64,000 nt of DNA from Colwellia sp. PAMC 20917 (GTDB taxonomy: Bacteria > Pseudomonadota > Gammaproteobacteria > Enterobacterales > Alteromonadaceae). The position numbers and the translations under genes are program-made. Positions within the stretch are counted from its first letter, which is position 1. Every line of letters starts with the position of its first letter. The stretch covers positions 3,162,001-3,226,000 of the forward strand of contig NZ_CP014944.1 of the NCBI RefSeq assembly GCF_001767295.1, read 5' to 3'. This document shows, piece by piece, positions 1 to 64,000 of this stretch. The notes under the pieces are model-generated. The model was not told the DNA's origin. It ran no database searches and saw only the letters and a list, made by a program, of their open reading frames with translations.

Positions 1-351
1 GTCTTTCCATTCCCATACTTTATCAATAAAAGCTTCACGACCGTAATCGTGACGAGTTTTATCTTCTTCGGCAGCAATTTTACGTTCTACCACCATTTGT
101 GTGGCAATACCCGCATGGTCCATTCCGGTTTGCCATAAAGTATTTTTACCTTGCATACGCTGATAACGAATTAAGGTATCCATAATAGTTTGTTGGAACG
201 CGTGTCCCATATGCAAACTACCGGTAACGTTTGGTGGTGGTATAGCAATGCTATAGCCATCTCCTTCACCTGTAGGGCTAAAATAACCTTGCTCTTCCCA
301 ACTTTGATAAAGAGACTGTTCGATTTCTGAAGGATTGAATGTTTTTTCCAT
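1..351 (-). CDS. valS: Valine--tRNA ligase, N-terminal part (runs off the window)
   Basis: Charges tRNA-Val with valine in the cytoplasm; a class I synthetase. The reverse strand from the ATG at 351 reads [20 protein letters not shown] and continues into [15 protein letters not shown], the class I HIGH-type ATP-binding signature in its valyl/leucyl form, then [15 protein letters not shown]. About 117 residues are visible; the rest lies beyond position 1. It follows holC and pepA on the same strand, the usual gammaproteobacterial pepA-holC-valS order, with 21 bases between the holC stop and this start. Identity is clear from the motifs and context. Confidence 0.96.
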
Positions 352-372
352 GGGGATGACTACTTAACTTGA

Positions 373-843
373 TTAAAGTGCATTAATTGACTGTGACGGT
401 TGTGGCGCGGTTTGATTATCCACTTGAAATCCCCATTGACGATAGCCTTTATAGCGCTCTCGAGCTTGTTGTTTTAGGGTTTCATCACTGGGTACAAAGT
501 CAACAATGTGTGAAAATTGATTAGCAAAGTGAGGCACTGTGCTGGTTAAATTTATTAAAATAGCGCGTCGGTTAGTGGGCGGTTGCCAACTAATTTCAAC
601 GGCAGCGCCATTTTTAGGGCCTTCGCCCGGTAAATTGTGAGGAACAAAGCTGTCAGGTTCAAAGGCCCAAAGCAGTTCATCTAACTGGTGAGCTGTTTGC
701 TGATCAGCGCAGTAAATAAATACCCGCTGATTTTGGCGATAAAAATTAGCAGCCTGCAAACAAGCATGAGCATGTGACTGTTCAGCCACCGCTTCATGCT
801 TTGCATCTTCTTCAAGCAAATAAAACATTACTTGTGTTTGCAT
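373..843 (-). CDS. holC: DNA polymerase III chi subunit
   Basis: Chi subunit of the clamp loader; in the family it joins psi and binds single-stranded DNA-binding protein to tether the holoenzyme. The 156-residue product starts MQTQVMFYLLEED and carries the family pattern of an N-terminal strand, a central R-x-F-I-Y-C-A stretch (the YCADQQTAHQLDELLW region) and a Pro/Gly-rich segment near FVPHNLPGEGP. I chose the ATG at 843 rather than a longer frame to 906: AAGGA lies about 11 bases upstream and the longer N-terminus is Lys/Asn/Arg-rich and atypical. It starts 37 bases after the pepA stop and is followed by valS, a conserved arrangement. Confidence 0.92.
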   Translation of the reverse strand: MQTQVMFYLLEEDAKHEAVAEQSHAHACLQAANFYRQNQRVFIYCADQQTAHQLDELLWAFEPDSFVPHNLPGEGPKNGAAVEISWQPPTNRRAILINLTSTVPHFANQFSHIVDFVPSDETLKQQARERYKGYRQWGFQVDNQTAPQPSQSINAL

Positions 844-880
844 GTTTGCGTTGTTCCTTTTATTTCTTTTTAGTCTAGAG

Positions 881-2389
881 TTATTCGCTTTGCTCTGCGC
901 CAGCACGATTCAATAAAAATTGAGTCAATAAGCTTACCGGACGACCAGTAGAGCCTTTATCTTTGCCACCGCTGCGCCAGGCCGTACCAGCAATATCAAG
1001 GTGTGCCCAGTGGTACTTTTTAGTGAAACGCGCTAAGAAGCAGGCAGCCGTAATAGTACCTGCGCCTTTGCCACCTAAATTGGTAAAGTCAGCAAATGGG
1101 CTTTCTAATTGTTCTTGATATTCTTCCCATAACGGCAAACGCCATGCGCGGTCACCACTTTGTTCAGAAGCATTTAACAACTCATGTGCTAATGGGTTGT
1201 GCGAACTCAACAGGCCTGATGCATGTTTACCTAAGGCAACCACACAGGCACCGGTAAGGGTTGCTACATCGATAACAAGTTCAGGATCAAAGCGTTCAAC
1301 ATACGTCAGCGCGTCACATAAAACCAAGCGACCTTCAGCATCGGTATTTAATACTTCAACTGTTTGTCCTGACATCGTCGTTAAAATATCACCAGGGCGA
1401 TAAGCATCGCCACCGGGCATATTTTCACAACCGGCTAAAACACCAATAACGTTAATCGGCAACTGTAATTCTGCTAGGGCGTGCATAGCACCTAAAACAC
1501 CCGCTGCGCCACCCATGTCATATTTCATTTCATCCATGGCTTCGCCAGGCTTTAAAGAAATACCACCGGCATCAAAAGTCACACCTTTACCAACTAAAAC
1601 TATCGGATTAACATCATCACCAGCACCATTATATTTAATAATACTCATAATTGATTCATTACGTGAAGCTCGGCCAACGGCAAGGTATGAATTCATACCC
1701 AATTCTTCCATTTCTTTCTCGCCAACTATTTCGGTGCTGATATTGTCGTAATCGTGCTCTAAAATTTTAGCTTGTTCAGCTAAATAAGCAGGGTTACAGA
1801 TATTTGGCGGCATATTAGCCACATTTTTACAGGTTGTTATACCTTCAGAGACAGCAAGCGCATGCGAAATAGCGCGTTCGCCCATCGGTAACTCTCGACG
1901 TGTTGGTACATTAAAAACCATTTTACGTAGAGGTCGGCGTGCTTCAACTTTACGCGTTTTTAATCCGTCAAAGCTGTATAAACAGTCTTGAGTCGCTTCA
2001 ACGGCTTGGCGTACCTTCCAATAGGTATCACGACCTTTAACATGAAGTTCTGATAAAAAGCACACAGCTTCCATCGAGCCCGTTTCATTTAACGTACTAA
2101 TAGTTTTACTGATAATTTGTCGGTATTGACGTTCATCAAGTTCACGTTCTTTACCACAACCGACCAGTAAAACACGTTCGCTTAAGATATTAGGCACGTG
2201 ATGAAGCAGTAACATTTGCCCTGATTTACCTTCTAAATCACCGCGACGCAATAAGTTACTGATATAGCCTTCACTAATTTCGTCAAGTTGTTCAGCAATC
2301 GCTGAAAGACGGCGAGGTTCAAAAACGCCAACGACAATACAGGCGCTACGTTGCTTTTCGGGACTACCACTTTTTACGTTGAACTCCAT
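881..2389 (-). CDS. pepA: Leucyl aminopeptidase (cytosol aminopeptidase, M17)
   Basis: Two-metal aminopeptidase that removes N-terminal residues from peptides; in E. coli PepA also binds DNA in Xer recombination and carAB control. The product is 502 residues, matching the family (about 503). The C-terminal catalytic half has [17 protein letters not shown] and the M17 signature [10 protein letters not shown], which holds metal ligands and the catalytic Arg. The ATG at 2389 has TAGGAG just upstream; an alternative start at 2416 would add nine residues without a better ribosome site. It heads the minus-strand unit pepA-holC-valS and is divergent from lptF, as in E. coli. Confidence 0.97.
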
Positions 2390-2501
2390 GAGCTCTCCTA
2401 ATTCGTACAAAAACAAGCTGTTTTTAAATGAAATTTACGAGTAAACTTGTTTAAATCTATAAATAATCGTTATGCTTACTTTTAAAAGTATTCAGCTACA
2501 G

Positions 2502-2515
2502 GCTATAATTATAGC
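2502..2515. promoter_or_regulatory. Symmetric -10 element shared by divergent pepA and lptF
   Basis: The 14-base perfect palindrome GCTATAATTATAGC contains TATAAT on the plus strand (2504-2509) and TATAAT on the minus strand (2508-2513). It lies 113 bases from the pepA ATG and 116 bases from the lptF ATG. I infer a bidirectional promoter; the matching -35 elements are weak on both sides. Confidence 0.45.
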
Positions 2516-2630
2516 TTGGTGCAAGCGAATTCCCCTCAGAGCAAAAATTAATATTACTTATGAAAACGACAAGTTTACTTAAAAATAGAGCAGATGTCAG
2601 AAAAAAACGATGTTTTTATAGGGAATTCTT

Positions 2631-3776
2631 ATGATTATCTTTCGTTATTTACTTAAAGAAGTCGCTAAAACTCAATTAGCGGTTTTCTTAGTGCTGATGA
2701 CCATTTTTATTAGTAATAAATTTGTTCGTATTCTTGACGATGCTGCCGAAGGAGGGATCCCCGGACACTTGGTTATGGTCTTTATTGGTTTAAAGATACC
2801 TGACTTAGCGGGAATGATTTTACCCTTAAGTTTATTTCTTGGGGTTTTATTGGCTTACGGGCGTATTTATGCCGATAGCGAAATGACAGTATTGCATGCT
2901 TGTGGTGTCAGTGAATGGTACGTAGTGCGGGTTACACTGATTTTAAGTGTTGTGACAGCGATATTTACCGGAATTTTTACGCTGTACCTATCACCTATGG
3001 CCTCAGAATATGAGTATCAAGTTAAAGAACAATTAGCCGCAGACTCGGGGTTAAGTTCGCTTATTGCTGGTCGTTTTCAAACGACAGGTAATGAAAAAGC
3101 CGTCATTTTTATTCACGATAAAAATCGTAATGACAACACCTTTGAAAAAGTGTTTGTTGCGCAACTTCCTGATAAAAAAGCCACGGATAAAAGTATTATT
3201 AATGCCAGTTTAGTTTATGCACAAACCGGACAAGTGATTGAGGAAGAAAGTGGCTCACAGCGTTTAGTCTTGAGTGACGGTACACGTTATCAAAACGATA
3301 CCAAGAGTAAAGAATTCAAAGAAGTCTTTTTTGATAAGTATTATATCCAAATACAAGATCAAAAAGTGGCGCACAAAAATAGAAAGTTAAGGGCTATTCC
3401 AACCCAAGATTTATTCGAAGAAGATACCGCTGCTTTTAGTGCAGAAAGTCATTGGCGCATTGCTTTTCCTATTGCGTGTTTGATCATGACATTAATTGCC
3501 GTACCCTTAAGTGTTGTTAATCCTAGGCAAGGTAAATTTGCTAAAATGTTACCGGCATTATTGCTGTTTCTAGGTTATTTCTTGATGCTGACAGCGGTGC
3601 GCTCTGGCGTTGAGTCGGGCACAATACCTAAAAACTTAGGTTTATGGCCAGTACACTTTTTTGTGCTGGTGCTCGGCGTAAGTCTGCTTATAAAGGATCG
3701 CAGTTTTGGGATGAAAATCAAAGCTAAGCTTCCGCTATTATTTCGCAATTTTACCCGCAAAGGAACATCATCATAA
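2631..3776 (+). CDS. lptF: LPS export ABC transporter permease LptF
   Basis: Inner-membrane permease of the LptB2FG transporter, which extracts lipopolysaccharide from the inner membrane and passes it to LptC/LptA. The 381-residue product has the YjgP/YjgQ layout: transmembrane helices near residues 10-30, 55-75 and 95-120, a large periplasmic beta-jellyroll domain from about 125 to 265, and three C-terminal helices (PIACLIMTLIAVPLSVV and following). The N-terminal MIIFRYLLKEV is typical of the family. Its stop overlaps the lptG start by one base, so translation is probably coupled. Divergent from pepA as in E. coli. Confidence 0.96.
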   Translation: MIIFRYLLKEVAKTQLAVFLVLMTIFISNKFVRILDDAAEGGIPGHLVMVFIGLKIPDLAGMILPLSLFLGVLLAYGRIYADSEMTVLHACGVSEWYVVRVTLILSVVTAIFTGIFTLYLSPMASEYEYQVKEQLAADSGLSSLIAGRFQTTGNEKAVIFIHDKNRNDNTFEKVFVAQLPDKKATDKSIINASLVYAQTGQVIEEESGSQRLVLSDGTRYQNDTKSKEFKEVFFDKYYIQIQDQKVAHKNRKLRAIPTQDLFEEDTAAFSAESHWRIAFPIACLIMTLIAVPLSVVNPRQGKFAKMLPALLLFLGYFLMLTAVRSGVESGTIPKNLGLWPVHFFVLVLGVSLLIKDRSFGMKIKAKLPLLFRNFTRKGTSS

Positions 3777-4843
3777 TGCGTATATTAGACATGTACATTG
3801 GTCGAATTATTGCATCTACAACGCTGTTAACGTTATCAGTTTTTGTCAGCCTAAGTGGTATCATTAAGTTTGTTGAAGAAATGAAAACCGTGGGCAAGGG
3901 TAACTATGATATTGCGCATGCCGCTTTATTTGTGCTTTATAAAATCCCACCCGATATTGAAATGTTTTTCCCGATGTCAGCATTAATTGGTGGTTTAATC
4001 GGTATGGGCATGCTGGCAACAAACAGTGAGCTTGTGGTGATGCAAGCGGCAGGTTTGTCGCGGGTAGACATTATAAAATCAGTGATGAAGTCAGCGACTG
4101 TTCTCGTTTTTATCAGCATGGCGGTTGGAGAGTGGTTAGCGCCGGTTGGTGAATTAGCAGCAAGACAGCTTAAAGCGCAGGCGATATCGGGCGGAAGCTT
4201 AATTTCATCCGCTGATGGAACTTGGGCGAAAGACGGCGATTATTTTGTCCATATTGGTGAAGTAGAAGACAAAGGGAAATTAAACGATGTACAAATATAC
4301 CGCTTTGATAAATCATTAAAACTATCAAGTTGGTTATCTGCAGATAGTGCTATTTATCAAAAAGATGCCTGGCAGTTGCGTGATGTTGTCGATACCCATT
4401 TAAGTGAAAACCAAATGGTTACCGAGTCATCGCAGGTAAAAATGTGGACATCGAGTTTGACGCCTGAAAAACTTGGCGTCGTTATGGTTACTCCCGAAGC
4501 TTTATCATTACGGGGCTTATCTGAATACTTAAGTTATTTGGAAGAAAACAACCAAGACTCAAGTCGTTACGTTTTAGCTTTTTGGCGTAAAATAGTTCAA
4601 CCACTAACCGTTGCGGTGATGCTGCTACTTGCCTTGTCTTTTGTTTTTGGACCTTTGCGTTCAGTATCGATGGGGGCAAGAATTATGATGGGAGTAGCAA
4701 CAGGAATATTGTTTTTTATTACTAACGAAGTACTAGGGTCGTTAAGCTTAGTGTATCAGTTGCCAGCGGCTTTTGGCGCGTTAATGCCCAGCTTTATCTT
4801 TGTATCATTAGCGTTATACCTAATGAATAAACGGCCCAGTTAA
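3776..4843 (+). CDS. lptG: LPS export ABC transporter permease LptG
   Basis: Partner permease of LptF in LptB2FG. The 355-residue product begins MRILDMYIGRIIASTTLLT, the characteristic LptG amphipathic start, followed by helices near 10-35, 58-85 and 100-120, a periplasmic domain from about 130 to 265, and three C-terminal helices ending LALYLMNKRPS. It overlaps lptF by one base. Downstream lie two overlapping inverted repeats before a convergent RDD gene. The ATPase LptB is not in this window, as expected for the family. Confidence 0.96.
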   Translation: MRILDMYIGRIIASTTLLTLSVFVSLSGIIKFVEEMKTVGKGNYDIAHAALFVLYKIPPDIEMFFPMSALIGGLIGMGMLATNSELVVMQAAGLSRVDIIKSVMKSATVLVFISMAVGEWLAPVGELAARQLKAQAISGGSLISSADGTWAKDGDYFVHIGEVEDKGKLNDVQIYRFDKSLKLSSWLSADSAIYQKDAWQLRDVVDTHLSENQMVTESSQVKMWTSSLTPEKLGVVMVTPEALSLRGLSEYLSYLEENNQDSSRYVLAFWRKIVQPLTVAVMLLLALSFVFGPLRSVSMGARIMMGVATGILFFITNEVLGSLSLVYQLPAAFGALMPSFIFVSLALYLMNKRPS

Positions 4844-4867
4844 CGTTTACTTGTGCGCCTTTTAGTC

Positions 4868-4910
4868 GATAAATGTGATTAGAGGGCATGATAATCACAT
4901 TTATCATGCC
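4868..4910. terminator. Two overlapping inverted repeats between convergent lptG and RDD gene
   Basis: Arms 4868-4881 (GATAAATGTGATTA) and 4892-4905 are perfect reverse complements over 14 bases. A second perfect pair, GGCATGATAA at 4885-4894 and its complement at 4901-4910, overlaps the first, so only one hairpin can form at a time. There is no clear T-run on either strand. Position between convergent genes suggests a bidirectional terminator; a regulatory switch is possible but unsupported. Confidence 0.5.
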
Positions 4911-4937
4911 TCACTTTATTGCAGCGTATTAGTGGCT

Positions 4938-5438
4938 CTACAAACGTCCACGGTTAGCCTCTAACGTTAAAACCACCACTTCTGTATCGGTTAACCTGTC
5001 TTGTAAGCTTAATTTGTTTTTACGATCAAAAATCACCGTAAAGTTACCTAAACCTAATAGCGTAGGCAGTAATCTTTTTAGGCCAGTAACCTTATTGATC
5101 AAAGTACCGTCTTGGTTTTGCACACGTAAACGCCAGGCTTTCATTCCTAAGGTTTGACCGGTTTTAGACCAAAACCAAATAAAGAAAAACGACACCCAAG
5201 CAAGCTTCCAAAACTCATTTGGCCACTTTAACCAAGCCGTATTGGCAATAGCATCAGAAAAGTGTTCGTACCCCTGTAAGCCAAATAAACCAAAGTGAAA
5301 ACCTAAGTACATCAATAGAAATGACATTGCGCCGGCAGTCATATAAACCGCAATGGCAATTAAAAGATCATATACCCAGGAAGCTAAGCGGCGGCGAAAA
5401 CCAGCACGGGGAAAATGTTGAGATGAAATGAAAGTCAT
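4938..5438 (-). CDS. RDD family membrane protein
   Basis: Small integral membrane protein of the RDD family (named for conserved Arg-Asp-Asp); cellular role generally unknown, some members are linked to ion transport. The 166-residue product shows PRAGFRRRLASWVYDLLIAI with the Arg and Asp of the first helix, a second helix near 40-60, a third near 90-110 (LAWVSFFFIWFWSKTGQTLGMKAW, where the G-Q-T-x-G-M-K motif is diagnostic), and a C-terminal tail with LQDRLTDTEVV. Convergent with lptG and apparently monocistronic. Family assignment is firm, function is not. Confidence 0.85.
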   Translation of the reverse strand: MTFISSQHFPRAGFRRRLASWVYDLLIAIAVYMTAGAMSFLLMYLGFHFGLFGLQGYEHFSDAIANTAWLKWPNEFWKLAWVSFFFIWFWSKTGQTLGMKAWRLRVQNQDGTLINKVTGLKRLLPTLLGLGNFTVIFDRKNKLSLQDRLTDTEVVVLTLEANRGRL

Positions 5439-5623
5439 AAGTCACGTGAATAATAAATTTTCACCAGTTTATCAAACACAATAGCTAAAGTATAAGAGAG
5501 ATGATTATTTGTGTTTTTTATCGCTAAAATAGTATTAAAAAACGACATACAAAAATGACAGTAGCATTGAAACTTGCCATCTTTATATGTCGTTAACGCT
5601 ATTTGATTGTAGTCTCTACGTTG

Positions 5624-6385
5624 TTATAGAGGAGCTTCTTCATATTGCTCAGTTGGCGCGTTAATCGTGTTTTTTTGCAATGTGACAGCAGTTTGTGCCA
5701 ATAATCTCCCGTTAACAGTGGTTCCAGTATTAACAGAAATCAAGGTTTTACTGAGCACGATACCTTCAAAAGATGCATAAGTGCCGAGTGCGGTATAACC
5801 TGCGACTTGCCAGAAAATATTTTTGGCTAAAGCGCCACCCGTTAAAGTCACGCGCTTGGCATTTGCCTGATTTAAATTACCTGATATTTGCATGATCCAA
5901 ACATCATCCATAGTGCCATTAAAAGTAACATCTGTACTGATATTGACGTCTGAAGACCATTTATAAACGCCAGGTGCTAGTGTTAGGCCACCAATTTCAC
6001 CCGCACCAAGTTCGGTATGATCAGCAGGAACTCTGCCTGCAGCATCATTGTAGGCAATACCCATATCACTGACTGCTAATCCTAAAAGGTAAGGTGAATT
6101 TATTGAGCAAGGCAGTGGACCAGCAGAGTCAACGGTATACATAGCGCCGGTTACTTCATCACAGTTGAGTAAAAGCGCAGCGCCTGTAATTGGGCTAGTG
6201 CCGACATTACCGGTAACAGCAGACGGATAAACATCAGTAATTCCAGATTTACTCAATATGGTGAAAGTACCTGCTTCGCCAAGTTCAACCGCATAGGGGC
6301 CTGCGGCCATAACATTTCCAGCAAAAATACTTCCCATAATTAAGGGGATAAGTACTTTTTTAGAATTGTTTATTAAGGTTTTCAT
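5624..6385 (-). CDS. DUF3494 ice-binding protein, secreted
   Basis: Member of the DUF3494 ice-binding family: a right-handed beta-solenoid with an alongside helix that adsorbs to ice, inhibiting recrystallisation or modifying brine ice around cold-adapted microbes. The 253-residue product has a signal peptide (MKTLINNSKKVLIPLIMGS, cut near VMA-AGPY), then the family landmarks: the N-terminal FTILSKSGITDVYPSAVTGN segment, GLTLAPGVYKWSSDVNIS, VWIMQISGNL, NIFWQVAGYTALGT and the SFEGIVLS...GRLLAQTAVTL end. The ATG at 6385 has GGAG upstream. Two Cys residues (near 74 and 92) may form a disulfide. It stands alone, with no neighbours of related function, and is consistent with a sea-ice or polar lifestyle. 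Confidence 0.9.
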   Translation of the reverse strand: MKTLINNSKKVLIPLIMGSIFAGNVMAAGPYAVELGEAGTFTILSKSGITDVYPSAVTGNVGTSPITGAALLLNCDEVTGAMYTVDSAGPLPCSINSPYLLGLAVSDMGIAYNDAAGRVPADHTELGAGEIGGLTLAPGVYKWSSDVNISTDVTFNGTMDDVWIMQISGNLNQANAKRVTLTGGALAKNIFWQVAGYTALGTYASFEGIVLSKTLISVNTGTTVNGRLLAQTAVTLQKNTINAPTEQYEEAPL

Positions 6386-6723
6386 AATATTTCTCCATAT
6401 GGAATTGTCAATTTACAGTAAGTAAATTGTTACTAAGCTTTTTCCATAGTTATGTTATATCACACAAGAATGATTTTAGATTGGCATCAAATGACTTGTT
6501 TATATATTGCCCCGTGTATTTTGATTAAAATTATTTAAATTTCGATACAATAGCCGATGAAGGCAAGGTTTTTCTTGAGTGTTGCGAGCTATACATAATC
6601 GCATTGTTGAAAGGGGAACTGTCACCTAAGCATTAATTAAGTCGGTGTTTAATGCTCTAAACTTTCAAACCCCTCCAAATCGACCAAATAATAAACATAC
6701 ACACCAACGATTGATAAAAACTA
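6386..6723. other. Intergenic region upstream of the ice-binding gene with a folded segment
   Basis: No open frame of note. Positions 6608-6675 can fold: TTGAAAGGGG pairs in part with CTTTCAAACCCCT, enclosing AGCATTAA and TTAATGCT arms. The folded stretch could be a decayed small mobile element, but no transposase remnant is visible beside it. The ice-binding gene promoter must lie at the 6386-6500 end; I could not pick a convincing -35/-10 pair. Confidence 0.3.
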
Positions 6724-6751
6724 TTGCTTAATAAAGTTATTTTCGTATAAT
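6724..6751 (+). promoter_or_regulatory. Probable sigma-70 promoter for tRNA-Leu
   Basis: TTGCTT at 6724-6729 and TATAAT at 6746-6751 are separated by 16 bases and followed by GCCG, a GC-rich discriminator typical of stringently controlled stable-RNA promoters. The tRNA starts 79 bases downstream. Confidence 0.55.
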
Positions 6752-6829
6752 GCCGAACAGATTCATTAACGCACTGGCGTTATTGATAAACAGTTTAAAT
6801 TTTTGGTAGTTACTACGAAAAATATTTAA

Positions 6830-6914
6830 GCCGCAGTGGTGGAATTGGTAGACACGCCGGATTCAAAATCCGGTTTCGAAAGAAGTGACGGTTCAAGTCC
6901 GTCCTGCGGTACCA
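6830..6914 (+). tRNA. tRNA-Leu (CAA anticodon)
   Basis: An 85-base class II tRNA. The acceptor arms GCCGCAG and CTGCGGT pair (first pair G-U), the D-arm GTGGAATTGGTAGACAC is the leucine form, the anticodon loop TTCAAAA sits between CCGGA and TCCGG giving anticodon CAA, a long variable arm follows, the T-loop GGTTCAAGTCC is present and CCA is encoded at 6912-6914. It reads leucine UUG codons. Length and layout match E. coli leuX. Confidence 0.97.
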
Positions 6915-6921
6915 TAATATG

Positions 6922-6953
6922 AAAGCCCTGATTCGAAAGAATCGGGGCTTTTT
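6922..6953 (+). terminator. Rho-independent terminator after tRNA-Leu
   Basis: AAAGCCCTGATTC and GAATCGGGGCTTT form a stem around a GAAA loop (one T-G pair), followed by a T-run. It ends the tRNA transcript. Confidence 0.9.
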
Positions 6954-7039
6954 GTTTTCCGAAAGATAATATTCAACTAAATTAGTTATGAGCCGCTATA
7001 ATATGCGTGTTTATTAGATAGTATTAAAAAGGTTTCAAT

Positions 7040-7318
7040 ATGGCAGCAACAGCGCATGCACTTCACATCTTGGTTAAACATAAAGAGATAGCAGAAGATA
7101 TTATTAAGCAGCTAGCTAAAGGAGCTAAGTTTCAAACATTAGCTAAAAAACATTCGTCCTGTCCATCGGGTAAAAAAGGGGGCGATTTAGGCGAGTTTAA
7201 ACGAGGTCAGATGGTACCTCAGTTTGATAAAGTGGCTTTTAGCGGCGCAATATTAGAGCCCCATCTTGTTAAAACTAAATTTGGTTGGCATGTTATTAAA
7301 GTGCTTTACCGGACTTAA
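7040..7318 (+). CDS. ppiC: Parvulin-type peptidyl-prolyl cis-trans isomerase
   Basis: Small cytoplasmic prolyl isomerase of the parvulin family that speeds cis-trans isomerisation at X-Pro bonds. The 92-residue product is a single parvulin domain (E. coli PpiC is 93). The family signature is plain: [48 protein letters not shown] and [11 protein letters not shown], with the His of strand 1 and the C-terminal Gly-Trp-His. There is no signal peptide, so it is cytosolic. It stands alone, about 125 bases after the tRNA-Leu terminator. Confidence 0.95.
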
Positions 7319-7480
7319 TTTACGACGGGTGATTGTTAATATCGCTTCTTTTTAAAATCGCTGCCAAAGAAATTTTTGTTCAAGCCTGACAGCTGTCATC
7401 ACATTTAAAGCCCTGCTTTTTATTAGATGAAGTTTTTTATGAAAATTTTGTTTGCAACATCAGCTAGATCTAACAATGGT

Positions 7481-7502
7481 AGCTGTTTTGATTAAAACAG
7501 CT
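7481..7502. terminator. Perfect hairpin between convergent ppiC and barrel gene
   Basis: AGCTGTTTT and AAAACAGCT are perfect 9-base arms around GATT. No strong T-run follows on either strand, so termination efficiency is uncertain, but the position between convergent genes favours this role. Confidence 0.4.
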
Positions 7503-7570
7503 GCATTACTCTAGCTATGCTACCGGTAATAAGTAATGACGTTGATAATAAAATGGTTTATCAATGATGA

Positions 7571-8185
7571 CTAAAACTTAATAGCTAAACCAACCGAAAT
7601 ACTTCCATCAAGCCACAGACCATCTTCTAGCAAAGCGTGGCAGATGCTTTCTTGACAAAATAACTGATTATCCTCTTCTATATAACTTGCATAACCTCGA
7701 AGCTCTGTAACAAGAGCGACATTTTTTGATAGTTCGTAGCGCGTGCCAAAAGCCATAGTGAGGGAGGGGTAGATTTCGTCTTTACTGTCAGTTTCAAAAT
7801 AAGTGGCACCGATACCTAGCGAGATGGTCGTCACATAATTTTGCTGTTTAAGCTGAGTAACGCCACTGAAATGCAAGTAGGTAATATCGAAGGATTGCTC
7901 TTGTAGATCTGAACTACTGACAAAGTCATGGCTAACGGTGTTAAGTAATATTTGTCCTTGGCCATTAGGTGAGTCTTGCCAAGCGATTGCTAAGCCATAA
8001 TTTTTATCATCAGTGACAACCAGGTCTGTGCCGTTTTGGCTGTTAATTAGATCAGCACTGAACATTTGCCCGATAAAGGGAGTTATTTCTATATCTCGAG
8101 CATGGCTTGTAAAAGGTAATAGCAATAAAACTGAATTAATAAGTAGGATGCAAATGAGATTTGCTGACGTTAATGACGTTCGCAT
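7571..8185 (-). CDS. Predicted outer-membrane beta-barrel protein, unknown function
   Basis: I do not recognise a named gene. The 204-residue product has a signal peptide (NLICILLINSVLLLLPF, cut near SHA-RDIE), then alternating hydrophobic beta-strands, and ends SVGLAIKF; a C-terminal Phe on the last strand is the usual outer-membrane assembly signal. A loop holds CQESIC, two Cys that could form a disulfide. Such 180-200 residue proteins are often 8-strand barrels. It lies downstream of another envelope protein on the same strand (gap 78 bases), and they may be co-transcribed. Confidence 0.7.
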   Translation of the reverse strand: MRTSLTSANLICILLINSVLLLLPFTSHARDIEITPFIGQMFSADLINSQNGTDLVVTDDKNYGLAIAWQDSPNGQGQILLNTVSHDFVSSSDLQEQSFDITYLHFSGVTQLKQQNYVTTISLGIGATYFETDSKDEIYPSLTMAFGTRYELSKNVALVTELRGYASYIEEDNQLFCQESICHALLEDGLWLDGSISVGLAIKF

Positions 8186-8263
8186 TTTATTACCTTTTTA
8201 ATACGGATAAAAACATAAGTGAGTAAAGCTATTATTAGCTGGATTATTAGACTATTTCAAGCT

Positions 8264-8953
8264 TTACAATGTTTTTGTAAGCATAGTTGCTTGGTTATTT
8301 AATGTGATCAGTAATTTTTCAAATAACTCAATACCTATGGTTTCACCAGTGCTACCGGTTTCTTTATCAATACTTTCTACTTCAAAACGAGGTAATGTTT
8401 TAGTGATTATTGGTGCGTCTTTATGACTTATTAAATTAAGTATTGCCGAATTTACTGTTATTTTAGCGACCTTTAATAAACGTGGTGTCGTTGTAACTTG
8501 TTGCTGATTTTCGACACTAGGGTCTTTGAGGGTGAATTGAGCTATATTTTTTTGCACGGTTGATAGTAGTCGTTTGAAGCTGCCACCATCTTCGCTGTAA
8601 TAAATTGAAGCACTCAAGCCATCGATGGTAATACTCTCGATAAGAATAATATCTTCTTTTAAGCTATCACGATCAACCACTAAATGAATGGCGGCAATAC
8701 TTAGTGTCGATTTTTCATCGGTCGAAATATTCGATAATAGTGATGGAGCCATCACAAAATTACTAATGGTTCCTGTTCCCTGATACCCATGGACAGTTAC
8801 GTTTTCAACCGTTACTTTTTGTTGGCTTAGTTGCGAACCAATATTTTGAAGTTGATTTTTAATATGAAAATTTAAAGAGTCACTGGCTAAAAACCATAGC
8901 GCAGCACCACATGATAATAATAAAACAAAAATTATGGCTGCAAATTTGTTCAA
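8264..8953 (-). CDS. Hypothetical membrane-anchored periplasmic protein, possibly AsmA/DUF748-like
   Basis: The 229-residue product starts at a TTG codon with TAGGA upstream (TTGAACAAATTTGCA). An N-terminal helix (residues 4-24) probably anchors it in the inner membrane with the rest in the periplasm. The body has short amphipathic strands such as IAAIHLVVDRDSLKEDIILIESITIDGLSAS, with a repeated Ile-rich pattern resembling AsmA/DUF748-type chaperone-like proteins that act in lipid transport or outer-membrane assembly. That likeness is by eye only. It precedes the beta-barrel gene on the same strand. Confidence 0.6.
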   Translation of the reverse strand: MNKFAAIIFVLLLSCGAALWFLASDSLNFHIKNQLQNIGSQLSQQKVTVENVTVHGYQGTGTISNFVMAPSLLSNISTDEKSTLSIAAIHLVVDRDSLKEDIILIESITIDGLSASIYYSEDGGSFKRLLSTVQKNIAQFTLKDPSVENQQQVTTTPRLLKVAKITVNSAILNLISHKDAPIITKTLPRFEVESIDKETGSTGETIGIELFEKLLITLNNQATMLTKTL

Positions 8954-9140
8954 GGTTTGATCCTAAGTTGTATAGCAAATATTTATTATAACGTACTTTT
9001 ATTATTGAATTTTAACTGGATAAAAATTTTAACTCAACGTCGTGTTGATAAGCGTATTTTTTATTCAGCTTGATTAAAAAAAACACATGGGATATAAGGT
9101 GAATGAATAACGAAAATTAATAAAAAATATATCTACCTAT

Positions 9141-9208
<68 letters not shown>

Positions 9209-9218
9209 AGGATCGTTA

Positions 9219-9617
9219 GTGATATCTCTTAATAAAAAGTTGTGGTCGTTTAACTTCGGCTGCCTAATTGCAGGCACGTTTTTTTGGTTAATCAGTTTTG
9301 GGGTTTCTGCTCCTATCTCTGAAGTATTTCATTCTTATCCCGATTTTATACTTAATTATCATGCCGGAGTTGTAACCGCTTTTACCGCATTTTTGTTAAC
9401 GGGCGCTATTATTTTTATTATGCGCAGCTTGTTCAATGTCTGTGCAAGTGAACATACATTTTGGCTAATGTTACCAAGTGTAGGTTTTATTATTTTAGCG
9501 ATACTCTTTAGTCAGTCAATATTAATAACCATGCTCTATGCCGCATTCCCAGCATTAATCGTTATCTTAACCAGTGCAATAAAGAGACGGATACCTAAAT
9601 ATAAAACGTTAGCGTAA
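9219..9617 (+). CDS. Hypothetical small membrane protein, four predicted helices
   Basis: Not recognised. The 132-residue product starts at a GTG with TAAGGAT upstream. Four hydrophobic helices are visible near residues 10-30, 48-70, 80-100 and 104-122, followed by a basic tail KRRIPKYKTLA that should be cytoplasmic. The gene is isolated: the AAAAAT repeat lies directly upstream and a gene-poor, decayed region downstream. No catalytic or metal-binding motif is seen. Confidence 0.6.
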   Translation: MISLNKKLWSFNFGCLIAGTFFWLISFGVSAPISEVFHSYPDFILNYHAGVVTAFTAFLLTGAIIFIMRSLFNVCASEHTFWLMLPSVGFIILAILFSQSILITMLYAAFPALIVILTSAIKRRIPKYKTLA

Positions 9618-10154
9618 AGTCCTCAGTTAAGTCTTAGTAGATGATGTTTAATAACGACTGCTCATGTGATGATTTATTTTATTGGTTAATTAATCCTTTA
9701 AAAATTATCGAGCATCCTCTGCAGAGACAGTAAACTAGGTTTTACTGTCTCTAATGTTAATGCGCTTACAAAGCACATTAACCAAAATATTACTGCGCCG
9801 CTGCGTTGATATCTTGATATTAAAAAACCACCAGCAAGTCGACAAACAAAACTATTCATGATGCCAGTAGTAAATTCATTACACTAATCCCTGATAATTA
9901 CCTGCATGAACTATTACCTATTTAAAAATTTGTATTTGTTATTTGTATTAAAATAATTAATCTTAAATCAGTATTTATGGCTTATCATCGACTCCATAAA
10001 TAGATGCTATTGCTTCTGGTGTGTTTTTTTATATTTATCGTGAAGCTATTGAAAATTTAAAAAAACTATATCCATAAGGCGGATATTATTTCTTGTGCTA
10101 CGCTAAATACACAAGCATTTTTTTTGGGCAATGATTACAAAAAGATCAACATTT
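9618..10154. other. Gene-poor intergenic stretch
   Basis: About 540 bases after the small membrane protein with no open frame or strong promoter. A phrase REAIENLKKLYP can be read near 10040-10075 before a stop, which may be the 5' remnant of the decayed gene that follows. CAGAGACAGTAAACTAGGTTTTACTGTCTCTAATG (9721-9755) holds an inverted repeat AGAGACAGTAAA / TTTACTGTCTCT that could terminate the 9219 gene. Confidence 0.45.
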
Positions 10155-10638
10155 AGATATGGTTGTAGCCTATAAATCCAAGATGCGAGAAATGGATAAT
10201 CTGTACTTAGTGTGCGCATATTTTTTGTCGACAACATAGAAAGTGCCCCACATGAAACTGGCTATTTAGCGATGTAGTTAAAAGCTAAGGCTCTGCTTGC
10301 TGAGCGTATTAATACTGATTAATTTTCGATGTCTGATAAATCTTATTTTATATAAGGCGGTAGATATTACTATTTCTAACGCGCTAGTACAGGCACTAGA
10401 AAATATAATCGCAGCGAAATTTGTCGTTGGATTTGTTAATACATCTAAGTCAAACTTTGCTCGTTAGAGGCGTTTTTTTAATGCTTATTGATAGGTTTAC
10501 ATAGTTATTTTTATTGACATTAAACAAGATCAATATTTAAATGATGTCATAAAAAATTTTTTAAGTAATACAAATAGTCGTATCTATTTTACTGCTTTTA
10601 TTGATGGTGTGATAAATGGAAAAATCTGGATCCTTTAA
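10155..10638 (+). pseudogene. Decayed gene upstream of the histidine kinase
   Basis: No intact frame, but coherent protein-like segments appear in order on the plus strand. MVVAYKSKMREMDNLYL (from about 10161) continues after a two-base shift at about 10210 as VRIFFVDNIESAPHETGYLAM (10212-10274), a TAG, then LKAKALLAERINTD in the same frame. Further on, ITISNALVQALENIIAAKF (frame from 10363) ends in TAG at 10465, and another frame from 10495 runs IDIKQDQYLNDVIKNF to RIYFTAFIDGVINGKIWIL and a TAA at 10636-10638. The last segment overlaps the kinase start by 23 bases, suggesting an old two-gene operon. I cannot name the family; a periplasmic or sensory partner is a guess. Confidence 0.5.
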
Positions 10639-12187
10639 TAGTAAGTTAAGCCGTAGAGTACTTATTTACATATTGCTATGTAGTTCGGTATTGTCTATCA
10701 GCTCAACTTTTCTGCAATTGTATGTTAACTACAATGAAAGTCTAACGACATTAGATCAAAGATTTAGTAATGTTGAAACAAGTTATCTTCAATCGATATC
10801 GACTAGCTTGTGGGATTTTAACGAGCCGTTAGTACAACAGCAAATTCAAGGTATTGTAAAATTACCTGATATTAGTCATGTGAAAATTGTCACAGGTTTT
10901 GGAAAAACTTATCAGTTTGGTGACGAAAATATCTCAGCCGATAAAGTGGTTGAGTACCCGATATTTTATAGCGAAAATGATATTGGTGTGCTTATTGTGA
11001 CCGCGAGCTATAAAGATATTTATCAACGATTGCGGCAGCAAGCAGGCTTTATTTTAACTGCCGAAGTGATCAAAATTTTTATCGTGGCGTTTTTTATTAT
11101 ATTTATCGTTCATTGGCTTATCACTCGCCATATTTATCATATTACTTACTACTCGCAACAAGTTGCGGCTGATAAAATAGATACTCCCTTGGTATTAAGC
11201 TCTCGTCCAAAAGCCAAAGATGAACTCGATGAGCTTGCCGAAACGATTAATAACATGCGTACCACTTTAAAAAACGATATCTTAAAGCTTGAAGATGCTG
11301 AGAATGCGTTAATTAACCTTAACGGTGAACTTGAAGTCAAAGTGTATGACCGAACGGCTAAATTGGCCTCGAGCAACAACCAATTACAACAATCTTTAGA
11401 TGACTTAACGTTAGCAAAAGATCAACTAGTACAATCAGAGAAAATGGCCTCTTTAGGGCAATTAGTTGCGGGGGTTGCACACGAAGTTAATACACCATTG
11501 GGTATCTGTGTTACATCGATAACGGCATTAAAAGAGAAGGTCTTGGAGTTAAGCCATTCGGTAGAAACTGAAAATCTGACCAAATCACATTTAACTAAAA
11601 CCTTGAGTCTGTTGATTGAATATCAGAATATTATTGAAAGGAGTTTAAACAAAGCGGTTGAATTAATCAGAGGCTTTAAATCAGTTGCTGTTGAGCAACA
11701 TACCGACCCAGAGTTGAAAATTAATTTATTCAGACACGTTAATGATGTTGTTAACACGGTAAAAACCCTGTTTAAACGTAAAAAATATGTCATTAATATC
11801 GAAGTTGATGAAAAACTTAATTTGCTTACTTATCCAAGCGCATGGAATCAAATTCTGACAAATTTTTTAACCAATTCGCATATTCATGGTTTTGATGAAA
11901 GAGAAAGTGGTGAAATCTCAATAAAGTTTGTTGAGGATAATGGCTTCTTAACACTGACCTATAGTGATAATGGCAAAGGATTAGATAGCAGTGTTGTTAA
12001 TCGTATCTTCGACCCTTTTGTTACAACCAAACGTGGTCAAGGTGGTTCAGGTCTAGGCATGAATATTGTTTATAATTTAGTGGACGCAAAATTAAAAGGC
12101 ACTATAAAATGCCTAGATACAAAAGTAGGCTGTAGTTTTGAGGTTAGGGTACCGATAAAGGATAAACAAGGTGAACTTGAAGCATAA
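10616..12187 (+). CDS. Membrane sensor histidine kinase (orphan)
   Basis: Senses a signal across the inner membrane and autophosphorylates to control an unseen response regulator. Visible order in 523 residues: transmembrane helix about 14-34, periplasmic sensor about 35-147 (with SISTSLWDFNEPLVQQQI), second helix about 148-167, HAMP, coiled coil about 210-275, HisKA with ASLGQLVAGVAHEVNTPLG (phospho-acceptor His289), then HATPase_c with N-box TNFLTNSHIHGF, DNGKGLD and GGSGLGMNIV. The HEVNTP form is typical of the HisKA_4-like kinases with slow output. There is no receiver gene nearby. No clear ribosome site precedes the ATG; the start lies inside the end of a decayed upstream frame, suggesting lost translational coupling. 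Confidence 0.9.
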   Translation: MEKSGSFNSKLSRRVLIYILLCSSVLSISSTFLQLYVNYNESLTTLDQRFSNVETSYLQSISTSLWDFNEPLVQQQIQGIVKLPDISHVKIVTGFGKTYQFGDENISADKVVEYPIFYSENDIGVLIVTASYKDIYQRLRQQAGFILTAEVIKIFIVAFFIIFIVHWLITRHIYHITYYSQQVAADKIDTPLVLSSRPKAKDELDELAETINNMRTTLKNDILKLEDAENALINLNGELEVKVYDRTAKLASSNNQLQQSLDDLTLAKDQLVQSEKMASLGQLVAGVAHEVNTPLGICVTSITALKEKVLELSHSVETENLTKSHLTKTLSLLIEYQNIIERSLNKAVELIRGFKSVAVEQHTDPELKINLFRHVNDVVNTVKTLFKRKKYVINIEVDEKLNLLTYPSAWNQILTNFLTNSHIHGFDERESGEISIKFVEDNGFLTLTYSDNGKGLDSSVVNRIFDPFVTTKRGQGGSGLGMNIVYNLVDAKLKGTIKCLDTKVGCSFEVRVPIKDKQGELEA

Positions 12188-12203
12188 ATCTTATTTATCT
12201 GTT

Positions 12204-12232
12204 AAAAAAAAAAGCCCTTGAGGCTTTTTTTT
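12204..12232. terminator. Bidirectional terminator after the histidine kinase
   Basis: An A-run, the stem AAAGCC / GGCTTT with a CTTGA loop, then eight T. Both strands have a T-run, serving the kinase and perhaps the convergent gene at 12287. Confidence 0.85.
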
Positions 12233-12286
12233 ATTAATGCCCTAAAATAATCTTTAGGCCATTATGATTAAAGTCGTTGTTTGAGT

Positions 12287-12652
12287 TTAGTCTGTCTTAG
12301 ATAACTGCTTTAAGGGAATGTCATGAGCGTTACCGATATCATCAACAAATAAAGCGGAAATTAACTGCTGTAATTTATCATTAAAAATAATGGCCAATTC
12401 AAAATATCCATTTTTAGTGGTTGTTGTACCCACGTTAAGTTCTTTTACGTTATTGTCTGGCTTTAACAAGGGTTTTTCTTTAGCGCCACCTTCATCTACC
12501 ACTTTAGGAAAAGCAAACATATAAGTAATAGTCTTTAGCTCTTGGTTCATTTGTGCGTGGCGTGATTCTGCTGAAGCAGTCGAAAGGGTACAGCACAATC
12601 CAATGATGCTGAATATGGCACTTAACGCTACCGTTCTAATTTGTGATTTCAT
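12287..12652 (-). CDS. Small secreted protein of unknown function
   Basis: The 121-residue product has a clear signal peptide (MKSQIRTVALSAIFSIIGLC, cut after STASA-ESRH). The mature part of about 92 residues has HAQMNQELKTITYMFAFPKV, a Gly/Lys-rich link, then FELAIIFNDKLQQLISALFV. No Cys in the mature chain and no known motif. It is convergent with the kinase and probably monocistronic. I cannot assign a role; a periplasmic location is the best-supported statement. Confidence 0.6.
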   Translation of the reverse strand: MKSQIRTVALSAIFSIIGLCCTLSTASAESRHAQMNQELKTITYMFAFPKVVDEGGAKEKPLLKPDNNVKELNVGTTTTKNGYFELAIIFNDKLQQLISALFVDDIGNAHDIPLKQLSKTD

Positions 12653-12933
12653 GTTGCGATCCTCGTCTTATAAATTCACATAGCATTGACTACAAAACTT
12701 CTGTATTGAAAACAATGTTACTTGTACTATCTTATCTGATTGAAATTGTAACTATAATGTTTACACCTTAACTATAAATTGTTAAGAAATATATAGCCAA
12801 CGATATAAGTTCAATGGCTAAAAATTTGAGTTTAATGGGTTTTTAGTATGGCTTAACCAAGAGAAATCATCATTAAAAGCGTATTAGTTAGATAGACAGG
12901 CAATTGTGGAGGAAAGTTTCATTGCGCTTAAAT
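12653..12933. other. Intergenic stretch with no gene
   Basis: AT-rich, no open frame. The end near 12653-12760 should carry the promoter of the small secreted protein; a TATAAT-like element was not certain. The other end is the glcB 3' region. Confidence 0.5.
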
Positions 12934-12968
12934 AAAAAAAGAAATATTAAGATTAATATTTCTTTTTT
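12934..12968. terminator. Bidirectional terminator after glcB
   Basis: AAAAAAGAAATATTA and TTAATATTTCTTTTTT form a long AT stem around AGA, flanked by A-run and T-run. It lies just beyond the glcB stop. Confidence 0.8.
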
Positions 12969-12988
12969 AGAGGGCGTATTAAACGAGA

Positions 12989-15172
12989 TTAACTGAGTTG
13001 CTTCACTTTTAGTCGGTAACTATGTAATAAAGGTTCGGTATAACCATTAACTTGTGTTGTGCCTAAAAATACTAAATCACAAGCCGCTTTAAAAGCGATA
13101 CTCTTTTCAAAGTTACTTGCCATTGGTTGATAGTTAGCATCATTTTTATTTTGGCTATCAACAGTTTTAGCCATCTTTTTCAAACTGGCTAATACTTGTT
13201 GTTCACTACAAACCTCATGCTTCATCCAATTGGCCATATGTTGACTGGAGATACGTAAAGTTGCTCTGTCTTCCATTAAACCGACATTATTAATATCAGG
13301 AACTTTTGAACAACCGACACCTTGATCAATCCATCGTACAACATAGCCTAAAATACCCTGAGCGTTATTATCGAGTTCATCAGAGATCTCCTGCTCACTC
13401 CAGTTGGTGTCTTTGGCGAGTGGGATCGTTAAGATATCATCTAAGTTAGCCGGAGTACGTAGCATTAACTTTTTCTGCAGCGCGAAAACATTCTCTCTAT
13501 GATAATGTAAAGCGTGCAGGGTTGCTGCTGTAGGAGAAGGTACCCAAGCTGTATTTGCCCCTGCTTGTACGTGATTAATTTTAGTAGCTAACATATTCAA
13601 CATTTGATCAGGAATGGGCCACATGCCCTTACCAATTTGTGCTCTGCCACTAAAGCCACAGGCTAAGCCGACATCAACGTTATTATCTTCATAAGCGCTT
13701 ATCCAAGGTGTTAACTTTATATCTGCTTTTTTAGCCATAATACCTGCCGCCATTGATGTATGAATTTCATCACCGGTACGGTCTAAAAATCCAGTGTTAA
13801 TAAAGACCACACGAGACTTAGCTTGAGCGATACAAGCCTTTAAATTAACGCTTGTTCGGCGCTCTTCATCCATTATGCCCATTTTTATGGTGTTTCTTGT
13901 TAACGCTAAAGCATCTTCGACTTGTTCAAATAATGTATTAGCAAAAGCGACCTCTTCTGGGCCATGCATTTTTGGTTTAACAATATAAATTGATTTTTCT
14001 GCACTATTACAAAATGACTCAGCAGCTGCGGTTTGTTGTAAATTGAGACTAGCGATTAGTGAGGTTACCATGGCATCAATAATACCTTCTGGCACTTCAG
14101 AGCCATCAGCTAATAAGATGGCATTGTTCGTCATTAAATGCCCGACATTACGGACAAACATTAAACTACGGCCTTTTAGCGTTAAATTCGCGCCATCAGT
14201 TTGATGATACTGTCTGTCAACCGCCATAGTGCGCTGAATAGTTTTACCATTTTTTACTAAGTCAGTGGTTAAGTTACCTTGCATTAACCCCAACCAGTTT
14301 TTATAAGCGACCACTTTATCATCGGCATCAACGGCTGCGACAGAGTCTTCACAATCCATAATGGTCGTTAAAGCCGACTCAAGAGTGATGTCAGAAATGC
14401 CTGCTTTATCGCTTTTTGCGATAACACTACTTTCATCAAAGTTAATTTCAAAGTGTAAACCATTATGTTCAAATAATAGCGCGGTCGGTGCATCTACTGT
14501 GCCTTGATAACCTTTAAAAGCATCGCCGTTTTCAAGTTTAACGGTTTCGCCACTTTCAAGTGTAACCGTTAAAAAAGCATCAGATACGTTGTAGTGCTTC
14601 GCTTGGGCGTGACTGCCAGCAGTTAATGGAATACTTTGATCTAAAAATTGTCGCGCAAATTCAATGACTTTTTGACCACGAACGGCATTATAGCCACCAG
14701 CGTTTTCAGCCCCATTTTCTGCAGAAATAACATCGCTACCATAAAGGGCATCATACAAGCTTCCCCAACGAGCATTAACGGCGTTAATGGCAAACCTAGC
14801 GTTCATTATTGGTACCACGAGTTGCGGGCCCGCCATTGTTGCTAACTCAGCATCTACATTTTCGGTTGTTATGGCAAAGTCTTCAACCTCAGGTACCAGG
14901 TAATTGATGTCTTTTAGAAATTTTTTGTATGATGAAAAATCGAAGTTATCGGCAAAGTTATTCTGGTGCCAGCTATCTATTTTCGTTTGTAAATCATCAC
15001 GTGTTGCTAACAAAGCTTTATTAATAGGTGTTAATTTTTCAATGATTGTTGAGAAGTTTTGCCAAAAGTCAGTTGGTGGAATTAGGCTATGAGGAAGTAC
15101 ATCCTGTTCAATAAATTGATGTAAACATTGCGCTACTTGGATATTTTGGATCTTTATGTACGGGGTCATCAT
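12989..15172 (-). CDS. glcB: Malate synthase G
   Basis: Condenses glyoxylate with acetyl-CoA to malate, the second step of the glyoxylate bypass and the entry of glycolate-derived glyoxylate. The 727-residue length matches the large monomeric G isoform (about 723) rather than the 530-residue A form. Landmarks: [36 protein letters not shown]-like region, [33 protein letters not shown] and the late [15 protein letters not shown]. Two ATG codons are adjacent (15172, 15169); GAGG upstream fits the second slightly better. The isocitrate lyase gene lies about 2.9 kb away beyond lrgB-lrgA-lysR, so the bypass genes are near but not in one operon. Confidence 0.97.
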
Positions 15173-15641
15173 GTTTCCTCTTGTGCAATCATTTACGCAA
15201 CTTCTATTTGAATATTTAACTATGGCGTAAATATTTTTATCATAAATGTATTTAACCCTCTTTCTAAAAGAGCATTAAACATAATTAATAACAGTATCTA
15301 AGTGCAATGTAGGAGGTATTATTTTTTCATGCAAGAGCTGAAAAAAGTTTCCTAAAGAAATTAGTTGTTATTTTTGTATTTTGATAAGTGATTTTTATTA
15401 TATCTAAATGATAATTATAGACTATTTAGTTTTTGATTTTATTAAAATTAGTTCAATAACTAATTATTGTTATTAATAATAGCTATCATAAGTACTGTGA
15501 ATGTAAGTTGTTTGATTTGTTTTTTCTGTGAATATAACTTTTAATAAAGCGCGTTAAGCATTTTTCATTAGAAATATTATGGTAAAGCTGTTGCAGAATA
15601 CTCATCGTTATCAGTCTATATAGTGAAATCGTTGTGGGCCG
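15173..15641. other. Intergenic region upstream of glcB
   Basis: About 470 bases, very AT-rich, with no open frame. It separates the lrgB stop from the glcB start on the same strand and should contain the glcB promoter. No convincing operator or hairpin was seen. Confidence 0.5.
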
Positions 15642-16361
15642 TTAGCGTAAAAAAAGTACCAAAGTATTAATAATCATTGGACTAAAGATGGCAGTGATAA
15701 CCGCTGAAATAATCAAAGCCAAAGAACTGTAGGCGGCATGCTCATAACTCACTTTGCTAATTGTTGCGGTTCCCAATGCATGGCTAGCCGCGCCAATAGC
15801 TAAGCCTTGTGCTTTGGGTGAGGTAACCTTAATTAAAGATAGCCAAGGAGGACCTAATAAAGCGCCAAACAATCCGGCTAAAATTATCGCAAATGCAGTG
15901 ATGGAATTACTGCCATTGAGTTGTTCCGTTAATGCTATGCCAATCGGTGTTGTTACTGATTTCAAAGAAAGTGATACGGCAATATCGTATTGATTAATGG
16001 TCAATAAAGTGATGATAAAACTTATCGATATAGCGATAAATACCCCTACCAATAACAGTACCATTATATGTCGCCATTGTTTTTTAATTGTTTGAAGATG
16101 CTGGTATAACGGGAAACCCAAAGCCACAACAGCAGGCTCTAAGAGTTTATTTAATGAGGCGGTGGCTTGGTAATACTGTTCAAAAGGAATATTAAATATT
16201 AGCAAAAATGGGATCAACGTTAGAATCGATAACAGCATTGGATTTAACCAGGCTTTTTTTAATTTTTGTTGTAACTTGGCATAGGCATGATAAACCGCCA
16301 GCGTAAGCAGTATAAAAAATAAGGCAGCGCTTATCATTGATAAAAGAGGTTGGCTTATCAC
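15642..16361 (-). CDS. lrgB: LrgB/CidB family membrane protein
   Basis: Integral membrane partner of LrgA. The pair was first tied to murein hydrolase/autolysis control in staphylococci; LrgAB homologues were later shown to import pyruvate in Gram-positives, and plant PLGG1, an LrgAB-type fusion, moves glycolate and glycerate. The 239-residue product has about seven helices and the LrgB landmarks LLEPAVVALGFPLYQ, SLSLKSVTTPIGIALTEQLNG and GAASHALGTATI. It starts at a GTG that overlaps the lrgA stop by four bases. Location between glcB and aceA favours a carboxylate-transport role here; that is inference. Confidence 0.9.
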   Translation of the reverse strand: MISQPLLSMISAALFFILLTLAVYHAYAKLQQKLKKAWLNPMLLSILTLIPFLLIFNIPFEQYYQATASLNKLLEPAVVALGFPLYQHLQTIKKQWRHIMVLLLVGVFIAISISFIITLLTINQYDIAVSLSLKSVTTPIGIALTEQLNGSNSITAFAIILAGLFGALLGPPWLSLIKVTSPKAQGLAIGAASHALGTATISKVSYEHAAYSSLALIISAVITAIFSPMIINTLVLFLR

Positions 16362-16735
16362 TTGTTTTGCTCGTTAGTTGCGGCTAATTGTTGTCGATTA
16401 AGTTGTCGCTGATACACAAGTCCAACAAAGGTGAGTAATAAAAAGGTCGTAAAAAAGATAATGGCAATTAAGGTGAAGCCATGCGCTTTAATTAATTCAA
16501 AATGATTAATGATACCAACACCCGCAGGGACAAAACAAACCGCCATATTAGCCAACGCCCACTCAATACAAGGTTGAATACGCTTGGCATTAAGTATCTT
16601 AAAATGCAGTAGCATGGTGAACATCATCATGCCATATAAACTCGCAGGTAAGATCGGCAGGAAAGTCTCAATCATTTTTCCTGCTAACAAACAAATGCCC
16701 ACCGAGAATATACTGTAGATTATATGACTAAACAT
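16358..16735 (-). CDS. lrgA: LrgA/CidA family membrane protein
   Basis: Small holin-like partner of LrgB. The 125-residue product has four helices (near 5-25, 32-50, 62-82, 88-110) and the family stretch FLPILPASLYGMMMFTMLLH and MAVCFVPAGVGIINH, the latter typical of LrgA/CidA. The basic tail is predicted cytoplasmic. It is co-transcribed between a LysR gene (gap 9 bases) and lrgB (4-base overlap), the lysR-lrgA-lrgB order also known from Bacillus ywbIHG. Confidence 0.9.
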   Translation of the reverse strand: MFSHIIYSIFSVGICLLAGKMIETFLPILPASLYGMMMFTMLLHFKILNAKRIQPCIEWALANMAVCFVPAGVGIINHFELIKAHGFTLIAIIFFTTFLLLTFVGLVYQRQLNRQQLAATNEQNK

Positions 16736-16744
16736 GGCGTAATC

Positions 16745-17680
16745 TTACCCTTGTGCTGCCGCTTCAATAACAAGTTGTCTAAACCAAATATGGCTAGCAT
16801 CATGATGTAATAACGGGCTCCAAATCATTTTTAATTCTATATCAGGAATGTCAAAAGGGGGATCAACAATGGTATATTTGTTATCGTCTTTGTGTAATAA
16901 AGCCGCTTTTGTCGGTAAAGTAGCGATTAAACCATCTTCATGAGCGAGTTGCATGGCAACATGATAATTACGGGTAAAAACCTTTATATCTCTTTGTTTG
17001 TCTATACGCGCTAACGCTTCATCTACCCAACCCAATTTTTGTACGTCCTTGGGATCCATACCCACCCCAACCCCAAAGCCAGTTTTTGACACCCAAACAT
17101 GCTTTGACGACAGATAAGTATCTAAATTGAATTCAGCTACATAAGGGCTGTTAGCACTTAACAAACATGAGAATGAATCACGCCAGATAGTTTTCTGATG
17201 AAATGACTGTGGTAATTCATCAAAGCGGTTAATCGCCATATCAATTTTTCCAGCTTCAACATCGTGAAAAGTTACGTCACTTGGCGTCATAATATCAATG
17301 GTCACATTCGGGGCAATTTCATTTATTTTTCTTAATAAACTTGGCAGTAACGTTGATGCCGCGTAATCACTTGCCATAATGCGGAAAACACGTTGGCTGT
17401 GTTTTTCATTAAACTCTTCTTCACCCTGCAACGCTTCTTCAAGTTCTAATAAGATTTTTCTGATCACCGGTGCTAAAGCGCGCGAACGTTCGGTGGGTAC
17501 CATGCCATCAGATGTTCTTACTAATATCGGATCATTAAATAAGTTTCTTAGTCTTTTTAAACCGTTACTCATTGCCGGTTGGGTAATATTAAGCTGGCTT
17601 GCTGAACGAGTAACATTTTTTTCTCTTAATAAAACGTCAAGGTAAATAAGTAGATTTAAATCGATTTTAGCAATATTCAT
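16745..17680 (-). CDS. LysR family transcriptional regulator
   Basis: DNA-binding regulator with an N-terminal winged helix-turn-helix and a C-terminal substrate-binding domain. From the ATG at 17680 the product is 311 residues: KIDLNLLIYLDVLLREKNVT, then RSASQLNITQPAMSNGLKRL (recognition helix), FNDPILVRTSDGMVPTERS, and an effector domain from about residue 90 (FRIMASDYAASTLLPSLL). A longer frame to 17725 adds a hydrophobic leader unlike the family. It heads the lrgA-lrgB operon and faces aceA across a 342-base divergent region, so both are plausible targets. The effector is unknown. Confidence 0.92.
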   Translation of the reverse strand: MNIAKIDLNLLIYLDVLLREKNVTRSASQLNITQPAMSNGLKRLRNLFNDPILVRTSDGMVPTERSRALAPVIRKILLELEEALQGEEEFNEKHSQRVFRIMASDYAASTLLPSLLRKINEIAPNVTIDIMTPSDVTFHDVEAGKIDMAINRFDELPQSFHQKTIWRDSFSCLLSANSPYVAEFNLDTYLSSKHVWVSKTGFGVGVGMDPKDVQKLGWVDEALARIDKQRDIKVFTRNYHVAMQLAHEDGLIATLPTKAALLHKDDNKYTIVDPPFDIPDIELKMIWSPLLHHDASHIWFRQLVIEAAAQG

Positions 17681-18022
17681 AGTTTTTATGACCAACAGAA
17701 ATAATATAACTAATGTATATGTCATGTGCAGAAAAATAAATCAAGAAGTTTTCAGTGTCTAATAAAAATATTAATCACCTTTTAAAGCGGTAATACTGAG
17801 GTTTATACTTATTACTTATTGAAAAATAAGTACAATTATTATTTGTGAACTTGGTATTTATCTTGTGAATGGTAGTGATTGATATTATATATTTTAAGAA
17901 TACTCTCAGGATGTTCTAGACTTTGTCTTGTTCGGTGTGTTTACTTTAATTTTTACTTTTTATTTTAAGTGTTGAAGCGAACAAAACCTTTTAAAAATAT
18001 TACCAGACTCTTGGAGAGTGCT
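17681..18022. promoter_or_regulatory. Divergent control region between lysR and aceA
   Basis: It holds TACTTATT at 17813-17820 and AATAAGTA at 17825-17832, a perfect 8-base inverted repeat around GAAA, preceded by a direct ACTTATT copy at 17807. This is the only strong symmetric site in the 342 bases and is a candidate operator. The aceA ribosome site GGAG lies about 10 bases before its ATG at 18023. Confidence 0.35.
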
Positions 18023-19606
18023 ATGTCTAATTATCAAAATGCAATAGAAGCGGTTAAAGCGATTAAAGCAAATGCAGGTACCTCTTGGGATACGATTAAT
18101 CCTGAGTCAATAGCTCGTATGAGAGCACAGAATAAATTCAAAACTGGTCTAGATATCGCTCAGTATACTGCCGACATCATGCGTCGCGATATGGATGCTT
18201 ACGATGCTGATAGCTCTAAGTATACTCAGTCTTTAGGTTGCTGGCACGGTTTTGTTGGCCAACAAAAAATGATTTCTATTAAGAAACATTTTGGTGGCAA
18301 AACAGACCGTCGTTACTTATACCTTTCAGGTTGGATGGTTGCAGCACTTCGTTCAGAATTAGGTCCTCTTCCTGACCAATCAATGCACGAAAAAACATCT
18401 GTCGCTGCTTTAGTTAAAGAACTTTATACTTTTCTTCGTCAAGCCGATGCTCGTGAACTTGGTGGTCTTTTTCGCGACCTAGATGCAGCAAGTACCGCTG
18501 ATAAAGCCGCTATTCAAGATAAAATTGATAACCACGTTACTCACGTTGTGCCAATTATTGCTGATATCGATGCTGGTTTTGGTAATGCAGAAGCAACTTA
18601 CCTTATGGCTAAGCAAATGATTGAAGCCGGCGCTTGTGCTCTTCAAATCGAAAACCAGGTTGCCGATGAAAAGCAATGTGGCCATCAAGATGGTAAAGTA
18701 ACGGTTCCTCATGCAGATTTTCATTCAAAAATTCGTGCTTTACGTCATGCATTCCTTGAACTAGGTATCGACAACGGTATCATCGTTTCACGTACTGACT
18801 CTGAAGGTGCTGGCCTGACTAAAGAAATCGCGGTTGTTAAAACGCCAGGCGATCAAGGTGATATCTATAACTCTTTCTTAGATGTTGAAGAGATTGACGT
18901 AGCTGACATGGCTGAAGGCGATGTATGCTTTAACCGTGACGGTAAACTTGTTCGTCCTAAACGTTTACCTTCTGGTTTATATCAATTCCGTCAAGGTACT
19001 GGTGAAGAGCGTTGTGTCTTTGATAGCATCGAAGCAATTAAAGCGGGTGCTGATTTGTTATGGATAGAAACAGCGACACCTAACGTTGCCGATATCACTG
19101 CCATGATGGATGAAGTTCGTAAAGAAATTCCAAATGCTAAACTTGTTTACAACAACAGCCCATCGTTCAATTGGACATTAAACTTCCGCCAGCAAGCGTT
19201 TGACGCTATGGTTGCTGCGGGTGAAGATGTATCTAACTATGTACGTGCTGATTTAATGAATGTTGATTACGATACGACTGAGTTAGCGGCATCAGCAGAT
19301 GACAAAATCCGTAGCTTCCAAGCTGAGACTTCACGTAAAGCTGGTATCTTCCATCACTTAATCACGCTTCCTACTTATCATACAACAGCATTGTCTGTAG
19401 ATAACCTAGCTAAAGAATACTTTGGCGACGCGGCGATGCTTGGTTATGTTGAAGGTGTACAACGTAAAGAAATTCGTCAAGGTATTGCCTGTGTTAAGCA
19501 TCAAAACATGTCAGGCTCTGACATGGGTGATGATCACAAAGAATACTTTGCTGGTGAGAACGCACTTAAAGCAGGTGGCGAGAACAACACCTCTAACCAG
19601 TTCTAA
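18023..19606 (+). CDS. aceA: Isocitrate lyase
   Basis: Splits isocitrate into glyoxylate and succinate, the first step of the glyoxylate bypass. The 527-residue product is the longer bacterial isoform seen in Pseudomonas and Colwellia rather than the 434-residue E. coli type. The catalytic loop KQCGH is present with Cys219; IADIDAGFGNAEATYLM carries the metal-binding Asp residues and VYNNSPSFNWTLNF is the late active-site strand. I chose ATG at 18023 (GGAG upstream) over a frame opening at 17969. Divergent from a LysR gene; followed by a strong terminator. Confidence 0.96.
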   Translation: MSNYQNAIEAVKAIKANAGTSWDTINPESIARMRAQNKFKTGLDIAQYTADIMRRDMDAYDADSSKYTQSLGCWHGFVGQQKMISIKKHFGGKTDRRYLYLSGWMVAALRSELGPLPDQSMHEKTSVAALVKELYTFLRQADARELGGLFRDLDAASTADKAAIQDKIDNHVTHVVPIIADIDAGFGNAEATYLMAKQMIEAGACALQIENQVADEKQCGHQDGKVTVPHADFHSKIRALRHAFLELGIDNGIIVSRTDSEGAGLTKEIAVVKTPGDQGDIYNSFLDVEEIDVADMAEGDVCFNRDGKLVRPKRLPSGLYQFRQGTGEERCVFDSIEAIKAGADLLWIETATPNVADITAMMDEVRKEIPNAKLVYNNSPSFNWTLNFRQQAFDAMVAAGEDVSNYVRADLMNVDYDTTELAASADDKIRSFQAETSRKAGIFHHLITLPTYHTTALSVDNLAKEYFGDAAMLGYVEGVQRKEIRQGIACVKHQNMSGSDMGDDHKEYFAGENALKAGGENNTSNQF

Positions 19607-19637
19607 TCACGATTAAAAACAGTTTTCTCTAGAAGTA

Positions 19638-19673
19638 AAAACCGAATAGCATTAAATGTTATTCGGTTTTTTT
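19638..19673 (+). terminator. Rho-independent terminator after aceA
   Basis: AACCGAATAGCA and TGTTATTCGGTT form a stem (one G-T pair) around TTAAA, followed by a T-run. Confidence 0.9.
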
Positions 19674-19684
19674 ATGTACAGGAA

Positions 19685-20131
19685 GTACGGTATGTCGTGG
19701 TGCCATGGATGGCAATGAACGACGAATGTATACGACTGCATGGATGCAGGAGGTAGAGCGAAGCATGGATGCCCGAGCCGAGGATGTACGGTATGTCGTG
19801 GTGCCATGGATGGCAATGAACGACGAATGTATACGACTGCATGGATGCAGGAGGTAGAGCGAAGCATGGATGCCCGAGCCGAGGATGTACGGTATGTCGT
19901 GGTGCCATGGATGACAATGAACGACGAATGTATACGACTGCATGGATGCAGGAGGTAGAGCGAAGCATGGATGCCCGAGCCGAGGATGTACGGTATGTCG
20001 TGGTGCCATGGATGGCAATGAACGACGAATGTATACGACTGCATGGATGCAGGAGGTAGAGCGAAGCATGGATGCCCGAGCCGAGGATGTAAGGTATGTC
20101 GTTGTGCCATGGATGGTAATGAACGACGAAT
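19685..20131. repeat. Tandem array of a 101-bp unit (four copies plus a partial fifth)
   Basis: Units begin GTACGGTATGTCGTGG at 19685, 19786, 19887 and 19988; a fifth, altered to GTAAGG and TCGTTG, begins at 20089 and breaks off at about 20131. Copies are nearly identical; copy three has GACAATG for GGCAATG. The unit is about 54 percent G+C by hand count, well above its surroundings, and carries GCATGGATGC twice, 32 bases apart. Because 101 is not a multiple of three and the minus strand of the unit lacks stops, all three minus frames stay open, so the long translations across the array are artefacts. Nothing here resembles a known protein. Confidence 0.95.
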
Positions 20132-20157
20132 GGTCAGCGCTTGTCTTGCGCACTTAT

Positions 20158-20640
20158 CGTCATGCTGAATTTATTTCAGTATCTGTTCTTGAAGTTGCAG
20201 TAAAAGATCCTAAAATCGTCATGCTGAATTTATTTCAGTATCTGTTCTTGAAGTTGCAGTAAAAGATGCTAAAACCGTCATGCTGAATTTATTTCAGCAT
20301 CTGTTCTGTGGCTAAAGTAAAATATGCTAAAACCGTCATGCTGAATTTATTTCAGCATCTGTTCTGGAAGTTGAAGTAAAAGATCCTAAAACTGTCATGC
20401 TGAATTTATTTCAGTATCTGTTCTTGAAGTTGAAGTAAAAGATGCTAAAACCGTCATGCTGAATTTATTTCAGCATCTGTTCTTGAAGTTCCAGTAAAAG
20501 ATCCTAAAGCCGTCATGCTGAATTTATTTCAGCATCTGTTCTTGAAGTTCCAGTAAAAGATCCTAAAACCGTCATGCTGAATTTATTTCAGTATCTGTTC
20601 TTGTAGTTGCAGTAAAAGATCCTAAAACCGTCATACTAGA
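20158..20640. repeat. Tandem array of a 59-bp palindrome-bearing unit (eight copies plus a fragment)
   Basis: Units start CGTCATGCTGAATTTATTTC at 20158, 20217, 20276, 20334, 20393, 20452, 20511 and 20570; a broken copy starts at 20629. Spacing is 59 bases (58 once). Each has the inverted repeat ATGCTGAA-TTTAT-TTCAGCAT (sometimes TTCAGTAT), then a conserved CTGTTCTTGAAGTTGCAGT stretch. The same palindrome occurs alone at 48780-48814, so it is a dispersed REP-like element that has been amplified here. The segments between palindromes are almost identical, so this is not a CRISPR array. Confidence 0.95.
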
Positions 20641-20785
20641 AATTACCGTTCCTTGCTTAAAATAATACTGCTAAATATCAATTATAAACAATCATTTAAA
20701 AATAAATGCCGCTTTATTAAAATAAACTGTAATAAAAAGTCTAAGGCTGAGACTATATGTTCGATATTTTAAAAGGAATAAAATA

Positions 20786-22249
20786 ATGAAAATAAAATGG
20801 CAAAGCCTTTTAGCATTAAGTTTACTGAGTTTTAGCTCACTACTTTTAGCTGAAGACAATAATACACAAAATAATAAAGAAGTTTTAAGCTTGGAAAACT
20901 GCCACTTAAAGGGCATTAAGTCGCAAGTTCAGTGTGGCACATTACAAGTACCAGAAAATTATAGTTTACCCGAAGGTGAAAAAATAAGCGTTAATTTTGC
21001 GGTGCTGCCGGCTATTGATAGTAGTCAAAATAAAACGCCTTTAATGTTTTTAGCGGGTGGACCAGGTCAAGCATCCGTTGAACTAGCCGCGCATATATTT
21101 AGTACTTTTGGTGAAATTAAAAAGTCGCATGACATTATTTTAGTGGATCAACGGGGTACGGGAAAATCACATCCTTTATCGTGTGATGAAAATGAAGTAA
21201 GAAATGCTTATGAAATTATTCCTGAAGACTTTTCTCCACAAGAAATCAAAGACTGTATCGCGCAATTCAAAGGCGACTTAAGTCAATATAATTCAGAAAA
21301 TGCTATTCGTGATTTTGATGCAGTACGCGTTGCACTCGGCCATGAAAAAATTAATATTTATGGTGGCTCTTACGGCACACGTGCGGCTTTGGTTTATATG
21401 CGCCTTTTTCCTGATGCACTTAACAGTGTCGTACTAGACAGTGTTGGCCCCATTGAAGTGCCTATTGGTACTTTTGGTCAAAGTTCTGCGCGCTCATTTA
21501 ATTTATTACTTGAAAACTGCCAGCAAGATGAAAGTTGTAACAGCGCTTACCCTTCATTAAAAGATGACTTTACAGCGGTTATTGCTCGACTAGAACAAGC
21601 ACCGGTAAATCTTAAAATAGCGCATCCCCGTTTAGGTACAAAGACTGACTTCGTGTTAAGTCGTAGCAAGTTTATTAGTCATTTACGCATGCAATTATAC
21701 TCTATGCAAACCCGTACTTTAGTGCCCTTGGTTATACATCAGGCTTTTTTAGGTAACTATCAACCTATGATTGGTTTAATTGCCATGTCAGAAGGGGGAA
21801 TGGGTATGTATGTGGGGTTAACATTAAATATTGTCTGTAATGAAGACTTTCCTAAAATTACTACTGAAATGTTTGCTGGCGATGCCAACAATACTTTTGG
21901 TGGCAACGATAGCCATAGTGCTTGGCTGCAAGCCTGTCCGTTATGGCCTAAGTATGCGGTTAGCGATGATTTCTATCAAAGTGTTACGGCTAATATCCCA
22001 ACACTTATTTTATCAGGAAATTTAGACCCAGTAACACCGCCGAGTAACGGTGATGAATCTGCCAAAACCTTACCTAATAATCACCACATTGTTTCTAAAA
22101 ACAGTGCACATATTGTTGCTTCAACGCCTTGTGGTATTGAAATTGTTAATGAATTTCTAACAACACTCAATCCGAATGATTTAGATGAATCGTGTTTAGC
22201 TGAGTTAAAAAGTGAAACATTTATGACGCATTTAAACGGCAACCTATAA
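20786..22249 (+). CDS. Secreted alpha/beta hydrolase, S33 peptidase (tripeptidyl aminopeptidase-like)
   Basis: Predicted periplasmic serine peptidase that removes short N-terminal peptides or proline. The 487-residue product has a signal peptide (cut near LLLA-EDNN), oxyanion-hole region LAGGPGQAS, VDQRGTGKSHP, the nucleophile elbow GGSYGT with Ser195, and a C-terminal TAP-like domain carrying GNLDPVTPP (Asp414) and NSAHIVAS (His442), a complete triad. Two Cys pairs in the cap region suggest disulfides. AAAGGA precedes the ATG. It lies 13 bases before an ABC exporter operon and may share its transcript. Substrate is not visible. Confidence 0.9.
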   Translation: MKIKWQSLLALSLLSFSSLLLAEDNNTQNNKEVLSLENCHLKGIKSQVQCGTLQVPENYSLPEGEKISVNFAVLPAIDSSQNKTPLMFLAGGPGQASVELAAHIFSTFGEIKKSHDIILVDQRGTGKSHPLSCDENEVRNAYEIIPEDFSPQEIKDCIAQFKGDLSQYNSENAIRDFDAVRVALGHEKINIYGGSYGTRAALVYMRLFPDALNSVVLDSVGPIEVPIGTFGQSSARSFNLLLENCQQDESCNSAYPSLKDDFTAVIARLEQAPVNLKIAHPRLGTKTDFVLSRSKFISHLRMQLYSMQTRTLVPLVIHQAFLGNYQPMIGLIAMSEGGMGMYVGLTLNIVCNEDFPKITTEMFAGDANNTFGGNDSHSAWLQACPLWPKYAVSDDFYQSVTANIPTLILSGNLDPVTPPSNGDESAKTLPNNHHIVSKNSAHIVASTPCGIEIVNEFLTTLNPNDLDESCLAELKSETFMTHLNGNL

Positions 22250-22262
22250 GGATATAATTATT

Positions 22263-23009
22263 ATGATTGAAGTTAACAATTTACATAAAAGCTTTATCGA
22301 TAAAAAAAATACGGTAAAAGCCCTAGATGGTTTGTCGTTTACTGCGAAAAATGGCGAGATCACCGGTATTTTAGGTCCAAATGGTGCGGGTAAAACGACG
22401 TGTTTACGTACTCTCTATGGTTTGCTAAAAGCTGATGAAGGTTCGGTATTAGTCGATGGTATTAATGTTTTAGAAGACCCTTTAGCTGTTAGGCAACGAT
22501 TAGGAATCTTCCCGGACAAATTTGGTTTGTACGAACGTTTAACTGCCTATGAACAAGTGGACTACTTCGCCAGTCTTCATGGTATGCAAGGAGCGAAGAA
22601 AAAAGCGGCAATAGCGCAAATATTTAAAGATTTAGAAATGGAAGAATTGGCGCATCGTAAAACGGTTGGCTTCTCGCAAGGGCAACGGATGAAAGTCACT
22701 TTAGCTCAGGCTTTAGTGCATCAGCCGAAAAACTTTGTTCTTGATGAACCGACTCGCGGACTCGATGTAATGAGCACACGAGTTTTGCGCAATCACTTAG
22801 CCAAATTTAAAGAGAAAGGTCATTGTATTTTATTTTCATCACATGTCATGCAAGAAGTTGCGGCTTTATGTGATCGGGTAATTATTGTTTCTAATGGCAA
22901 ATTAGCCGCACAAGGCACGCCACAAGAGTTATGTGATTTAGCGGGTGAAAGATTATTAGAAGATGCCTTTGTTAAATTAATTGGCTCAGATGAAGGAGTT
23001 GCCGCATGA
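22263..23009 (+). CDS. ABC transporter ATP-binding protein, NatA-like
   Basis: ATPase of a two-gene ABC exporter; NatAB of Bacillus expels sodium, but many relatives export other compounds. The 248-residue product has Walker A GPNGAGKTT (about 38-46), the Q-loop region LGIFPDKFGLYERLTAYEQ, a signature written FSQGQRMK in place of LSGGQ (common in this subgroup), Walker B FVLDEPTRGLDV, and the H-loop SSHVMQEV. Its stop overlaps the permease start by four bases. Sodium export fits a marine cell but is inference. Confidence 0.9.
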   Translation: MIEVNNLHKSFIDKKNTVKALDGLSFTAKNGEITGILGPNGAGKTTCLRTLYGLLKADEGSVLVDGINVLEDPLAVRQRLGIFPDKFGLYERLTAYEQVDYFASLHGMQGAKKKAAIAQIFKDLEMEELAHRKTVGFSQGQRMKVTLAQALVHQPKNFVLDEPTRGLDVMSTRVLRNHLAKFKEKGHCILFSSHVMQEVAALCDRVIIVSNGKLAAQGTPQELCDLAGERLLEDAFVKLIGSDEGVAA

Positions 23010-24169
23010 TCCAGTTTAAAGCATTATTAATTAAAGAATTAAGAGAAGCCTTTCGTGATAAACGTGCCTTGATGGTCGCGTTAAGTATGGGCTTATTCGC
23101 GCCAATAATGATTATGGTAATATCGAAAACCATGATCAAAGAAATCGTGGATAACCCGCCTATTTATGTGCAATTTACCGGCGCTGAATTTGCACCAAAA
23201 TTGATTGAGAAGTTTGCCGTCAATAATATTTTACAATTTGCCGATGTACCTGAAGAAGAAAAGTACGCATGGCAAGAACGTAATATTGAAGTAGATATAC
23301 CAAAAGATTTTGCTGAAAAAATGTTAGCGGGTCAGGCTATAGATGTTGTTTTACGTGCAGATTTTGGTAAAAAAGCCTCTAGTGCACCGATCCGAAGAGT
23401 CAAAGAAGTGGTACGAGAATACTCACTTGCTATCGGTTATAAGCGTTTACTGGTCAGGGGAGTTGATATTAATTTATTACAACCTATTGTTCTGCAAGAA
23501 CAAGATACAGCACTTCCAACCAGCAATGCAGTGATGGTCTCGATGTTTTTAGGTATCTATTTATTGATGGGCGCTTTTGTTTCAGGGCTATCAATTGCCA
23601 TTGACTCGAGTGCGGGTGAGCGAGAACGTAATGTTTTAGAGATGTTACTATGTCAGCCGGTCAGTACCCTTAAAATAGTGTTGGCAAAAATGACTTGTGC
23701 CAGTTCTATTTCAGTATTGTCTATTGTTATCATGTTGGTATTGACCACCGTTTCTGTTGGCTTTATTGATCTCACTAAAATAGGGGCAACCTTTAGTTTA
23801 AATGCCTTTAGTATTGCGGCCTTATTACTACTACTTATTCCACTATGTTTTTTTGCAACGGCTTTACAATTATTCTTTTCGTTTCAAGCGAAAAGTTTTA
23901 AAGAAGCGCAGTCAACCGTCTCTATGCTAATTATGCTTCCTGCTATGGTACCGTTTGCCATTATGATGATTGATGATAAGCCTGAATGGGTGAATTGGTT
24001 ACCTATTTCAGGACAATCAATGTTGATGGAAGATGTTTTTAAGGGCTTACCTGTCGATTGGACTGTGCTTGCAAGTACCACCGCAATTACGGTGGGGATG
24101 ACCGTGGCATTAGTGCTGGCACTCGCACAAAAATTAAAATCAGAAAAAGTGGTGATGTCATTAAGTTAA
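23006..24169 (+). CDS. ABC transporter permease, NatB/ABC-2 type
   Basis: Membrane half of the exporter. The 387-residue product has an N-terminal helix (about 22-42), a large extracytoplasmic domain (about 45-175), then five to six helices beginning VSMFLGIYLLMGAFVSGL, followed by the ABC-2 hallmark DSSAGERERNVLEMLLCQPV, which couples to the ATPase. This is the NatB/ABC-2_3 layout. It overlaps the ATPase gene by four bases, so the two are certainly one operon, followed 32 bases later by an ECF sigma gene. Confidence 0.9.
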   Translation: MIQFKALLIKELREAFRDKRALMVALSMGLFAPIMIMVISKTMIKEIVDNPPIYVQFTGAEFAPKLIEKFAVNNILQFADVPEEEKYAWQERNIEVDIPKDFAEKMLAGQAIDVVLRADFGKKASSAPIRRVKEVVREYSLAIGYKRLLVRGVDINLLQPIVLQEQDTALPTSNAVMVSMFLGIYLLMGAFVSGLSIAIDSSAGERERNVLEMLLCQPVSTLKIVLAKMTCASSISVLSIVIMLVLTTVSVGFIDLTKIGATFSLNAFSIAALLLLLIPLCFFATALQLFFSFQAKSFKEAQSTVSMLIMLPAMVPFAIMMIDDKPEWVNWLPISGQSMLMEDVFKGLPVDWTVLASTTAITVGMTVALVLALAQKLKSEKVVMSLS

Positions 24170-24201
24170 TCTTTATGACAATACGCTGAGTTGGTATTAA
24201 G

Positions 24202-24804
24202 ATGAATAACTCGATAGAATTAACATTACAGCAACAAGACCGCTTTCAAACGGCGTATCAACATATATTGAGTTATTCTTTGAAACGTACTGCAAATTAT
24301 CAGCAAACATTCACCCAATGGATGACAGAGTATGAAAAATTACTCCGTCATATCATTACCGGATTTGAAGCAAAACCGTCAATTCAAGATGAGCTTTTTC
24401 AAGAAATAGCCCTCAATCTTTGGCGGGCACTACCTAGCTTTAGAAATGACTGTACGGTAAAAACTTTTGTCGCTCGTATTGCTCATAATGTTTTAGCGAC
24501 GCATGTTGCCAAAGCAGTAAAAAGTGTCAAGGTAGAGCAAAGTATTGATGATATTTGCCAAGAGACAGAGCAAGATAAAATTCAACCTACACCCCATCAG
24601 AGCTTAGAAAAACAACGTAGACAACAACGTTTAGCTCAATCTATTAGGCAACTTAAACTTGAACAACAGCAAGTGATCACCTTAGCGCTCGAAGGCATGA
24701 GTTATCAAGAAATTGCCGATATTTTAGTGATATCCGTTAATCTTGTTGGTGTGCGTTTACAACGCGCAAAAATCGCTTTGAGTAAGTTAATGGAGGCGGT
24801 ATGA
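24202..24804 (+). CDS. ECF-type RNA polymerase sigma factor
   Basis: Alternative sigma factor. The 200-residue product has region 2 at about 60-95 (ELFQEIALNLWRALPSF then TFVARIAHNVLATH, the -10 recognition part) and region 4 at about 150-195 (LEQQQVITLALEGMSYQEIA with an HTH ending VGVRLQRAKI). The Gln-rich linker between them is unusual. Its stop overlaps the next gene by four bases; a following membrane protein in this arrangement is commonly its anti-sigma partner. A gap of 32 bases separates it from the exporter genes, so it may sit in their operon or control it. Confidence 0.88.
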   Translation: MNNSIELTLQQQDRFQTAYQHILSYSLKRTANYQQTFTQWMTEYEKLLRHIITGFEAKPSIQDELFQEIALNLWRALPSFRNDCTVKTFVARIAHNVLATHVAKAVKSVKVEQSIDDICQETEQDKIQPTPHQSLEKQRRQQRLAQSIRQLKLEQQQVITLALEGMSYQEIADILVISVNLVGVRLQRAKIALSKLMEAV

Positions 24805-25490
24805 ACGAAGAAGATTCCCTGTTACATAAAAAAAGTAAAGTGATTTTATCTACGCAAAGTCAAGGTGAGGCGATACTTGATGTTGCAACTTTACCCAAGA
24901 ATAAAGCGACTACACCACTCGATAGTTCGGTAATTGATGAACAATGGGCGCAGATGAGCCAAGACTGGCAAAGCCAACCTATTATTAAAACCGATATTAA
25001 CCGTTTACTTAAACAAACAAAGCAAAGAACTGTGTGGGCTAAATCTTTATTAGTCATAGATATTATGGCTACGTTGGCTATGTTGTTTGTAGCTAGCTAT
25101 ATGTGGCTCAGTGGCTCGAAAGATCAAGCAACCATTATTTACTTAGGTGGTGGCGGCATTCTTTCCATTATTTTTGTAATATTTGCCATTAAAGCTCGTT
25201 TATCGGCATGGAAAATAAATTGTGGCAGTCCTGATAAAGCAATTGAACATGCCATTGTCGGTTGTCAGTCGTCTATTAGCTACATCAAGTTAATAAAGTT
25301 CTCTTGTCTCATTATTGGGCCCTTTGCCAATTGGTATGTTTTTGCTGTCACCGAGCAATTAGAAAAATCGCCCATTGTTGGTCTAGCTATTTTGAATATA
25401 TTTCTGGTGAGTATTTGGCTTGTCAGTCAGTCTTTTTATATAAAAAGGCAAGAAGAGCTAAAACAACTAAATGATATTTTAATAAAATAA
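24801..25490 (+). CDS. Membrane protein, candidate partner of the ECF sigma factor
   Basis: No family recognised. The 229-residue product has a cytoplasmic N-terminus of about 85 residues (including DEQWAQMSQDWQSQPI) and four helices near 86-106, 110-130, 165-185 and 193-213, then a basic tail. Translationally coupled to the sigma gene (ATGA overlap). An anti-sigma role follows from this context, but there is no zinc-binding HxxxCxxC motif in the N-terminus, so it would be an atypical one. Confidence 0.65.
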   Translation: MNEEDSLLHKKSKVILSTQSQGEAILDVATLPKNKATTPLDSSVIDEQWAQMSQDWQSQPIIKTDINRLLKQTKQRTVWAKSLLVIDIMATLAMLFVASYMWLSGSKDQATIIYLGGGGILSIIFVIFAIKARLSAWKINCGSPDKAIEHAIVGCQSSISYIKLIKFSCLIIGPFANWYVFAVTEQLEKSPIVGLAILNIFLVSIWLVSQSFYIKRQEELKQLNDILIK

Positions 25491-25796
25491 ATATTGGTTA
25501 TTTCTTAATAAGGTAGATTATATTTTGTTTTTCCACTTTATTTCTGTTTTAAATTTCTTGTTATTGCTTTTTTTCTTCGTTATATTCTATTTGCTGTTAA
25601 CGTTGATCAAAGCTGTAAAAGTTTTTATCGATAATAACAGCAACACTCTTGGCATATTAGATTACTAAATGAGCTAAAGCTTGTACCTTTATCCGTGTAC
25701 AACTGAGCTGATTTCAGGCAATATACGCCGCATAAATTTTGCTATCCATTAGACAATTGTCTGTAACAGCTAAGGCTGAATAATTGAGGAAAAACC
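25491..25796. promoter_or_regulatory. glyA upstream region
   Basis: No open frame. TGAGCTGATTTCA at 25704-25716 differs by one base from the MetR pattern TGAA-N5-TTCA; MetR controls glyA in enterobacteria. No glycine riboswitch pattern was recognised. The glyA ribosome site GAGGAAAAACC precedes the ATG at 25797. Confidence 0.3.
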
Positions 25797-27053
25797 ATGT
25801 TTACACGTGATATGAATATTGCTGATTTTGACCCGGAACTTTATCAAGCGATGAGCAATGAGAAAGTTCGCCAAGAAGAGCACATCGAACTTATTGCTTC
25901 AGAAAATTACTGTAGCCCGCGTGTTCTTGAAGCACAAGGTTCTCAATTAACGAATAAATATGCTGAAGGTTACCCAGGCAAACGTTACTACGGTGGTTGT
26001 GAATTCGTAGATATCGCTGAGCAATTAGCCATAGACCGTGCAAAAGAATTATTTGGCGCAACTTACGCGAACGTGCAACCTCATGCCGGTTCTCAAGCTA
26101 ATGCTGCAGTCTTTCAAGCGCTTGTTACTCCAGGTGGTAAAGTGTTAGGAATGAGTTTAGCGCACGGTGGTCATTTAACGCATGGTTCTCATGTTAGTTT
26201 TTCTGGCAAGTCTTACGAAGCATTTCAATACGGTCTTCACCCAGAAACAGGTGACATAGATTACGAAGAAATGGAACGTTTAGCACAAGAACATAAACCA
26301 GAAATGATCATTGGTGGCTTTTCTGCTTTCTCTGGTGTTGTTGATTGGGCACGTATGCGTAAAATCGCAGACGGTGTTGGCGCATACTTTTTCGTTGATA
26401 TGGCTCATGTTGCTGGTTTAATTGCCGCTGGTTTATATCCAAACCCAGTGCCACATGCGCATGTTGTTACTACCACCACTCATAAAACATTAGCCGGTCC
26501 TCGTGGCGGTTTAATTATTTCGGGTTGTGATGATGAAGCTATCTATAAAAAATTAAACTCTGCTGTTTTCCCAGGTGGCCAAGGTGGCCCATTAATGCAC
26601 ATTATTGCTGCTAAAGCCGTTGCATTTAAAGAAGCATTAGAGCCTGAGTTTAAAGTTTATCAACAGAATGTTTTAGACAATGCTAAAGCTATGGTTGCTG
26701 TTCTTCAGGAACGCGGTTACAAAGTTGTTTCTAACGGTACTGAAAACCACTTGTTGTTACTTGACTTAATTGATAAAGATATTACAGGTAAAGATGCTGA
26801 TGCTGCATTAGGCCGTGCCCATATTACGGTAAATAAAAACTCAGTACCTAACGACCCACGTTCTCCGTTTGTAACTTCTGGTTTACGTTTAGGTACTCCG
26901 GCTATTACGCGTCGTGGTTTTGGCGTTGTTGAAACACAAGCATTAACGGGTTGGATTTGTGATATTTTAGACGATATCAACAATGAACAGACGGTTACTG
27001 ATGTTAAAGCCAGTGTTAAAGAACTTTGTTCACGCTTCCCTGTATACGCGTAA
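25797..27053 (+). CDS. glyA: Serine hydroxymethyltransferase
   Basis: PLP enzyme that interconverts serine and glycine while charging tetrahydrofolate with a one-carbon unit. The 418-residue product matches the family length. Landmarks: [39 protein letters not shown], the PLP-lysine stretch [18 protein letters not shown] (Lys in THKT), and [20 protein letters not shown], which lies near the folate site. The start at the ATG 25797 has GAGGAA upstream. Followed by a terminator; the nrdR-rib unit starts 230 bases on. In many gammaproteobacteria glyA and nrdR are adjacent in this order. Confidence 0.98.
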
Positions 27054-27158
27054 ATTAAGCGAACGACTTTAGTGTCTTAAGCGATATAGCTGTGGCGCTT
27101 ATAGTCTAATGGGAATAGCTATAAATAAGTTAATGTAACAATAGCTTAATTAGACTAA

Positions 27159-27187
27159 AATGGCCGCATTAGCGGCCATTATTGTTT
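27159..27187 (+). terminator. Rho-independent terminator after glyA
   Basis: AATGGCCGC and GCGGCCATT are perfect 9-base arms around ATTA, followed by ATTGTTT. Confidence 0.88.
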
Positions 27188-27282
27188 CTGTCAATTAAAC
27201 AGAGCTATGTGTCGAAAGTACCGAGTCTATTAAGATAAAAATATACTTATTGGGATCGGTATCACCTTTTTTGGAGCTTTCC

Positions 27283-27738
27283 ATGTATTGTCCTTTTTGT
27301 CGAGCCTTAGATACCAAAGTCATTGACTCTCGTTTGGTCTCTGACGGTCATCAAGTTCGCCGTCGCCGCGAATGTCTAGCCTGTCATGAGCGCTACACTA
27401 CCTTTGAAACTGCTGAGTTAGTTATGCCACGTATTATTAAAAATGATGGTTCACGTGAGCCTTTCAATGAAGATAAAATGCGTAATGGTTTAGTGCGAGC
27501 ACTCGAAAAACGTCCGGTAAGTGTCGAACAAGTCGAACTATCCATTAATAAAGTCAAATCAAAGCTACGTGCCACGGGTGAGCGAGAAGTATCGAGTGAG
27601 TTGCTTGGTAATATCATTATGGAGCAATTAAAAGAATTAGATAAAGTCGCTTATGTGCGTTTTGCCTCGGTTTATCGCTCTTTTGAAGATATTCGCGAAT
27701 TTAGTGAAGAAATTGCGCGCTTAGGTAATGAAAAGTAG
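27283..27738 (+). CDS. nrdR: Transcriptional repressor NrdR
   Basis: ATP/dATP-sensing zinc-ribbon repressor of ribonucleotide reductase genes. From the ATG at 27283 (TTGGAG upstream) the product is 151 residues. The zinc ribbon has C3-x2-C6 and C31-x2-C34 ([18 protein letters not shown]); the ATP-cone follows from about residue 46 ([20 protein letters not shown]). The frame opens upstream at 27250 but the family always starts MxCPFC. It is immediately followed by ribD (stop then ATG with no gap), the standard nrdR-ribD link. Confidence 0.97.
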
Positions 27739-28875
27739 ATGAAAGAATTCTCAGCCGAAGATTACCGTTTTATGCAACGGGCTATAATGCTTGCCAAACA
27801 AGGACATTTTACCACTTCGCCTAATCCGCGCGTTGGTTGTGTTTTGGTAAAAGATGGTAAAATTGTCGGAGAAGGTTTTCATCAAAAAGCGGGTGAAGGT
27901 CATGCTGAAGTTAACGCGTTAGCAATGGCGGGTAAAAATGCGCAAGGTGCAACCGCTTATGTAACACTTGAGCCTTGTAGTCATTACGGATTAACGCCAC
28001 CCTGTGCTAAAGGACTTATTATTGCCGGTATTAAACATGTCATAGCGGCGATGGTTGATCCAAATCCTAAAGTGGCTGGTAATGGTTTGAAAATGTTAGC
28101 ACAAGCGGGAATATCTTCGCAACATGGCTTGTTAAGGCAAGCGGCTGAAGATTTAAATGTTGGTTTTATCAAACAAATGACCACAGGTTTCCCCTACGTC
28201 CGTTGTAAATTAGCGGCGAGTTTAGATGGAAAAACCGCGATGAAAAACGGCGAAAGTAAATGGATTACTTCCCCTCAAGCTCGACAAGATGTTCAGCGTT
28301 TACGCGCACAAAGTTGTGCGATTATCAGTGGTGCTGACAGTATATTAACCGATAATGCAAAAATGACGGTACGTTGGTCTGAGCTAGGGGAATTAAAAGA
28401 TAGTTATCAAGAGGAAGACGTTAGGCAACCAATAAGAGTGATTATAGATACAAAAAATCGCTTAACGCCTAACTTAGCTTTATTTAATGAGCATAGCCCA
28501 ATAATATTAATTCGTCGTACCATTGAAAACATTCATCAGTGGCCTCATTTTGTAAAGCAGGTGGCTTTACCTGTCGTCAATACATTAGCTAATGAACAGC
28601 AGATTGACTTACCTGCATTACTTCAATATTTAGCTAAACTAAATTTGAATGATGTACTCATTGAGTCAGGTGCTCGATTAGCGGGTGCTTTTATTGAACA
28701 AAATTTAGTTGATGAATTGATTTTATATCAAGCCCCTAAATTAATGGGTGCAGACAGTAAAAGCTTAGTGAATATGACAAGTATTGAAAGCTTGAGCCAA
28801 GCAAAAGAACTAAATATAATTGATTTACGTATGATCGGCAAAGATATCCGTATTACTGCTAAACTTTTATCGTAA
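27739..28875 (+). CDS. ribD: Bifunctional riboflavin biosynthesis deaminase/reductase RibD
   Basis: Deaminates the pyrimidine product of GTP cyclohydrolase II and then reduces its ribosyl side chain, two steps of riboflavin synthesis. The 378-residue product has an N-terminal deaminase domain with the zinc motif HAEVNAL and EPCSHYGLTPPC, then a DHFR-like reductase domain from about 148 (PYVRCKLAASLDGKTA, NDVLIESGARLAGAFI). Starts at the ATG directly after the nrdR stop, so translation is coupled. First of the rib genes here. Confidence 0.97.
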   Translation: MKEFSAEDYRFMQRAIMLAKQGHFTTSPNPRVGCVLVKDGKIVGEGFHQKAGEGHAEVNALAMAGKNAQGATAYVTLEPCSHYGLTPPCAKGLIIAGIKHVIAAMVDPNPKVAGNGLKMLAQAGISSQHGLLRQAAEDLNVGFIKQMTTGFPYVRCKLAASLDGKTAMKNGESKWITSPQARQDVQRLRAQSCAIISGADSILTDNAKMTVRWSELGELKDSYQEEDVRQPIRVIIDTKNRLTPNLALFNEHSPIILIRRTIENIHQWPHFVKQVALPVVNTLANEQQIDLPALLQYLAKLNLNDVLIESGARLAGAFIEQNLVDELILYQAPKLMGADSKSLVNMTSIESLSQAKELNIIDLRMIGKDIRITAKLLS

Positions 28876-28930
28876 AATTTTAGTATGGTGTTGAGTTTTA
28901 CTTGACCTAAAAATGACTTAAAGAGTGATT

Positions 28931-29596
28931 ATGTTCACAGGAATAATTGAAGCAGTTGGTAGCATTCAAGCGATAAACATTACTGGACAGGGTGCAAGAA
29001 TTGTTATTTCCACCGGTTTATTAGATATGAGTGATGTTAAATTAGGTGATTCAATAGCGACCAATGGCATTTGTTTAACCGTTGTCGCTTTCGACTCATC
29101 AACTTATAGTGCTGATGTTTCTAATGAAACCTTACAGCGTACCGGCTTTGTTGATTATCAAACAGGGCAGGCTGTTAATTTAGAAAAAGCCATGTTACCC
29201 ACCACCCGTTTTGGCGGTCATATGGTGTCTGGTCATGTCGATGCAGTGGTTGTTATAACCTCGATTGAACATAATGGTAATAGCCTAGAATACTGGCTTG
29301 AAATGCCAAGTGATTTAGTGCCATACATTGCCGAAAAAGGCTCTATTACGATTGACGGCACGAGCTTAACGGTTAACAGTGTCACCAATGATAAATTTCG
29401 TTTAACGATTGTTCCTCACACTAACGCGCAAACCATTATTGCTCAATATAAAGCGGGCACTAAAGTCAATTTAGAAGTTGACTTAATTGCCCGTTATATC
29501 GAAAGGCTATTAACAAAAAAAGCCGCTAGCACGGTCGAGCACCATAGTTCAGGTGTGACTCATGAACTATTAGCACGTAACGGTTTTATGAAGTAA
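28931..29596 (+). CDS. ribE: Riboflavin synthase alpha chain
   Basis: Dismutates two 6,7-dimethyl-8-ribityllumazine to riboflavin and the pyrimidine precursor. The 221-residue product begins MFTGIIEAVGSI and shows the two tandem lumazine-binding repeats: SIATNGICLTVVAFD with YSADVSNETL in the first and TIDGTSLTVNSVTN with RLTIVPHTNA in the second. The ATG at 28931 follows AAAGAG; an upstream GTG at 28925 is unlikely. It follows ribD by 55 bases. Called ribC in E. coli. Confidence 0.95.
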   Translation: MFTGIIEAVGSIQAINITGQGARIVISTGLLDMSDVKLGDSIATNGICLTVVAFDSSTYSADVSNETLQRTGFVDYQTGQAVNLEKAMLPTTRFGGHMVSGHVDAVVVITSIEHNGNSLEYWLEMPSDLVPYIAEKGSITIDGTSLTVNSVTNDKFRLTIVPHTNAQTIIAQYKAGTKVNLEVDLIARYIERLLTKKAASTVEHHSSGVTHELLARNGFMK

Positions 29597-29677
29597 ACAA
29601 ACAAGATGGCGTTTGTATATCAAGCGCACTATTGTATTCCTCAAAATTATGAAAAAAATTAAATAAAAGAGATGATC

Positions 29678-30787
29678 ATGAATTTAAATACCCCACAAGA
29701 AATTATTGACGATATTGCTCAAGGTAAAATGGTCATTTTGATGGACGATGAAGACAGAGAAAATGAAGGTGACTTCATTATGGCTGCTGAAAAAGTAACC
29801 CCCGAAGCCATTAATTTTATGGCGACTCACGGTCGTGGTTTAATTTGTATGCCGATGACGGTTGAAAAATGCCAGCAGCTCAAGTTACCTTTGATGGTTG
29901 AAAAAAATGACGCTCAATTTAGCACTAATTTTACTGTGTCAATTGAGGCCGCTCAAGGAGTGACTACCGGGATTTCTGCTGGCGATCGTGCAACGACTGT
30001 TTTAGCTGCTGTTGCCAAAGATGCCAATCATTTAAGTATTGTTCAGCCGGGGCATATTTTTCCATTAATAGCCAAAGATGGAGGTGTATTAAATCGCGCA
30101 GGCCATACTGAAGCCGGAACCGATTTAGCGCGTTTAGCGGGTTTAGAGCCTGCCGCCGTTATTGTTGAAATACTCAATGAAGACGGTACTATGGCACGCC
30201 GACCAGACTTAGAAATTATTGCTGAAAAGCATGATTTAAAAATGGGCACCATTGCCGACTTAATTGAATACAGAAATGCTAATGAGACCACTATTGAACG
30301 TGTCTCTCAATGTAAGTTACCAACAGCCTTTGGAGAATTCGATTTAACGGTATTTAAAGACACCATTGATGGACAGGCGCACTTTGCCCTAACTAAAGGT
30401 GAGATTAAAGCTGACGAACCAACACTAGTTCGTGTTCATCTTGAAAATACCTTTAGAGATTTATTATTTAGCCAACGTGAGAGTGTTGCTCAATGGCCAA
30501 TGGCTAATGCTTTAGAAAAAATTGCCAAAGAAGGCGGTGTTTTAGTACTTTTAGGTAAGCATGAATCTACTGCTGAGTTAATTTCTCAAGTTGAAAAATA
30601 TGCAAAAATTGATGCGGGTGAAGTTGTTAATGAAATAAAACGTCATGTTGGCTCTCGTAACGTTGGCGTAGGCTCACAAATCCTTTCTAACTTAGGTGTT
30701 AGTAAAATGCGCTTGTTAAGTTCACAAACTAAGTATCATTCGTTATCAGGGTTTGGTCTTGAAGTTGTTGAATATATAGCGGAATAA
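29678..30787 (+). CDS. ribB: DHBP synthase fused to a degenerate GTP cyclohydrolase II-like domain (RibBX type)
   Basis: N-terminal domain (about 1-205) makes 3,4-dihydroxy-2-butanone 4-phosphate from ribulose 5-phosphate; motifs [26 protein letters not shown] and [16 protein letters not shown] are intact. The C-terminal 165 residues align by position with RibA, but I see only one Cys (SQCKLP) and none of the RibA zinc-binding Cys cluster or the GRG catalytic loop, so GTP cyclohydrolase activity should be absent. This matches the RibBX variant known from Shewanella and other proteobacteria. I favour the second ATG (29678) because AAGAG leaves proper spacing. Next gene is convergent; ribH and nusB are not here. 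Confidence 0.92.
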
Positions 30788-30805
30788 TTAACGTTAGCCC
30801 GAGTT

Positions 30806-30840
30806 TGTTCATCTATAGAAATATTTTTTATAGATGAACA
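30806..30840. terminator. Bidirectional hairpin between ribBX and the TonB receptor
   Basis: TGTTCATCTATA at 30806-30817 and its exact complement at 30829-30840 form a 12-base stem with an 11-base AT loop, between convergent genes. The T-tract is short. Confidence 0.65.
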
Positions 30841-30858
30841 TTTAAGCTTGTGATTGCG

Positions 30859-32850
30859 TTAAAATTGATAGCGATAACTCACTGATATTTCCCTGCCTTT
30901 TCCTGGTACTTCACCGTTAAATACTCTTGGGTCGAAGACCACATAATCTTTATCCAGTAAATTTTGCGCAATGAATGAAAGTTGCTGTTTTTTATCAAGC
31001 TCATAAGTGACTTTACCTGAAATTAAAAAATACTGTTTTTGTATAAAACGGATATTATTAATTGGAGGTAGTGTTACTTCATCTCGCCAAATACCATTAA
31101 CATTGAATTTCCATTGTCCTGACTTATAGCTTAAATTGGCGCTACCAAAGTGTTTGAAACTCTCGTTAATGGGGTCATCAAAGAGGTGGGTGTAATTGAG
31201 TGAAAAACGTAATTTTGGCGTTAATTCAACACTGGCACTGCTTTCCAAGCCACTAATTTCCATATCAACATGGTTAACAAAAGTAAATTGTGCGTCGCCA
31301 TCGTCAGGAACCTTATTTATAAAGTCTCGTAAATCATTATGAAAAAAGACCAGTTCACTGGAAAAATCATTATGTTGATATATCCAAACGAGCTCTGTTG
31401 TTTTGACAAACTCTGAGGATAAATTAGGGTTGCCGTTAGTCACACTGTCATTTGAATAAAGTTCGTTGTTTACCGGAGTACGAAATGACTCACCATATTG
31501 CAGTTTTAAGCTATGGTTTTTATTGGCTTGCCAAACTGCTGCGGCACGCGGTGACAGTTTATGATCAATATCTATCACCTTGTCATACCTAGCCCCTAAA
31601 AATAAACTAATATTATTGGCGACTTGCCACTTGAGTTGACTGTAAATTCCATGCATTGCTTGGGCTTGATTTAACGCTTTTGTTTCAGGCATCACAGCGA
31701 TTGCGACAATTTTGTCGAGATAATTATCATCATTAACGATAATCCGCTCTTGCTGATAATCATAGTAAGTGACGGCGTTACCCGATTGAAATTGATTAGC
31801 GCGGCGATATTCAACCCCCGAATTGAGATGAATACGTGGATTAACTATCCAACTGTGATCTAGGTTTACATCGCTTGATTGAGTGCGCCAAAAGGGCCCC
31901 ACCAAAAAATCATTTTCGATAAGGCCAGACTCTTTTGCTAAGGCCATTCCAGCAGACTTTATTTCAAAGAGGCTATAAGACGCCTTAATCTCTAGCTGAT
32001 GCTTGTCGTTGTGCCATATCTTACTTTTACCCGATATTGAAAAGCTTTCACTGGTGTGGATATTATCGACAGAATAGCCACCAAGATTAATAAATTCATC
32101 GAGTTCATTTTCGCTGTAGCGGATGTTAAGTTTATTATTTTTATAGTGTGCACCGAGTTCTAAATAGGTATTACTATAGGGGTCTTTAACTTGGCGATTC
32201 AATGGTGAGGTATATTGATGGCCGTTAGACTTCTCTATCGAAATATTACTGTGTAAACGTAAGTCTTTAGAGAGTTTTTTTTGCCAACTAGAAGAAAGTT
32301 GCTGATAACCTTTTTCACCTATACTTACCTTAAGCTGCTTAACTGACTGTTGAGTAATTATATTTAACACACCTAAAAAAGCATTGCTGCCATAAAGCGC
32401 TGAACCAGGACCTCGAATAACTTCAATACGTTCAATAATATCAACGGGAATATGGGGGGTGTAAACGGAAGCTTTACCAAAGGAAACTTCATTAAGTCGT
32501 TCGCCATTGATCATAACAAGAATATAACCATTGTCTAAATAAACGCCACGGGCATGTTCTTTCGGGACCGCTCCTACCCAATCACCACGAGTCATTTGAA
32601 AGCCAGGAACAAAATTCATCACATCATAGGCATTTTTCACCCCTAATGATTCAATATCAGCGCGTTCAAAGATCGTGATTGTTGAAGGTACTGTTAGGAC
32701 AGTTTCTTCAGTTTTTGTGGCTAAACTAATACGTACTTGCATTAGCTCTTTTATGCTGAGATCAAAGATGTCTTTTTCAGCGACAGCAGCAAAACTACTA
32801 TTAAGGGGGACAATGAAAAGACAGCTAATAATCCAAACGAGAATTCTCAT
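30859..32850 (-). CDS. TonB-dependent outer-membrane receptor
   Basis: Energy-coupled outer-membrane transporter. The 663-residue product has a signal peptide (MRILVWIISCLFIVPLNSSF), a TonB-box-like/start region DIFDLSIKELMQVRIS, a plug domain about 50-160 (PSTITIFERADIESLG, ERIEVIRGPGSALYGSNAF, GVLNIITQ), and a 22-strand barrel ending VSYRYQF with terminal Phe. The start at 32850 lacks a clear ribosome site; an in-frame TTG at 32862 is less likely. The plug-to-barrel layout resembles small vitamin B12/iron or catecholate receptors; ligand is not visible. Downstream of a barrel gene and a giant lipoprotein on the same strand. Confidence 0.9.
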   Translation of the reverse strand: MRILVWIISCLFIVPLNSSFAAVAEKDIFDLSIKELMQVRISLATKTEETVLTVPSTITIFERADIESLGVKNAYDVMNFVPGFQMTRGDWVGAVPKEHARGVYLDNGYILVMINGERLNEVSFGKASVYTPHIPVDIIERIEVIRGPGSALYGSNAFLGVLNIITQQSVKQLKVSIGEKGYQQLSSSWQKKLSKDLRLHSNISIEKSNGHQYTSPLNRQVKDPYSNTYLELGAHYKNNKLNIRYSENELDEFINLGGYSVDNIHTSESFSISGKSKIWHNDKHQLEIKASYSLFEIKSAGMALAKESGLIENDFLVGPFWRTQSSDVNLDHSWIVNPRIHLNSGVEYRRANQFQSGNAVTYYDYQQERIIVNDDNYLDKIVAIAVMPETKALNQAQAMHGIYSQLKWQVANNISLFLGARYDKVIDIDHKLSPRAAAVWQANKNHSLKLQYGESFRTPVNNELYSNDSVTNGNPNLSSEFVKTTELVWIYQHNDFSSELVFFHNDLRDFINKVPDDGDAQFTFVNHVDMEISGLESSASVELTPKLRFSLNYTHLFDDPINESFKHFGSANLSYKSGQWKFNVNGIWRDEVTLPPINNIRFIQKQYFLISGKVTYELDKKQQLSFIAQNLLDKDYVVFDPRVFNGEVPGKGREISVSYRYQF

Positions 32851-32936
32851 ATAAATTAACAAATTAATAGCTTTGTCATTAAATTAGTTGGTTCTACCGT
32901 GCAATGCAAGCGAAAAGCGACATCACTTCAGTCACT

Positions 32937-33192
32937 GGCTAGTTTTAGAAGCGGTAGTCGAGATTACAGGCTAAATTTAGCCGTGTTTTCAAAGTAAGCT
33001 AAAAGTTATATGGCTTTAGCCATCGGCTAGTTTTAGAAGCGGTAGTAGAGAGTAAAGCCTAAATTTAGCAACATTGCCTGTTCTATTTTAAGACTGTCAA
33101 TCGCAAAGGTAACTGAAAACCAGTCACTTTTATATTGAATCTCTTGAGCCGTATTTTCTAAGTAAGCTAAAAGTTATATGGCTTTAGTTACC
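32937..33192 (-). repeat. Two decaying copies of the 3' end of the upstream barrel gene
   Basis: Immediately downstream of the barrel gene stop, about 168 bases of its 3' end are repeated (from 33025), still encoding a C-terminus ending EQAMLLNLGFTLYYRF and a stop. A third, more diverged copy begins at 32937 (88 bases further) and still reads LNLACNLDYRF then stop. Each starts GGCTAGTTTTAGAAGCG. The copies lack start codons. They look like tandem duplications or recombination scars of this gene's last strands. Confidence 0.88.
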
Positions 33193-33200
33193 GGCTAGTT

Positions 33201-34274
33201 TTAGAAGCGATAGTAGAGATTAAAGCCTAAATTTAGTAACATTGCCTGTTCTATTTTAAGACTGTCAATCGCAAAGGTAACTGAAAACCAGTCACTTTTA
33301 TATTGGACCTCTGGGGCGGTATTTTCAATATCAAATGAAATCCGTGTTGATGAATTTTCGTGTGCGATATCGAATCCTAAATAATAAAAATTTTGCTCGC
33401 CCTGTCTTTTATAACGCGCTAGATAACTTATTTGCTCGCTGTGATGATAAAAACTGATAAAGCTTACGTGTTCAGGTAACTTAAACTGATGTTTGCTGGT
33501 TGTTTCTTTACCACGATAAACAGGTAAGTAGGCGACGCCGCCAACACTATTAATAAAAGTACCATCGGTATCTATATTACCCGCACTAAAGCCAGATTCG
33601 TCAACGGTAAAATGGTTATAGATATCTTTTAAGTCAGCGTTAATAGATAAGTATTGGCTTAGCTGCCAACGTAAATGAATATCAATCGTTATACCTGTGC
33701 CATCGGCATCCCAATCGTTACTATTGCGGCGTTTTAAAAAATTATTGGCAGTATAAAACTCATCTAATTGTGCAATGGCAGATATATTGCCATTAAGATC
33801 ACTTGCAAGGGTACCCGTTAAGTTAGACTCCCTCGTGACATTTAAGTCCCAATAACCGACACGTATTTCACTACTAAAGTTTTCAAATTCATATTTATAG
33901 CCGATACGTAAACCATTACTACGCTGATGGAATAACTTTAATGCGATATGATATTTTTCTTGTGTGTCGAGTGCTAAATCTTTTCTGTCTAAATAGAATA
34001 CTTGTGCTGTATCGGGATTTGAATAAACAAAATAATCATAGCGTTGTGCAACACTCAATGACAAGTGTTGCCAATAGCTGCTCATACCCACTTCATTTTG
34101 TGTAAAACCGTCACTAGCATTTTTTTCTGGTGATTGTCGCCAGTTGTCAGCAATAAGTTGCTTAACGGGTAAAATATTACTAAATGATTGGCTTGTGGTG
34201 AATACTTCAATTTTTGTTGAAGCTTGAGATAAAGTGGATAAAAATATCAATAGTAATAAATAATTAACGTTCAT
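33201..34274 (-). CDS. Predicted outer-membrane beta-barrel protein
   Basis: Not recognised by name. The 357-residue product has a signal peptide (MNVNYLLLLIFLSTLSQAS), an N-terminal 80-residue part, then long alternating strands (YHIALKLFHQRSNGLRIGYK, EIRVGYWDLNV, IDIHLRWQLSQYLSINADLK) and a last strand NLGFNLYYRF ending in Phe, as needed for Bam-mediated assembly. The 3' end is duplicated twice downstream. It lies between the giant lipoprotein gene (separated by a terminator) and the TonB receptor, all on the minus strand. A substrate pore or structural barrel is likely; no more can be said. Confidence 0.72.
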   Translation of the reverse strand: MNVNYLLLLIFLSTLSQASTKIEVFTTSQSFSNILPVKQLIADNWRQSPEKNASDGFTQNEVGMSSYWQHLSLSVAQRYDYFVYSNPDTAQVFYLDRKDLALDTQEKYHIALKLFHQRSNGLRIGYKYEFENFSSEIRVGYWDLNVTRESNLTGTLASDLNGNISAIAQLDEFYTANNFLKRRNSNDWDADGTGITIDIHLRWQLSQYLSINADLKDIYNHFTVDESGFSAGNIDTDGTFINSVGGVAYLPVYRGKETTSKHQFKLPEHVSFISFYHHSEQISYLARYKRQGEQNFYYLGFDIAHENSSTRISFDIENTAPEVQYKSDWFSVTFAIDSLKIEQAMLLNLGFNLYYRF

Positions 34275-34362
34275 TAATTTCCTTAAGTTCTAGCGGTGTT
34301 TTCCATGATATTTATTGTAGCTAAACAAAGTTTAAGTTTAATAAAACAACTTAACTTATAAG

Positions 34363-34397
34363 TAAAAAAATACCAGTCACACACATGACTGGTATTT
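34363..34397 (-). terminator. Rho-independent terminator after the giant lipoprotein
   Basis: On the minus strand AAATACCAGTCA and TGACTGGTATTT form a 12-base stem around a TGTGTG loop, followed by a T-run (A-run at 34364-34370). It separates the lipoprotein from the barrel gene. Confidence 0.88.
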
Positions 34398-34430
34398 TAT
34401 CTCTACTCTTTGTTTAGCTAATGATGGAGG

Positions 34431-37400
34431 TTACAATGTTTCGGTTGTTTCATCGGTAAATATAAACCAAATGACACCATCACGATCTTCTATATCTGCA
34501 ACTTTAGTTGCTGAAGAACCTACTACAATACTACCAATAACATCGGATGTTGAATCTTCCACATCATTCATTATGAGTAATACACCTTCGCTGTTATTTA
34601 CACTAAAAGCGCCTTCTTCATCAGTTTTCATATGGGCAACAAACTTACGCATATTCTCATCGCCAGGCAATTTGTAACTCATTTCAAGATCGAACTTACC
34701 GTCATCAAAAGCGGTACGTTGACCTGATAGCATTAAGTTTACTTGGTAATCACCTAAAGTTGCTTCCAATGAGAGCGCAGCACTTAAATCTAAGAATACA
34801 TCTTCGTTTTCTAATGATTCATCACTATCTGGATGTGTGTTAACACCAGAAAAGGTTGTACTCCCTATAACTATTGAAGCAATATCTTCGGTTGATAGTT
34901 CTGCTTCCACTGAACCTACACCGTCGATATATGTTGTTAAGTAAGATCCTCTTCCATTCACTATAAACTGCTTATAAGCTTCTAAAGCATTTGTTGTTGA
35001 AAAAGGATTAAAAGGTATCTGCCAATGAAGCTCAGCACTCTCCCAAGTATCAAATGCATAAAAAGGATTCTCTATTAAAGCGATGCCATCTTCATCAACT
35101 AATACGCCTTCATCATTGATGTAATCGCTATATGTGTATGATTGAGTAAAGTAATCAGCTAAACCATCATTATTTTCATCAATAGGAGTGATTCGAACTA
35201 ATAGATAAAACTCATCATCGATACCAAAAGAAGCGTGTCGGTTTATTAAGACTTCTTCTACATCTAAATCAACATCATTCGTTGAAAAAGTTCTTATATC
35301 TGTAACCTTGTCTCCGATATTACTTGTTACATGGCGAGTAAAGGTAAAGTTAGCCGTGTTGGTATAATCAACACCATAGACTCGAGTATAAGTATCGTCT
35401 TGTACGGTAACTGTGTTGCTGTCATCACTCACCGTTATTGTAAATACATCTTCAATTGGCAAACTCGAAGTAATATTTGCAGCAATTACTGTGACACCCC
35501 CTTCAGCGATTGCAGAATAATCATTATCGTTAAAGAAAACTGATGCACGAGCACCTGTCGTTAAGTTAGTTTCAAGTTCATTACGTTCAAATGCTTTAGT
35601 CTCAAATATAAATGCATCTGCTGCATTCGCTATTGAAGCGGGGTACATTCTATGTAATTCCATCAATTCTTCAAATGTATCATAGCTACTTGAGCCCCAT
35701 TCAGGTGTTACTAAATCATGAACTTCACCCTCATTATTAACTAAAGCGTAATCGTCATTGATTGTAGAACCCGAATAGCCTTTCCAAGTGTAACTATCAG
35801 CAACGCCATCACCATTTTCATCATTTGGAGTAACTGTTTCGAAGAAAGCCCATTCGTCTAAATTGGTTGCAGTATCAAAGCCAGCCATTGTGCCATATGT
35901 TCGAGGAATTCGTGTTGTAGTGTTGACTCGATGTGGTGTTTCAGTAGATACATCTGGATTCCAAATTGTTTCTTCGCTACTCCAAGCACCTTGTGTGTCA
36001 TGAGAGGTAAAAACAAAAGTATAATCGACAGGTTGAGACATTAACTTTGAAGATATTGCATTCAGAGTGTTTTTATCATCAGATACGGTAATCGTATACA
36101 TATCGGCAACCGGAGCGCCAATATATTTAAATTCAGGAGCTTCGTAATTTTCTAAGTTTTTAATGTTAACAGTTAAAGTTGCTCTAATTAAGTTACCTTC
36201 TAACGAGCTAAACCCACCACTTAAGGTTAGCATTTCTGGAAGAATATTAGTTTCGGTACTCTTTAAGTATCGATCAACTTCACGCACAGGGTTACCATTT
36301 TCATCCCTAATAATTATGTAATTTTCATCTCTTGCATATTCTTCAACAGCATCTAAAACATGTGATTTAACCGGCATTAGCTTAGTTTTAATCATGCCGG
36401 TAAAAGCGACAGGGTCTATTACCGTATCACTTGCTTTTTGTTCTAAGATAACTTCAAGCGATAACTCTCCAGAGGTTATTTCTCCTGCGTAGGTATCATC
36501 TTCAAGTGAGGTTCGACTGATCGCACTATCAAGGTTAACTTTTGCGAAGCTGCCCTGAGTTAACGATAGCATGGCACCCGCTGATTCAATTGAACCATCA
36601 AGGTTTAAAACAATGCTTAAGCCGTCTTCAGCAAAAACAGCAGAAGCATTTAAGCTGATTTTTTCACTACCTGAAGTGGCACTGATTTTAAATAATATGC
36701 CACCATTAGCGGTTTCTTCATCAAGCGTTATAGAACCTACTGCACCATCAATACTCAAAAATGGGTCTATTGGGAAGGTTCCCTCCGTAATGGTGCCTGC
36801 TTCATACCTTATGCCCATTTCTGATAAGGCGTCGGTAACGTCTGCTAGTAATAAAAAGCTCGCTGCTTCAGCCTCAACCATTAAACCAGCACTATCAATG
36901 AGCTCGATGTACTTGTCGCCTTCGGTGGTTATACCGGTATTGGCTTCTTTACCTACTTCAAATAAATGACTAAAGAGACGCACGTCAGCAACCATAGCTT
37001 TTGCTTTAGCAATAGCATCACCTGTTGTTGGTACTTCCGTTTCAGGCTCACTGCGGCCATCTTCATCTTCATTGGCCTCTTCATATTCTGATTGGTTTTC
37101 TAAGGTGATTTCTTGTTGGTCAAGCTCGCCCAGTATTTCACTGTTATCTTGGCTTGATAATATCGGATCTGCTGCTATCGCTTGGGCTGCAGCAGCTGCG
37201 ACATCGCCAGCACTATCAAGAACTTCAACTAAAGACAGTTCAAAACCTTCATCGTTATCATCTTGATGTACCAGTAATGCGCCATTGTGTTCGACTATAT
37301 CTTCAATAACATCGGCCAATCTATTCGATAAAACACCCGTAGCATTTTCTTGACCGGCAAACAAAACAGACATAATGCCAGCATTGATCAAGCCGTAGCG

Positions 37401-38066
37401 TAACTCATTAACATTATCTTCAGCTGCAACACTGGCTGCATTTTCGACAGCCGTTGGCTCAAGTGCCGTTAAACTGCCCATAATATTAAAAGCATTGGCA
37501 ATAATAGAAGAGTGCGCTTGTATTGTCGTTTCACTAACTCCGCTTTCATCGGCTTCTATAAGTGCTGCGGCTAAATGGGTGAGTGCTGAAACATTTACAT
37601 TTGCGGTCCCTGCATTATCACTCCCTACGGTTGAAATCGCTGATAATACTAAGGTTGGATCAACAGTGGTTAGTGCTATTGGAGTGCCATGGGCTAATTC
37701 ACCACAACCTGCAGGAGCATCACATATCATCGTGGTGTTTTCACCAACAGATAATTCTACTTTGATAGCGCCGTCGTAATCTAAAAGGGTAATGGTATAG
37801 CTACCATCATCTTCAGTAATAATTGAAGATGCAGCTAACTCGGCATCTTCAAGTTTAACCGCTTTTCCGTCAACGTATTTATAAACAGTAACCACAGCGT
37901 TTGCTATTGTGCCTTTTATCGCTTTACCTTTGATAACGGTTTGTATGAGTACCGGAGCCGGTGGTGGTGCTATTGTAGGGGGTTTAGTACTAGAGCTACT
38001 CGAGCCACCACAAGCGGTGAGGGCTGAAATTAGCGCAAGAGAAATAATATTTTGAGTAAATTTCAT
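34431..38066 (-). CDS. Very large secreted lipoprotein with internal repeats
   Basis: Function unknown. From the ATG at 38066 (AAGGAT upstream) the product is 1211 residues. It has a lipoprotein signal MKFTQNIISLALISALTAC with lipobox LTAC, then GGSSSSS and a Pro-rich linker, so it is lipid-anchored, probably at the outer membrane or surface. A carboxypeptidase-regulatory-like segment (about 40-110) is followed by a helical Ala/Glu-rich domain (about 120-380). Two regions about 213 residues apart are alike: TPNDENGDGVADSYTW (about 745) and TPIDENNDGLADYFTQ (about 959), each with a Ca-binding-like DxNxDGxxD loop and each followed by a YTFVFTS/FTFTRHV strand. Highly acidic overall, typical of cold marine secreted proteins. 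Confidence 0.8.
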   Translation of the reverse strand: MKFTQNIISLALISALTACGGSSSSSTKPPTIAPPPAPVLIQTVIKGKAIKGTIANAVVTVYKYVDGKAVKLEDAELAASSIITEDDGSYTITLLDYDGAIKVELSVGENTTMICDAPAGCGELAHGTPIALTTVDPTLVLSAISTVGSDNAGTANVNVSALTHLAAALIEADESGVSETTIQAHSSIIANAFNIMGSLTALEPTAVENAASVAAEDNVNELRYGLINAGIMSVLFAGQENATGVLSNRLADVIEDIVEHNGALLVHQDDNDEGFELSLVEVLDSAGDVAAAAAQAIAADPILSSQDNSEILGELDQQEITLENQSEYEEANEDEDGRSEPETEVPTTGDAIAKAKAMVADVRLFSHLFEVGKEANTGITTEGDKYIELIDSAGLMVEAEAASFLLLADVTDALSEMGIRYEAGTITEGTFPIDPFLSIDGAVGSITLDEETANGGILFKISATSGSEKISLNASAVFAEDGLSIVLNLDGSIESAGAMLSLTQGSFAKVNLDSAISRTSLEDDTYAGEITSGELSLEVILEQKASDTVIDPVAFTGMIKTKLMPVKSHVLDAVEEYARDENYIIIRDENGNPVREVDRYLKSTETNILPEMLTLSGGFSSLEGNLIRATLTVNIKNLENYEAPEFKYIGAPVADMYTITVSDDKNTLNAISSKLMSQPVDYTFVFTSHDTQGAWSSEETIWNPDVSTETPHRVNTTTRIPRTYGTMAGFDTATNLDEWAFFETVTPNDENGDGVADSYTWKGYSGSTINDDYALVNNEGEVHDLVTPEWGSSSYDTFEELMELHRMYPASIANAADAFIFETKAFERNELETNLTTGARASVFFNDNDYSAIAEGGVTVIAANITSSLPIEDVFTITVSDDSNTVTVQDDTYTRVYGVDYTNTANFTFTRHVTSNIGDKVTDIRTFSTNDVDLDVEEVLINRHASFGIDDEFYLLVRITPIDENNDGLADYFTQSYTYSDYINDEGVLVDEDGIALIENPFYAFDTWESAELHWQIPFNPFSTTNALEAYKQFIVNGRGSYLTTYIDGVGSVEAELSTEDIASIVIGSTTFSGVNTHPDSDESLENEDVFLDLSAALSLEATLGDYQVNLMLSGQRTAFDDGKFDLEMSYKLPGDENMRKFVAHMKTDEEGAFSVNNSEGVLLIMNDVEDSTSDVIGSIVVGSSATKVADIEDRDGVIWFIFTDETTETL

Positions 38067-38205
38067 TAAATAATCCTTATTCATGTATGAGAAATATATC
38101 ACGTATATTATTTAAGCAGATAAAGACAAATTTTTAAAGAAAAAACAATAATTAGTCGTAATAATCTAAGAATAATTAGAAGGGAAGATAAGGGGGATAA
38201 ATATT

Positions 38206-38238
38206 AAGTCACTAATAATTAACTATTATCAGTGACTT
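38206..38238. terminator. Hairpin after dxs
   Basis: AAGTCACT and AGTGACTT with inner ATAAT/ATTAT pairs form a long stem (one A-C mismatch). The T-run after it is poor on the minus strand, better on the plus strand. Confidence 0.5.
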
Positions 38239-38260
38239 TTAGTGGGAGTTTTAACAATAT

Positions 38261-40144
38261 CTAGCGTTCAATAAAATGGGTTATTTTATCAATAATACCT
38301 TTGCTATCTAAGCCAAGCTCTTGATGAATCTCTTGTTGGGTACCATGCTTGATAAAGGTATCAGGTAAGCCAATATTTAATATTTTAATCGCAACACCTT
38401 GGCTTAATATATATTCATTGACTGCTGAACCTGCGCCACCCGCAATTGCATTATCTTCAACGGTCACAATAACACTATGGCTTTTTACAATGTGGTCGAT
38501 AAGTGTTAAATCAAGTGGTTTTATAAAACGCATATCAATGAGCGTCGTATTTAATTGTTGAGCCGCTATCTTGGCTTCATCAAAGGTGCTACCAAAGTTT
38601 AAAATGGCGACCTTCGGCTCAGCACCATCAGTAGTTGTTTCTAAAATAGTTTTTGCTTTACCTATTTCAATTGTCTCACTGATTTCAGGTAAAGGCGCAC
38701 CGTTACCAGACCCTCTTGGATAACGAACGGCCGCAGGACCATCATGCTTAAAACCCGTGCTGAGCATCAATTGACATTCTCGTTCATCCGATGGTGCCAT
38801 AATAACAATATTTGGAACACAACGCATAAAGCTTAAATCAAATGAGCCTTGATGAGTTGGCCCGTCTGCGCCAACAATACCGGCTCGGTCAATCGCGAAC
38901 AAAACGGGTAAGTTTTGGATCGCCACATCATGAATGAATTGATCGTAACCACGCTGTAAAAAGCTTGAATAAATAGCGACTACCGGTTTTTTACCGCCAA
39001 TAGCGAGACCCGCAGCAAAAGTTACCGCGTGTTGTTCTGCAATCGCGACATCAAAGTACTGCTTAGGAAAGCGCTGACTAAATTCAACCATGCCAGAGCC
39101 TTCACCCATGGCAGGTGTTATGGCTATTAGTGAATCATTATTTTCTGCTGTTCTGCACAGCCAATCGCCAAATATTTTTGAATAAGTGGGTAAACTTGGC
39201 TTACTCTTTGGCAAACTCGTTTGTGCGGGATCAAATTTAGGGACAGCATGATATTTTATCGGGTCTTGCTCTGCTGCGTGATAACCTTTGCCTTTTTTAG
39301 TGGCAATATGAAGGATTTGAGGCCCTTTTAAGTTACGCATATTAGTAATGGTATCAACCAAACCATTGACATCATGACCGTCAATAGGGCCAATGTAATT
39401 AAAGCCTAACTCTTCAAAAAAAGTACTGGGTACAACCATGCCTTTTAAATGTTCTTCTGCACGACTTGCTAATTCTTTAATAGGTGGAATACCCTTAAGT
39501 ATGCGCTTACCACCCTCGCGTATTCCTGTATATAGACTGCCAGATAACAATCTAGCAAAGTGATTATTCAATGCACCAACATTTTCTGAAATTGACATTT
39601 CATTGTCATTTAAAATAACCAGCATATCGCTTTTAATATCACCAGCATGATTTAACGCTTCAAAAGCCATACCTGCTGTCATTGCGCCGTCACCAATAAC
39701 AGCAACAACTTTACGATTTTTGGCTTCTTGTTCTGCAGCAACAGCCATACCGAGTGCCGCAGAGATAGACGTGCTTGAATGGCCAACACTTAATACATCA
39801 TATTCACTTTCTTCACGCCACGGAAAAGGGTGCAAACCATCTTTTTGACGAATAGTATGCAGTTGATCGCGCCGACCCGTTAAAATTTTATGTGGATAAG
39901 CTTGATGGCCAACATCCCATATCAGATGATCAAAAGGCGTTTTATAAACATAATGTAATGCGACCGTTAATTCTATTGTGCCTAATCCAGAAGCAAAATG
40001 GCCACTACTTTTACTTACAGAACTTAATAAGTAACTACGCAGTTCTGTACTGGCCTGAATTAGCTGGCTTTTATTTAACATGCGCAGATCGTCAGGAGAA
40101 TTTATATTGGCCAATAAAGGGTAGTCGGCAAGATTTATAGTCAT
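38261..40144 (-). CDS. dxs: 1-deoxy-D-xylulose-5-phosphate synthase
   Basis: Thiamine-diphosphate enzyme that joins pyruvate and glyceraldehyde 3-phosphate, the first step of the MEP isoprenoid pathway. The 627-residue product is family length. TPP binding is shown by [18 protein letters not shown] and NDNEMSIS; the second half has [20 protein letters not shown] and the transketolase C-terminal domain from about 490. It is the last gene of xseB-ispA-dxs, 38 bases after ispA. Confidence 0.98.
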
Positions 40145-40181
40145 ATTTATTTTGTTTATTCTTTAAATTGCAAGATCAAGA

Positions 40182-41072
40182 TCAATGAGCGCGTTTGATA
40201 ATAAACGTCGCAAATTGAGCTAAGTTATCTGTATTGTAGGGTAAAGTTGCTAAAGCTTGAAGTGCTTGTTGATATAAGTTGTCAGCTTTTTGTTGAGCGC
40301 CCTGTAAACCTAATAGCGCAGGGTAGGTACTTTTATTAGAGGAAACGTCTGAACCTGCTGGTTTTCCTAGCTCTTCCTCACTAGAAATAATATCAATTAT
40401 ATCATCGCGCACTTGATAGGCTAAACCAATATGATCAGCATAAACGGCGAGTTGGTGCTTTTCATCGGCAGAAATATCGTTACTTAACTCTGTAACCATG
40501 GTCACAGAAGCTTTTAACAACGCACCTGTTTTTAGTGAATGTAGTTTTTCTAGTTCAACTAAAGTGATCACTTTATCGGTCGCAGAAATATCAAGTGCTT
40601 GTCCACCGCACATGCCTTGATAACCGGAAGCATTGACTAATTGACGGATTAAGCTAATACGTTTTGATTCAACCGCGGCGCTAAAGTTATGATTAACTAA
40701 AATATCAAAGGCAAGGGTCTGTAAACTATCACCCGCTAAAATAGCGGTCGCTTCATCAAACGCTTTATGACAAGTTGGTTGCCCACGACGTAAATCATCA
40801 TCATCCATCGAAGGTAAGTCATCATGAATTAATGAAAAAGCATGGATACATTCTAATGCTGCCGCAATACCGTCAACGTCAGATAAGTTAAGTCCCAGTG
40901 CATCACCAGTAATATAACTTAAATAAGGACGCATGCGCTTACCACCAATTAATAAGCCGTATTGCATTGCTGATAGCAATTTTTGATCATTTATTTCATA
41001 AGCGGCTAATTTGTTGGCAAGGTATTCATTAATGCGCGTTTGATAAAAGTCGAGTTGATATAATTGGGTCAC
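40182..41072 (-). CDS. ispA: Farnesyl/geranyl diphosphate synthase
   Basis: Condenses isopentenyl diphosphate with allylic diphosphates to farnesyl diphosphate for quinone and undecaprenyl synthesis. The 296-residue product has both Asp-rich motifs: LIHDDLPSMDDDDLRRG and QVRDDIIDII, plus GGKRMRPYL near the start. It begins at a GTG whose first base overlaps the xseB stop (TAGTG). Feeds on the same pathway that dxs starts. Confidence 0.96.
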   Translation of the reverse strand: MTQLYQLDFYQTRINEYLANKLAAYEINDQKLLSAMQYGLLIGGKRMRPYLSYITGDALGLNLSDVDGIAAALECIHAFSLIHDDLPSMDDDDLRRGQPTCHKAFDEATAILAGDSLQTLAFDILVNHNFSAAVESKRISLIRQLVNASGYQGMCGGQALDISATDKVITLVELEKLHSLKTGALLKASVTMVTELSNDISADEKHQLAVYADHIGLAYQVRDDIIDIISSEEELGKPAGSDVSSNKSTYPALLGLQGAQQKADNLYQQALQALATLPYNTDNLAQFATFIIKRAH

Positions 41073-41338
41073 TAATTACTACCCAAACTTTCTGAGTCAA
41101 CTTCGTTTTCAAAATCTTCAAGTTGAGCTTTACCATTTTTAGTCAGTAAAATTTGAATCTTTTGTTCAGCATTTTTTAACTTTTCTTGACTGGCTTGGCT
41201 GAGATTTAAGCCGCGCTCAAAAAGAGTCATTGAATCTTCTAAACTCAACGCTCCTTGTTCTAAATTCTGAACAATAGTTTCAAGTTCTAAGAGTGATTCT
41301 TCAAAGCTTAAGTTTTCTATTTTTTTCTTAGCCATCAT
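41072..41338 (-). CDS. xseB: Exodeoxyribonuclease VII small subunit
   Basis: Small subunit of exonuclease VII, which degrades single-stranded DNA. The 88-residue product has the family core LSFEESLLELETIVQNLEQGALSLEDSMTLFERG, a short two-helix hairpin. Two ATG codons are adjacent at 41338 and 41335. Heads the xseB-ispA-dxs operon; divergent from pomA-pomB as in other marine gammaproteobacteria. The acidic C-terminal tail is unremarkable. Confidence 0.95.
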   Translation of the reverse strand: MMAKKKIENLSFEESLLELETIVQNLEQGALSLEDSMTLFERGLNLSQASQEKLKNAEQKIQILLTKNGKAQLEDFENEVDSESLGSN

Positions 41339-41754
41339 CGAGGGTTCAGTGAATAAATATCTAGGCGCAAATTTATACCAAACGCCTTAATTAATCAATA
41401 AACTTCAAATGCTTTTGCCCCTTAATGACTATCATATACTTTGTATTGTCGGTCATCTTACGACTATCATAGCGCTTATATTTATCGTTAACGCGCTGCA
41501 GTTAACGATAACTAGATAAATATAAATTGGGTTAGCTTAAATATAGCGACTAATTACTTAAGTTATTGACAATATGGGCGATAATAAACTTATAGAACCG
41601 TAAGCCATTCATATGCCGTTTTAACTCTGCGCTTTGGATGGTTACGGTTAAATCACGAGTGTGGATAAGAATATAAGTATTCGCGTATCGTAATACCTTA
41701 ATGTATTATCAAATAATACGACTATCCGTATCATTTTTTTGTGGAGACTTTTTT
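41339..41754. promoter_or_regulatory. Divergent region between xseB and pomA with a long palindrome
   Basis: TTATCGTTAAC at 41482-41492 and its exact complement at 41501-41511 form an 11-base inverted repeat around GCGCTGCA. The rest is AT-rich without a gene. It could be an operator or a bidirectional stop. An open frame to 41701 in front of pomA is only the extension of that gene. Confidence 0.4.
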
Positions 41755-42522
41755 GTGGATATAGCAACAATATTAGGTGTAGTAGGCGCAATAGGTTTAC
41801 TCATTATGGCAATGATGTTGTCTGGTGATATCGGTATGTTTATTGACGTTCAGTCAGTTATTATTGTTTTTGGTGGTTCAATATTTGTTGTTTTATCTAA
41901 CTATAATCTTGGTCAGTTTTTTGGAATTGGGAAAATTATAGGTAAGGCTTTTATGTTTAAAATTGAACAGCCTGACGACCTTATTGAAAAATCAGTTGAA
42001 ATGGCTGACGCCGCTCGTAAAGGGGGGTTTTTGGCTTTAGAAGAAGCAGAGATAACTAACGGCTTTATGCAAAAAGGGGTCGATATGTTGGTCGATGGCC
42101 ACGATGCAGATGTCGTACGTGGCACACTAAAAAAAGATATAGAGCTTACTGCTGAACGCCATGAAACAGGCGTAGGTATGATGATGGCACTTGCTGATGT
42201 GGCACCCGCGATGGGCATGATTGGCACCTTAATTGGTTTGGTCGCGATGTTATCAAACATGGATGACCCCAAATCTATTGGTCCAGCAATGGCGGTTGCA
42301 CTACTAACAACCCTATATGGAGCATTCCTCGCTAACGTTATTGCCATTCCTATAGCGTCAAAACTCAAGCTTCGCCTTGCCGAAGAAAAAATGAACCAGG
42401 AGCTTATTCTTGACGCTATTCTGGGTATTCAAGACGGACAAAATCCACGTGTCATCGAAGGGTTACTTAAAAACTATCTTGCTGAAGGTAAACGTGCTGT
42501 AAATACCACAGAAGAAGAGTAA
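41755..42522 (+). CDS. pomA: Flagellar stator protein PomA (sodium-type MotA homologue)
   Basis: Forms the stator ring with PomB and couples sodium flow to flagellar rotation. From the GTG at 41755 (GTGGAG upstream) the product is 255 residues, close to Vibrio PomA (253). Four helices are visible: about 5-25, 28-48, 150-172 and 182-205. ADVAPAMGMIGTLIGLVAML holds the conserved Pro of helix 3, and the cytoplasmic loop with charged residues (about 60-145) contacts the rotor. A longer frame from 41701 adds a non-family N-terminus. The pomB gene follows 12 bases later. Confidence 0.93.
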   Translation: MDIATILGVVGAIGLLIMAMMLSGDIGMFIDVQSVIIVFGGSIFVVLSNYNLGQFFGIGKIIGKAFMFKIEQPDDLIEKSVEMADAARKGGFLALEEAEITNGFMQKGVDMLVDGHDADVVRGTLKKDIELTAERHETGVGMMMALADVAPAMGMIGTLIGLVAMLSNMDDPKSIGPAMAVALLTTLYGAFLANVIAIPIASKLKLRLAEEKMNQELILDAILGIQDGQNPRVIEGLLKNYLAEGKRAVNTTEEE

Positions 42523-42534
42523 CGGGAGTAATTT

Positions 42535-43473
42535 ATGGCTGAAAAATGTAAATGTCCACCTCCGGGGCTTCCCGCTTGGATGGGTACTTTTGCTGACTTA
42601 ATGTCACTATTGATGTGCTTTTTCGTTTTGCTGTTATCTTTTTCTGAAATGGATGTTTTAAAGTTTAAACAAATTGCAGGTTCGATGAAGTTTGCCTTTG
42701 GTGTACAAAATAAGATTGAAGTAAAAGATATTCCTAAAGGCACCAGTATTATTGCGCAAGAATTTCGCCCAGGTAAACCTGAGCCAACACCTATAGAAGT
42801 TATTCAACAGCAAACCATGGAAATGACCCAACAGATGTTAGAGTTTCAAGCAGGTGATGAAACGTCTGCTGGTGGTCGACAAGAACAACGAGGTACAGAA
42901 CGTGGTGGACAATCACAAAGTACTGCAGATGAAATGTCAGCCCAAGCAATGCAAAAGGCTCAAGACGAATTAGAGCAGGCTTCGCAAGAGCAGGTAAATG
43001 AATTAGTTAAAAAAATTGCTGATCAATTAGAGCAACAAATTCAAGATGGTGCCATAGAGCTTGAATCTCTCGGACAACAAGTGATTATTCGTATTCGTGA
43101 AAATGGTTCTTTTCCTTCGGGTTCTGCTTTTTTACAACCACAGTTTCGCCCTATTATTAGAGAAATAGGTGAGCTACTCAACACGGTTCCAGGTGAAATT
43201 ATGGTTTCAGCACACACAGATGATCGCGGTATTAGTTCAGAGTTATTTTCTTCAAATTGGGATTTATCAAGTAAACGAGCTGTCGCTATTGCTCATGAAT
43301 TAATTAAAGTCCCTGAGTTTGACCAGTCACGTTTATTGGTTGTTGGTCATGCCGATACAAGACCGGTAGTGCCTAATACTAACGCGCTAAATCGCAGAAG
43401 AAACCGTCGTGTTGAGATTTCAATTAACCAAGGTAAAGCAAAGGAAACCGAACCTGTTTCTATTATTAAATAA
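42535..43473 (+). CDS. pomB: Flagellar stator protein PomB (MotB homologue)
   Basis: Stator partner of PomA. The 312-residue product has a short N-terminus, one helix with the ion-binding Asp in MGTFADLMSLLMCFFVLLLS (Asp24), a Gln/Gly-rich periplasmic linker (about 95-160) and a C-terminal OmpA-like peptidoglycan-binding domain (IMVSAHTDDRG, RLLVVGHADTRPVVP, NRRRNRRVEISIN). Cys residues near the start (KCKCPPPG) match PomB. Operon with pomA. Downstream is thiI with its own likely promoter. Confidence 0.94.
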   Translation: MAEKCKCPPPGLPAWMGTFADLMSLLMCFFVLLLSFSEMDVLKFKQIAGSMKFAFGVQNKIEVKDIPKGTSIIAQEFRPGKPEPTPIEVIQQQTMEMTQQMLEFQAGDETSAGGRQEQRGTERGGQSQSTADEMSAQAMQKAQDELEQASQEQVNELVKKIADQLEQQIQDGAIELESLGQQVIIRIRENGSFPSGSAFLQPQFRPIIREIGELLNTVPGEIMVSAHTDDRGISSELFSSNWDLSSKRAVAIAHELIKVPEFDQSRLLVVGHADTRPVVPNTNALNRRRNRRVEISINQGKAKETEPVSIIK

Positions 43474-43594
43474 TAAATTAAGCCGATAAATTCAACTATC
43501 GTGGTGGCGTTAAGTGATAAACCCCCGTTTATTGCTTAGCGTACATTTTTCAACTTACTCTTCATTTCAACTTACTCTTTATTTCAATTTCGTG

Positions 43595-43600
43595 TATAAT
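43595..43600 (+). promoter_or_regulatory. Probable -10 element for thiI
   Basis: TATAAT preceded directly by TG, 68 bases before the thiI ATG. Upstream, TTTCAACTTACTCTT is repeated about 20 bases apart (43547-43579). The -35 is weak. Confidence 0.5.
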
Positions 43601-43667
43601 TCGCGCCATTATTTTTGTCGGCCGATTATGGCCTTTAGTCTAGTTTTATATTTAGGGTCGTTTGTTC

Positions 43668-45122
43668 ATGAAATTCATCGTAAAACTCCAATCTGAAATT
43701 GCTGTAAAGAGTCGCCCGGTTCGTAAGCGCTTTACTAAAATTTTAGAATCCAGCATTAAAAATGTTTTACGACGTGTTGATGAGCAAATTACCACTCAGG
43801 CAAACTGGGATAATATAGAGGTTAATACTAAAAATAACTGTCCTAAAAATCGTTTGGCACTTATTGATACCTTAAAATGCGTGCCGGGCATCGCTCATTT
43901 TCTTGAAGTTCAACAAACAACCTATACAGATGTGCATAATATTTTTGAAAAAACATTAGCAGCACACGAAAAGACAATTGAAAATAAAACGTTTTGTGTA
44001 AGAGCCAAACGAATTGGAACACACGACTTCAATTCCTTGCAAGTTGAACAGTATGTTGGCGGTGGTTTAAACGAGCACGTTGAATCCGCTAAAGTTAAAT
44101 TGAAAAAACCTGATGTAACTATTCGATTAGAAATAAAAGATGAATACTTATTTATTGTCACAGAACGACATCAAGGACTAGGTGGTTTCCCAATAGCAAG
44201 CCAAGAAGATGTTTTATCATTAATGTCAGGTGGTTTTGATTCGGGTGTATCAAGTTTTCAAATGATCAGAAAGGGTGCTCGTACTCATTACTGTTTCTTT
44301 AACTTGGGTGGCGCTGCGCATGAAGTTGGCGTAAAACAAGTGAGTTACTACTTATGGAATAAATTCGGTGCATCACACAAAGTAAAATTCTTTTCGGTTG
44401 ATTTTGAACCGGTTGTTGCTGAAATTTTAGAAAATGTTGAAAACGGTCAAATGGGCGTTATTCTAAAACGTATGATGATGCGTGCTGCTGCGAAAATAGC
44501 GAAAAGAGCGAATATAGAATCTTTAGTTACGGGTGAAGCGTTAGGTCAAGTATCTAGTCAAACATTAACTAATTTAAATGTGATAGACCGAGTTACTGAT
44601 ACGTTAATTCTCCGTCCATTAGTCGCTTATGATAAACAAGATATTATTGATATCGCCCGTAAAATTGGTACAGAAGACTTTGCTAAAACTATTCCGGAAT
44701 ATTGTGGTGTAATATCAAAGCGCCCAACCATTAAAGCGGTATTATCTAAAATTGAAGCAGAAGAAGAAAACTTTGATTTTGATGTTTTAGACAAGGTTGT
44801 TGAAGCAACGCGTATGTACGATATACGTGATATTGGTAAAGAAAGTGAAGAAGAAATTCATGCAGTTGATACAGTAGACGATCTTCCTAGCGATTCAATC
44901 GTTATTGACATTAGAAGCCCTGATGAAGAAGACGAAAATCCTCTAGAACTTGAAAACGTCAACGTTGTTCATATTCCTTTTTATAAGCTATCTAATAAGT
45001 TTAGTGAGCTAGAGCAAGACAAAGAATATTTACTGTATTGTGATCAAGGTATAATGAGTAAGCTACAAGCACTTTACTTAATTGGTGAAGGCTATAAGAA
45101 CGTTAAAGTTTACCGTCCTTAA
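43668..45122 (+). CDS. thiI: tRNA 4-thiouridine synthetase / thiamine thiazole sulfur carrier ThiI
   Basis: Adds sulfur at U8 of tRNA and serves thiazole synthesis. From the ATG at 43668 the product is 484 residues (E. coli 482). Order: ferredoxin-like/THUMP domain (about 1-165), PP-loop [10 protein letters not shown] (about 190), the Cys of EYCGVIS (Cys346) and a C-terminal rhodanese domain whose active Cys is in LLYCDQG (Cys458). These match the E. coli Cys344 and Cys456 pair. Follows pomB with its own promoter; convergent with panE. Confidence 0.96.
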
Positions 45123-45141
45123 TATGACTCGGTAACTCGGG

Positions 45142-46062
45142 TCAATATTTATCCTCAAGTGCTTTAACAGCTAACCATAGTTGAGTATTCATCGCTGTGG
45201 TTAGTTTATGTTTCTCCCCTAAACGGTGAATGTAACCGTTGATATACTCTATTTCTGTACGACGTTTATTACGCACATCAGCGCGCATCGAAGAGGTGTT
45301 TCTATTGGTACTTTTAGCAACATTATGGATTAACTGTCGTAATAAAATTTCACTTAATATTACGCCTTCCTTCGTCGCTACAGCAACGACTTCACTGATA
45401 ATATTTTCGGTCATTCTTTGGTAAGCTTTTTGATTAACTTCACCATTTTCAATGTCGTTTAGTGCTGAAATAGGGTTGATCACACAGTTAATGGCTAACT
45501 TTTTCCATTGCGCTTGTTGAATATTTTCTTGCCAGCTAAGCTGTTTCAGGCTTTTATTAAGGTGTTCTAACAATTGCTTTTGCTTTATTGAGTCAAGTGT
45601 CCCATAAATAATACCCAGATCGCTATGGCCCATACCGGTATGTTTAACATGATAAGGGGCGACTTTTTTAGCGCCTTGCGTAAGTAACAAAGCCAATAAA
45701 CATTGTGATGGTTTAAGTCTTGGGTTAATTTCTTCGAGAGTTCCTAAACCATTGTGGGTAAGAATAATAACTGCATCGTCACTGATTAAATGATCAACAG
45801 CTTTCATTGCTGCGGTGACTTGATAAGATTTTACACAAAAAATTATAACGTCAGCACTGGCTAGTAATTGGTTATTAGCCATTGTAAATGGAAAGCTTTT
45901 TGCAATATCATTCACTTCACTAAAAAGGTAATCAGATAATGTTGTTGGCGTTGACGGTAATAATGACACTAAGTTATCACCTTGTTGGTTAATTATCGCT
46001 TGAGAAAGCCGATGATAACAAAGTAAACCTATTGCACCTTGGCCAACAATAACAATATTCAT
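45142..46062 (-). CDS. panE: 2-dehydropantoate 2-reductase
   Basis: NADPH-dependent reduction of ketopantoate to pantoate for coenzyme A. The 306-residue product starts MNIVIVGQGAIGLLCYHRLS with the GxGxxG nucleotide loop, has LLLTQGAKKVAPYHVKHTG and the C-terminal domain with WKKLAINCVINPISAL (catalytic Lys). Last gene of a two-gene unit: its start lies one base after the VanZ-like stop. Convergent with thiI. Confidence 0.9.
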   Translation of the reverse strand: MNIVIVGQGAIGLLCYHRLSQAIINQQGDNLVSLLPSTPTTLSDYLFSEVNDIAKSFPFTMANNQLLASADVIIFCVKSYQVTAAMKAVDHLISDDAVIILTHNGLGTLEEINPRLKPSQCLLALLLTQGAKKVAPYHVKHTGMGHSDLGIIYGTLDSIKQKQLLEHLNKSLKQLSWQENIQQAQWKKLAINCVINPISALNDIENGEVNQKAYQRMTENIISEVVAVATKEGVILSEILLRQLIHNVAKSTNRNTSSMRADVRNKRRTEIEYINGYIHRLGEKHKLTTAMNTQLWLAVKALEDKY

Positions 46063-46063
46063 C

Positions 46064-46426
46064 TTATTTTTTTATGCCTTTGGGCTGTTGATAAAGTAAA
46101 AAAAGCCATTGAAGAACAGCAAAGAAAGATATGCCGACAACATCAGCGACAAAGTCAAAAAATTCCCCGCTGCGAAAGCCTAAGTAATACTGGCTTAATT
46201 CAGTCAATGCACTATAAAAAAATAAACAAATAACCGTATTGATTAAAGGTAGTTTCATCAAACCAACTAAAATCCAAGTCAGACCAAAAAAACCAATAAC
46301 ATGGCCAATAGTATCTATTTGTATTTTATTAATAACGGTGGTTTTTAAATCATTAGGGATCAAAAAAATCAGTGCTAATACCAGTAAAAAAATTAATATA
46401 ATTAGTCGTTGCATGTAACGTTTCAT
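46064..46426 (-). CDS. VanZ family membrane protein
   Basis: Small membrane protein of the VanZ family, named from teicoplanin resistance but mostly of unknown role. The 120-residue product has four helices (about 5-22, 38-56, 60-78, 90-110) and the family stretch [25 protein letters not shown]. It is one base upstream of panE and surely co-transcribed. There is no link to glycopeptides here; treat the name as family only. Confidence 0.85.
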
Positions 46427-46571
46427 TAAGGGGGAATTTCATGAAGTCATTAGTTTAGAATTATTCATCATAACATGTGAAAATAGCGGTTGCGATCACC
46501 TTTACCCGCTAGTGGTAATCTTGCTAAGATTGCCAACACTTAAATTATTGAATTATCGAAAGGTCAAGATC

Positions 46572-47054
46572 ATGCCCTCAATGGATATCGTTTCCGAAAT
46601 TAATTTGGAAGAAGTAAGAAATGCAACTGAAAACTGCAAGAGAGAATTAGAAACGCGTTTTGATTTTCGTGGTGTTGAAGCGAGCATTGAATGGAAAAAG
46701 CCCAATGTAGTAGTAAAAGCTGAAGGTGACTTTCAAATAAAACAACTGGTAGATATGGTGCGCGTGCAGTTGGCAAAGCGTAATATCGATGCTAAAGCCC
46801 TTACCCTTTCTAATACCGAACATACAGGTAGAACCTTCACTCAAAATCTTTCATTTAAAGAAGGTATTGAACAGCCTATCGCTAAAAAAGTCATTAAGTT
46901 AATTAAAGACAGTAAGTTAAAAGTACAAGCGGGCATTCAAGGCGATCAAGTACGGGTGACTGGTAAAAAACGTGATGATTTACAAGCGGTCATGCAATTA
47001 ATTCGTGAAGGCGATCTAGAGCAATCTTTTCAGTTTAATAACTTTCGCGACTAA
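46572..47054 (+). CDS. yajQ: YajQ family protein (c-di-GMP/nucleotide-binding)
   Basis: Cytoplasmic protein with two ferredoxin-like folds; homologues bind c-di-GMP or nucleic acid. From the ATG at 46572 (AAGGTC upstream) the product is 160 residues: [37 protein letters not shown], then [20 protein letters not shown] and [15 protein letters not shown], all typical. A longer frame from 46512 adds an unlikely leader. Stands alone and ends in a strong terminator. Confidence 0.94.
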
Positions 47055-47106
47055 TACCGCGCTTTCTTCATACATTCAGTCTTTGAAGGGTGAATATCTT
47101 AATACT

Positions 47107-47137
47107 AAAAAACAGCACTATCGGTGCTGTTTTTTTA
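47107..47137 (+). terminator. Rho-independent terminator after yajQ
   Basis: AAAACAGCAC and GTGCTGTTTT around TATCG, then a T-run. Confidence 0.92.
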
Positions 47138-47295
47138 TACGTTTACTTTTTGTTTTACCCGGTAAGTAATCTTATCTTTACAAGTACACGATGATTTTAG
47201 TGACAAATTGCTTACCTTTAGACAATTAACGCTGTTGTTTTGATGACACATTAAGTAGATTAACCGCATTCTAATAATAATAAAGATTACGTTTA

Positions 47296-48651
47296 ATGAG
47301 TGTTTCAAGAGGTGGGTTTAGTTCTCGGATTGGTTTTATCATGGCAGCGGCAGGTTCCGCTGTTGGTTTAGGCAATATTTGGGGATTCCCAACACAAACA
47401 GCAAGTAATGGTGGTGCTGCTTTTGTTTTAGTTTATTTAGTTTTAGCCTTTTGCTTAGCTTACCCTGCATTTATGGCCGAATTATTGATAGGCCGATACG
47501 GGCAAGCGAATGCAGTTAGCTCGTTAGAAAAAATGTCACGCAGTCTTTGGCAGAAAAAATTCGCCTTCTTTGTGGGTTTTGGAGGCATAGTTTGTGCGGC
47601 ACTTATTCTTAGTTTTTATGGAATTTTAGCGGGCTGGATGATGTCTTATGCCGTTGAACCCGTTTTAACCTTTGTTGGTTTAAGTGATGCAGCGCAATGG
47701 GTTATTTCACAATCTTTGTGGCGTAATTTAGGCTTTACCGCCTTATTCATGGTCTTGACCGTTTTTATTATTCGCCATGGCGTTGAAGATGGTATTGAAA
47801 AATGGTCAAAACGTTTAATGCCAATGTTGATCGGTTTATTAATACTGTTAATTATTTATGTTGTTACCTTAGATGGTGCAGCTGAGGGATTAAATGCTTA
47901 TTTGAACCCTGATTTTTCCCGTGTATTTGAAGCTGATTTATTAATTAGCGCATTAGGGCAAGCCTTCTTCTCTTTGTCACTAGGCACCAGTGTGATGATT
48001 ATTTATGGTTCATATATTTCTAAAAAAGAGAATTTAATTACCCTAGGTGCACAAGTTACGCTTATTGATGTGTCTATCGCATTCCTAGCCGGCTTATTAA
48101 TTATTCCTGCTATGTATGTTGCTCAAGCACAAGGCGTAGCGATATTTGCTGATGATGGCAGTTTAATCAATGGTTCAAGTCTGGTCTTTACTGTTTTACC
48201 CAGTTTATTTGAAAGCATGGGTAATATGGGCAGTTTTGTCGCTTTTGCTTTCTTCTTATTAATGTCTATTGCCGCTTTAACATCTTCTATTTCAATGCTT
48301 GAAGGACCGGTATCTTACGTGGTTGAGCGTCATGACCTTCCAAGAGAAAAAGCGACCACCTTAATTGGTATTGGTATTTTCTTATTGAGTGTGGTTATCG
48401 TTTTAAATATTGAAACTATGCTCGATTTTGTTGCCATTGCTGCTACGCAATATGGGCAACCGATTATAGCGATGCTATGTTGTGTCTTTGTTGGCTGGAT
48501 TTGGCATAGAAATGATGTGCTTATGGAGCTTAAGCAAGGTCATGATAGTGCAGAGCATAGTGTGTTTTGGAAAATTTGGCCTTGGTATACCAAGTTTGTT
48601 TGTCCAACAGCGATAGGTGTCGTGTTTATTCATTCATTAAATCTTTTTTAA
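47296..48651 (+). CDS. Sodium-dependent NSS (SNF) family transporter
   Basis: Sodium symporter of the neurotransmitter:sodium family, usually for amino acids. The 451-residue product has the signature GFIMAAAGSAVGLGNIWGFP of helix 1 with the sodium and substrate site, followed by eleven or so helices, including AFFSLSLGTSVMIIYGSY (helix 6 region) and FAFFLLMSIAALTSSISMLE (helix 8 with sodium-binding Ser/Thr). Substrate cannot be read. Monocistronic; a terminator follows. Uses the same sodium gradient as the nearby NhaC antiporter. Confidence 0.92.
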   Translation: MSVSRGGFSSRIGFIMAAAGSAVGLGNIWGFPTQTASNGGAAFVLVYLVLAFCLAYPAFMAELLIGRYGQANAVSSLEKMSRSLWQKKFAFFVGFGGIVCAALILSFYGILAGWMMSYAVEPVLTFVGLSDAAQWVISQSLWRNLGFTALFMVLTVFIIRHGVEDGIEKWSKRLMPMLIGLLILLIIYVVTLDGAAEGLNAYLNPDFSRVFEADLLISALGQAFFSLSLGTSVMIIYGSYISKKENLITLGAQVTLIDVSIAFLAGLLIIPAMYVAQAQGVAIFADDGSLINGSSLVFTVLPSLFESMGNMGSFVAFAFFLLMSIAALTSSISMLEGPVSYVVERHDLPREKATTLIGIGIFLLSVVIVLNIETMLDFVAIAATQYGQPIIAMLCCVFVGWIWHRNDVLMELKQGHDSAEHSVFWKIWPWYTKFVCPTAIGVVFIHSLNLF

Positions 48652-48676
48652 AACAGTAGAATTTAAAAATGAACAT

Positions 48677-48703
48677 AAAAAAGCGAGCTTAGCTCGCTTT
48701 TTT
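48677..48703 (+). terminator. Rho-independent terminator after the NSS transporter
   Basis: AAAAAGCGAGC and GCTCGCTTTTTT around TTA, followed by further T. Confidence 0.92.
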
Positions 48704-48779
48704 TATGTTCACAGTCTCAGTGAATTGGTTAGGATGACTATGCGTTAGTTAGTAGAATGGTGTTTTTCTTTCACCTTTG

Positions 48780-48814
48780 TCGTCATGCTGAATTTATTTC
48801 AGTATCACGATGAC
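48780..48814. repeat. Solo copy of the REP-like palindrome
   Basis: CGTCATGCTGAATTTATTTC matches the first 20 bases of the 59-bp units at 20158-20640. Here it is a longer near-palindrome because CGATGACG follows and can pair with CGTCAT at the left end. It lies between the NSS terminator and the convergent pseudouridine synthase. Confidence 0.85.
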
Positions 48815-48835
48815 GCTTTCAATAGGAGGCAATTG

Positions 48836-49543
48836 TTAGCTTATATTTGGCCAAGTAAGTGACCAAGGGGTCTTAATGGCCGCTAATTGTTGTTGGCAAG
48901 ATTCACTTAAATATTTTTCTCCAGAAGATGGGCAAAGTACAAATTGATATTTTTCCCCATCTAAAGTGAAGCTCAGCGCGTATGCATGTAAATAACCACG
49001 TTGCTCTTGATAAGCATCTTGCGTTGCGTAAAGTGGATCACCGAGTATTGGAGAGCCAATACTGGATAAGGCAACACGTAGTTGGTGGGTTTTACCACTT
49101 CGCGGTTTTAATAAATACAAACGCTGACCATCGCTTAGTGAATACGACAAGAACTGTGTAATCGCGGGGTTGACTTGTGTTCGCAGTAATTTCCACATAC
49201 CTCGGCGACTTTTTTCCATATCGCCTTTAATCAAACCTTGTTTTTTCTTAGGTTTTTTATCACTGATCGCCAGGTAATATTTTTCAACCTTATGTTGTTC
49301 AAATAACGTTTGAAACTCTTGCGTAGTCGCTAAGTTTTTTGCAAAAATCATTAAACCTGAAGTCATTTTGTCAAGGCGATGCACCGGGAATAAATCATCA
49401 AATTTACCTTGCGCTTTTCCTTGTTTTTTAACTTGGTTGAAAAACCCTTGCTCAAGGTCGCCTTCATCATGGAAGTTAACATCGGCTGGTTTCTCTACAA
49501 TAATAAAATTATTGTGTTCAAAAATTATATTAATCGATTGCAC
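48836..49543 (-). CDS. RluA-family pseudouridine synthase
   Basis: Isomerises uridine to pseudouridine in RNA. The 235-residue product lacks an S4 domain and has the catalytic HRLDKMTSGLMIFAK (Asp in HRLD), PRSGKTHQLRVAL and SPILGDPLYA, the RluA order. Length and start VQSINIIFEHNNFIIVEKPA resemble the small RluA type kept in marine gammaproteobacteria (near TruC). It starts at a GTG directly after the NhaC stop with AAGG upstream, so translation is coupled. The RNA target is not known from sequence. Confidence 0.88.
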   Translation of the reverse strand: MQSINIIFEHNNFIIVEKPADVNFHDEGDLEQGFFNQVKKQGKAQGKFDDLFPVHRLDKMTSGLMIFAKNLATTQEFQTLFEQHKVEKYYLAISDKKPKKKQGLIKGDMEKSRRGMWKLLRTQVNPAITQFLSYSLSDGQRLYLLKPRSGKTHQLRVALSSIGSPILGDPLYATQDAYQEQRGYLHAYALSFTLDGEKYQFVLCPSSGEKYLSESCQQQLAAIKTPWSLTWPNIS

Positions 49544-50905
49544 TTATGAAAGCCTTAATCCTACCAAGATATAAAGAATAATCGTGAGCACAGCACCAAA
49601 TAATGCATATGGTAATTGTGTCTTAACATGCTCGAAATGATCACAACCACTGGCGATTGATGCAACCACGGTTGTATCAGAAATAGGAGAGGCGTGGTCG
49701 CCAAATACGCCACCACCTAACACAGCAGCGACTAAAAACTCTATGGGTAACCCGCTTTGTTGAGCGATAGGTACAGCAATAGGCACCAATATAGCAAAAG
49801 TCCCCCAAGAGGTTCCTGTTGCGAAAGCCATTAACGCCGCGGCAATAAAAATAACGGGTGCCATTAAAAATAACGGCAGTTCAACATTAAATAACTCACT
49901 GACATAAATACCTGTGCCCAAACCTTTTATTGCGTCACCAAAAGCAAATGACAACACTAAAATGGCAACAGCAGGAAACATATGTTTAATGCCTGCAGCG
50001 GAGCTGAGGGTTATTTCTTTAACACTAAGGAGTTTATTCAAGGTAATTAATAGCACTAATAAAATAAAAGCGCTGATGATTGACCAAAACACAGCAAATG
50101 AGCCTGAGCCACGGCGTATGTCGCCATCACCTGTTATCCATAATAAAATTAGGGTCAATGCTAATAACGTTAATAAAGGCAACCACATGATATAGGCTGG
50201 CGCTATTTGTTTTACAGTATCTTGTTGCTGCTCGGTTACCAAAGACTCTGCTCTTTTCATCGGACCATAAATTTTTCCGCTGTAGGCGGTATAAAAAGCC
50301 AATAAAATAGCGATTATTGCGTAAAAGTTATAACTAACCGTACCGATTAAAATACCCACTGAGTCGGCAAGTTGATAGTCATCAAGTAACCCTAATACAT
50401 AAGCACCCCAGCCATTTACTAATAATAAAATGCTTACTGGCGCGCAAGTTGAGTCAATTAGGTAGGCTAGCTTTGCGCGGCTCATTTTGTATTTATCAAA
50501 GAGTTTCTGACTAGCCATACCCGCAGTAAACATACTTAAATTAGTATCGGTAAAAATACTGGTACCAATAATTGTCGGCAGCATACTTGCTTGTCGAGCG
50601 TTTTTGACTAAATTTAATGAGGACAGTTTTTCGATAAAACCATTAACCGCGCCTGATTTATTCATTAGGGTCACTAACGCGCCAATTAATAAACTAAAAC
50701 TAACGATATAAAGGTTATTGGTAGAAGTGAATACACCACCAATCGCCAAAAAACCATCGGTTAAGCCCGTTAGTATTTGCCAGTTTGTCGACATGATACT
50801 TGCTAAAATTAAACCGCAGAATAAAGCTAATAGAGCGTTTTTTCGCCAAATGGCAATAACAATAGCAACAAGTGGAGGAAGTAATGATAAAGGACTGTCT
50901 TGCAT
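49544..50905 (-). CDS. NhaC family sodium/proton antiporter
   Basis: Exchanges sodium for protons. The 453-residue product has about ten to twelve helices and NhaC landmarks: TNLSMFTAGMASQKLFDKYK, LIDSTCAPVSILLLVNGWGA, FATGTSWGTFAILVPIA and VFGDHASPISDTTVVASIAS, the last with the conserved acidic and His residues. The exact substrate could also be another ion pair, since this family includes malate-lactate exchangers. Transcribed before the pseudouridine synthase gene with no gap. Confidence 0.88.
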   Translation of the reverse strand: MQDSPLSLLPPLVAIVIAIWRKNALLALFCGLILASIMSTNWQILTGLTDGFLAIGGVFTSTNNLYIVSFSLLIGALVTLMNKSGAVNGFIEKLSSLNLVKNARQASMLPTIIGTSIFTDTNLSMFTAGMASQKLFDKYKMSRAKLAYLIDSTCAPVSILLLVNGWGAYVLGLLDDYQLADSVGILIGTVSYNFYAIIAILLAFYTAYSGKIYGPMKRAESLVTEQQQDTVKQIAPAYIMWLPLLTLLALTLILLWITGDGDIRRGSGSFAVFWSIISAFILLVLLITLNKLLSVKEITLSSAAGIKHMFPAVAILVLSFAFGDAIKGLGTGIYVSELFNVELPLFLMAPVIFIAAALMAFATGTSWGTFAILVPIAVPIAQQSGLPIEFLVAAVLGGGVFGDHASPISDTTVVASIASGCDHFEHVKTQLPYALFGAVLTIILYILVGLRLS

Positions 50906-51175
50906 GATTTTAACTATTTTCTTATTATTATCTTATAAGGCACTTTACCGTAAGCGCTAATGTTTAGAAACTGCTTTGTAAGAGATTCATACAAATTTGA
51001 TTAGTTTTATTTTGAAAATAAAATTAGCGTATTACGGTCTAGTGCTTTTAGAAAATGAATGTTTATTTTGAGGATGTCACTTAAGATTGATTTTTAATAC
51101 GATAAAGTATTGAAAAGTTAATTATTACCCTCAAATAGTCAATAGCAGCTACGCTTAATGTATTAGGGATTATTT

Positions 51176-52747
51176 TTGAAACTTTCTTTTGATGACTATG
51201 TAATGGCATTTAGCCAAGATGAACATTTATCTTCCTTAACAGGTATTGGGCGAGGCATAGAACGAGAAGGTTTACGCGTTTTACCTGAAGGACGTTTGTC
51301 ATTAGCCCCCCACCATAAAAGCTTAGGCGCTGCGTTAACACATCCTAATATCACTACGGACTACTCAGAAACGTTATTAGAGTTTATTACACCGGTGAGT
51401 TTTGATCCCGAAACAACTATCGCGCAATTACAAGATATTCAAAAATATACCTTAAGTAAAATTGATGGCGAACTGCTGTGGCCAATGAGTATGCCATGCT
51501 TTGTTGATAATGATGACGCTATACCGCTAGCAAACTATGGTTCATCAAACGTAGGTCAAATGAAAACAGCCTATCGTCAAGGACTAAAAAATCGCTACGG
51601 TAGTATGATGCAGGTTATTTCTGGTATTCATTTTAATTTCTCATTTTCTCAAGATTTTTGGCAAAGTATGCAAAAAATTTCAGAAAATAAGGCACCAATA
51701 AATGATTTTATATCAGAAAAGTATTTTTCATTATTACGTAACTACAAACGATATTGCTGGTTGATACCTTACCTTTACGGTAGCTCGCCCACTATTTGTG
51801 GTTCATTTTTGAAAAATAAAACTACCACGTTACCTTTCAAAAAGTCAGCGAGTGGTTATATGTACCTTGAGTACGCTACATCGTTGAGAATGAGTGATTT
51901 AGGTTACACCAACAGCGAGCAAGCATCGTTGAAAATTTGTTATAACGATTTAAATGGTTATTTAGATGGTGTACAAAATGCGATTAATCTACCTTCAGAA
52001 AAATTTGCTGCCTTTGGTGTAAAGGTTAACGGAAAATACCAGCAACTTAACAGTAATATTTTACAGATTGAGAATGAACTTTATGCGCCTATTCGGCCTA
52101 AGCAAGTTGCTAAATCTGGAGAAAAACCCTCAGAAGCATTAAGAAATAGAGGGGTTGAATATATTGAAGTACGCGCCCTTGATGTTAATCCATTCTCTGA
52201 TACGGGAATAAGCATTGAGCAAGTTTATTTTCTCGATGTTTTTATTACCTATTGTGCCTTAGCAGACAGCCCTTTATTTACTTATCAACAACAAGAAAGC
52301 TGCGATGCCAATATGGACGAAGTTGTTGTTCGAGGCAGAGATCCTCTTTTACTACTCAATGATAATGGTTGTGATAAATCAGTGAAAGCCTGGGGCAGTG
52401 AAATTTTCCAACAAATGCAGAAAGTCGCAATCTTATTAGATAGTGCTTATGGCAGTGAAAAATATAGTCAAGCGGTCGCCAATGAACAACAAAAATTGCT
52501 TGATCCCAATTTAACACCTTCCGCTAAATTACTTGATTGTGTGGTAAATCAAAATCAAAGCTTAACGGGTATCGCTTTGCAAAAAGCACAAGACTATCGT
52601 CAACAGTTACTAGCGGCAGATTATCAGGTGTTTAATGAGCAGTATTTTATTGATGCGGCAACAAAATCACATCAAGGACAAAAGGATATTGAAAACGCCG
52701 ACCAAGTAGACTTTGATACTTTTTTAGCTGATTATTTTGGTAAATAG
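51176..52747 (+). CDS. gshA: Glutamate--cysteine ligase
   Basis: Joins glutamate and cysteine, the first and rate-limiting step of glutathione synthesis. The 523-residue product matches the proteobacterial type 1 enzyme (E. coli 518). Landmarks: IGRGIEREGLRVLPEGRLS, HPNITTDYSETLLEFITP, MSMPCFVDN and SGIHFNFSF, all active-site parts. It begins at a TTG with TTAGGGAT upstream; the next ATG is at residue 10. It ends in a terminator at 52768. Confidence 0.94.
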   Translation: MKLSFDDYVMAFSQDEHLSSLTGIGRGIEREGLRVLPEGRLSLAPHHKSLGAALTHPNITTDYSETLLEFITPVSFDPETTIAQLQDIQKYTLSKIDGELLWPMSMPCFVDNDDAIPLANYGSSNVGQMKTAYRQGLKNRYGSMMQVISGIHFNFSFSQDFWQSMQKISENKAPINDFISEKYFSLLRNYKRYCWLIPYLYGSSPTICGSFLKNKTTTLPFKKSASGYMYLEYATSLRMSDLGYTNSEQASLKICYNDLNGYLDGVQNAINLPSEKFAAFGVKVNGKYQQLNSNILQIENELYAPIRPKQVAKSGEKPSEALRNRGVEYIEVRALDVNPFSDTGISIEQVYFLDVFITYCALADSPLFTYQQQESCDANMDEVVVRGRDPLLLLNDNGCDKSVKAWGSEIFQQMQKVAILLDSAYGSEKYSQAVANEQQKLLDPNLTPSAKLLDCVVNQNQSLTGIALQKAQDYRQQLLAADYQVFNEQYFIDAATKSHQGQKDIENADQVDFDTFLADYFGK

Positions 52748-52767
52748 GCTTTAATAATTACTCGCCA

Positions 52768-52803
52768 AAATAGCGCGTTAGTTAACGTGCTATTTCATTT
52801 TTC
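52768..52803 (+). terminator. Rho-independent terminator after gshA
   Basis: AAATAGCGCGTTA and TAACGTGCTATTT form a 13-base stem (one G-T pair) and are followed by CATTTTTC. Confidence 0.75.
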
Positions 52804-52902
52804 ACTCCTGACAATAAAACTCTTGTTCAAGTATAACCGCTCTTGTAAGCCCCATTTCCTTGTCGTGTTGACTTTACTCATTTCATTTTGCTAAATAATA
52901 GC

Positions 52903-53442
52903 CAAAAAAAAACGCATTACTTAAAAAAGCATGCGCAATAAAAACATAATAACTGCTAATAACTAAGGGAAACATAAACACTTATAAAGTAAGAGTGTTA
53001 GTTGTGGTTTTAGTTCCATTTATTTAGCTATTTTTTATTCATTGTTTTATCGGCAGAGTCATTGGTGATTAAATCGCTTATTACAGATAAAATGCTAATC
53101 AAAGTTTACTGGAATTTAGGCAAAAAAAAACGCATTACTTAAAAAAGAATGCGCAATAAAAACATAACAACTGCTAATAACTAAGGGAAACATAAACACT
53201 TATAAAGTAAGAGTGCTAGTTGTGGTTTTAGTTCCATTTATTTAGCTATTTTTATTCATTGTTTTCTGGGCAGTGTCGTTGGTGATTAAATCGCTTATTA
53301 CAGATAAAATGCTAATCAAAGTTTACTGGAATTTAGGCAAAAAAAAACGCATTACTTAAAAAAGAATGCGCGATAAAAACATAACTACTAAGGGAGAAAC
53401 ATAAACACTGCTAAGTAAGAGTGGCCGTTCTAGTTTTAGTTC
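52903..53442 (-). repeat. Tandem 217-bp repeat, two full units and a partial third
   Basis: Units start at 52903 (218 bases), 53121 (217 bases) and 53338 (partial, diverging after about 105 bases). Each begins with nine A, then CGCATT...AATGCG (CGCAT/ATGCG in unit one). The first two are over 90 percent identical by eye; the third keeps only the left half, including GGGAAAC/GGGAGAAAC, AACACT and AAGTAAGAGTG. Confidence 0.93.
53122..53228 (-). ncRNA. Candidate small RNA in repeat unit two (similar ones in units one and three)
   Basis: On the minus strand each unit ends in a Rho-independent terminator: CGCATTC, a T-rich loop, AATGCG and nine T (53122-53153). Upstream is a second hairpin, CACTCTTAC...GTAAGTG-like (CACTTATAAAGTAAGAGTG at 53198-53216 on the plus strand). 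Parallel elements lie at about 52904-53010 and 53339-53442. No open frame fits. No convincing promoter was found, and the gene end at 53228 is a guess. Tandem small-RNA genes are known in other bacteria; this family I do not recognise. Confidence 0.45.
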
Positions 53443-53562
53443 AATAATGTTTCATTTAAAATGAAAATATTTTTTACAATACTACTCTCACTATTATCTA
53501 GTTGGTATAAAGTCTTCTTTCTGGCATGATAACAATATCCAATCCAATAACGTACTGATGTT

Positions 53563-54182
53563 ATGTCGTTTATTAAACCTTTTCTTATTTCATTGTTCAG
53601 CATCATACTCCTCTCAAGTTGTGCTACATCACCGCCAAAAAATCCTGAAAATATCTGTGAAATTTTTCGTGAACACCGTGATTGGTATTTTGCTGCCAAA
53701 GAAGTGCGTGAGCGTTGGGGAGTGCCTATCCATGTGCCCATGAGTATGATGTTCCAAGAAAGTTCATTTAGAGCCGATGCTTTGCCTCCTAGAGACTATT
53801 TACTGGGTTTTATCCCTTGGGGTCGGGTAAGTACTGCTTACGGTTACTCTCAAGCAAAAACGATGACTTGGGATGATTATATTAAAGAAACAGACAATTC
53901 TGGCGCCGACCGTGATGACTTTGACGACGCTATCGATTTTATGGGTTGGTTTATATTTAAAACACAGAAAATTAATAAGGTCTCTAAATGGGATGCTTAC
54001 AACCAATATTTAAATTATCACGAAGGTTGGGGGGCTTTAAGCGTCGCTCTTATAAACAGAAGCCTTGGCTGGCAAAAGTCGCCCGCAAAGTCGATAACCG
54101 AGCACGGCGCTACAGTAGCCAATTAAAAAGCTGTGAAGCAGATTTAAATCATGGTTGGTTGTGGCGGTTATTTTTTGCTTAA
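53563..54182 (+). pseudogene. Lytic transglycosylase-like (SLT) lipoprotein, frameshifted
   Basis: Predicted outer-membrane lipoprotein that would cleave peptidoglycan glycan strands. Start MSFIKPFLISLFSIILLSSC gives a lipobox LSSC; the SLT-like core has MMFQESSFRADALPP (catalytic Glu in ESS) and AYGYSQAKTMTW. Frame one stops at 54126 after a non-family tail. At GGTTGGGGGGCTTT (about 54025) a -1 shift gives HEGWG then GFKRRSYKQKPWLAKVARKV and RARRYSSQLKSCE, continuing to a stop at 54180. So one G of a G6 tract is probably missing, or the frame is shifted in decoding. Intact length would be about 206 residues. Confidence 0.75.
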
Positions 54183-54472
54183 AGTTTATTTGTCGATATA
54201 ACTGTCATTAGCTTTGTGAGCATGGTCTTTTATAAAAAGGTCATGCTTTTTAGTTTTAGGGCTAAATTAAAGCCAATGATTGTTCACCGAGTTACATAAC
54301 ATAAGTAGTGATAACATGTAGCATAAATAGTGCTTATATAATCTCTTTTCAGTAAAAATGCTCGCAAAGGCTTATGTTTCTTATTATAAAAATTATTGTA
54401 AAAAAAACTTCATAAATATTAAAGAAAGGCATTGCATTATTTGAGGGCTGGCTCTTATTGGGCTGTGTTTTG
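54183..54472. other. AT-rich intergenic stretch
   Basis: No gene. Contains GGTCTTTTATAAAAAGGTCATGC near 54224-54246 and an A/T-rich run at 54376-54440 that lies next to the DnaA-box cluster. Nothing else is recognised. Confidence 0.4.
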
Positions 54473-54563
54473 TTATCCACAGAAATTGTGGAAAAATCAT
54501 TATTAGATCCGGTGGTGTGAATAACTCTGTGAATAACTTTGTGGCTTGCTGCTATTATCCACA
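54473..54563. promoter_or_regulatory. Cluster of five DnaA-box-like sites
   Basis: TTATCCACA (perfect box, plus) at 54473-54481 and 54555-54563; TTTTCCACA (minus) at 54487-54495; TTATTCACA (minus) at 54516-54524 and 54528-54536. All fit TTWTNCACA. The region is between convergent genes, so it is not a promoter. It resembles DnaA-titrating or DnaA-reactivating loci (datA, DARS) more than a gene regulator. An AT-rich stretch lies to its left. Confidence 0.6.
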
Positions 54564-54615
54564 AAAGAAGAAATAAGAGTATCTAAAAGTAATTGTTACT
54601 ATGATAAGAATTTCA

Positions 54616-54650
54616 TAAAAAAAGGCCTTAAAATGATGATTTAAGGCCTT
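54616..54650 (-). terminator. Rho-independent terminator after corB
   Basis: On the minus strand AAGGCCTTAAA and TTTAAGGCCTT pair around an ATCATCA loop, then a T-run. Confidence 0.92.
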
Positions 54651-54679
54651 GTGTTATATCTGTGGTGTAACCAAACTTG

Positions 54680-55963
54680 CTACTTTTCTTTATCATTATC
54701 GAGATAAAGTTCAGGAAGGATCCTAACTGTTTTGATCATATTATCTGAGACATCAACAATTTCTAAAGGGTAACCTGCTATACGTACACTTAAATTAGCT
54801 TCTGGTATATCTTCTAAATATTCGATAATTAAGCCGTTTAATGTTTTAGGACCATCGGTAGGGAAATTCCATGTCATTTCTTTATTAATATCCCTTACCG
54901 TAGCACTACCATCGACTAAATAACTGCCATCAGGTTGTGCATTAACCTCTTCACTTGTCGTCGGCGTCATCGTTGTTGTAAAGTCACCAACGACTTCTTC
55001 CAAAATGTCTTCTAGGGTTACTAAGCCTTGAATGTCACCATATTCATCGACGACTAAGCCTAATCGTTCTTTAGCATGCTGAAACTTTAATAGTTGCACA
55101 TTCAGGGTGGTGCCTTCGGGAATAAAATATAATTCTTTTATTGCTCTGATTAAGGTGGTTTTAGTAAATTGATTTTTGAATAAGAGTTTCAAGGCATCAC
55201 GTAGATGAATATAACCGACAACATCATCCATATTGTCTCGATACAATAAAACACGGGTATGGTTAGATTGTGCCAGTTGTTTTTGAATCTTTTTCCAGTC
55301 ATCATTAATATCAATGCCCACTAACTCATTACGTGGGATCATAATATCTTCAACGGTCACTTTCTCTAAATCAAGAATACCCACCAGCATATTTTGATCG
55401 CGCTCGGGTAGCATAGCTCCAGAGTCATTAACAACGGTTCTAAGTTCTTCTGAGCTTAAACTGTGATGAACACGTTGTTCAGAACTTACACCGATTAATA
55501 GCAATAAACCGTTAGTGATCCAATTTACAGCAACAACTAAAGGGAACAGCACCTTCAATAAAACCGATAAGACAACTGAGCTTGGAAAAGCGATTTTTTC
55601 AGGGTATAGCGCCGCTAATGTTTTTGGGGTTACTTCAGAAAATATTAGCACAACAAGTGTTAATGCAATGGTTGCAACTAACACCCCCATGTCACCAAAT
55701 AAACGTAAGCCTATAATAGTGGCTATCGCAGAGGCCGCAATATTAACAAGATTATTGCCAATGAGTATTAAACCAATTAAACGATCTGGACGCTCTAATA
55801 ATTTACTGACGCGTTTAGCACCTTGATGATTTTGTTTTTCTAAATGACGAAGTCGATAGCGGTTAAGCGACATAATGCCAGTTTCAGATCCTGAAAAATA
55901 GGCTGATAGAATAATTAGAATGCCAAGAATGGCAAAGAGCATTTCCGTTGATATGTTGTCCAA
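54680..55963 (-). CDS. corB: CNNM/CorC-HlyC family membrane protein (CorB type)
   Basis: Membrane protein with cytoplasmic CBS pair and transporter-associated domain, tied to magnesium/cobalt handling. The 427-residue product has a DUF21 membrane domain (residues 1-185, SAYFSGSETGIMSLNRYRLR and EVTPKTLAALYPE), two CBS domains (about 200-330, VEDIMIPRNELVGID and VVDEYGDIQGLVTLEDILEE) and a CorC_HlyC domain to the end. The frame starts at a TTG; an ATG at 55942 is a fallback start. Followed upstream by ypjD and ffh in the usual block (E. coli yfjD-ypjD-ffh). Confidence 0.9.
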   Translation of the reverse strand: MDNISTEMLFAILGILIILSAYFSGSETGIMSLNRYRLRHLEKQNHQGAKRVSKLLERPDRLIGLILIGNNLVNIAASAIATIIGLRLFGDMGVLVATIALTLVVLIFSEVTPKTLAALYPEKIAFPSSVVLSVLLKVLFPLVVAVNWITNGLLLLIGVSSEQRVHHSLSSEELRTVVNDSGAMLPERDQNMLVGILDLEKVTVEDIMIPRNELVGIDINDDWKKIQKQLAQSNHTRVLLYRDNMDDVVGYIHLRDALKLLFKNQFTKTTLIRAIKELYFIPEGTTLNVQLLKFQHAKERLGLVVDEYGDIQGLVTLEDILEEVVGDFTTTMTPTTSEEVNAQPDGSYLVDGSATVRDINKEMTWNFPTDGPKTLNGLIIEYLEDIPEANLSVRIAGYPLEIVDVSDNMIKTVRILPELYLDNDKEK

Positions 55964-56036
55964 AAAAGGAACCCTATGTTGTGTTATAGATAGTCATTAA
56001 GTAGGTTATATACTTAATGACCATTATTTTGATAAT

Positions 56037-56852
56037 TTACAGTAAAATAAATTCTTTAACAAATCGACTACCGAAATATGCCAATGTTAATAAAGCACTA
56101 CCGGTAACCATTAATATTAATACTCGATGTCCGCGCCAACCCCTATTGTAATGACCCCAGAGGATCGTTGAATAGACCAGCAGGGCTAATACAGACAATA
56201 TTGTTTTATGTAAGTTTTCGTGTGAGATCATCCCATCTAAAAATAAGAAGCCAATCACTTGGCTGAGTAATAAAAAACTCGTGCCAATACTTAATATAAT
56301 AAAAAGCTGACCTTCAACTTGCATCAGTGGCGGTAAATGACTGACCGCCGCCAAATTTTTTGTTTTTAATTTAAAATGGATATAAGCCACTTGAAACGCA
56401 TAAAGTGTCGCAATGACCAGCGTACAATAAGAGAGCAGTGCAAGCGTCACATGGCTTATTACACTTAATTGATGATTAATTAACGGGGCTTGTTCTACAC
56501 TCGTTATGAAGACCATCAAAAATTGCCAAATACCCGCAAAACCATAAATAACCGGTAAGAGTAGATTCACCTTAAAACGCAAGGCAAATGCAGAGACCGA
56601 TAAACAAATAATTAAACTGACTAAAGAAATAACGTTAGGCAACGCAAAGTTAATATCCGCTTGAGCAACTAAAAACTGTGCATTACTTAACGTGTGAAGC
56701 ACCATAGCTAAACAGCCAAAAAATAATACAAAAACTAAATTCGGCCCTTTAGGATGAAATAAACGTAATAACATTGCAGAAGTTGCCACAGCATAAGCAA
56801 AAAATGCAATTAAAGAACAAATATCCGAAAAACTCACAACGTGCTCCCACAC
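56037..56852 (-). CDS. ypjD: CcsA-like inner membrane protein YpjD
   Basis: Eight-helix membrane protein of the CcsA/CcmC cytochrome c assembly superfamily; role unclear, sometimes linked to haem or CorB function. The 271-residue product has about eight helices and the conserved HVTLALLSYCTLVIATLYA and TILWGHYNRGWRGHR, the latter family-typical. The frame opens at a GTG (56852) with no clear ribosome site, so the true start may be slightly later. It lies between corB and the metal permease, next to ffh. Confidence 0.88.
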   Translation of the reverse strand: MWEHVVSFSDICSLIAFFAYAVATSAMLLRLFHPKGPNLVFVLFFGCLAMVLHTLSNAQFLVAQADINFALPNVISLVSLIICLSVSAFALRFKVNLLLPVIYGFAGIWQFLMVFITSVEQAPLINHQLSVISHVTLALLSYCTLVIATLYAFQVAYIHFKLKTKNLAAVSHLPPLMQVEGQLFIILSIGTSFLLLSQVIGFLFLDGMISHENLHKTILSVLALLVYSTILWGHYNRGWRGHRVLILMVTGSALLTLAYFGSRFVKEFILL

Positions 56853-56926
56853 AAGAACTTAAAAGTTAGGTATTTATACCTGCAAACGATTCTATCAGAA
56901 TGCGGGTAATACACCCTATATTAAAA

Positions 56927-58042
56927 CTATAAAACTAATTTTCTTAAAGGCTTTATCGATAAAAAGGCAATTAACCCTGCGCAAGTTAACCCAAACCAAA
57001 AGGGCAGTAATTCATGGCTATGTTGCATTTGCTGGGTAATATTAATATCAAAAAACGCCAAGCCCCAATCAAGTAATAAGCCAAAGCCAATTGCACATAA
57101 CGAAATACCTAATAAATACCGGATTAAAACACTGCTGCCCATTTCATTTTTAATGACGCCCAATGTTGAAATGTTGGTTGCAGGGCCAGCCATCATAAAG
57201 ACCAACGCCGTGCCAGGAGATATACCGGCTAAAATAAAGCCCGCGGCGACAGGGGTCGATGCAGTGGCACAAATATACATAGGGATTGATATAACGATCA
57301 TCACTAACATTGCGCCTAAACCACTTCCGTAGCTAAGTAAAAAAGAGGCGGGTAAAAATGTTTTTATTAACGTGGCAAAAACTAAACCGACTAATAACCA
57401 GATAATAATATCGTCAATCAATTGCGTTGCCGCGTAATGAATACCTGAGGTGGTTTTATTGATAAAGCTTGCAGACTTTGTTGGTGGTGCGGTTGTTTTT
57501 TCACTGGCACAACATGAAGGCTTTACATTTTGTGTCGCAAGTACAGGTTCATTAACTACTTTTTTCTTACTTGGACAACAACTAGGTGCATCTTCTACTG
57601 CTGATTTGGGCAGAGTAATATCTTCTTTCTTTATCGTTGAAACCAATAAGCCAGTAATAATAGCAGAAAATATCGCTGTTATTGGCCGATAAATAGCAAA
57701 CACTGGCCCTAATAAAGCATATGAAACAGAAACAGAGTCAACGCCTGTTTCTGGGGTCGCAACTAAGAAGGATGAGGTTGCCGAAGCGGAAGCGCCACTG
57801 CGACGTAATTCAGTCGCAACAGGGATAACACCACATGAGCATAAAGGTAAAGGTGCGCCAATGAGTGCGGCTTTAATAATAGCGAGTTTCCCTTCGCCTA
57901 AATGTTGACTTAAAATTTTAGTGGGTACCCAAGACTTCATTAAACCAGCGATGAGTAAACCTAATAATAACCAAGGACTTGCTTCAGCACTTAGGGCTAA
58001 AAAGTTTGTCAGTAATGCAGATAAATATTCCAAGACAGTCAC
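56927..58042 (-). CDS. SO_0444-family copper/zinc efflux permease
   Basis: Permease of the SO_0444/DUF318 group, thought to export Cu or Zn. The 371-residue product has about nine helices; GAPLPLCSCGVIPVATELRRSG and TPETGVDSVSVSYALLGP are signature segments. The central cytoplasmic loop carries paired Cys motifs SCCPSKKK and SCCASEKT and a His further on, plausible metal sites. Starts at a GTG. It is divergent from ffh; an operon with ypjD is possible (gap 74 bases). Confidence 0.85.
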   Translation of the reverse strand: MTVLEYLSALLTNFLALSAEASPWLLLGLLIAGLMKSWVPTKILSQHLGEGKLAIIKAALIGAPLPLCSCGVIPVATELRRSGASASATSSFLVATPETGVDSVSVSYALLGPVFAIYRPITAIFSAIITGLLVSTIKKEDITLPKSAVEDAPSCCPSKKKVVNEPVLATQNVKPSCCASEKTTAPPTKSASFINKTTSGIHYAATQLIDDIIIWLLVGLVFATLIKTFLPASFLLSYGSGLGAMLVMIVISIPMYICATASTPVAAGFILAGISPGTALVFMMAGPATNISTLGVIKNEMGSSVLIRYLLGISLCAIGFGLLLDWGLAFFDINITQQMQHSHELLPFWFGLTCAGLIAFLSIKPLRKLVL

Positions 58043-58290
58043 TATATTAATTATATAAAAGTTAAACCAACCTACAGCTTACCATACTTATATTAAGGTG
58101 CATTAGTCGTTATCAAATAACGACGATTTATTTATCTGATCTGCTGTTCTTTACTCTTGTAGTTAATTGATAAATCTAACGCTAATGAGTATGAAGAAAC
58201 TGAGAGGATTTGCTATTAATCCTTTCGCTTATTTTATTGGCGGGTATAATATGCAATAATTTTTATATTCAGCACAATATAGAGTCATAC

Positions 58291-59682
58291 ATGTTTGAGA
58301 ATCTTTCCGATCGTTTAACGAAAACGTTAAAAAATATCAGCGGCCGTGGCCGATTAACAGAAGACAACATTAAAGAAACATTACGTGAAGTGCGTATGGC
58401 ACTTCTTGAAGCGGATGTTGCCTTACCGGTTATTCGTGATTTTATCGCTAAAGTAAAAGAGAGCGCGGTTGGTCAAGATGTCTCTAAAAGTCTTACTCCA
58501 GGACAAGTCTTCGTAAAAATTGTTCAAAAAGAACTTGAACACGCTATGGGTGAAGTCAACGAGACCCTTAATTTAAAAGCGGCTCCGCCAGCCATTGTAT
58601 TAATGGCAGGTTTACAAGGGGCGGGTAAAACAACCTCTGTGGCAAAGTTATCAAAATACTTAACAGAGCGTGAAAAGAAAAAGGTATTAGTCGTCAGTGT
58701 CGATGTTTATCGTCCGGCTGCTATTAAACAGCTAGAAACATTAGCAAACGAAATTAATATTGAATTTTTCCCAAGTGATATTTCGCAAAAACCAATAGAT
58801 ATTGCTAATGCAGCTATTGAACATGCTAAAAAGTTTTTATTTGATGTATTAATTGTTGATACTGCGGGTCGTTTACATGTCGATAAAGACATGATGACTG
58901 AGATACAGGACCTACATGCGGCTATTAATCCAATAGAAACATTATTCACCGTTGATGCAATGACGGGACAAGATGCGGCAAACACAGCGAAAGCCTTTGG
59001 CGACGCTTTACCGTTAACCGGTATCATACTGACCAAAACTGACGGTGACGCTCGAGGCGGTGCTGCGCTTTCTATTCGCCATATTACCGGCAAGCCTATT
59101 AAATTTATGGGTGTTGGCGAAAAAATTGAAGCATTAGAACCTTTCCATCCTGACCGTATTGCCTCACGTATTCTTGGTATGGGCGATGTACTTTCTTTAA
59201 TCGAAGAAGTTGAACAAAAGGTTGATAAGAAGAAAGCTGAGCAATTAGCCAAAAAATTTAAAAGTGGTAAAAGTTTTGATTTAGAAGATTTTCGTGAGCA
59301 ACTTGTGCAAATGAAAAACATGGGTGGCATGACTAGCATGATGGACAAATTGCCAGGTATGGGCAATATGTCAGATAAAATTAAAGATCAAATGGATGAT
59401 AAATTAACCTTACGAATGGAAGCTATTATTAGCTCTATGACTAAAGGTGAACGTGAGCGTCCTGATATTATTAAAGGTTCTAGAAAACGTAGAATTGCTG
59501 CAGGTTCAGGTACTCAAATTCAAGATGTGAATCGTTTATTAAAACAATTTATGCAAATGCAAAAAATGATGAAAAAAATGTCAGGTAAAGGTGGCATGCA
59601 GAAAATGATGCGTTCAATGAAAGGTATGATGCCCCCAGGCGGTGCAGGTGGTGGGCCAGGTGGCGGGATGTTTGGCCGTTAA
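58291..59682 (+). CDS. ffh: Signal recognition particle protein Ffh
   Basis: GTPase that binds signal peptides with 4.5S RNA and delivers ribosomes to FtsY. From the ATG at 58291 the product is 463 residues (E. coli 453). N domain (1-85), G domain with AGLQGAGKTTSVAKL, DTAGRLHVD and LTKTDGDARGG, then a Met-rich M domain (about 300-463) ending MMPPGGAGGGPGGGMFGR. A longer frame from 58210 is an artefact. Divergent from the metal permease; followed by a terminator and the rpsP operon. Confidence 0.97.
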   Translation: MFENLSDRLTKTLKNISGRGRLTEDNIKETLREVRMALLEADVALPVIRDFIAKVKESAVGQDVSKSLTPGQVFVKIVQKELEHAMGEVNETLNLKAAPPAIVLMAGLQGAGKTTSVAKLSKYLTEREKKKVLVVSVDVYRPAAIKQLETLANEINIEFFPSDISQKPIDIANAAIEHAKKFLFDVLIVDTAGRLHVDKDMMTEIQDLHAAINPIETLFTVDAMTGQDAANTAKAFGDALPLTGIILTKTDGDARGGAALSIRHITGKPIKFMGVGEKIEALEPFHPDRIASRILGMGDVLSLIEEVEQKVDKKKAEQLAKKFKSGKSFDLEDFREQLVQMKNMGGMTSMMDKLPGMGNMSDKIKDQMDDKLTLRMEAIISSMTKGERERPDIIKGSRKRRIAAGSGTQIQDVNRLLKQFMQMQKMMKKMSGKGGMQKMMRSMKGMMPPGGAGGGPGGGMFGR

Positions 59683-59702
59683 GATAAACAATATTTAATT
59701 TC

Positions 59703-59728
59703 AAAAGGTAGCGTTCGCTACCTTTTTT
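59703..59728 (+). terminator. Rho-independent terminator after ffh
   Basis: AAAAGGTAGC and GCTACCTTTT around GTTC, then T. Confidence 0.88.
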
Positions 59729-59783
59729 GCTTTTAGTCTTTAGTCGTTTCAGGTTTATCATTAGCACTGGGCGATCTTTATAC

Positions 59784-59811
59784 TTGCTATTTATCCTAGG
59801 AAGCGTAAAAT
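59784..59811 (+). promoter_or_regulatory. Probable promoter of the rpsP operon
   Basis: TTGCTA at 59784-59789 and TAAAAT at 59806-59811, spaced 16 bases, followed by a GC-rich ACGCGAG discriminator, 79 bases before the rpsP ATG. Confidence 0.5.
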
Positions 59812-59890
59812 ACGCGAGCTTTTCTGTCACCTAGGGTGTCAGGAAATGTCTGGAAAATTCGTTTTAACACTTTAAATAATAGAGGGCGAT

Positions 59891-60139
59891 ATGGTAACCA
59901 TTCGTTTAGCTCGTGGCGGCGCCAAAAAGCGTCCATTCTATCAGGTTGTTGTTGCAGATAGCCGTAACTCTCGCGATGGTCGTTTCATCGAGAAAGTTGG
60001 CTTTTTTAACCCAACAGCAGAAGGTCAAGCTGAGAAATTACGCTTAGACCTAGACCGTATCAACCATTGGGTTGGTCAGGGTGCTGGTTTATCTGATCGT
60101 GTGGCTAAGTTAGTTAAAGACGCTCAAGTAGCAGCTTAA
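59891..60139 (+). CDS. rpsP: 30S ribosomal protein S16
   Basis: Small-subunit ribosomal protein. The 82-residue product begins [20 protein letters not shown] and has [19 protein letters not shown], the S16 signature. GAGGGCGAT lies before the ATG. First of the rpsP-rimM-trmD-rplS operon, downstream of ffh. Confidence 0.98.
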
Positions 60140-60165
60140 TTAATTTAGTAGGTTTAGGAGTTGTT

Positions 60166-60696
60166 GTGGAAGAAATAAATAAAGAAGTCATCTTAGGTAA
60201 AGTAGGCGCAGTTTACGGTATCAAAGGTTGGTTGAAAATTCATTCGTTCACTGATGAAACCGAAGCTATATTAGACTATTTTCCTTGGTCTCTAAAATTA
60301 GGGAATAAAATACAATCAGTCGATATATCTGATTGGCGCAAACATAATAACGGACTCGTTGTTCATGTTGCTGGTATTGATGATCGTGATATAGCCCAAA
60401 AGCTTGTCGGATCAGAAATATTTGTCAACGAAAGCGCACTAGCAGAATTGCCCGACGGGGAGTTTTACTGGCGCGATTTGATCGGCATGTCTGTTGTTAC
60501 TGACAAAGGTTACGACCTTGGTCATGTTTCTGAAATTTTAGAAACTGGCGCTAACGATGTACTGGTTGTTAAAGCTAATCGTAATGACGGCTTTGGTCAA
60601 AAAGAGCGTTTAATTCCGTATCTTTTTGAACAAGTTGTAAAATCAATTAGTGCTGAAAATAAACAAATTTGTGTTGACTGGGACCCAGGTTTCTAA
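60166..60696 (+). CDS. rimM: Ribosome maturation factor RimM
   Basis: Binds S19 and helps 30S head assembly. The 176-residue product has the N-terminal RimM domain ([20 protein letters not shown]) and the C-terminal PRC barrel ([35 protein letters not shown]). Starts at a GTG with TTTAGGAG upstream, 26 bases after rpsP. Its end precedes the trmD TTG start by one base. Confidence 0.96.
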
Positions 60697-60697
60697 C

Positions 60698-61519
60698 TTG
60701 AGTAATAGTGTTTTAACAAACAAACGATGGTATGGGGTGATAAGCCTTTTTCCTGAAATGTTTGACGCCATTACAGAGTATGGGGTGACAGGCCGAGCGA
60801 TCCGTAACGGGTTAATTGAATTTCATAAGTGGAATCCAAGAGACTTTACGCACGATAAACATAGAACCGTTGATGACCGTCCTTATGGCGGTGGTCCGGG
60901 CATGTTAATGATGGTGCAACCGCTACGTGATGCTATTAAAGCTGCAAAAGCTGCTGCGAATTTCGCTGCAGATTCTGCGATAGGTGATAATAGTAGTTCT
61001 GATAAAGAACAAGTCAAGGTTATATATTTGTCGCCGCAGGGACGTAAACTCGACCAAGCTGGTGTACGCGAATTAGCACAACATAATAAGCTGCTATTTA
61101 TAGCAGGGCGTTATGAAGGCATAGACGAACGATTAATTGAGTCGGAAATCGACGAAGAATGGTCTGTCGGTGATTATGTTTTGAGTGGTGGTGAACTCCC
61201 CGCAATGAACATGATCGATGCTATAGCACGTTTTGTGCCCGGTGTTTTAGGACATAATCAGTCAGCTGAGCAAGATTCTTTCTCAGGGGGTTTATTAGAT
61301 TGTCCTCATTACACAAGGCCAGAAGTACTCGACACTTCAATAGAAGCTATGTCGGTACCTAAAGTGCTATTAAGTGGTAATCACGAACACATAAAGCAAT
61401 GGCGTATGTTTAAGTCACTAGAAAGAACATGGACCAGAAGACCAGAACTATTAACTAACCTAGCTCTGACAGCAGAACAAAAGAAAATGTTAGCTTCTAT
61501 TAAAGAAGATAATAAATGA
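60698..61519 (+). CDS. trmD: tRNA (guanine37-N1)-methyltransferase
   Basis: Methylates G37 of tRNAs, preventing frameshifts. From the TTG at 60698 (CCAGG upstream) the product is 273 residues. Landmarks: [47 protein letters not shown] and [15 protein letters not shown], the trefoil knot SAM site. The frame is open back to 60650, overlapping rimM, but the TTG fits spacing. An insert of about 15 residues ([19 protein letters not shown] region) is longer than in E. coli. Confidence 0.95.
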
Positions 61520-61556
61520 TTTTGTTGATGCCTGTGAACCCTAGGAAGAAGGTATT

Positions 61557-61910
61557 ATGAGTAACATTATTGATATGCTCGAAAAAGAGCAGATGAAAAC
61601 AGATTTACCAGCATTCGCACCAGGCGACACTGTTGTTGTACAAGTAAAAGTTACAGAAGGTGATAAATCACGTCTTCAAGCATTTGAAGGTGTAGTTATT
61701 GCAATAAAAAGCCGTGGCATCAATTCTGCATTCACTGTTCGTAAAATCTCGAACGGTGTTGGTGTAGAACGTGTATTCCAGACACATAGCCCTATTGTTG
61801 ACTCTATTGAAGTCAAACGTCGCGGTGATGTACGTCAAGCTAAACTTTACTACTTGCGCGAGCTATCTGGCCGTAAAGCACGTATTAAAGAAAAATTGGC
61901 AAAAAGATAA
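61557..61910 (+). CDS. rplS: 50S ribosomal protein L19
   Basis: Large-subunit protein at the 30S interface. The 117-residue product contains [20 protein letters not shown] and [20 protein letters not shown] with [20 protein letters not shown], the L19 core. Last gene of the operon, 37 bases after trmD, before a terminator. Confidence 0.98.
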
Positions 61911-61947
61911 TCTCTTTTTAAGCCCGTTTTGCTTTAGCAATACGCAT

Positions 61948-61986
61948 AAAAAAAGCCTGAATAATTCGTTATTCAGGCTTTTTTTG
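61948..61986 (+). terminator. Rho-independent terminator after rplS
   Basis: AAGCCTGAATAA and TTATTCAGGCTT form a perfect 12-base stem with a TTCG tetraloop, flanked by A-run and T-run. Confidence 0.95.
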
Positions 61987-62387
61987 TTTTAGTGTATATT
62001 CGGATACAGTAACCTATCTTACTGGTTCTGCTGATTATATTCTTACCCAATCAAGATGACTGACAAGCTATTTACCCGTCGGTTTTAGTTCGACCCTCTC
62101 ACCGTAGAAGAACGAGTTAAACCCTAGTTTAACGATCATATTACTTTCCTGAAGATTTAAAGCTCACTGACTTTACTTACTATAGGTTCATTTTGACAAT
62201 AGTCGCTATTAACGGTGTAAAAAGCTAGCTCACGATTTTTACTTTGTTGTCGAGCTTCATCAACGCTGTTACAAAAACTTCTGTTATCTAAAAACAAAGG
62301 ATAATAAATAATGTTATTTCTAACCAGGGGGCGCTTCTAAATAGGCGTCAGTGCTGAGGAATTAAAATACGTTGTTAAATTTTCATT
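61987..62387. other. Intergenic stretch with a possible short minus-strand reading frame
   Basis: On the minus strand a frame ending at 62157 reads FLDNRSFCNSVDEARQQ and later FYTVNSDYCQNEP before its stop. It opens near 62330 without an ATG or ribosome site. Codon use looks protein-like, so it may be a remnant or a small gene with a rare start. Nothing else is recognised in the region. Confidence 0.3.
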
Positions 62388-62407
62388 TAAGTTCACTTAT
62401 GTTCATT
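62388..62407 (+). promoter_or_regulatory. Tandem GlpR-like half-sites upstream of glpR
   Basis: TAAGTTCACT and TATGTTCATT lie directly head-to-tail at 62388-62407, 116 bases before the glpR ATG. They match the left half of the E. coli GlpR operator (WATGTTCGWT) with minor changes. Confidence 0.45.
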
Positions 62408-62522
62408 TTGTGCTTTCTATATGACGACTAAACGATTATAAAAAATATTATTCGTTAATTTGTTTGCTTATGTTGATGCAGGTGGCAAAATAGCGACATC
62501 TAACTCATAAAGTATAAGTTTA

Positions 62523-63281
62523 ATGACACAACAGCAACGACAAGCGTTAATTTTAGAGATGATTAAAAAAAGCGGTTTTGTCAGCATTGATGAACTTGTT
62601 GAACACTTTAAAGTGACCCCACAAACGGTTCGCCGAGATCTTAATCAGTTAGCTAAAGTACAAAAAATTTCACGTCATCATGGTGGTGCCGGCATTGAGT
62701 CAAGTACTGTCAATACTGATTATCAAACACGAAAAATTATGGATCTTCATGCCAAGGAAAAAATTGCTGCTGAGTTAGTGCGCATGATCCCCAATGGAGC
62801 ATCGCTTTTTATCAATATAGGTACAACCACAGAAACCATTGCGCGTGCCTTATTGGACCATAAAGGTCTTCAAATTGTGACGAATAACTTAAATGTTGCT
62901 TCTATACTGGGTGCCAAGGAAGATTTCTCTGTTGTTATTGCTGGTGGCGAAGTTCGCCATAGAGATGGCGGCGTCATAGGTGAAACAACGGAAGACTTCA
63001 TTAAAAATTTCCGTATGGACTTTGGTATTATTGGCATCAGTGGTATTGATATCGAAGGTTCACTTTTAGATTTTGATTACCGAGAAGTTAGAGTAGCTCA
63101 AGCTATTATTGCCAATTCACGGCAAGTGATTTTAGCGGCCGATCACTCAAAATTTGGTCGTAACGCTATGGTACGCTTAGGTAATATTAATCAAGCAGAT
63201 CACTTTTTTACCGATGCTCCACCTCCTGATGAAATACAGAAAATCCTTTCAGATCATAACGTCACTTTACATTTAGTTTAA
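62523..63281 (+). CDS. glpR: DeoR-family glycerol-3-phosphate regulon repressor
   Basis: Represses glycerol-3-phosphate uptake and oxidation genes until the inducer binds. The 252-residue product has an N-terminal DeoR HTH (SIDELVEHFKVTPQTVRRDL, ISRHHGGAGIESST) and a sugar-phosphate isomerase-like sensor domain (FINIGTTTETIARAL, GGEVRHRDGGVIGETTEDF, ILAADHSKFGRNAMV). These are the GlpR pattern. It sits directly before glpD, 274 bases apart, and both have the same 10-bp half-sites upstream, supporting autoregulation and control of glpD. Confidence 0.9.
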   Translation: MTQQQRQALILEMIKKSGFVSIDELVEHFKVTPQTVRRDLNQLAKVQKISRHHGGAGIESSTVNTDYQTRKIMDLHAKEKIAAELVRMIPNGASLFINIGTTTETIARALLDHKGLQIVTNNLNVASILGAKEDFSVVIAGGEVRHRDGGVIGETTEDFIKNFRMDFGIIGISGIDIEGSLLDFDYREVRVAQAIIANSRQVILAADHSKFGRNAMVRLGNINQADHFFTDAPPPDEIQKILSDHNVTLHLV

Positions 63282-63414
63282 TTTATAATCATTATTTATT
63301 AGCACTAACTGTTAGCAATATATAGCGCCTTATCTTAAGGTTTAGTTTAAACCCTACTTGCTAAATAAATTTTTCTAATCAACAATCCTTTAATTATCCA
63401 TAAAAGTATAAATG

Positions 63415-63434
63415 TATGTTCGTTTATGTTCGTT
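63415..63434 (+). promoter_or_regulatory. Tandem GlpR-like half-sites upstream of glpD
   Basis: TATGTTCGTT is repeated twice without a gap at 63415-63424 and 63425-63434. Each copy equals the left half of the E. coli GlpR operator. They lie about 120 bases before the glpD ATG. Confidence 0.6.
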
Positions 63435-63555
63435 TTTATTGCTTTGTTTTCACATTGGTTGTATTGTTCAGCAAATAATATCAACGTTAAGTACAGGCAA
63501 GCGACAAAATAGTGAGGGCTAAAGTAATTTCCTCTGGTCGCAACTAAGGAACAAT

Positions 63556-64000
63556 ATGAAAGATCAAAGCGTTATTTATGATTTACTCGTTATTGGTGGG
63601 GGGATCAACGGTACAGGCATTGCTGCTGATGCAACAGGTAGAGGGTTAAATGTTTTACTTTGTGAAATGAATGATCTTGCCTCCTCAACCTCATCAAATA
63701 GCAGTAAACTTATTCATGGCGGTTTACGTTATCTCGAGTACTATGAGTTTCGCTTAGTTCGAGAAGGGCTTGCTGAACGTGAGATCTTATTAAAAAATGC
63801 GCCCCATATCATATGGCCTTTACGTTTTCGTTTACCTCATCGTAGTCACCTACGCCCTTCTTGGATGATAAGAATTGGCTTATTTATGTATGATAACTTA
63901 GCTAAACGAGCAACACTCAAGGGCTCAAAGGGAATTAAATTTGATAAAAATAGTCCCGTTGTAGATACAATCACTAAGGGATTTGAATACTCTGATGCAT
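63556..64000 (+). CDS. glpD: Aerobic glycerol-3-phosphate dehydrogenase, N-terminal part (runs off the window)
   Basis: Membrane-bound FAD enzyme that oxidises glycerol 3-phosphate to dihydroxyacetone phosphate and passes electrons to quinone. About 148 residues are seen: LLVIGGGINGTGIAADATGR is the FAD-binding Rossmann start, followed by NSSKLIHGGLRYLEYYEFRL, the GlpD signature. AAGGA precedes the ATG. It follows glpR on the same strand; the rest of the gene lies past 64000. Confidence 0.95.
   Translation, partial: MKDQSVIYDLLVIGGGINGTGIAADATGRGLNVLLCEMNDLASSTSSNSSKLIHGGLRYLEYYEFRLVREGLAEREILLKNAPHIIWPLRFRLPHRSHLRPSWMIRIGLFMYDNLAKRATLKGSKGIKFDKNSPVVDTITKGFEYSDA

What the first reader, a model, noticed from the sequence alone, without database searches (positions are those of the whole stretch)
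54473..54563. Five DnaA-box-like sites packed into 91 bases between convergent genes
Two perfect TTATCCACA boxes flank three inverted sites (TTTTCCACA, TTATTCACA, TTATTCACA). The sites lie between the 3' ends of two convergent genes, so they are not a promoter operator. Clusters of this kind in E. coli are oriC, datA (titrates DnaA and promotes its ATP hydrolysis) and DARS1/2 (reactivate DnaA). dnaA, mnmG and dnaN are not near, so a chromosomal DnaA-control locus is more likely than oriC. The AT-rich stretch at 54376-54440 also keeps an origin-like reading open.
Basis: partly seen in the sequence, partly recalled or inferred. Interest (0 to 1): 0.72.

Follow-up and report, generated by a model that had tools for sequence, protein, structure and literature searches.

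The report
DARS-like DnaA-box element in Colwelliaceae
Between two genes of a Colwellia-type marine bacterium sits a short, strongly conserved cluster of binding sites for DnaA, the protein that starts chromosome copying; its layout resembles the DnaA-recharging sites of E. coli, but it lies at a new place, lacks one standard site and carries an extra array, and what it does is predicted, not shown.

Summary
The five boxes are real, at the stated coordinates, and far beyond chance. They form the core of a conserved element of about 140 bp (54429-54571). A sequence model finds it in 40 of 118 family genomes, 18 genera; by name, in 56 of 61 Colwelliaceae-type loci and 0 of 19 loci of other groups that share a neighbouring gene. 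It is not oriC, which lies about 785 kb away. Boxes 1 and 2 form a head-to-head pair with the spacing of DARS boxes I and II of E. coli; boxes 3 and 4 form a 12-bp tandem array reminiscent of the DARS2 flank. DARS box III is missing in both orientations. The own genome and 13 of 14 other family genomes tested keep a DARS1-type core near uvrB. A DARS core near rppH, the E. coli DARS2 place, was found in 0 of 14 element-bearing genomes. The element lies at 20.3 +/- 3.8% of the contig from dnaA (n=12); E. coli DARS2 lies at 20.6%. Best reading: a DARS-type site filling the DARS2 role, perhaps derived from a DARS1 copy. DnaA binding and nucleotide exchange are inferred; a datA-like or titration role stays open.

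The parts
54429..54571 (.). whole conserved element (region of model R1)
   Evidence: alignment A1 of 14 sequences; model R1 strong in 40 of 118 family genomes
54431..54436 (+). ATTGCA block at the left edge of the element, function unknown
   Evidence: ATTG invariant and the following C nearly invariant in A1
54460..54466 (+). DARS1-like left-flank motif (GGGCTGT here; GGGCTnG consensus) at -13 to -7 of box 1
54473..54481 (+). DnaA box 1, perfect TTATCCACA (one half of the head-to-head pair)
54487..54495 (-). DnaA box 2, TTTTCCACA, head-to-head with box 1 with a 5-bp spacer as in DARS boxes I and II
54496..54515 (.). 20-bp linker; its length falls in two narrow classes in relatives (19-21 or 28-29 bp)
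54516..54524 (-). DnaA box 3, TTATTCACA; first unit of the 12-bp tandem array
   Evidence: R consensus in 51 of 56
54528..54536 (-). DnaA box 4, TTATTCACA; second unit, weaker in most relatives
54555..54563 (+). DnaA box 5, perfect TTATCCACA; present in 23 of 56 relatives
53563..54126 (+). convergent neighbour: SLT_4 domain protein (PF19489)
54680..55963 (-). convergent neighbour: CNNM/CBS/CorC_HlyC protein (corB-like; gene name recalled)

Best explanation
The element is a non-coding DnaA-control site of DARS type that in Colwelliaceae most likely does the job of DARS2. Proposed mechanism: ADP-DnaA binds boxes 1 and 2 head to head, their AAA+ domains touch, ADP is released and the apo-DnaA leaves to take up ATP. 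The tandem array (boxes 3-4, sometimes box 5) would recruit further DnaA in place of the missing box III, or shut the site off when ATP-DnaA is high. Shown: the anatomy, its conservation and lineage, its distance from dnaA, a DARS1-type core near uvrB in the same genomes, and no DARS core found near rppH. Inferred: DnaA binding, nucleotide exchange, timing of initiation, and the roles of the array and of the left-flank motif.
For: Head-to-head pair with 14-bp start spacing as in E. coli DARS1 and DARS2; this arrangement is called characteristic of DARSs and functionally essential in PMC10380432 (passages). In the own genome the DARS-core pattern (up to 3 mismatches) fits two places: this element and a site 1.7 kb upstream of uvrB. 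Of 26 R1 hits outside the family that were fetched, 10 have rppH/mutH and 3 have uvrB beside them; the other 13 have neither. Among the three E. coli loci R1 scores DARS2 highest (20.6 bits; datA 12.4, DARS1 12.1). Model R2, built from 12 rppH-mutH loci outside the family, finds the element in 24 of 24 element-bearing genomes, as best hit in 17. A DARS core near rppH in 0 of 14 element-bearing genomes, mutH-rppH gaps 124-290 bp. Distance from dnaA 20.3 +/- 3.8% (n=12). DnaA is 76% identical to that of E. coli; a Fis relative is present in 7 of 7 genomes tested.
Against: Box III is absent: 3-8 mismatches at its place in the 56 relatives in + orientation and 4-7 in - orientation, against 1-3 in DARS1 loci and 1-4 in DARS2 loci. 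The reciprocal test is partly circular: 9 of the 12 loci in R2 had been found through R1. In the own genome R2's best hit is the uvrB site, the element second. No IHF or Fis site is shared at a fixed place by most relatives; the window has no Fis consensus match and two one-mismatch IHF matches, both right of box 5. Ungapped comparison of the flanks with DARS2 is not significant; the array match needs a shift. The array also resembles part of datA. 12 of 14 element-less family genomes lack a DARS core near rppH too, so this is not a simple one-for-one replacement. One element-bearing genome, G012, showed no DARS1-type core by the rule used.
Confidence: 0.5

Rival explanations
1. datA-like or titration site: the cluster sequesters DnaA, or promotes hydrolysis of DnaA-bound ATP on the tandem array.
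For: 12-bp head-to-tail array; R1 matches the E. coli datA box 2 stretch at 12.4 bits; three strong boxes suit titration.
Against: The most conserved part is the head-to-head pair (97% identity), described as a DARS feature; in the window no IHF match lies between the boxes; about 20% from dnaA rather than the 10% of E. coli datA.
Confidence: 0.3
2. A DnaA-responsive regulatory or end-of-transcript element for the two flanking genes, without a cell-cycle role.
For: It lies between convergent 3' ends, and a convergent corB-like gene follows in 53 of 56 relatives; the five Colwelliaceae-type loci without the element also show no corB-like gene in the stretch.
Against: Not a promoter position; no RNA family match near its gathering score; a similar core recurs beside other genes, at rppH-mutH and uvrB, in other families.
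Confidence: 0.08
3. A second or cryptic replication origin.
For: Stretch of 83% AT beside the boxes.
Against: oriC-type boxes at mioC-mnmG, about 785 kb away; R1 scores that region only 12.2 bits.
Confidence: 0.02

Closest known systems
E. coli DARS2 (rppH-mutH region)
   Same: Head-to-head pair with 5-bp spacer; weak boxes upstream of box I (E. coli TTATGTGCA at -44 and TTATAAACA at -32; here TTATTCACA at -41 and -29); in two f6 loci (L126, L128) a TGTGGATAA at -68, as here; about one fifth of the genome from oriC.
   Different: Other genomic place; no box III; no shared IHF/Fis sites found; array boxes stronger here and set 3 bp nearer.
E. coli DARS1 (bioD-uvrB) and DARS1-type cores near uvrB in other families
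   Same: Head-to-head pair; the left flank carries the GGGCTnG motif at the same distance.
   Different: No box III; not near uvrB; the own genome has a separate complete DARS1-type core there.
E. coli datA
   Same: Cluster of DnaA boxes including a stretch like the tandem array.
   Different: No head-to-head core under the rule used; depends on an IHF site between boxes (PMC4585315, passages).

Membership tests
DARS (DnaA-reactivating sequence) | Boxes I and II head to head with 14-bp start spacing | tested here: met
   definition from passages of PMC5742627 and PMC10380432
DARS (DnaA-reactivating sequence) | Box III 12 bp after box II, same orientation | tested here: not met
   3-8 (+) and 4-7 (-) mismatches in 56 relatives
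DARS (DnaA-reactivating sequence) | ADP release from DnaA | not testable with these tools
   needs biochemistry
DARS2 | Place between rppH and mutH | tested here: not met
   the element lies between an SLT_4 gene and a corB-like gene; a core near rppH in 0 of 14 element-bearing genomes
DARS2 | IHF and Fis sites at fixed spacing | tested here: inconclusive
   consensus scans only: a palindromic Fis-consensus match at -100 in 7 of 56 relatives, not in the window; an IHF-like match at +239/+240 in 16 of 55, inside the corB-like gene
DARS2 | Chromosome position about one fifth from oriC | tested here: met
   20.3 +/- 3.8% from dnaA, n=12, against 20.6% in E. coli (E. coli oriC coordinate recalled)
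datA | IHF site between essential boxes | tested here: inconclusive
   scans of relatives covered 250 bp on either side of the boxes, not the stretch between them; in the window no IHF match lies between the boxes
oriC | Origin gene neighbourhood | tested here: not met
   oriC-type boxes between mioC- and mnmG-like genes, about 785 kb away

The most novel reading that the evidence does not exclude
The element is a duplicated DARS1 that took over the DARS2 role in Colwelliaceae, with the parts of DARS1 divided between the two copies: the uvrB copy kept box III and lost the GGGCTnG left flank, the new copy kept the flank and lost box III, replacing it with a head-to-tail array. A reactivation site without box III would be a new DARS design.
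Probability: 0.28. Interest if true: 0.68.

Novelty: new variant of a known kind. Interest (0 to 1): 0.55.

Why it matters
In the passages read here DARS1 and DARS2 are described for E. coli and for relatives that have them at similar places. A lineage in which no DARS core was found at the DARS2 place, and which carries a conserved DARS-like site elsewhere without box III, would show which parts of the design are essential, and that such a control site can sit at a new address at a similar distance from oriC.

Tried and rejected
Rejected or led nowhere: oriC and second origin; non-coding RNA (two matches far below their gathering scores, a Plasmodium and a Listeria family); hidden gene (only short frames; the longest through the boxes, 71 aa on the minus strand, was not pursued). 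A wrongly spaced DARS pattern (9 instead of 8 bases between the halves) was repeated correctly. I first took the E. coli stretch at L053:3952 for the DARS2 core; box count, spacing equal to DARS1 and two adjacent IHF-like matches point to L053:3636. This is my inference; the figures of the papers were not visible. IHF/Fis scans were inconclusive. Flank comparison with DARS2 without gaps was negative.

Selection effects found on checking: 9 of 12 loci in R2 came from R1 hits, so one search is not an independent test (only L053, L145 and L147 were reached otherwise); for this I lowered the main confidence from 0.55 to 0.50 (and moved the datA-like rival from 0.27 to 0.30). Several loci of the DARS1 set lay at R1 hits or in genomes chosen after R1 hits; the flank test was repeated without f21 and with only the 7 loci whose uvrB site was no known R1 hit. 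It stays significant with those 7 (p 0.0002), but 4 of them outside f18 alone give p 0.064, and the window copy alone p 0.13; for this the novel case went from 0.30 to 0.28. The DARS1-type core of G012 was not found by the rule used. Paper searches that named this group or its relatives found nothing on the site; one search searched DARS with Vibrio cholerae.

Full report
Observation. With at most one mismatch the window has 33 boxes against 20 +/- 4.5 in shuffles; ten Markov sequences of 2 Mb each with the composition of the window never held more than 3 in 91 bases. The boxes lie in a 553-bp intergenic region between convergent genes, an SLT_4 protein and a CNNM/CBS/CorC_HlyC protein.

Genome context. 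The window is G000:C1:3162001-3226000 of a 4,683,314-bp contig. dnaA is at 2425273-2426604. Between mioC-like and mnmG-like genes (names from my reading of the frames) lie two perfect boxes 73 bp apart, which I take as oriC, about 785 kb from the element. Of 49 perfect boxes in the genome, three pairs lie within 200 bp: the oriC pair, a pair upstream of a polA-like frame, and boxes 1 and 5 of this element.

Conservation. blastn with 201 bp finds a match in 20 of 59 genomes searched. Fourteen of the matches were aligned; 13 of the 14 carry the SLT_4 gene and 13 the corB-like gene within the fetched stretch. A sequence-only model, R1, has strong matches (E below 1e-15) in 40 of 118 family genomes (41 matches, 18 genera), the next match being 1e-8. 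In an order-wide draw of 295 genomes strong matches occur in 8, each of the same family; the others are 4.5e-7 or weaker. With names: 80 loci (of 104 found) around relatives of the SLT_4 protein were fetched. I count 61 as Colwelliaceae-type (Colwellia, Cognaticolwellia, Thalassotalea, Thalassomonas, Litorilituus, Pseudocolwellia and a Colwelliaceae MAG by title, plus three 'Alteromonadaceae' records, L226, L246 and L278, that I placed there because they carry the element); 56 of 61 hold it, or 53 of 58 by title alone. The five misses (L235, L251, L257, L271, L276) show no corB-like gene in the stretch. Of 19 loci from other groups (Aliidiomarina, Glaciecola, Alkalimonas, Psychromonas, Aliagarivorans, Pseudoalteromonas, Aeromonadales) none holds it; 11 of these 19 do have the corB-like gene in the stretch.

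Anatomy. The 23-bp pair is near invariant (mean pairwise identity 97%, against 63% for -50 to -1, 51% for -90 to -51 and 34% for -150 to -91). The gap between box 2 and box 3 is 19-21 bp in 37, 28-29 bp in 19, and 22-27 bp in none of 56. Box 3 is an R box in 51 of 56, box 4 in 4 of 56 (56 of 56 within 2 mismatches), and box 5 is present in 23 of 56.

Comparison with known sites. I took the E. coli K-12 regions for DARS1, DARS2 and datA by coordinates. DARS cores have box I, then II after 14 bp in opposite orientation, then III after a further 12 bp, which agrees with the description in PMC5742627 (passages). The element has I and II but no III in either orientation. Of 26 R1 hits outside the family that I fetched, 10 have rppH and/or mutH beside them and 3 uvrB; 13 have neither (L105, L107-L111, L113, L114, L116, L117, L119, L122, L124; four of these, L108, L110, L116 and L122, were seen in short stretches only). 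Within the E. coli loci the best R1 hit is DARS2 (20.6 bits; datA 12.4, DARS1 12.1); in the same run a site of G035 scored higher (22.1) and the own oriC region 12.2. Model R2, made from 12 rppH-mutH loci of four families outside the window's own, finds the element in 24 of 24 element-bearing genomes tested, best in 17; in the own genome it is second after the uvrB site (27.2 against 29.2 bits), followed by a weak place at 530830 (E 0.015). Since 9 of those 12 loci had been found through R1, this is consistency, not an independent test. The best evidence free of that circle is the E. coli DARS2 hit itself and the fixed distances: in E. coli weak boxes at -44 and -32 from box I, in two f6 loci a TGTGGATAA at -68, here boxes at -41, -29 and -68.

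Where DARS1 and DARS2 are in these genomes. A core-pattern search of the own genome gives two places: the element and 4054617, a complete I-II-III core 1.7 kb from uvrB. Within 1.5 kb of uvrB 11 of 30 genomes have a core, none of the 15 family members; in 17 further upstream stretches 13 of 14 family genomes have one, and G053, but not G012, G040 or G047. Within 1.5 kb of rppH a core is found in 0 of 14 element-bearing genomes, 2 of 14 element-less family genomes and 2 of 2 others. mutH lies 124-290 bp from rppH in the 14 (aligned ends). A more diverged core, or one elsewhere, is not excluded.

Position. In 12 genomes with the element on a long contig it lies at 15.1-29.0% of the contig length from dnaA, mean 20.3, sd 3.8. 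uvrB is at 40.9 +/- 4.8 (n=9) and rppH at 24.6 +/- 5.2 (n=11); E. coli DARS2 20.6, DARS1 32.9, datA 10.1. Shared gene order alone could hold the element there, since its neighbours move with it.

Possible origin. The left flank (-45 to -3) of the 56 elements resembles that of DARS1-type sites near uvrB: with 11 loci outside the family (f21 left out) z 3.75, p 0.00004; with the 5 element-less family genomes z 3.40, p 0.00026. With only the 7 outside loci whose uvrB site was no known R1 hit, p 0.0002; with 3 such family loci, p 0.0012; with E. coli and two f18 loci alone, p below 0.00002; with the 4 non-f18 loci alone, p 0.064. The DARS1-type sites of nine element-bearing genomes show no such resemblance (z -1.22, p 0.89; p 0.52-0.79). 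Single elements are weak in this test (window alone p 0.13 and 0.03). The shared motif is GGGCTnG at -13 to -7. In the other orientation the array matches the DARS2 flank only if shifted (0 of 3000 permutations reached it, at shift -8, which mixes two spacing classes). So the element combines a DARS1-like side and a DARS2-like side; a DARS1 duplication with divided losses is one reading, convergence another.

Machinery. DnaA is 76% identical to E. coli DnaA, with long near-identical runs in the C-terminal part. A Fis relative is present in 7 of 7 genomes tested. A partial DnaA-family hit of 90.7 bits at 544314 may be Hda (name inferred). IHF and Fis sites: the window has no Fis-consensus match in the intergenic region and two one-mismatch IHF matches at 54605 and 54629. 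Among relatives a palindromic Fis-consensus match lies at -100 in 7 of 56, and an IHF-like match at +239/+240 in 16 of 55, but the latter is inside the corB-like gene. Overall IHF-like matches on the left are not in excess (16 of 56, shuffles 25.7), on the right they are (32 of 55, shuffles 16.7).

Verdict. A real, lineage-specific, conserved DnaA-box element; most likely a variant DARS filling the DARS2 role. Membership in DARS in the strict sense fails on box III; working like a DARS remains the best-supported mechanism. Nothing about this element was seen in the paper searches made (listings only); the original DARS paper (Fujimitsu 2009) was not read. Of papers I saw passages of PMC4585315, PMC4245941 (its Introduction in full), PMC8682772, PMC10380432, PMC5742627 and PMC6090056, and the outline and two sections of PMC12371093.

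Noticed in passing
G000:C1:2310666-2310817 (L025): Two perfect and one consensus DnaA box within 152 bp, upstream of a frame that reads like the start of PolA (gene name from reading).
   Followed up: no
L053:3604-3612 and alignment A2: A weak box at -32 from DARS2 core box I: TTATnAACA in 11 of 12 rppH-mutH loci of four families, TTACCCACA in the other; 9 of the 12 loci had been found through R1. Not named in the passages read of the DARS2 papers.
   Followed up: partly
left flank of DARS1-type sites, e.g. L054 about 1595-1601: GGGCTnG motif 7-13 bp before box I shared by DARS1-type sites of several families, not seen in those of nine element-bearing genomes.
   Followed up: partly
L053, L138, L140, L142 (f18 type); L126, L128, L134, L136, L139, L147 (f6): These rppH-mutH regions carry two core-like sites 315-336 bp apart in the same orientation.
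   Followed up: no
G000:C1:1688, 17681, 342886, 1756356, 2928524: Five places with the same score for a partial DnaA-family match in a 265-aa frame, perhaps copies of an IstB-type transposition ATPase (name inferred).
   Followed up: no
L227-L231, L247, L277: A palindromic Fis-consensus match exactly 100 bp left of box 1 in 7 of 56 relatives, outside the SLT_4 gene.
   Followed up: no
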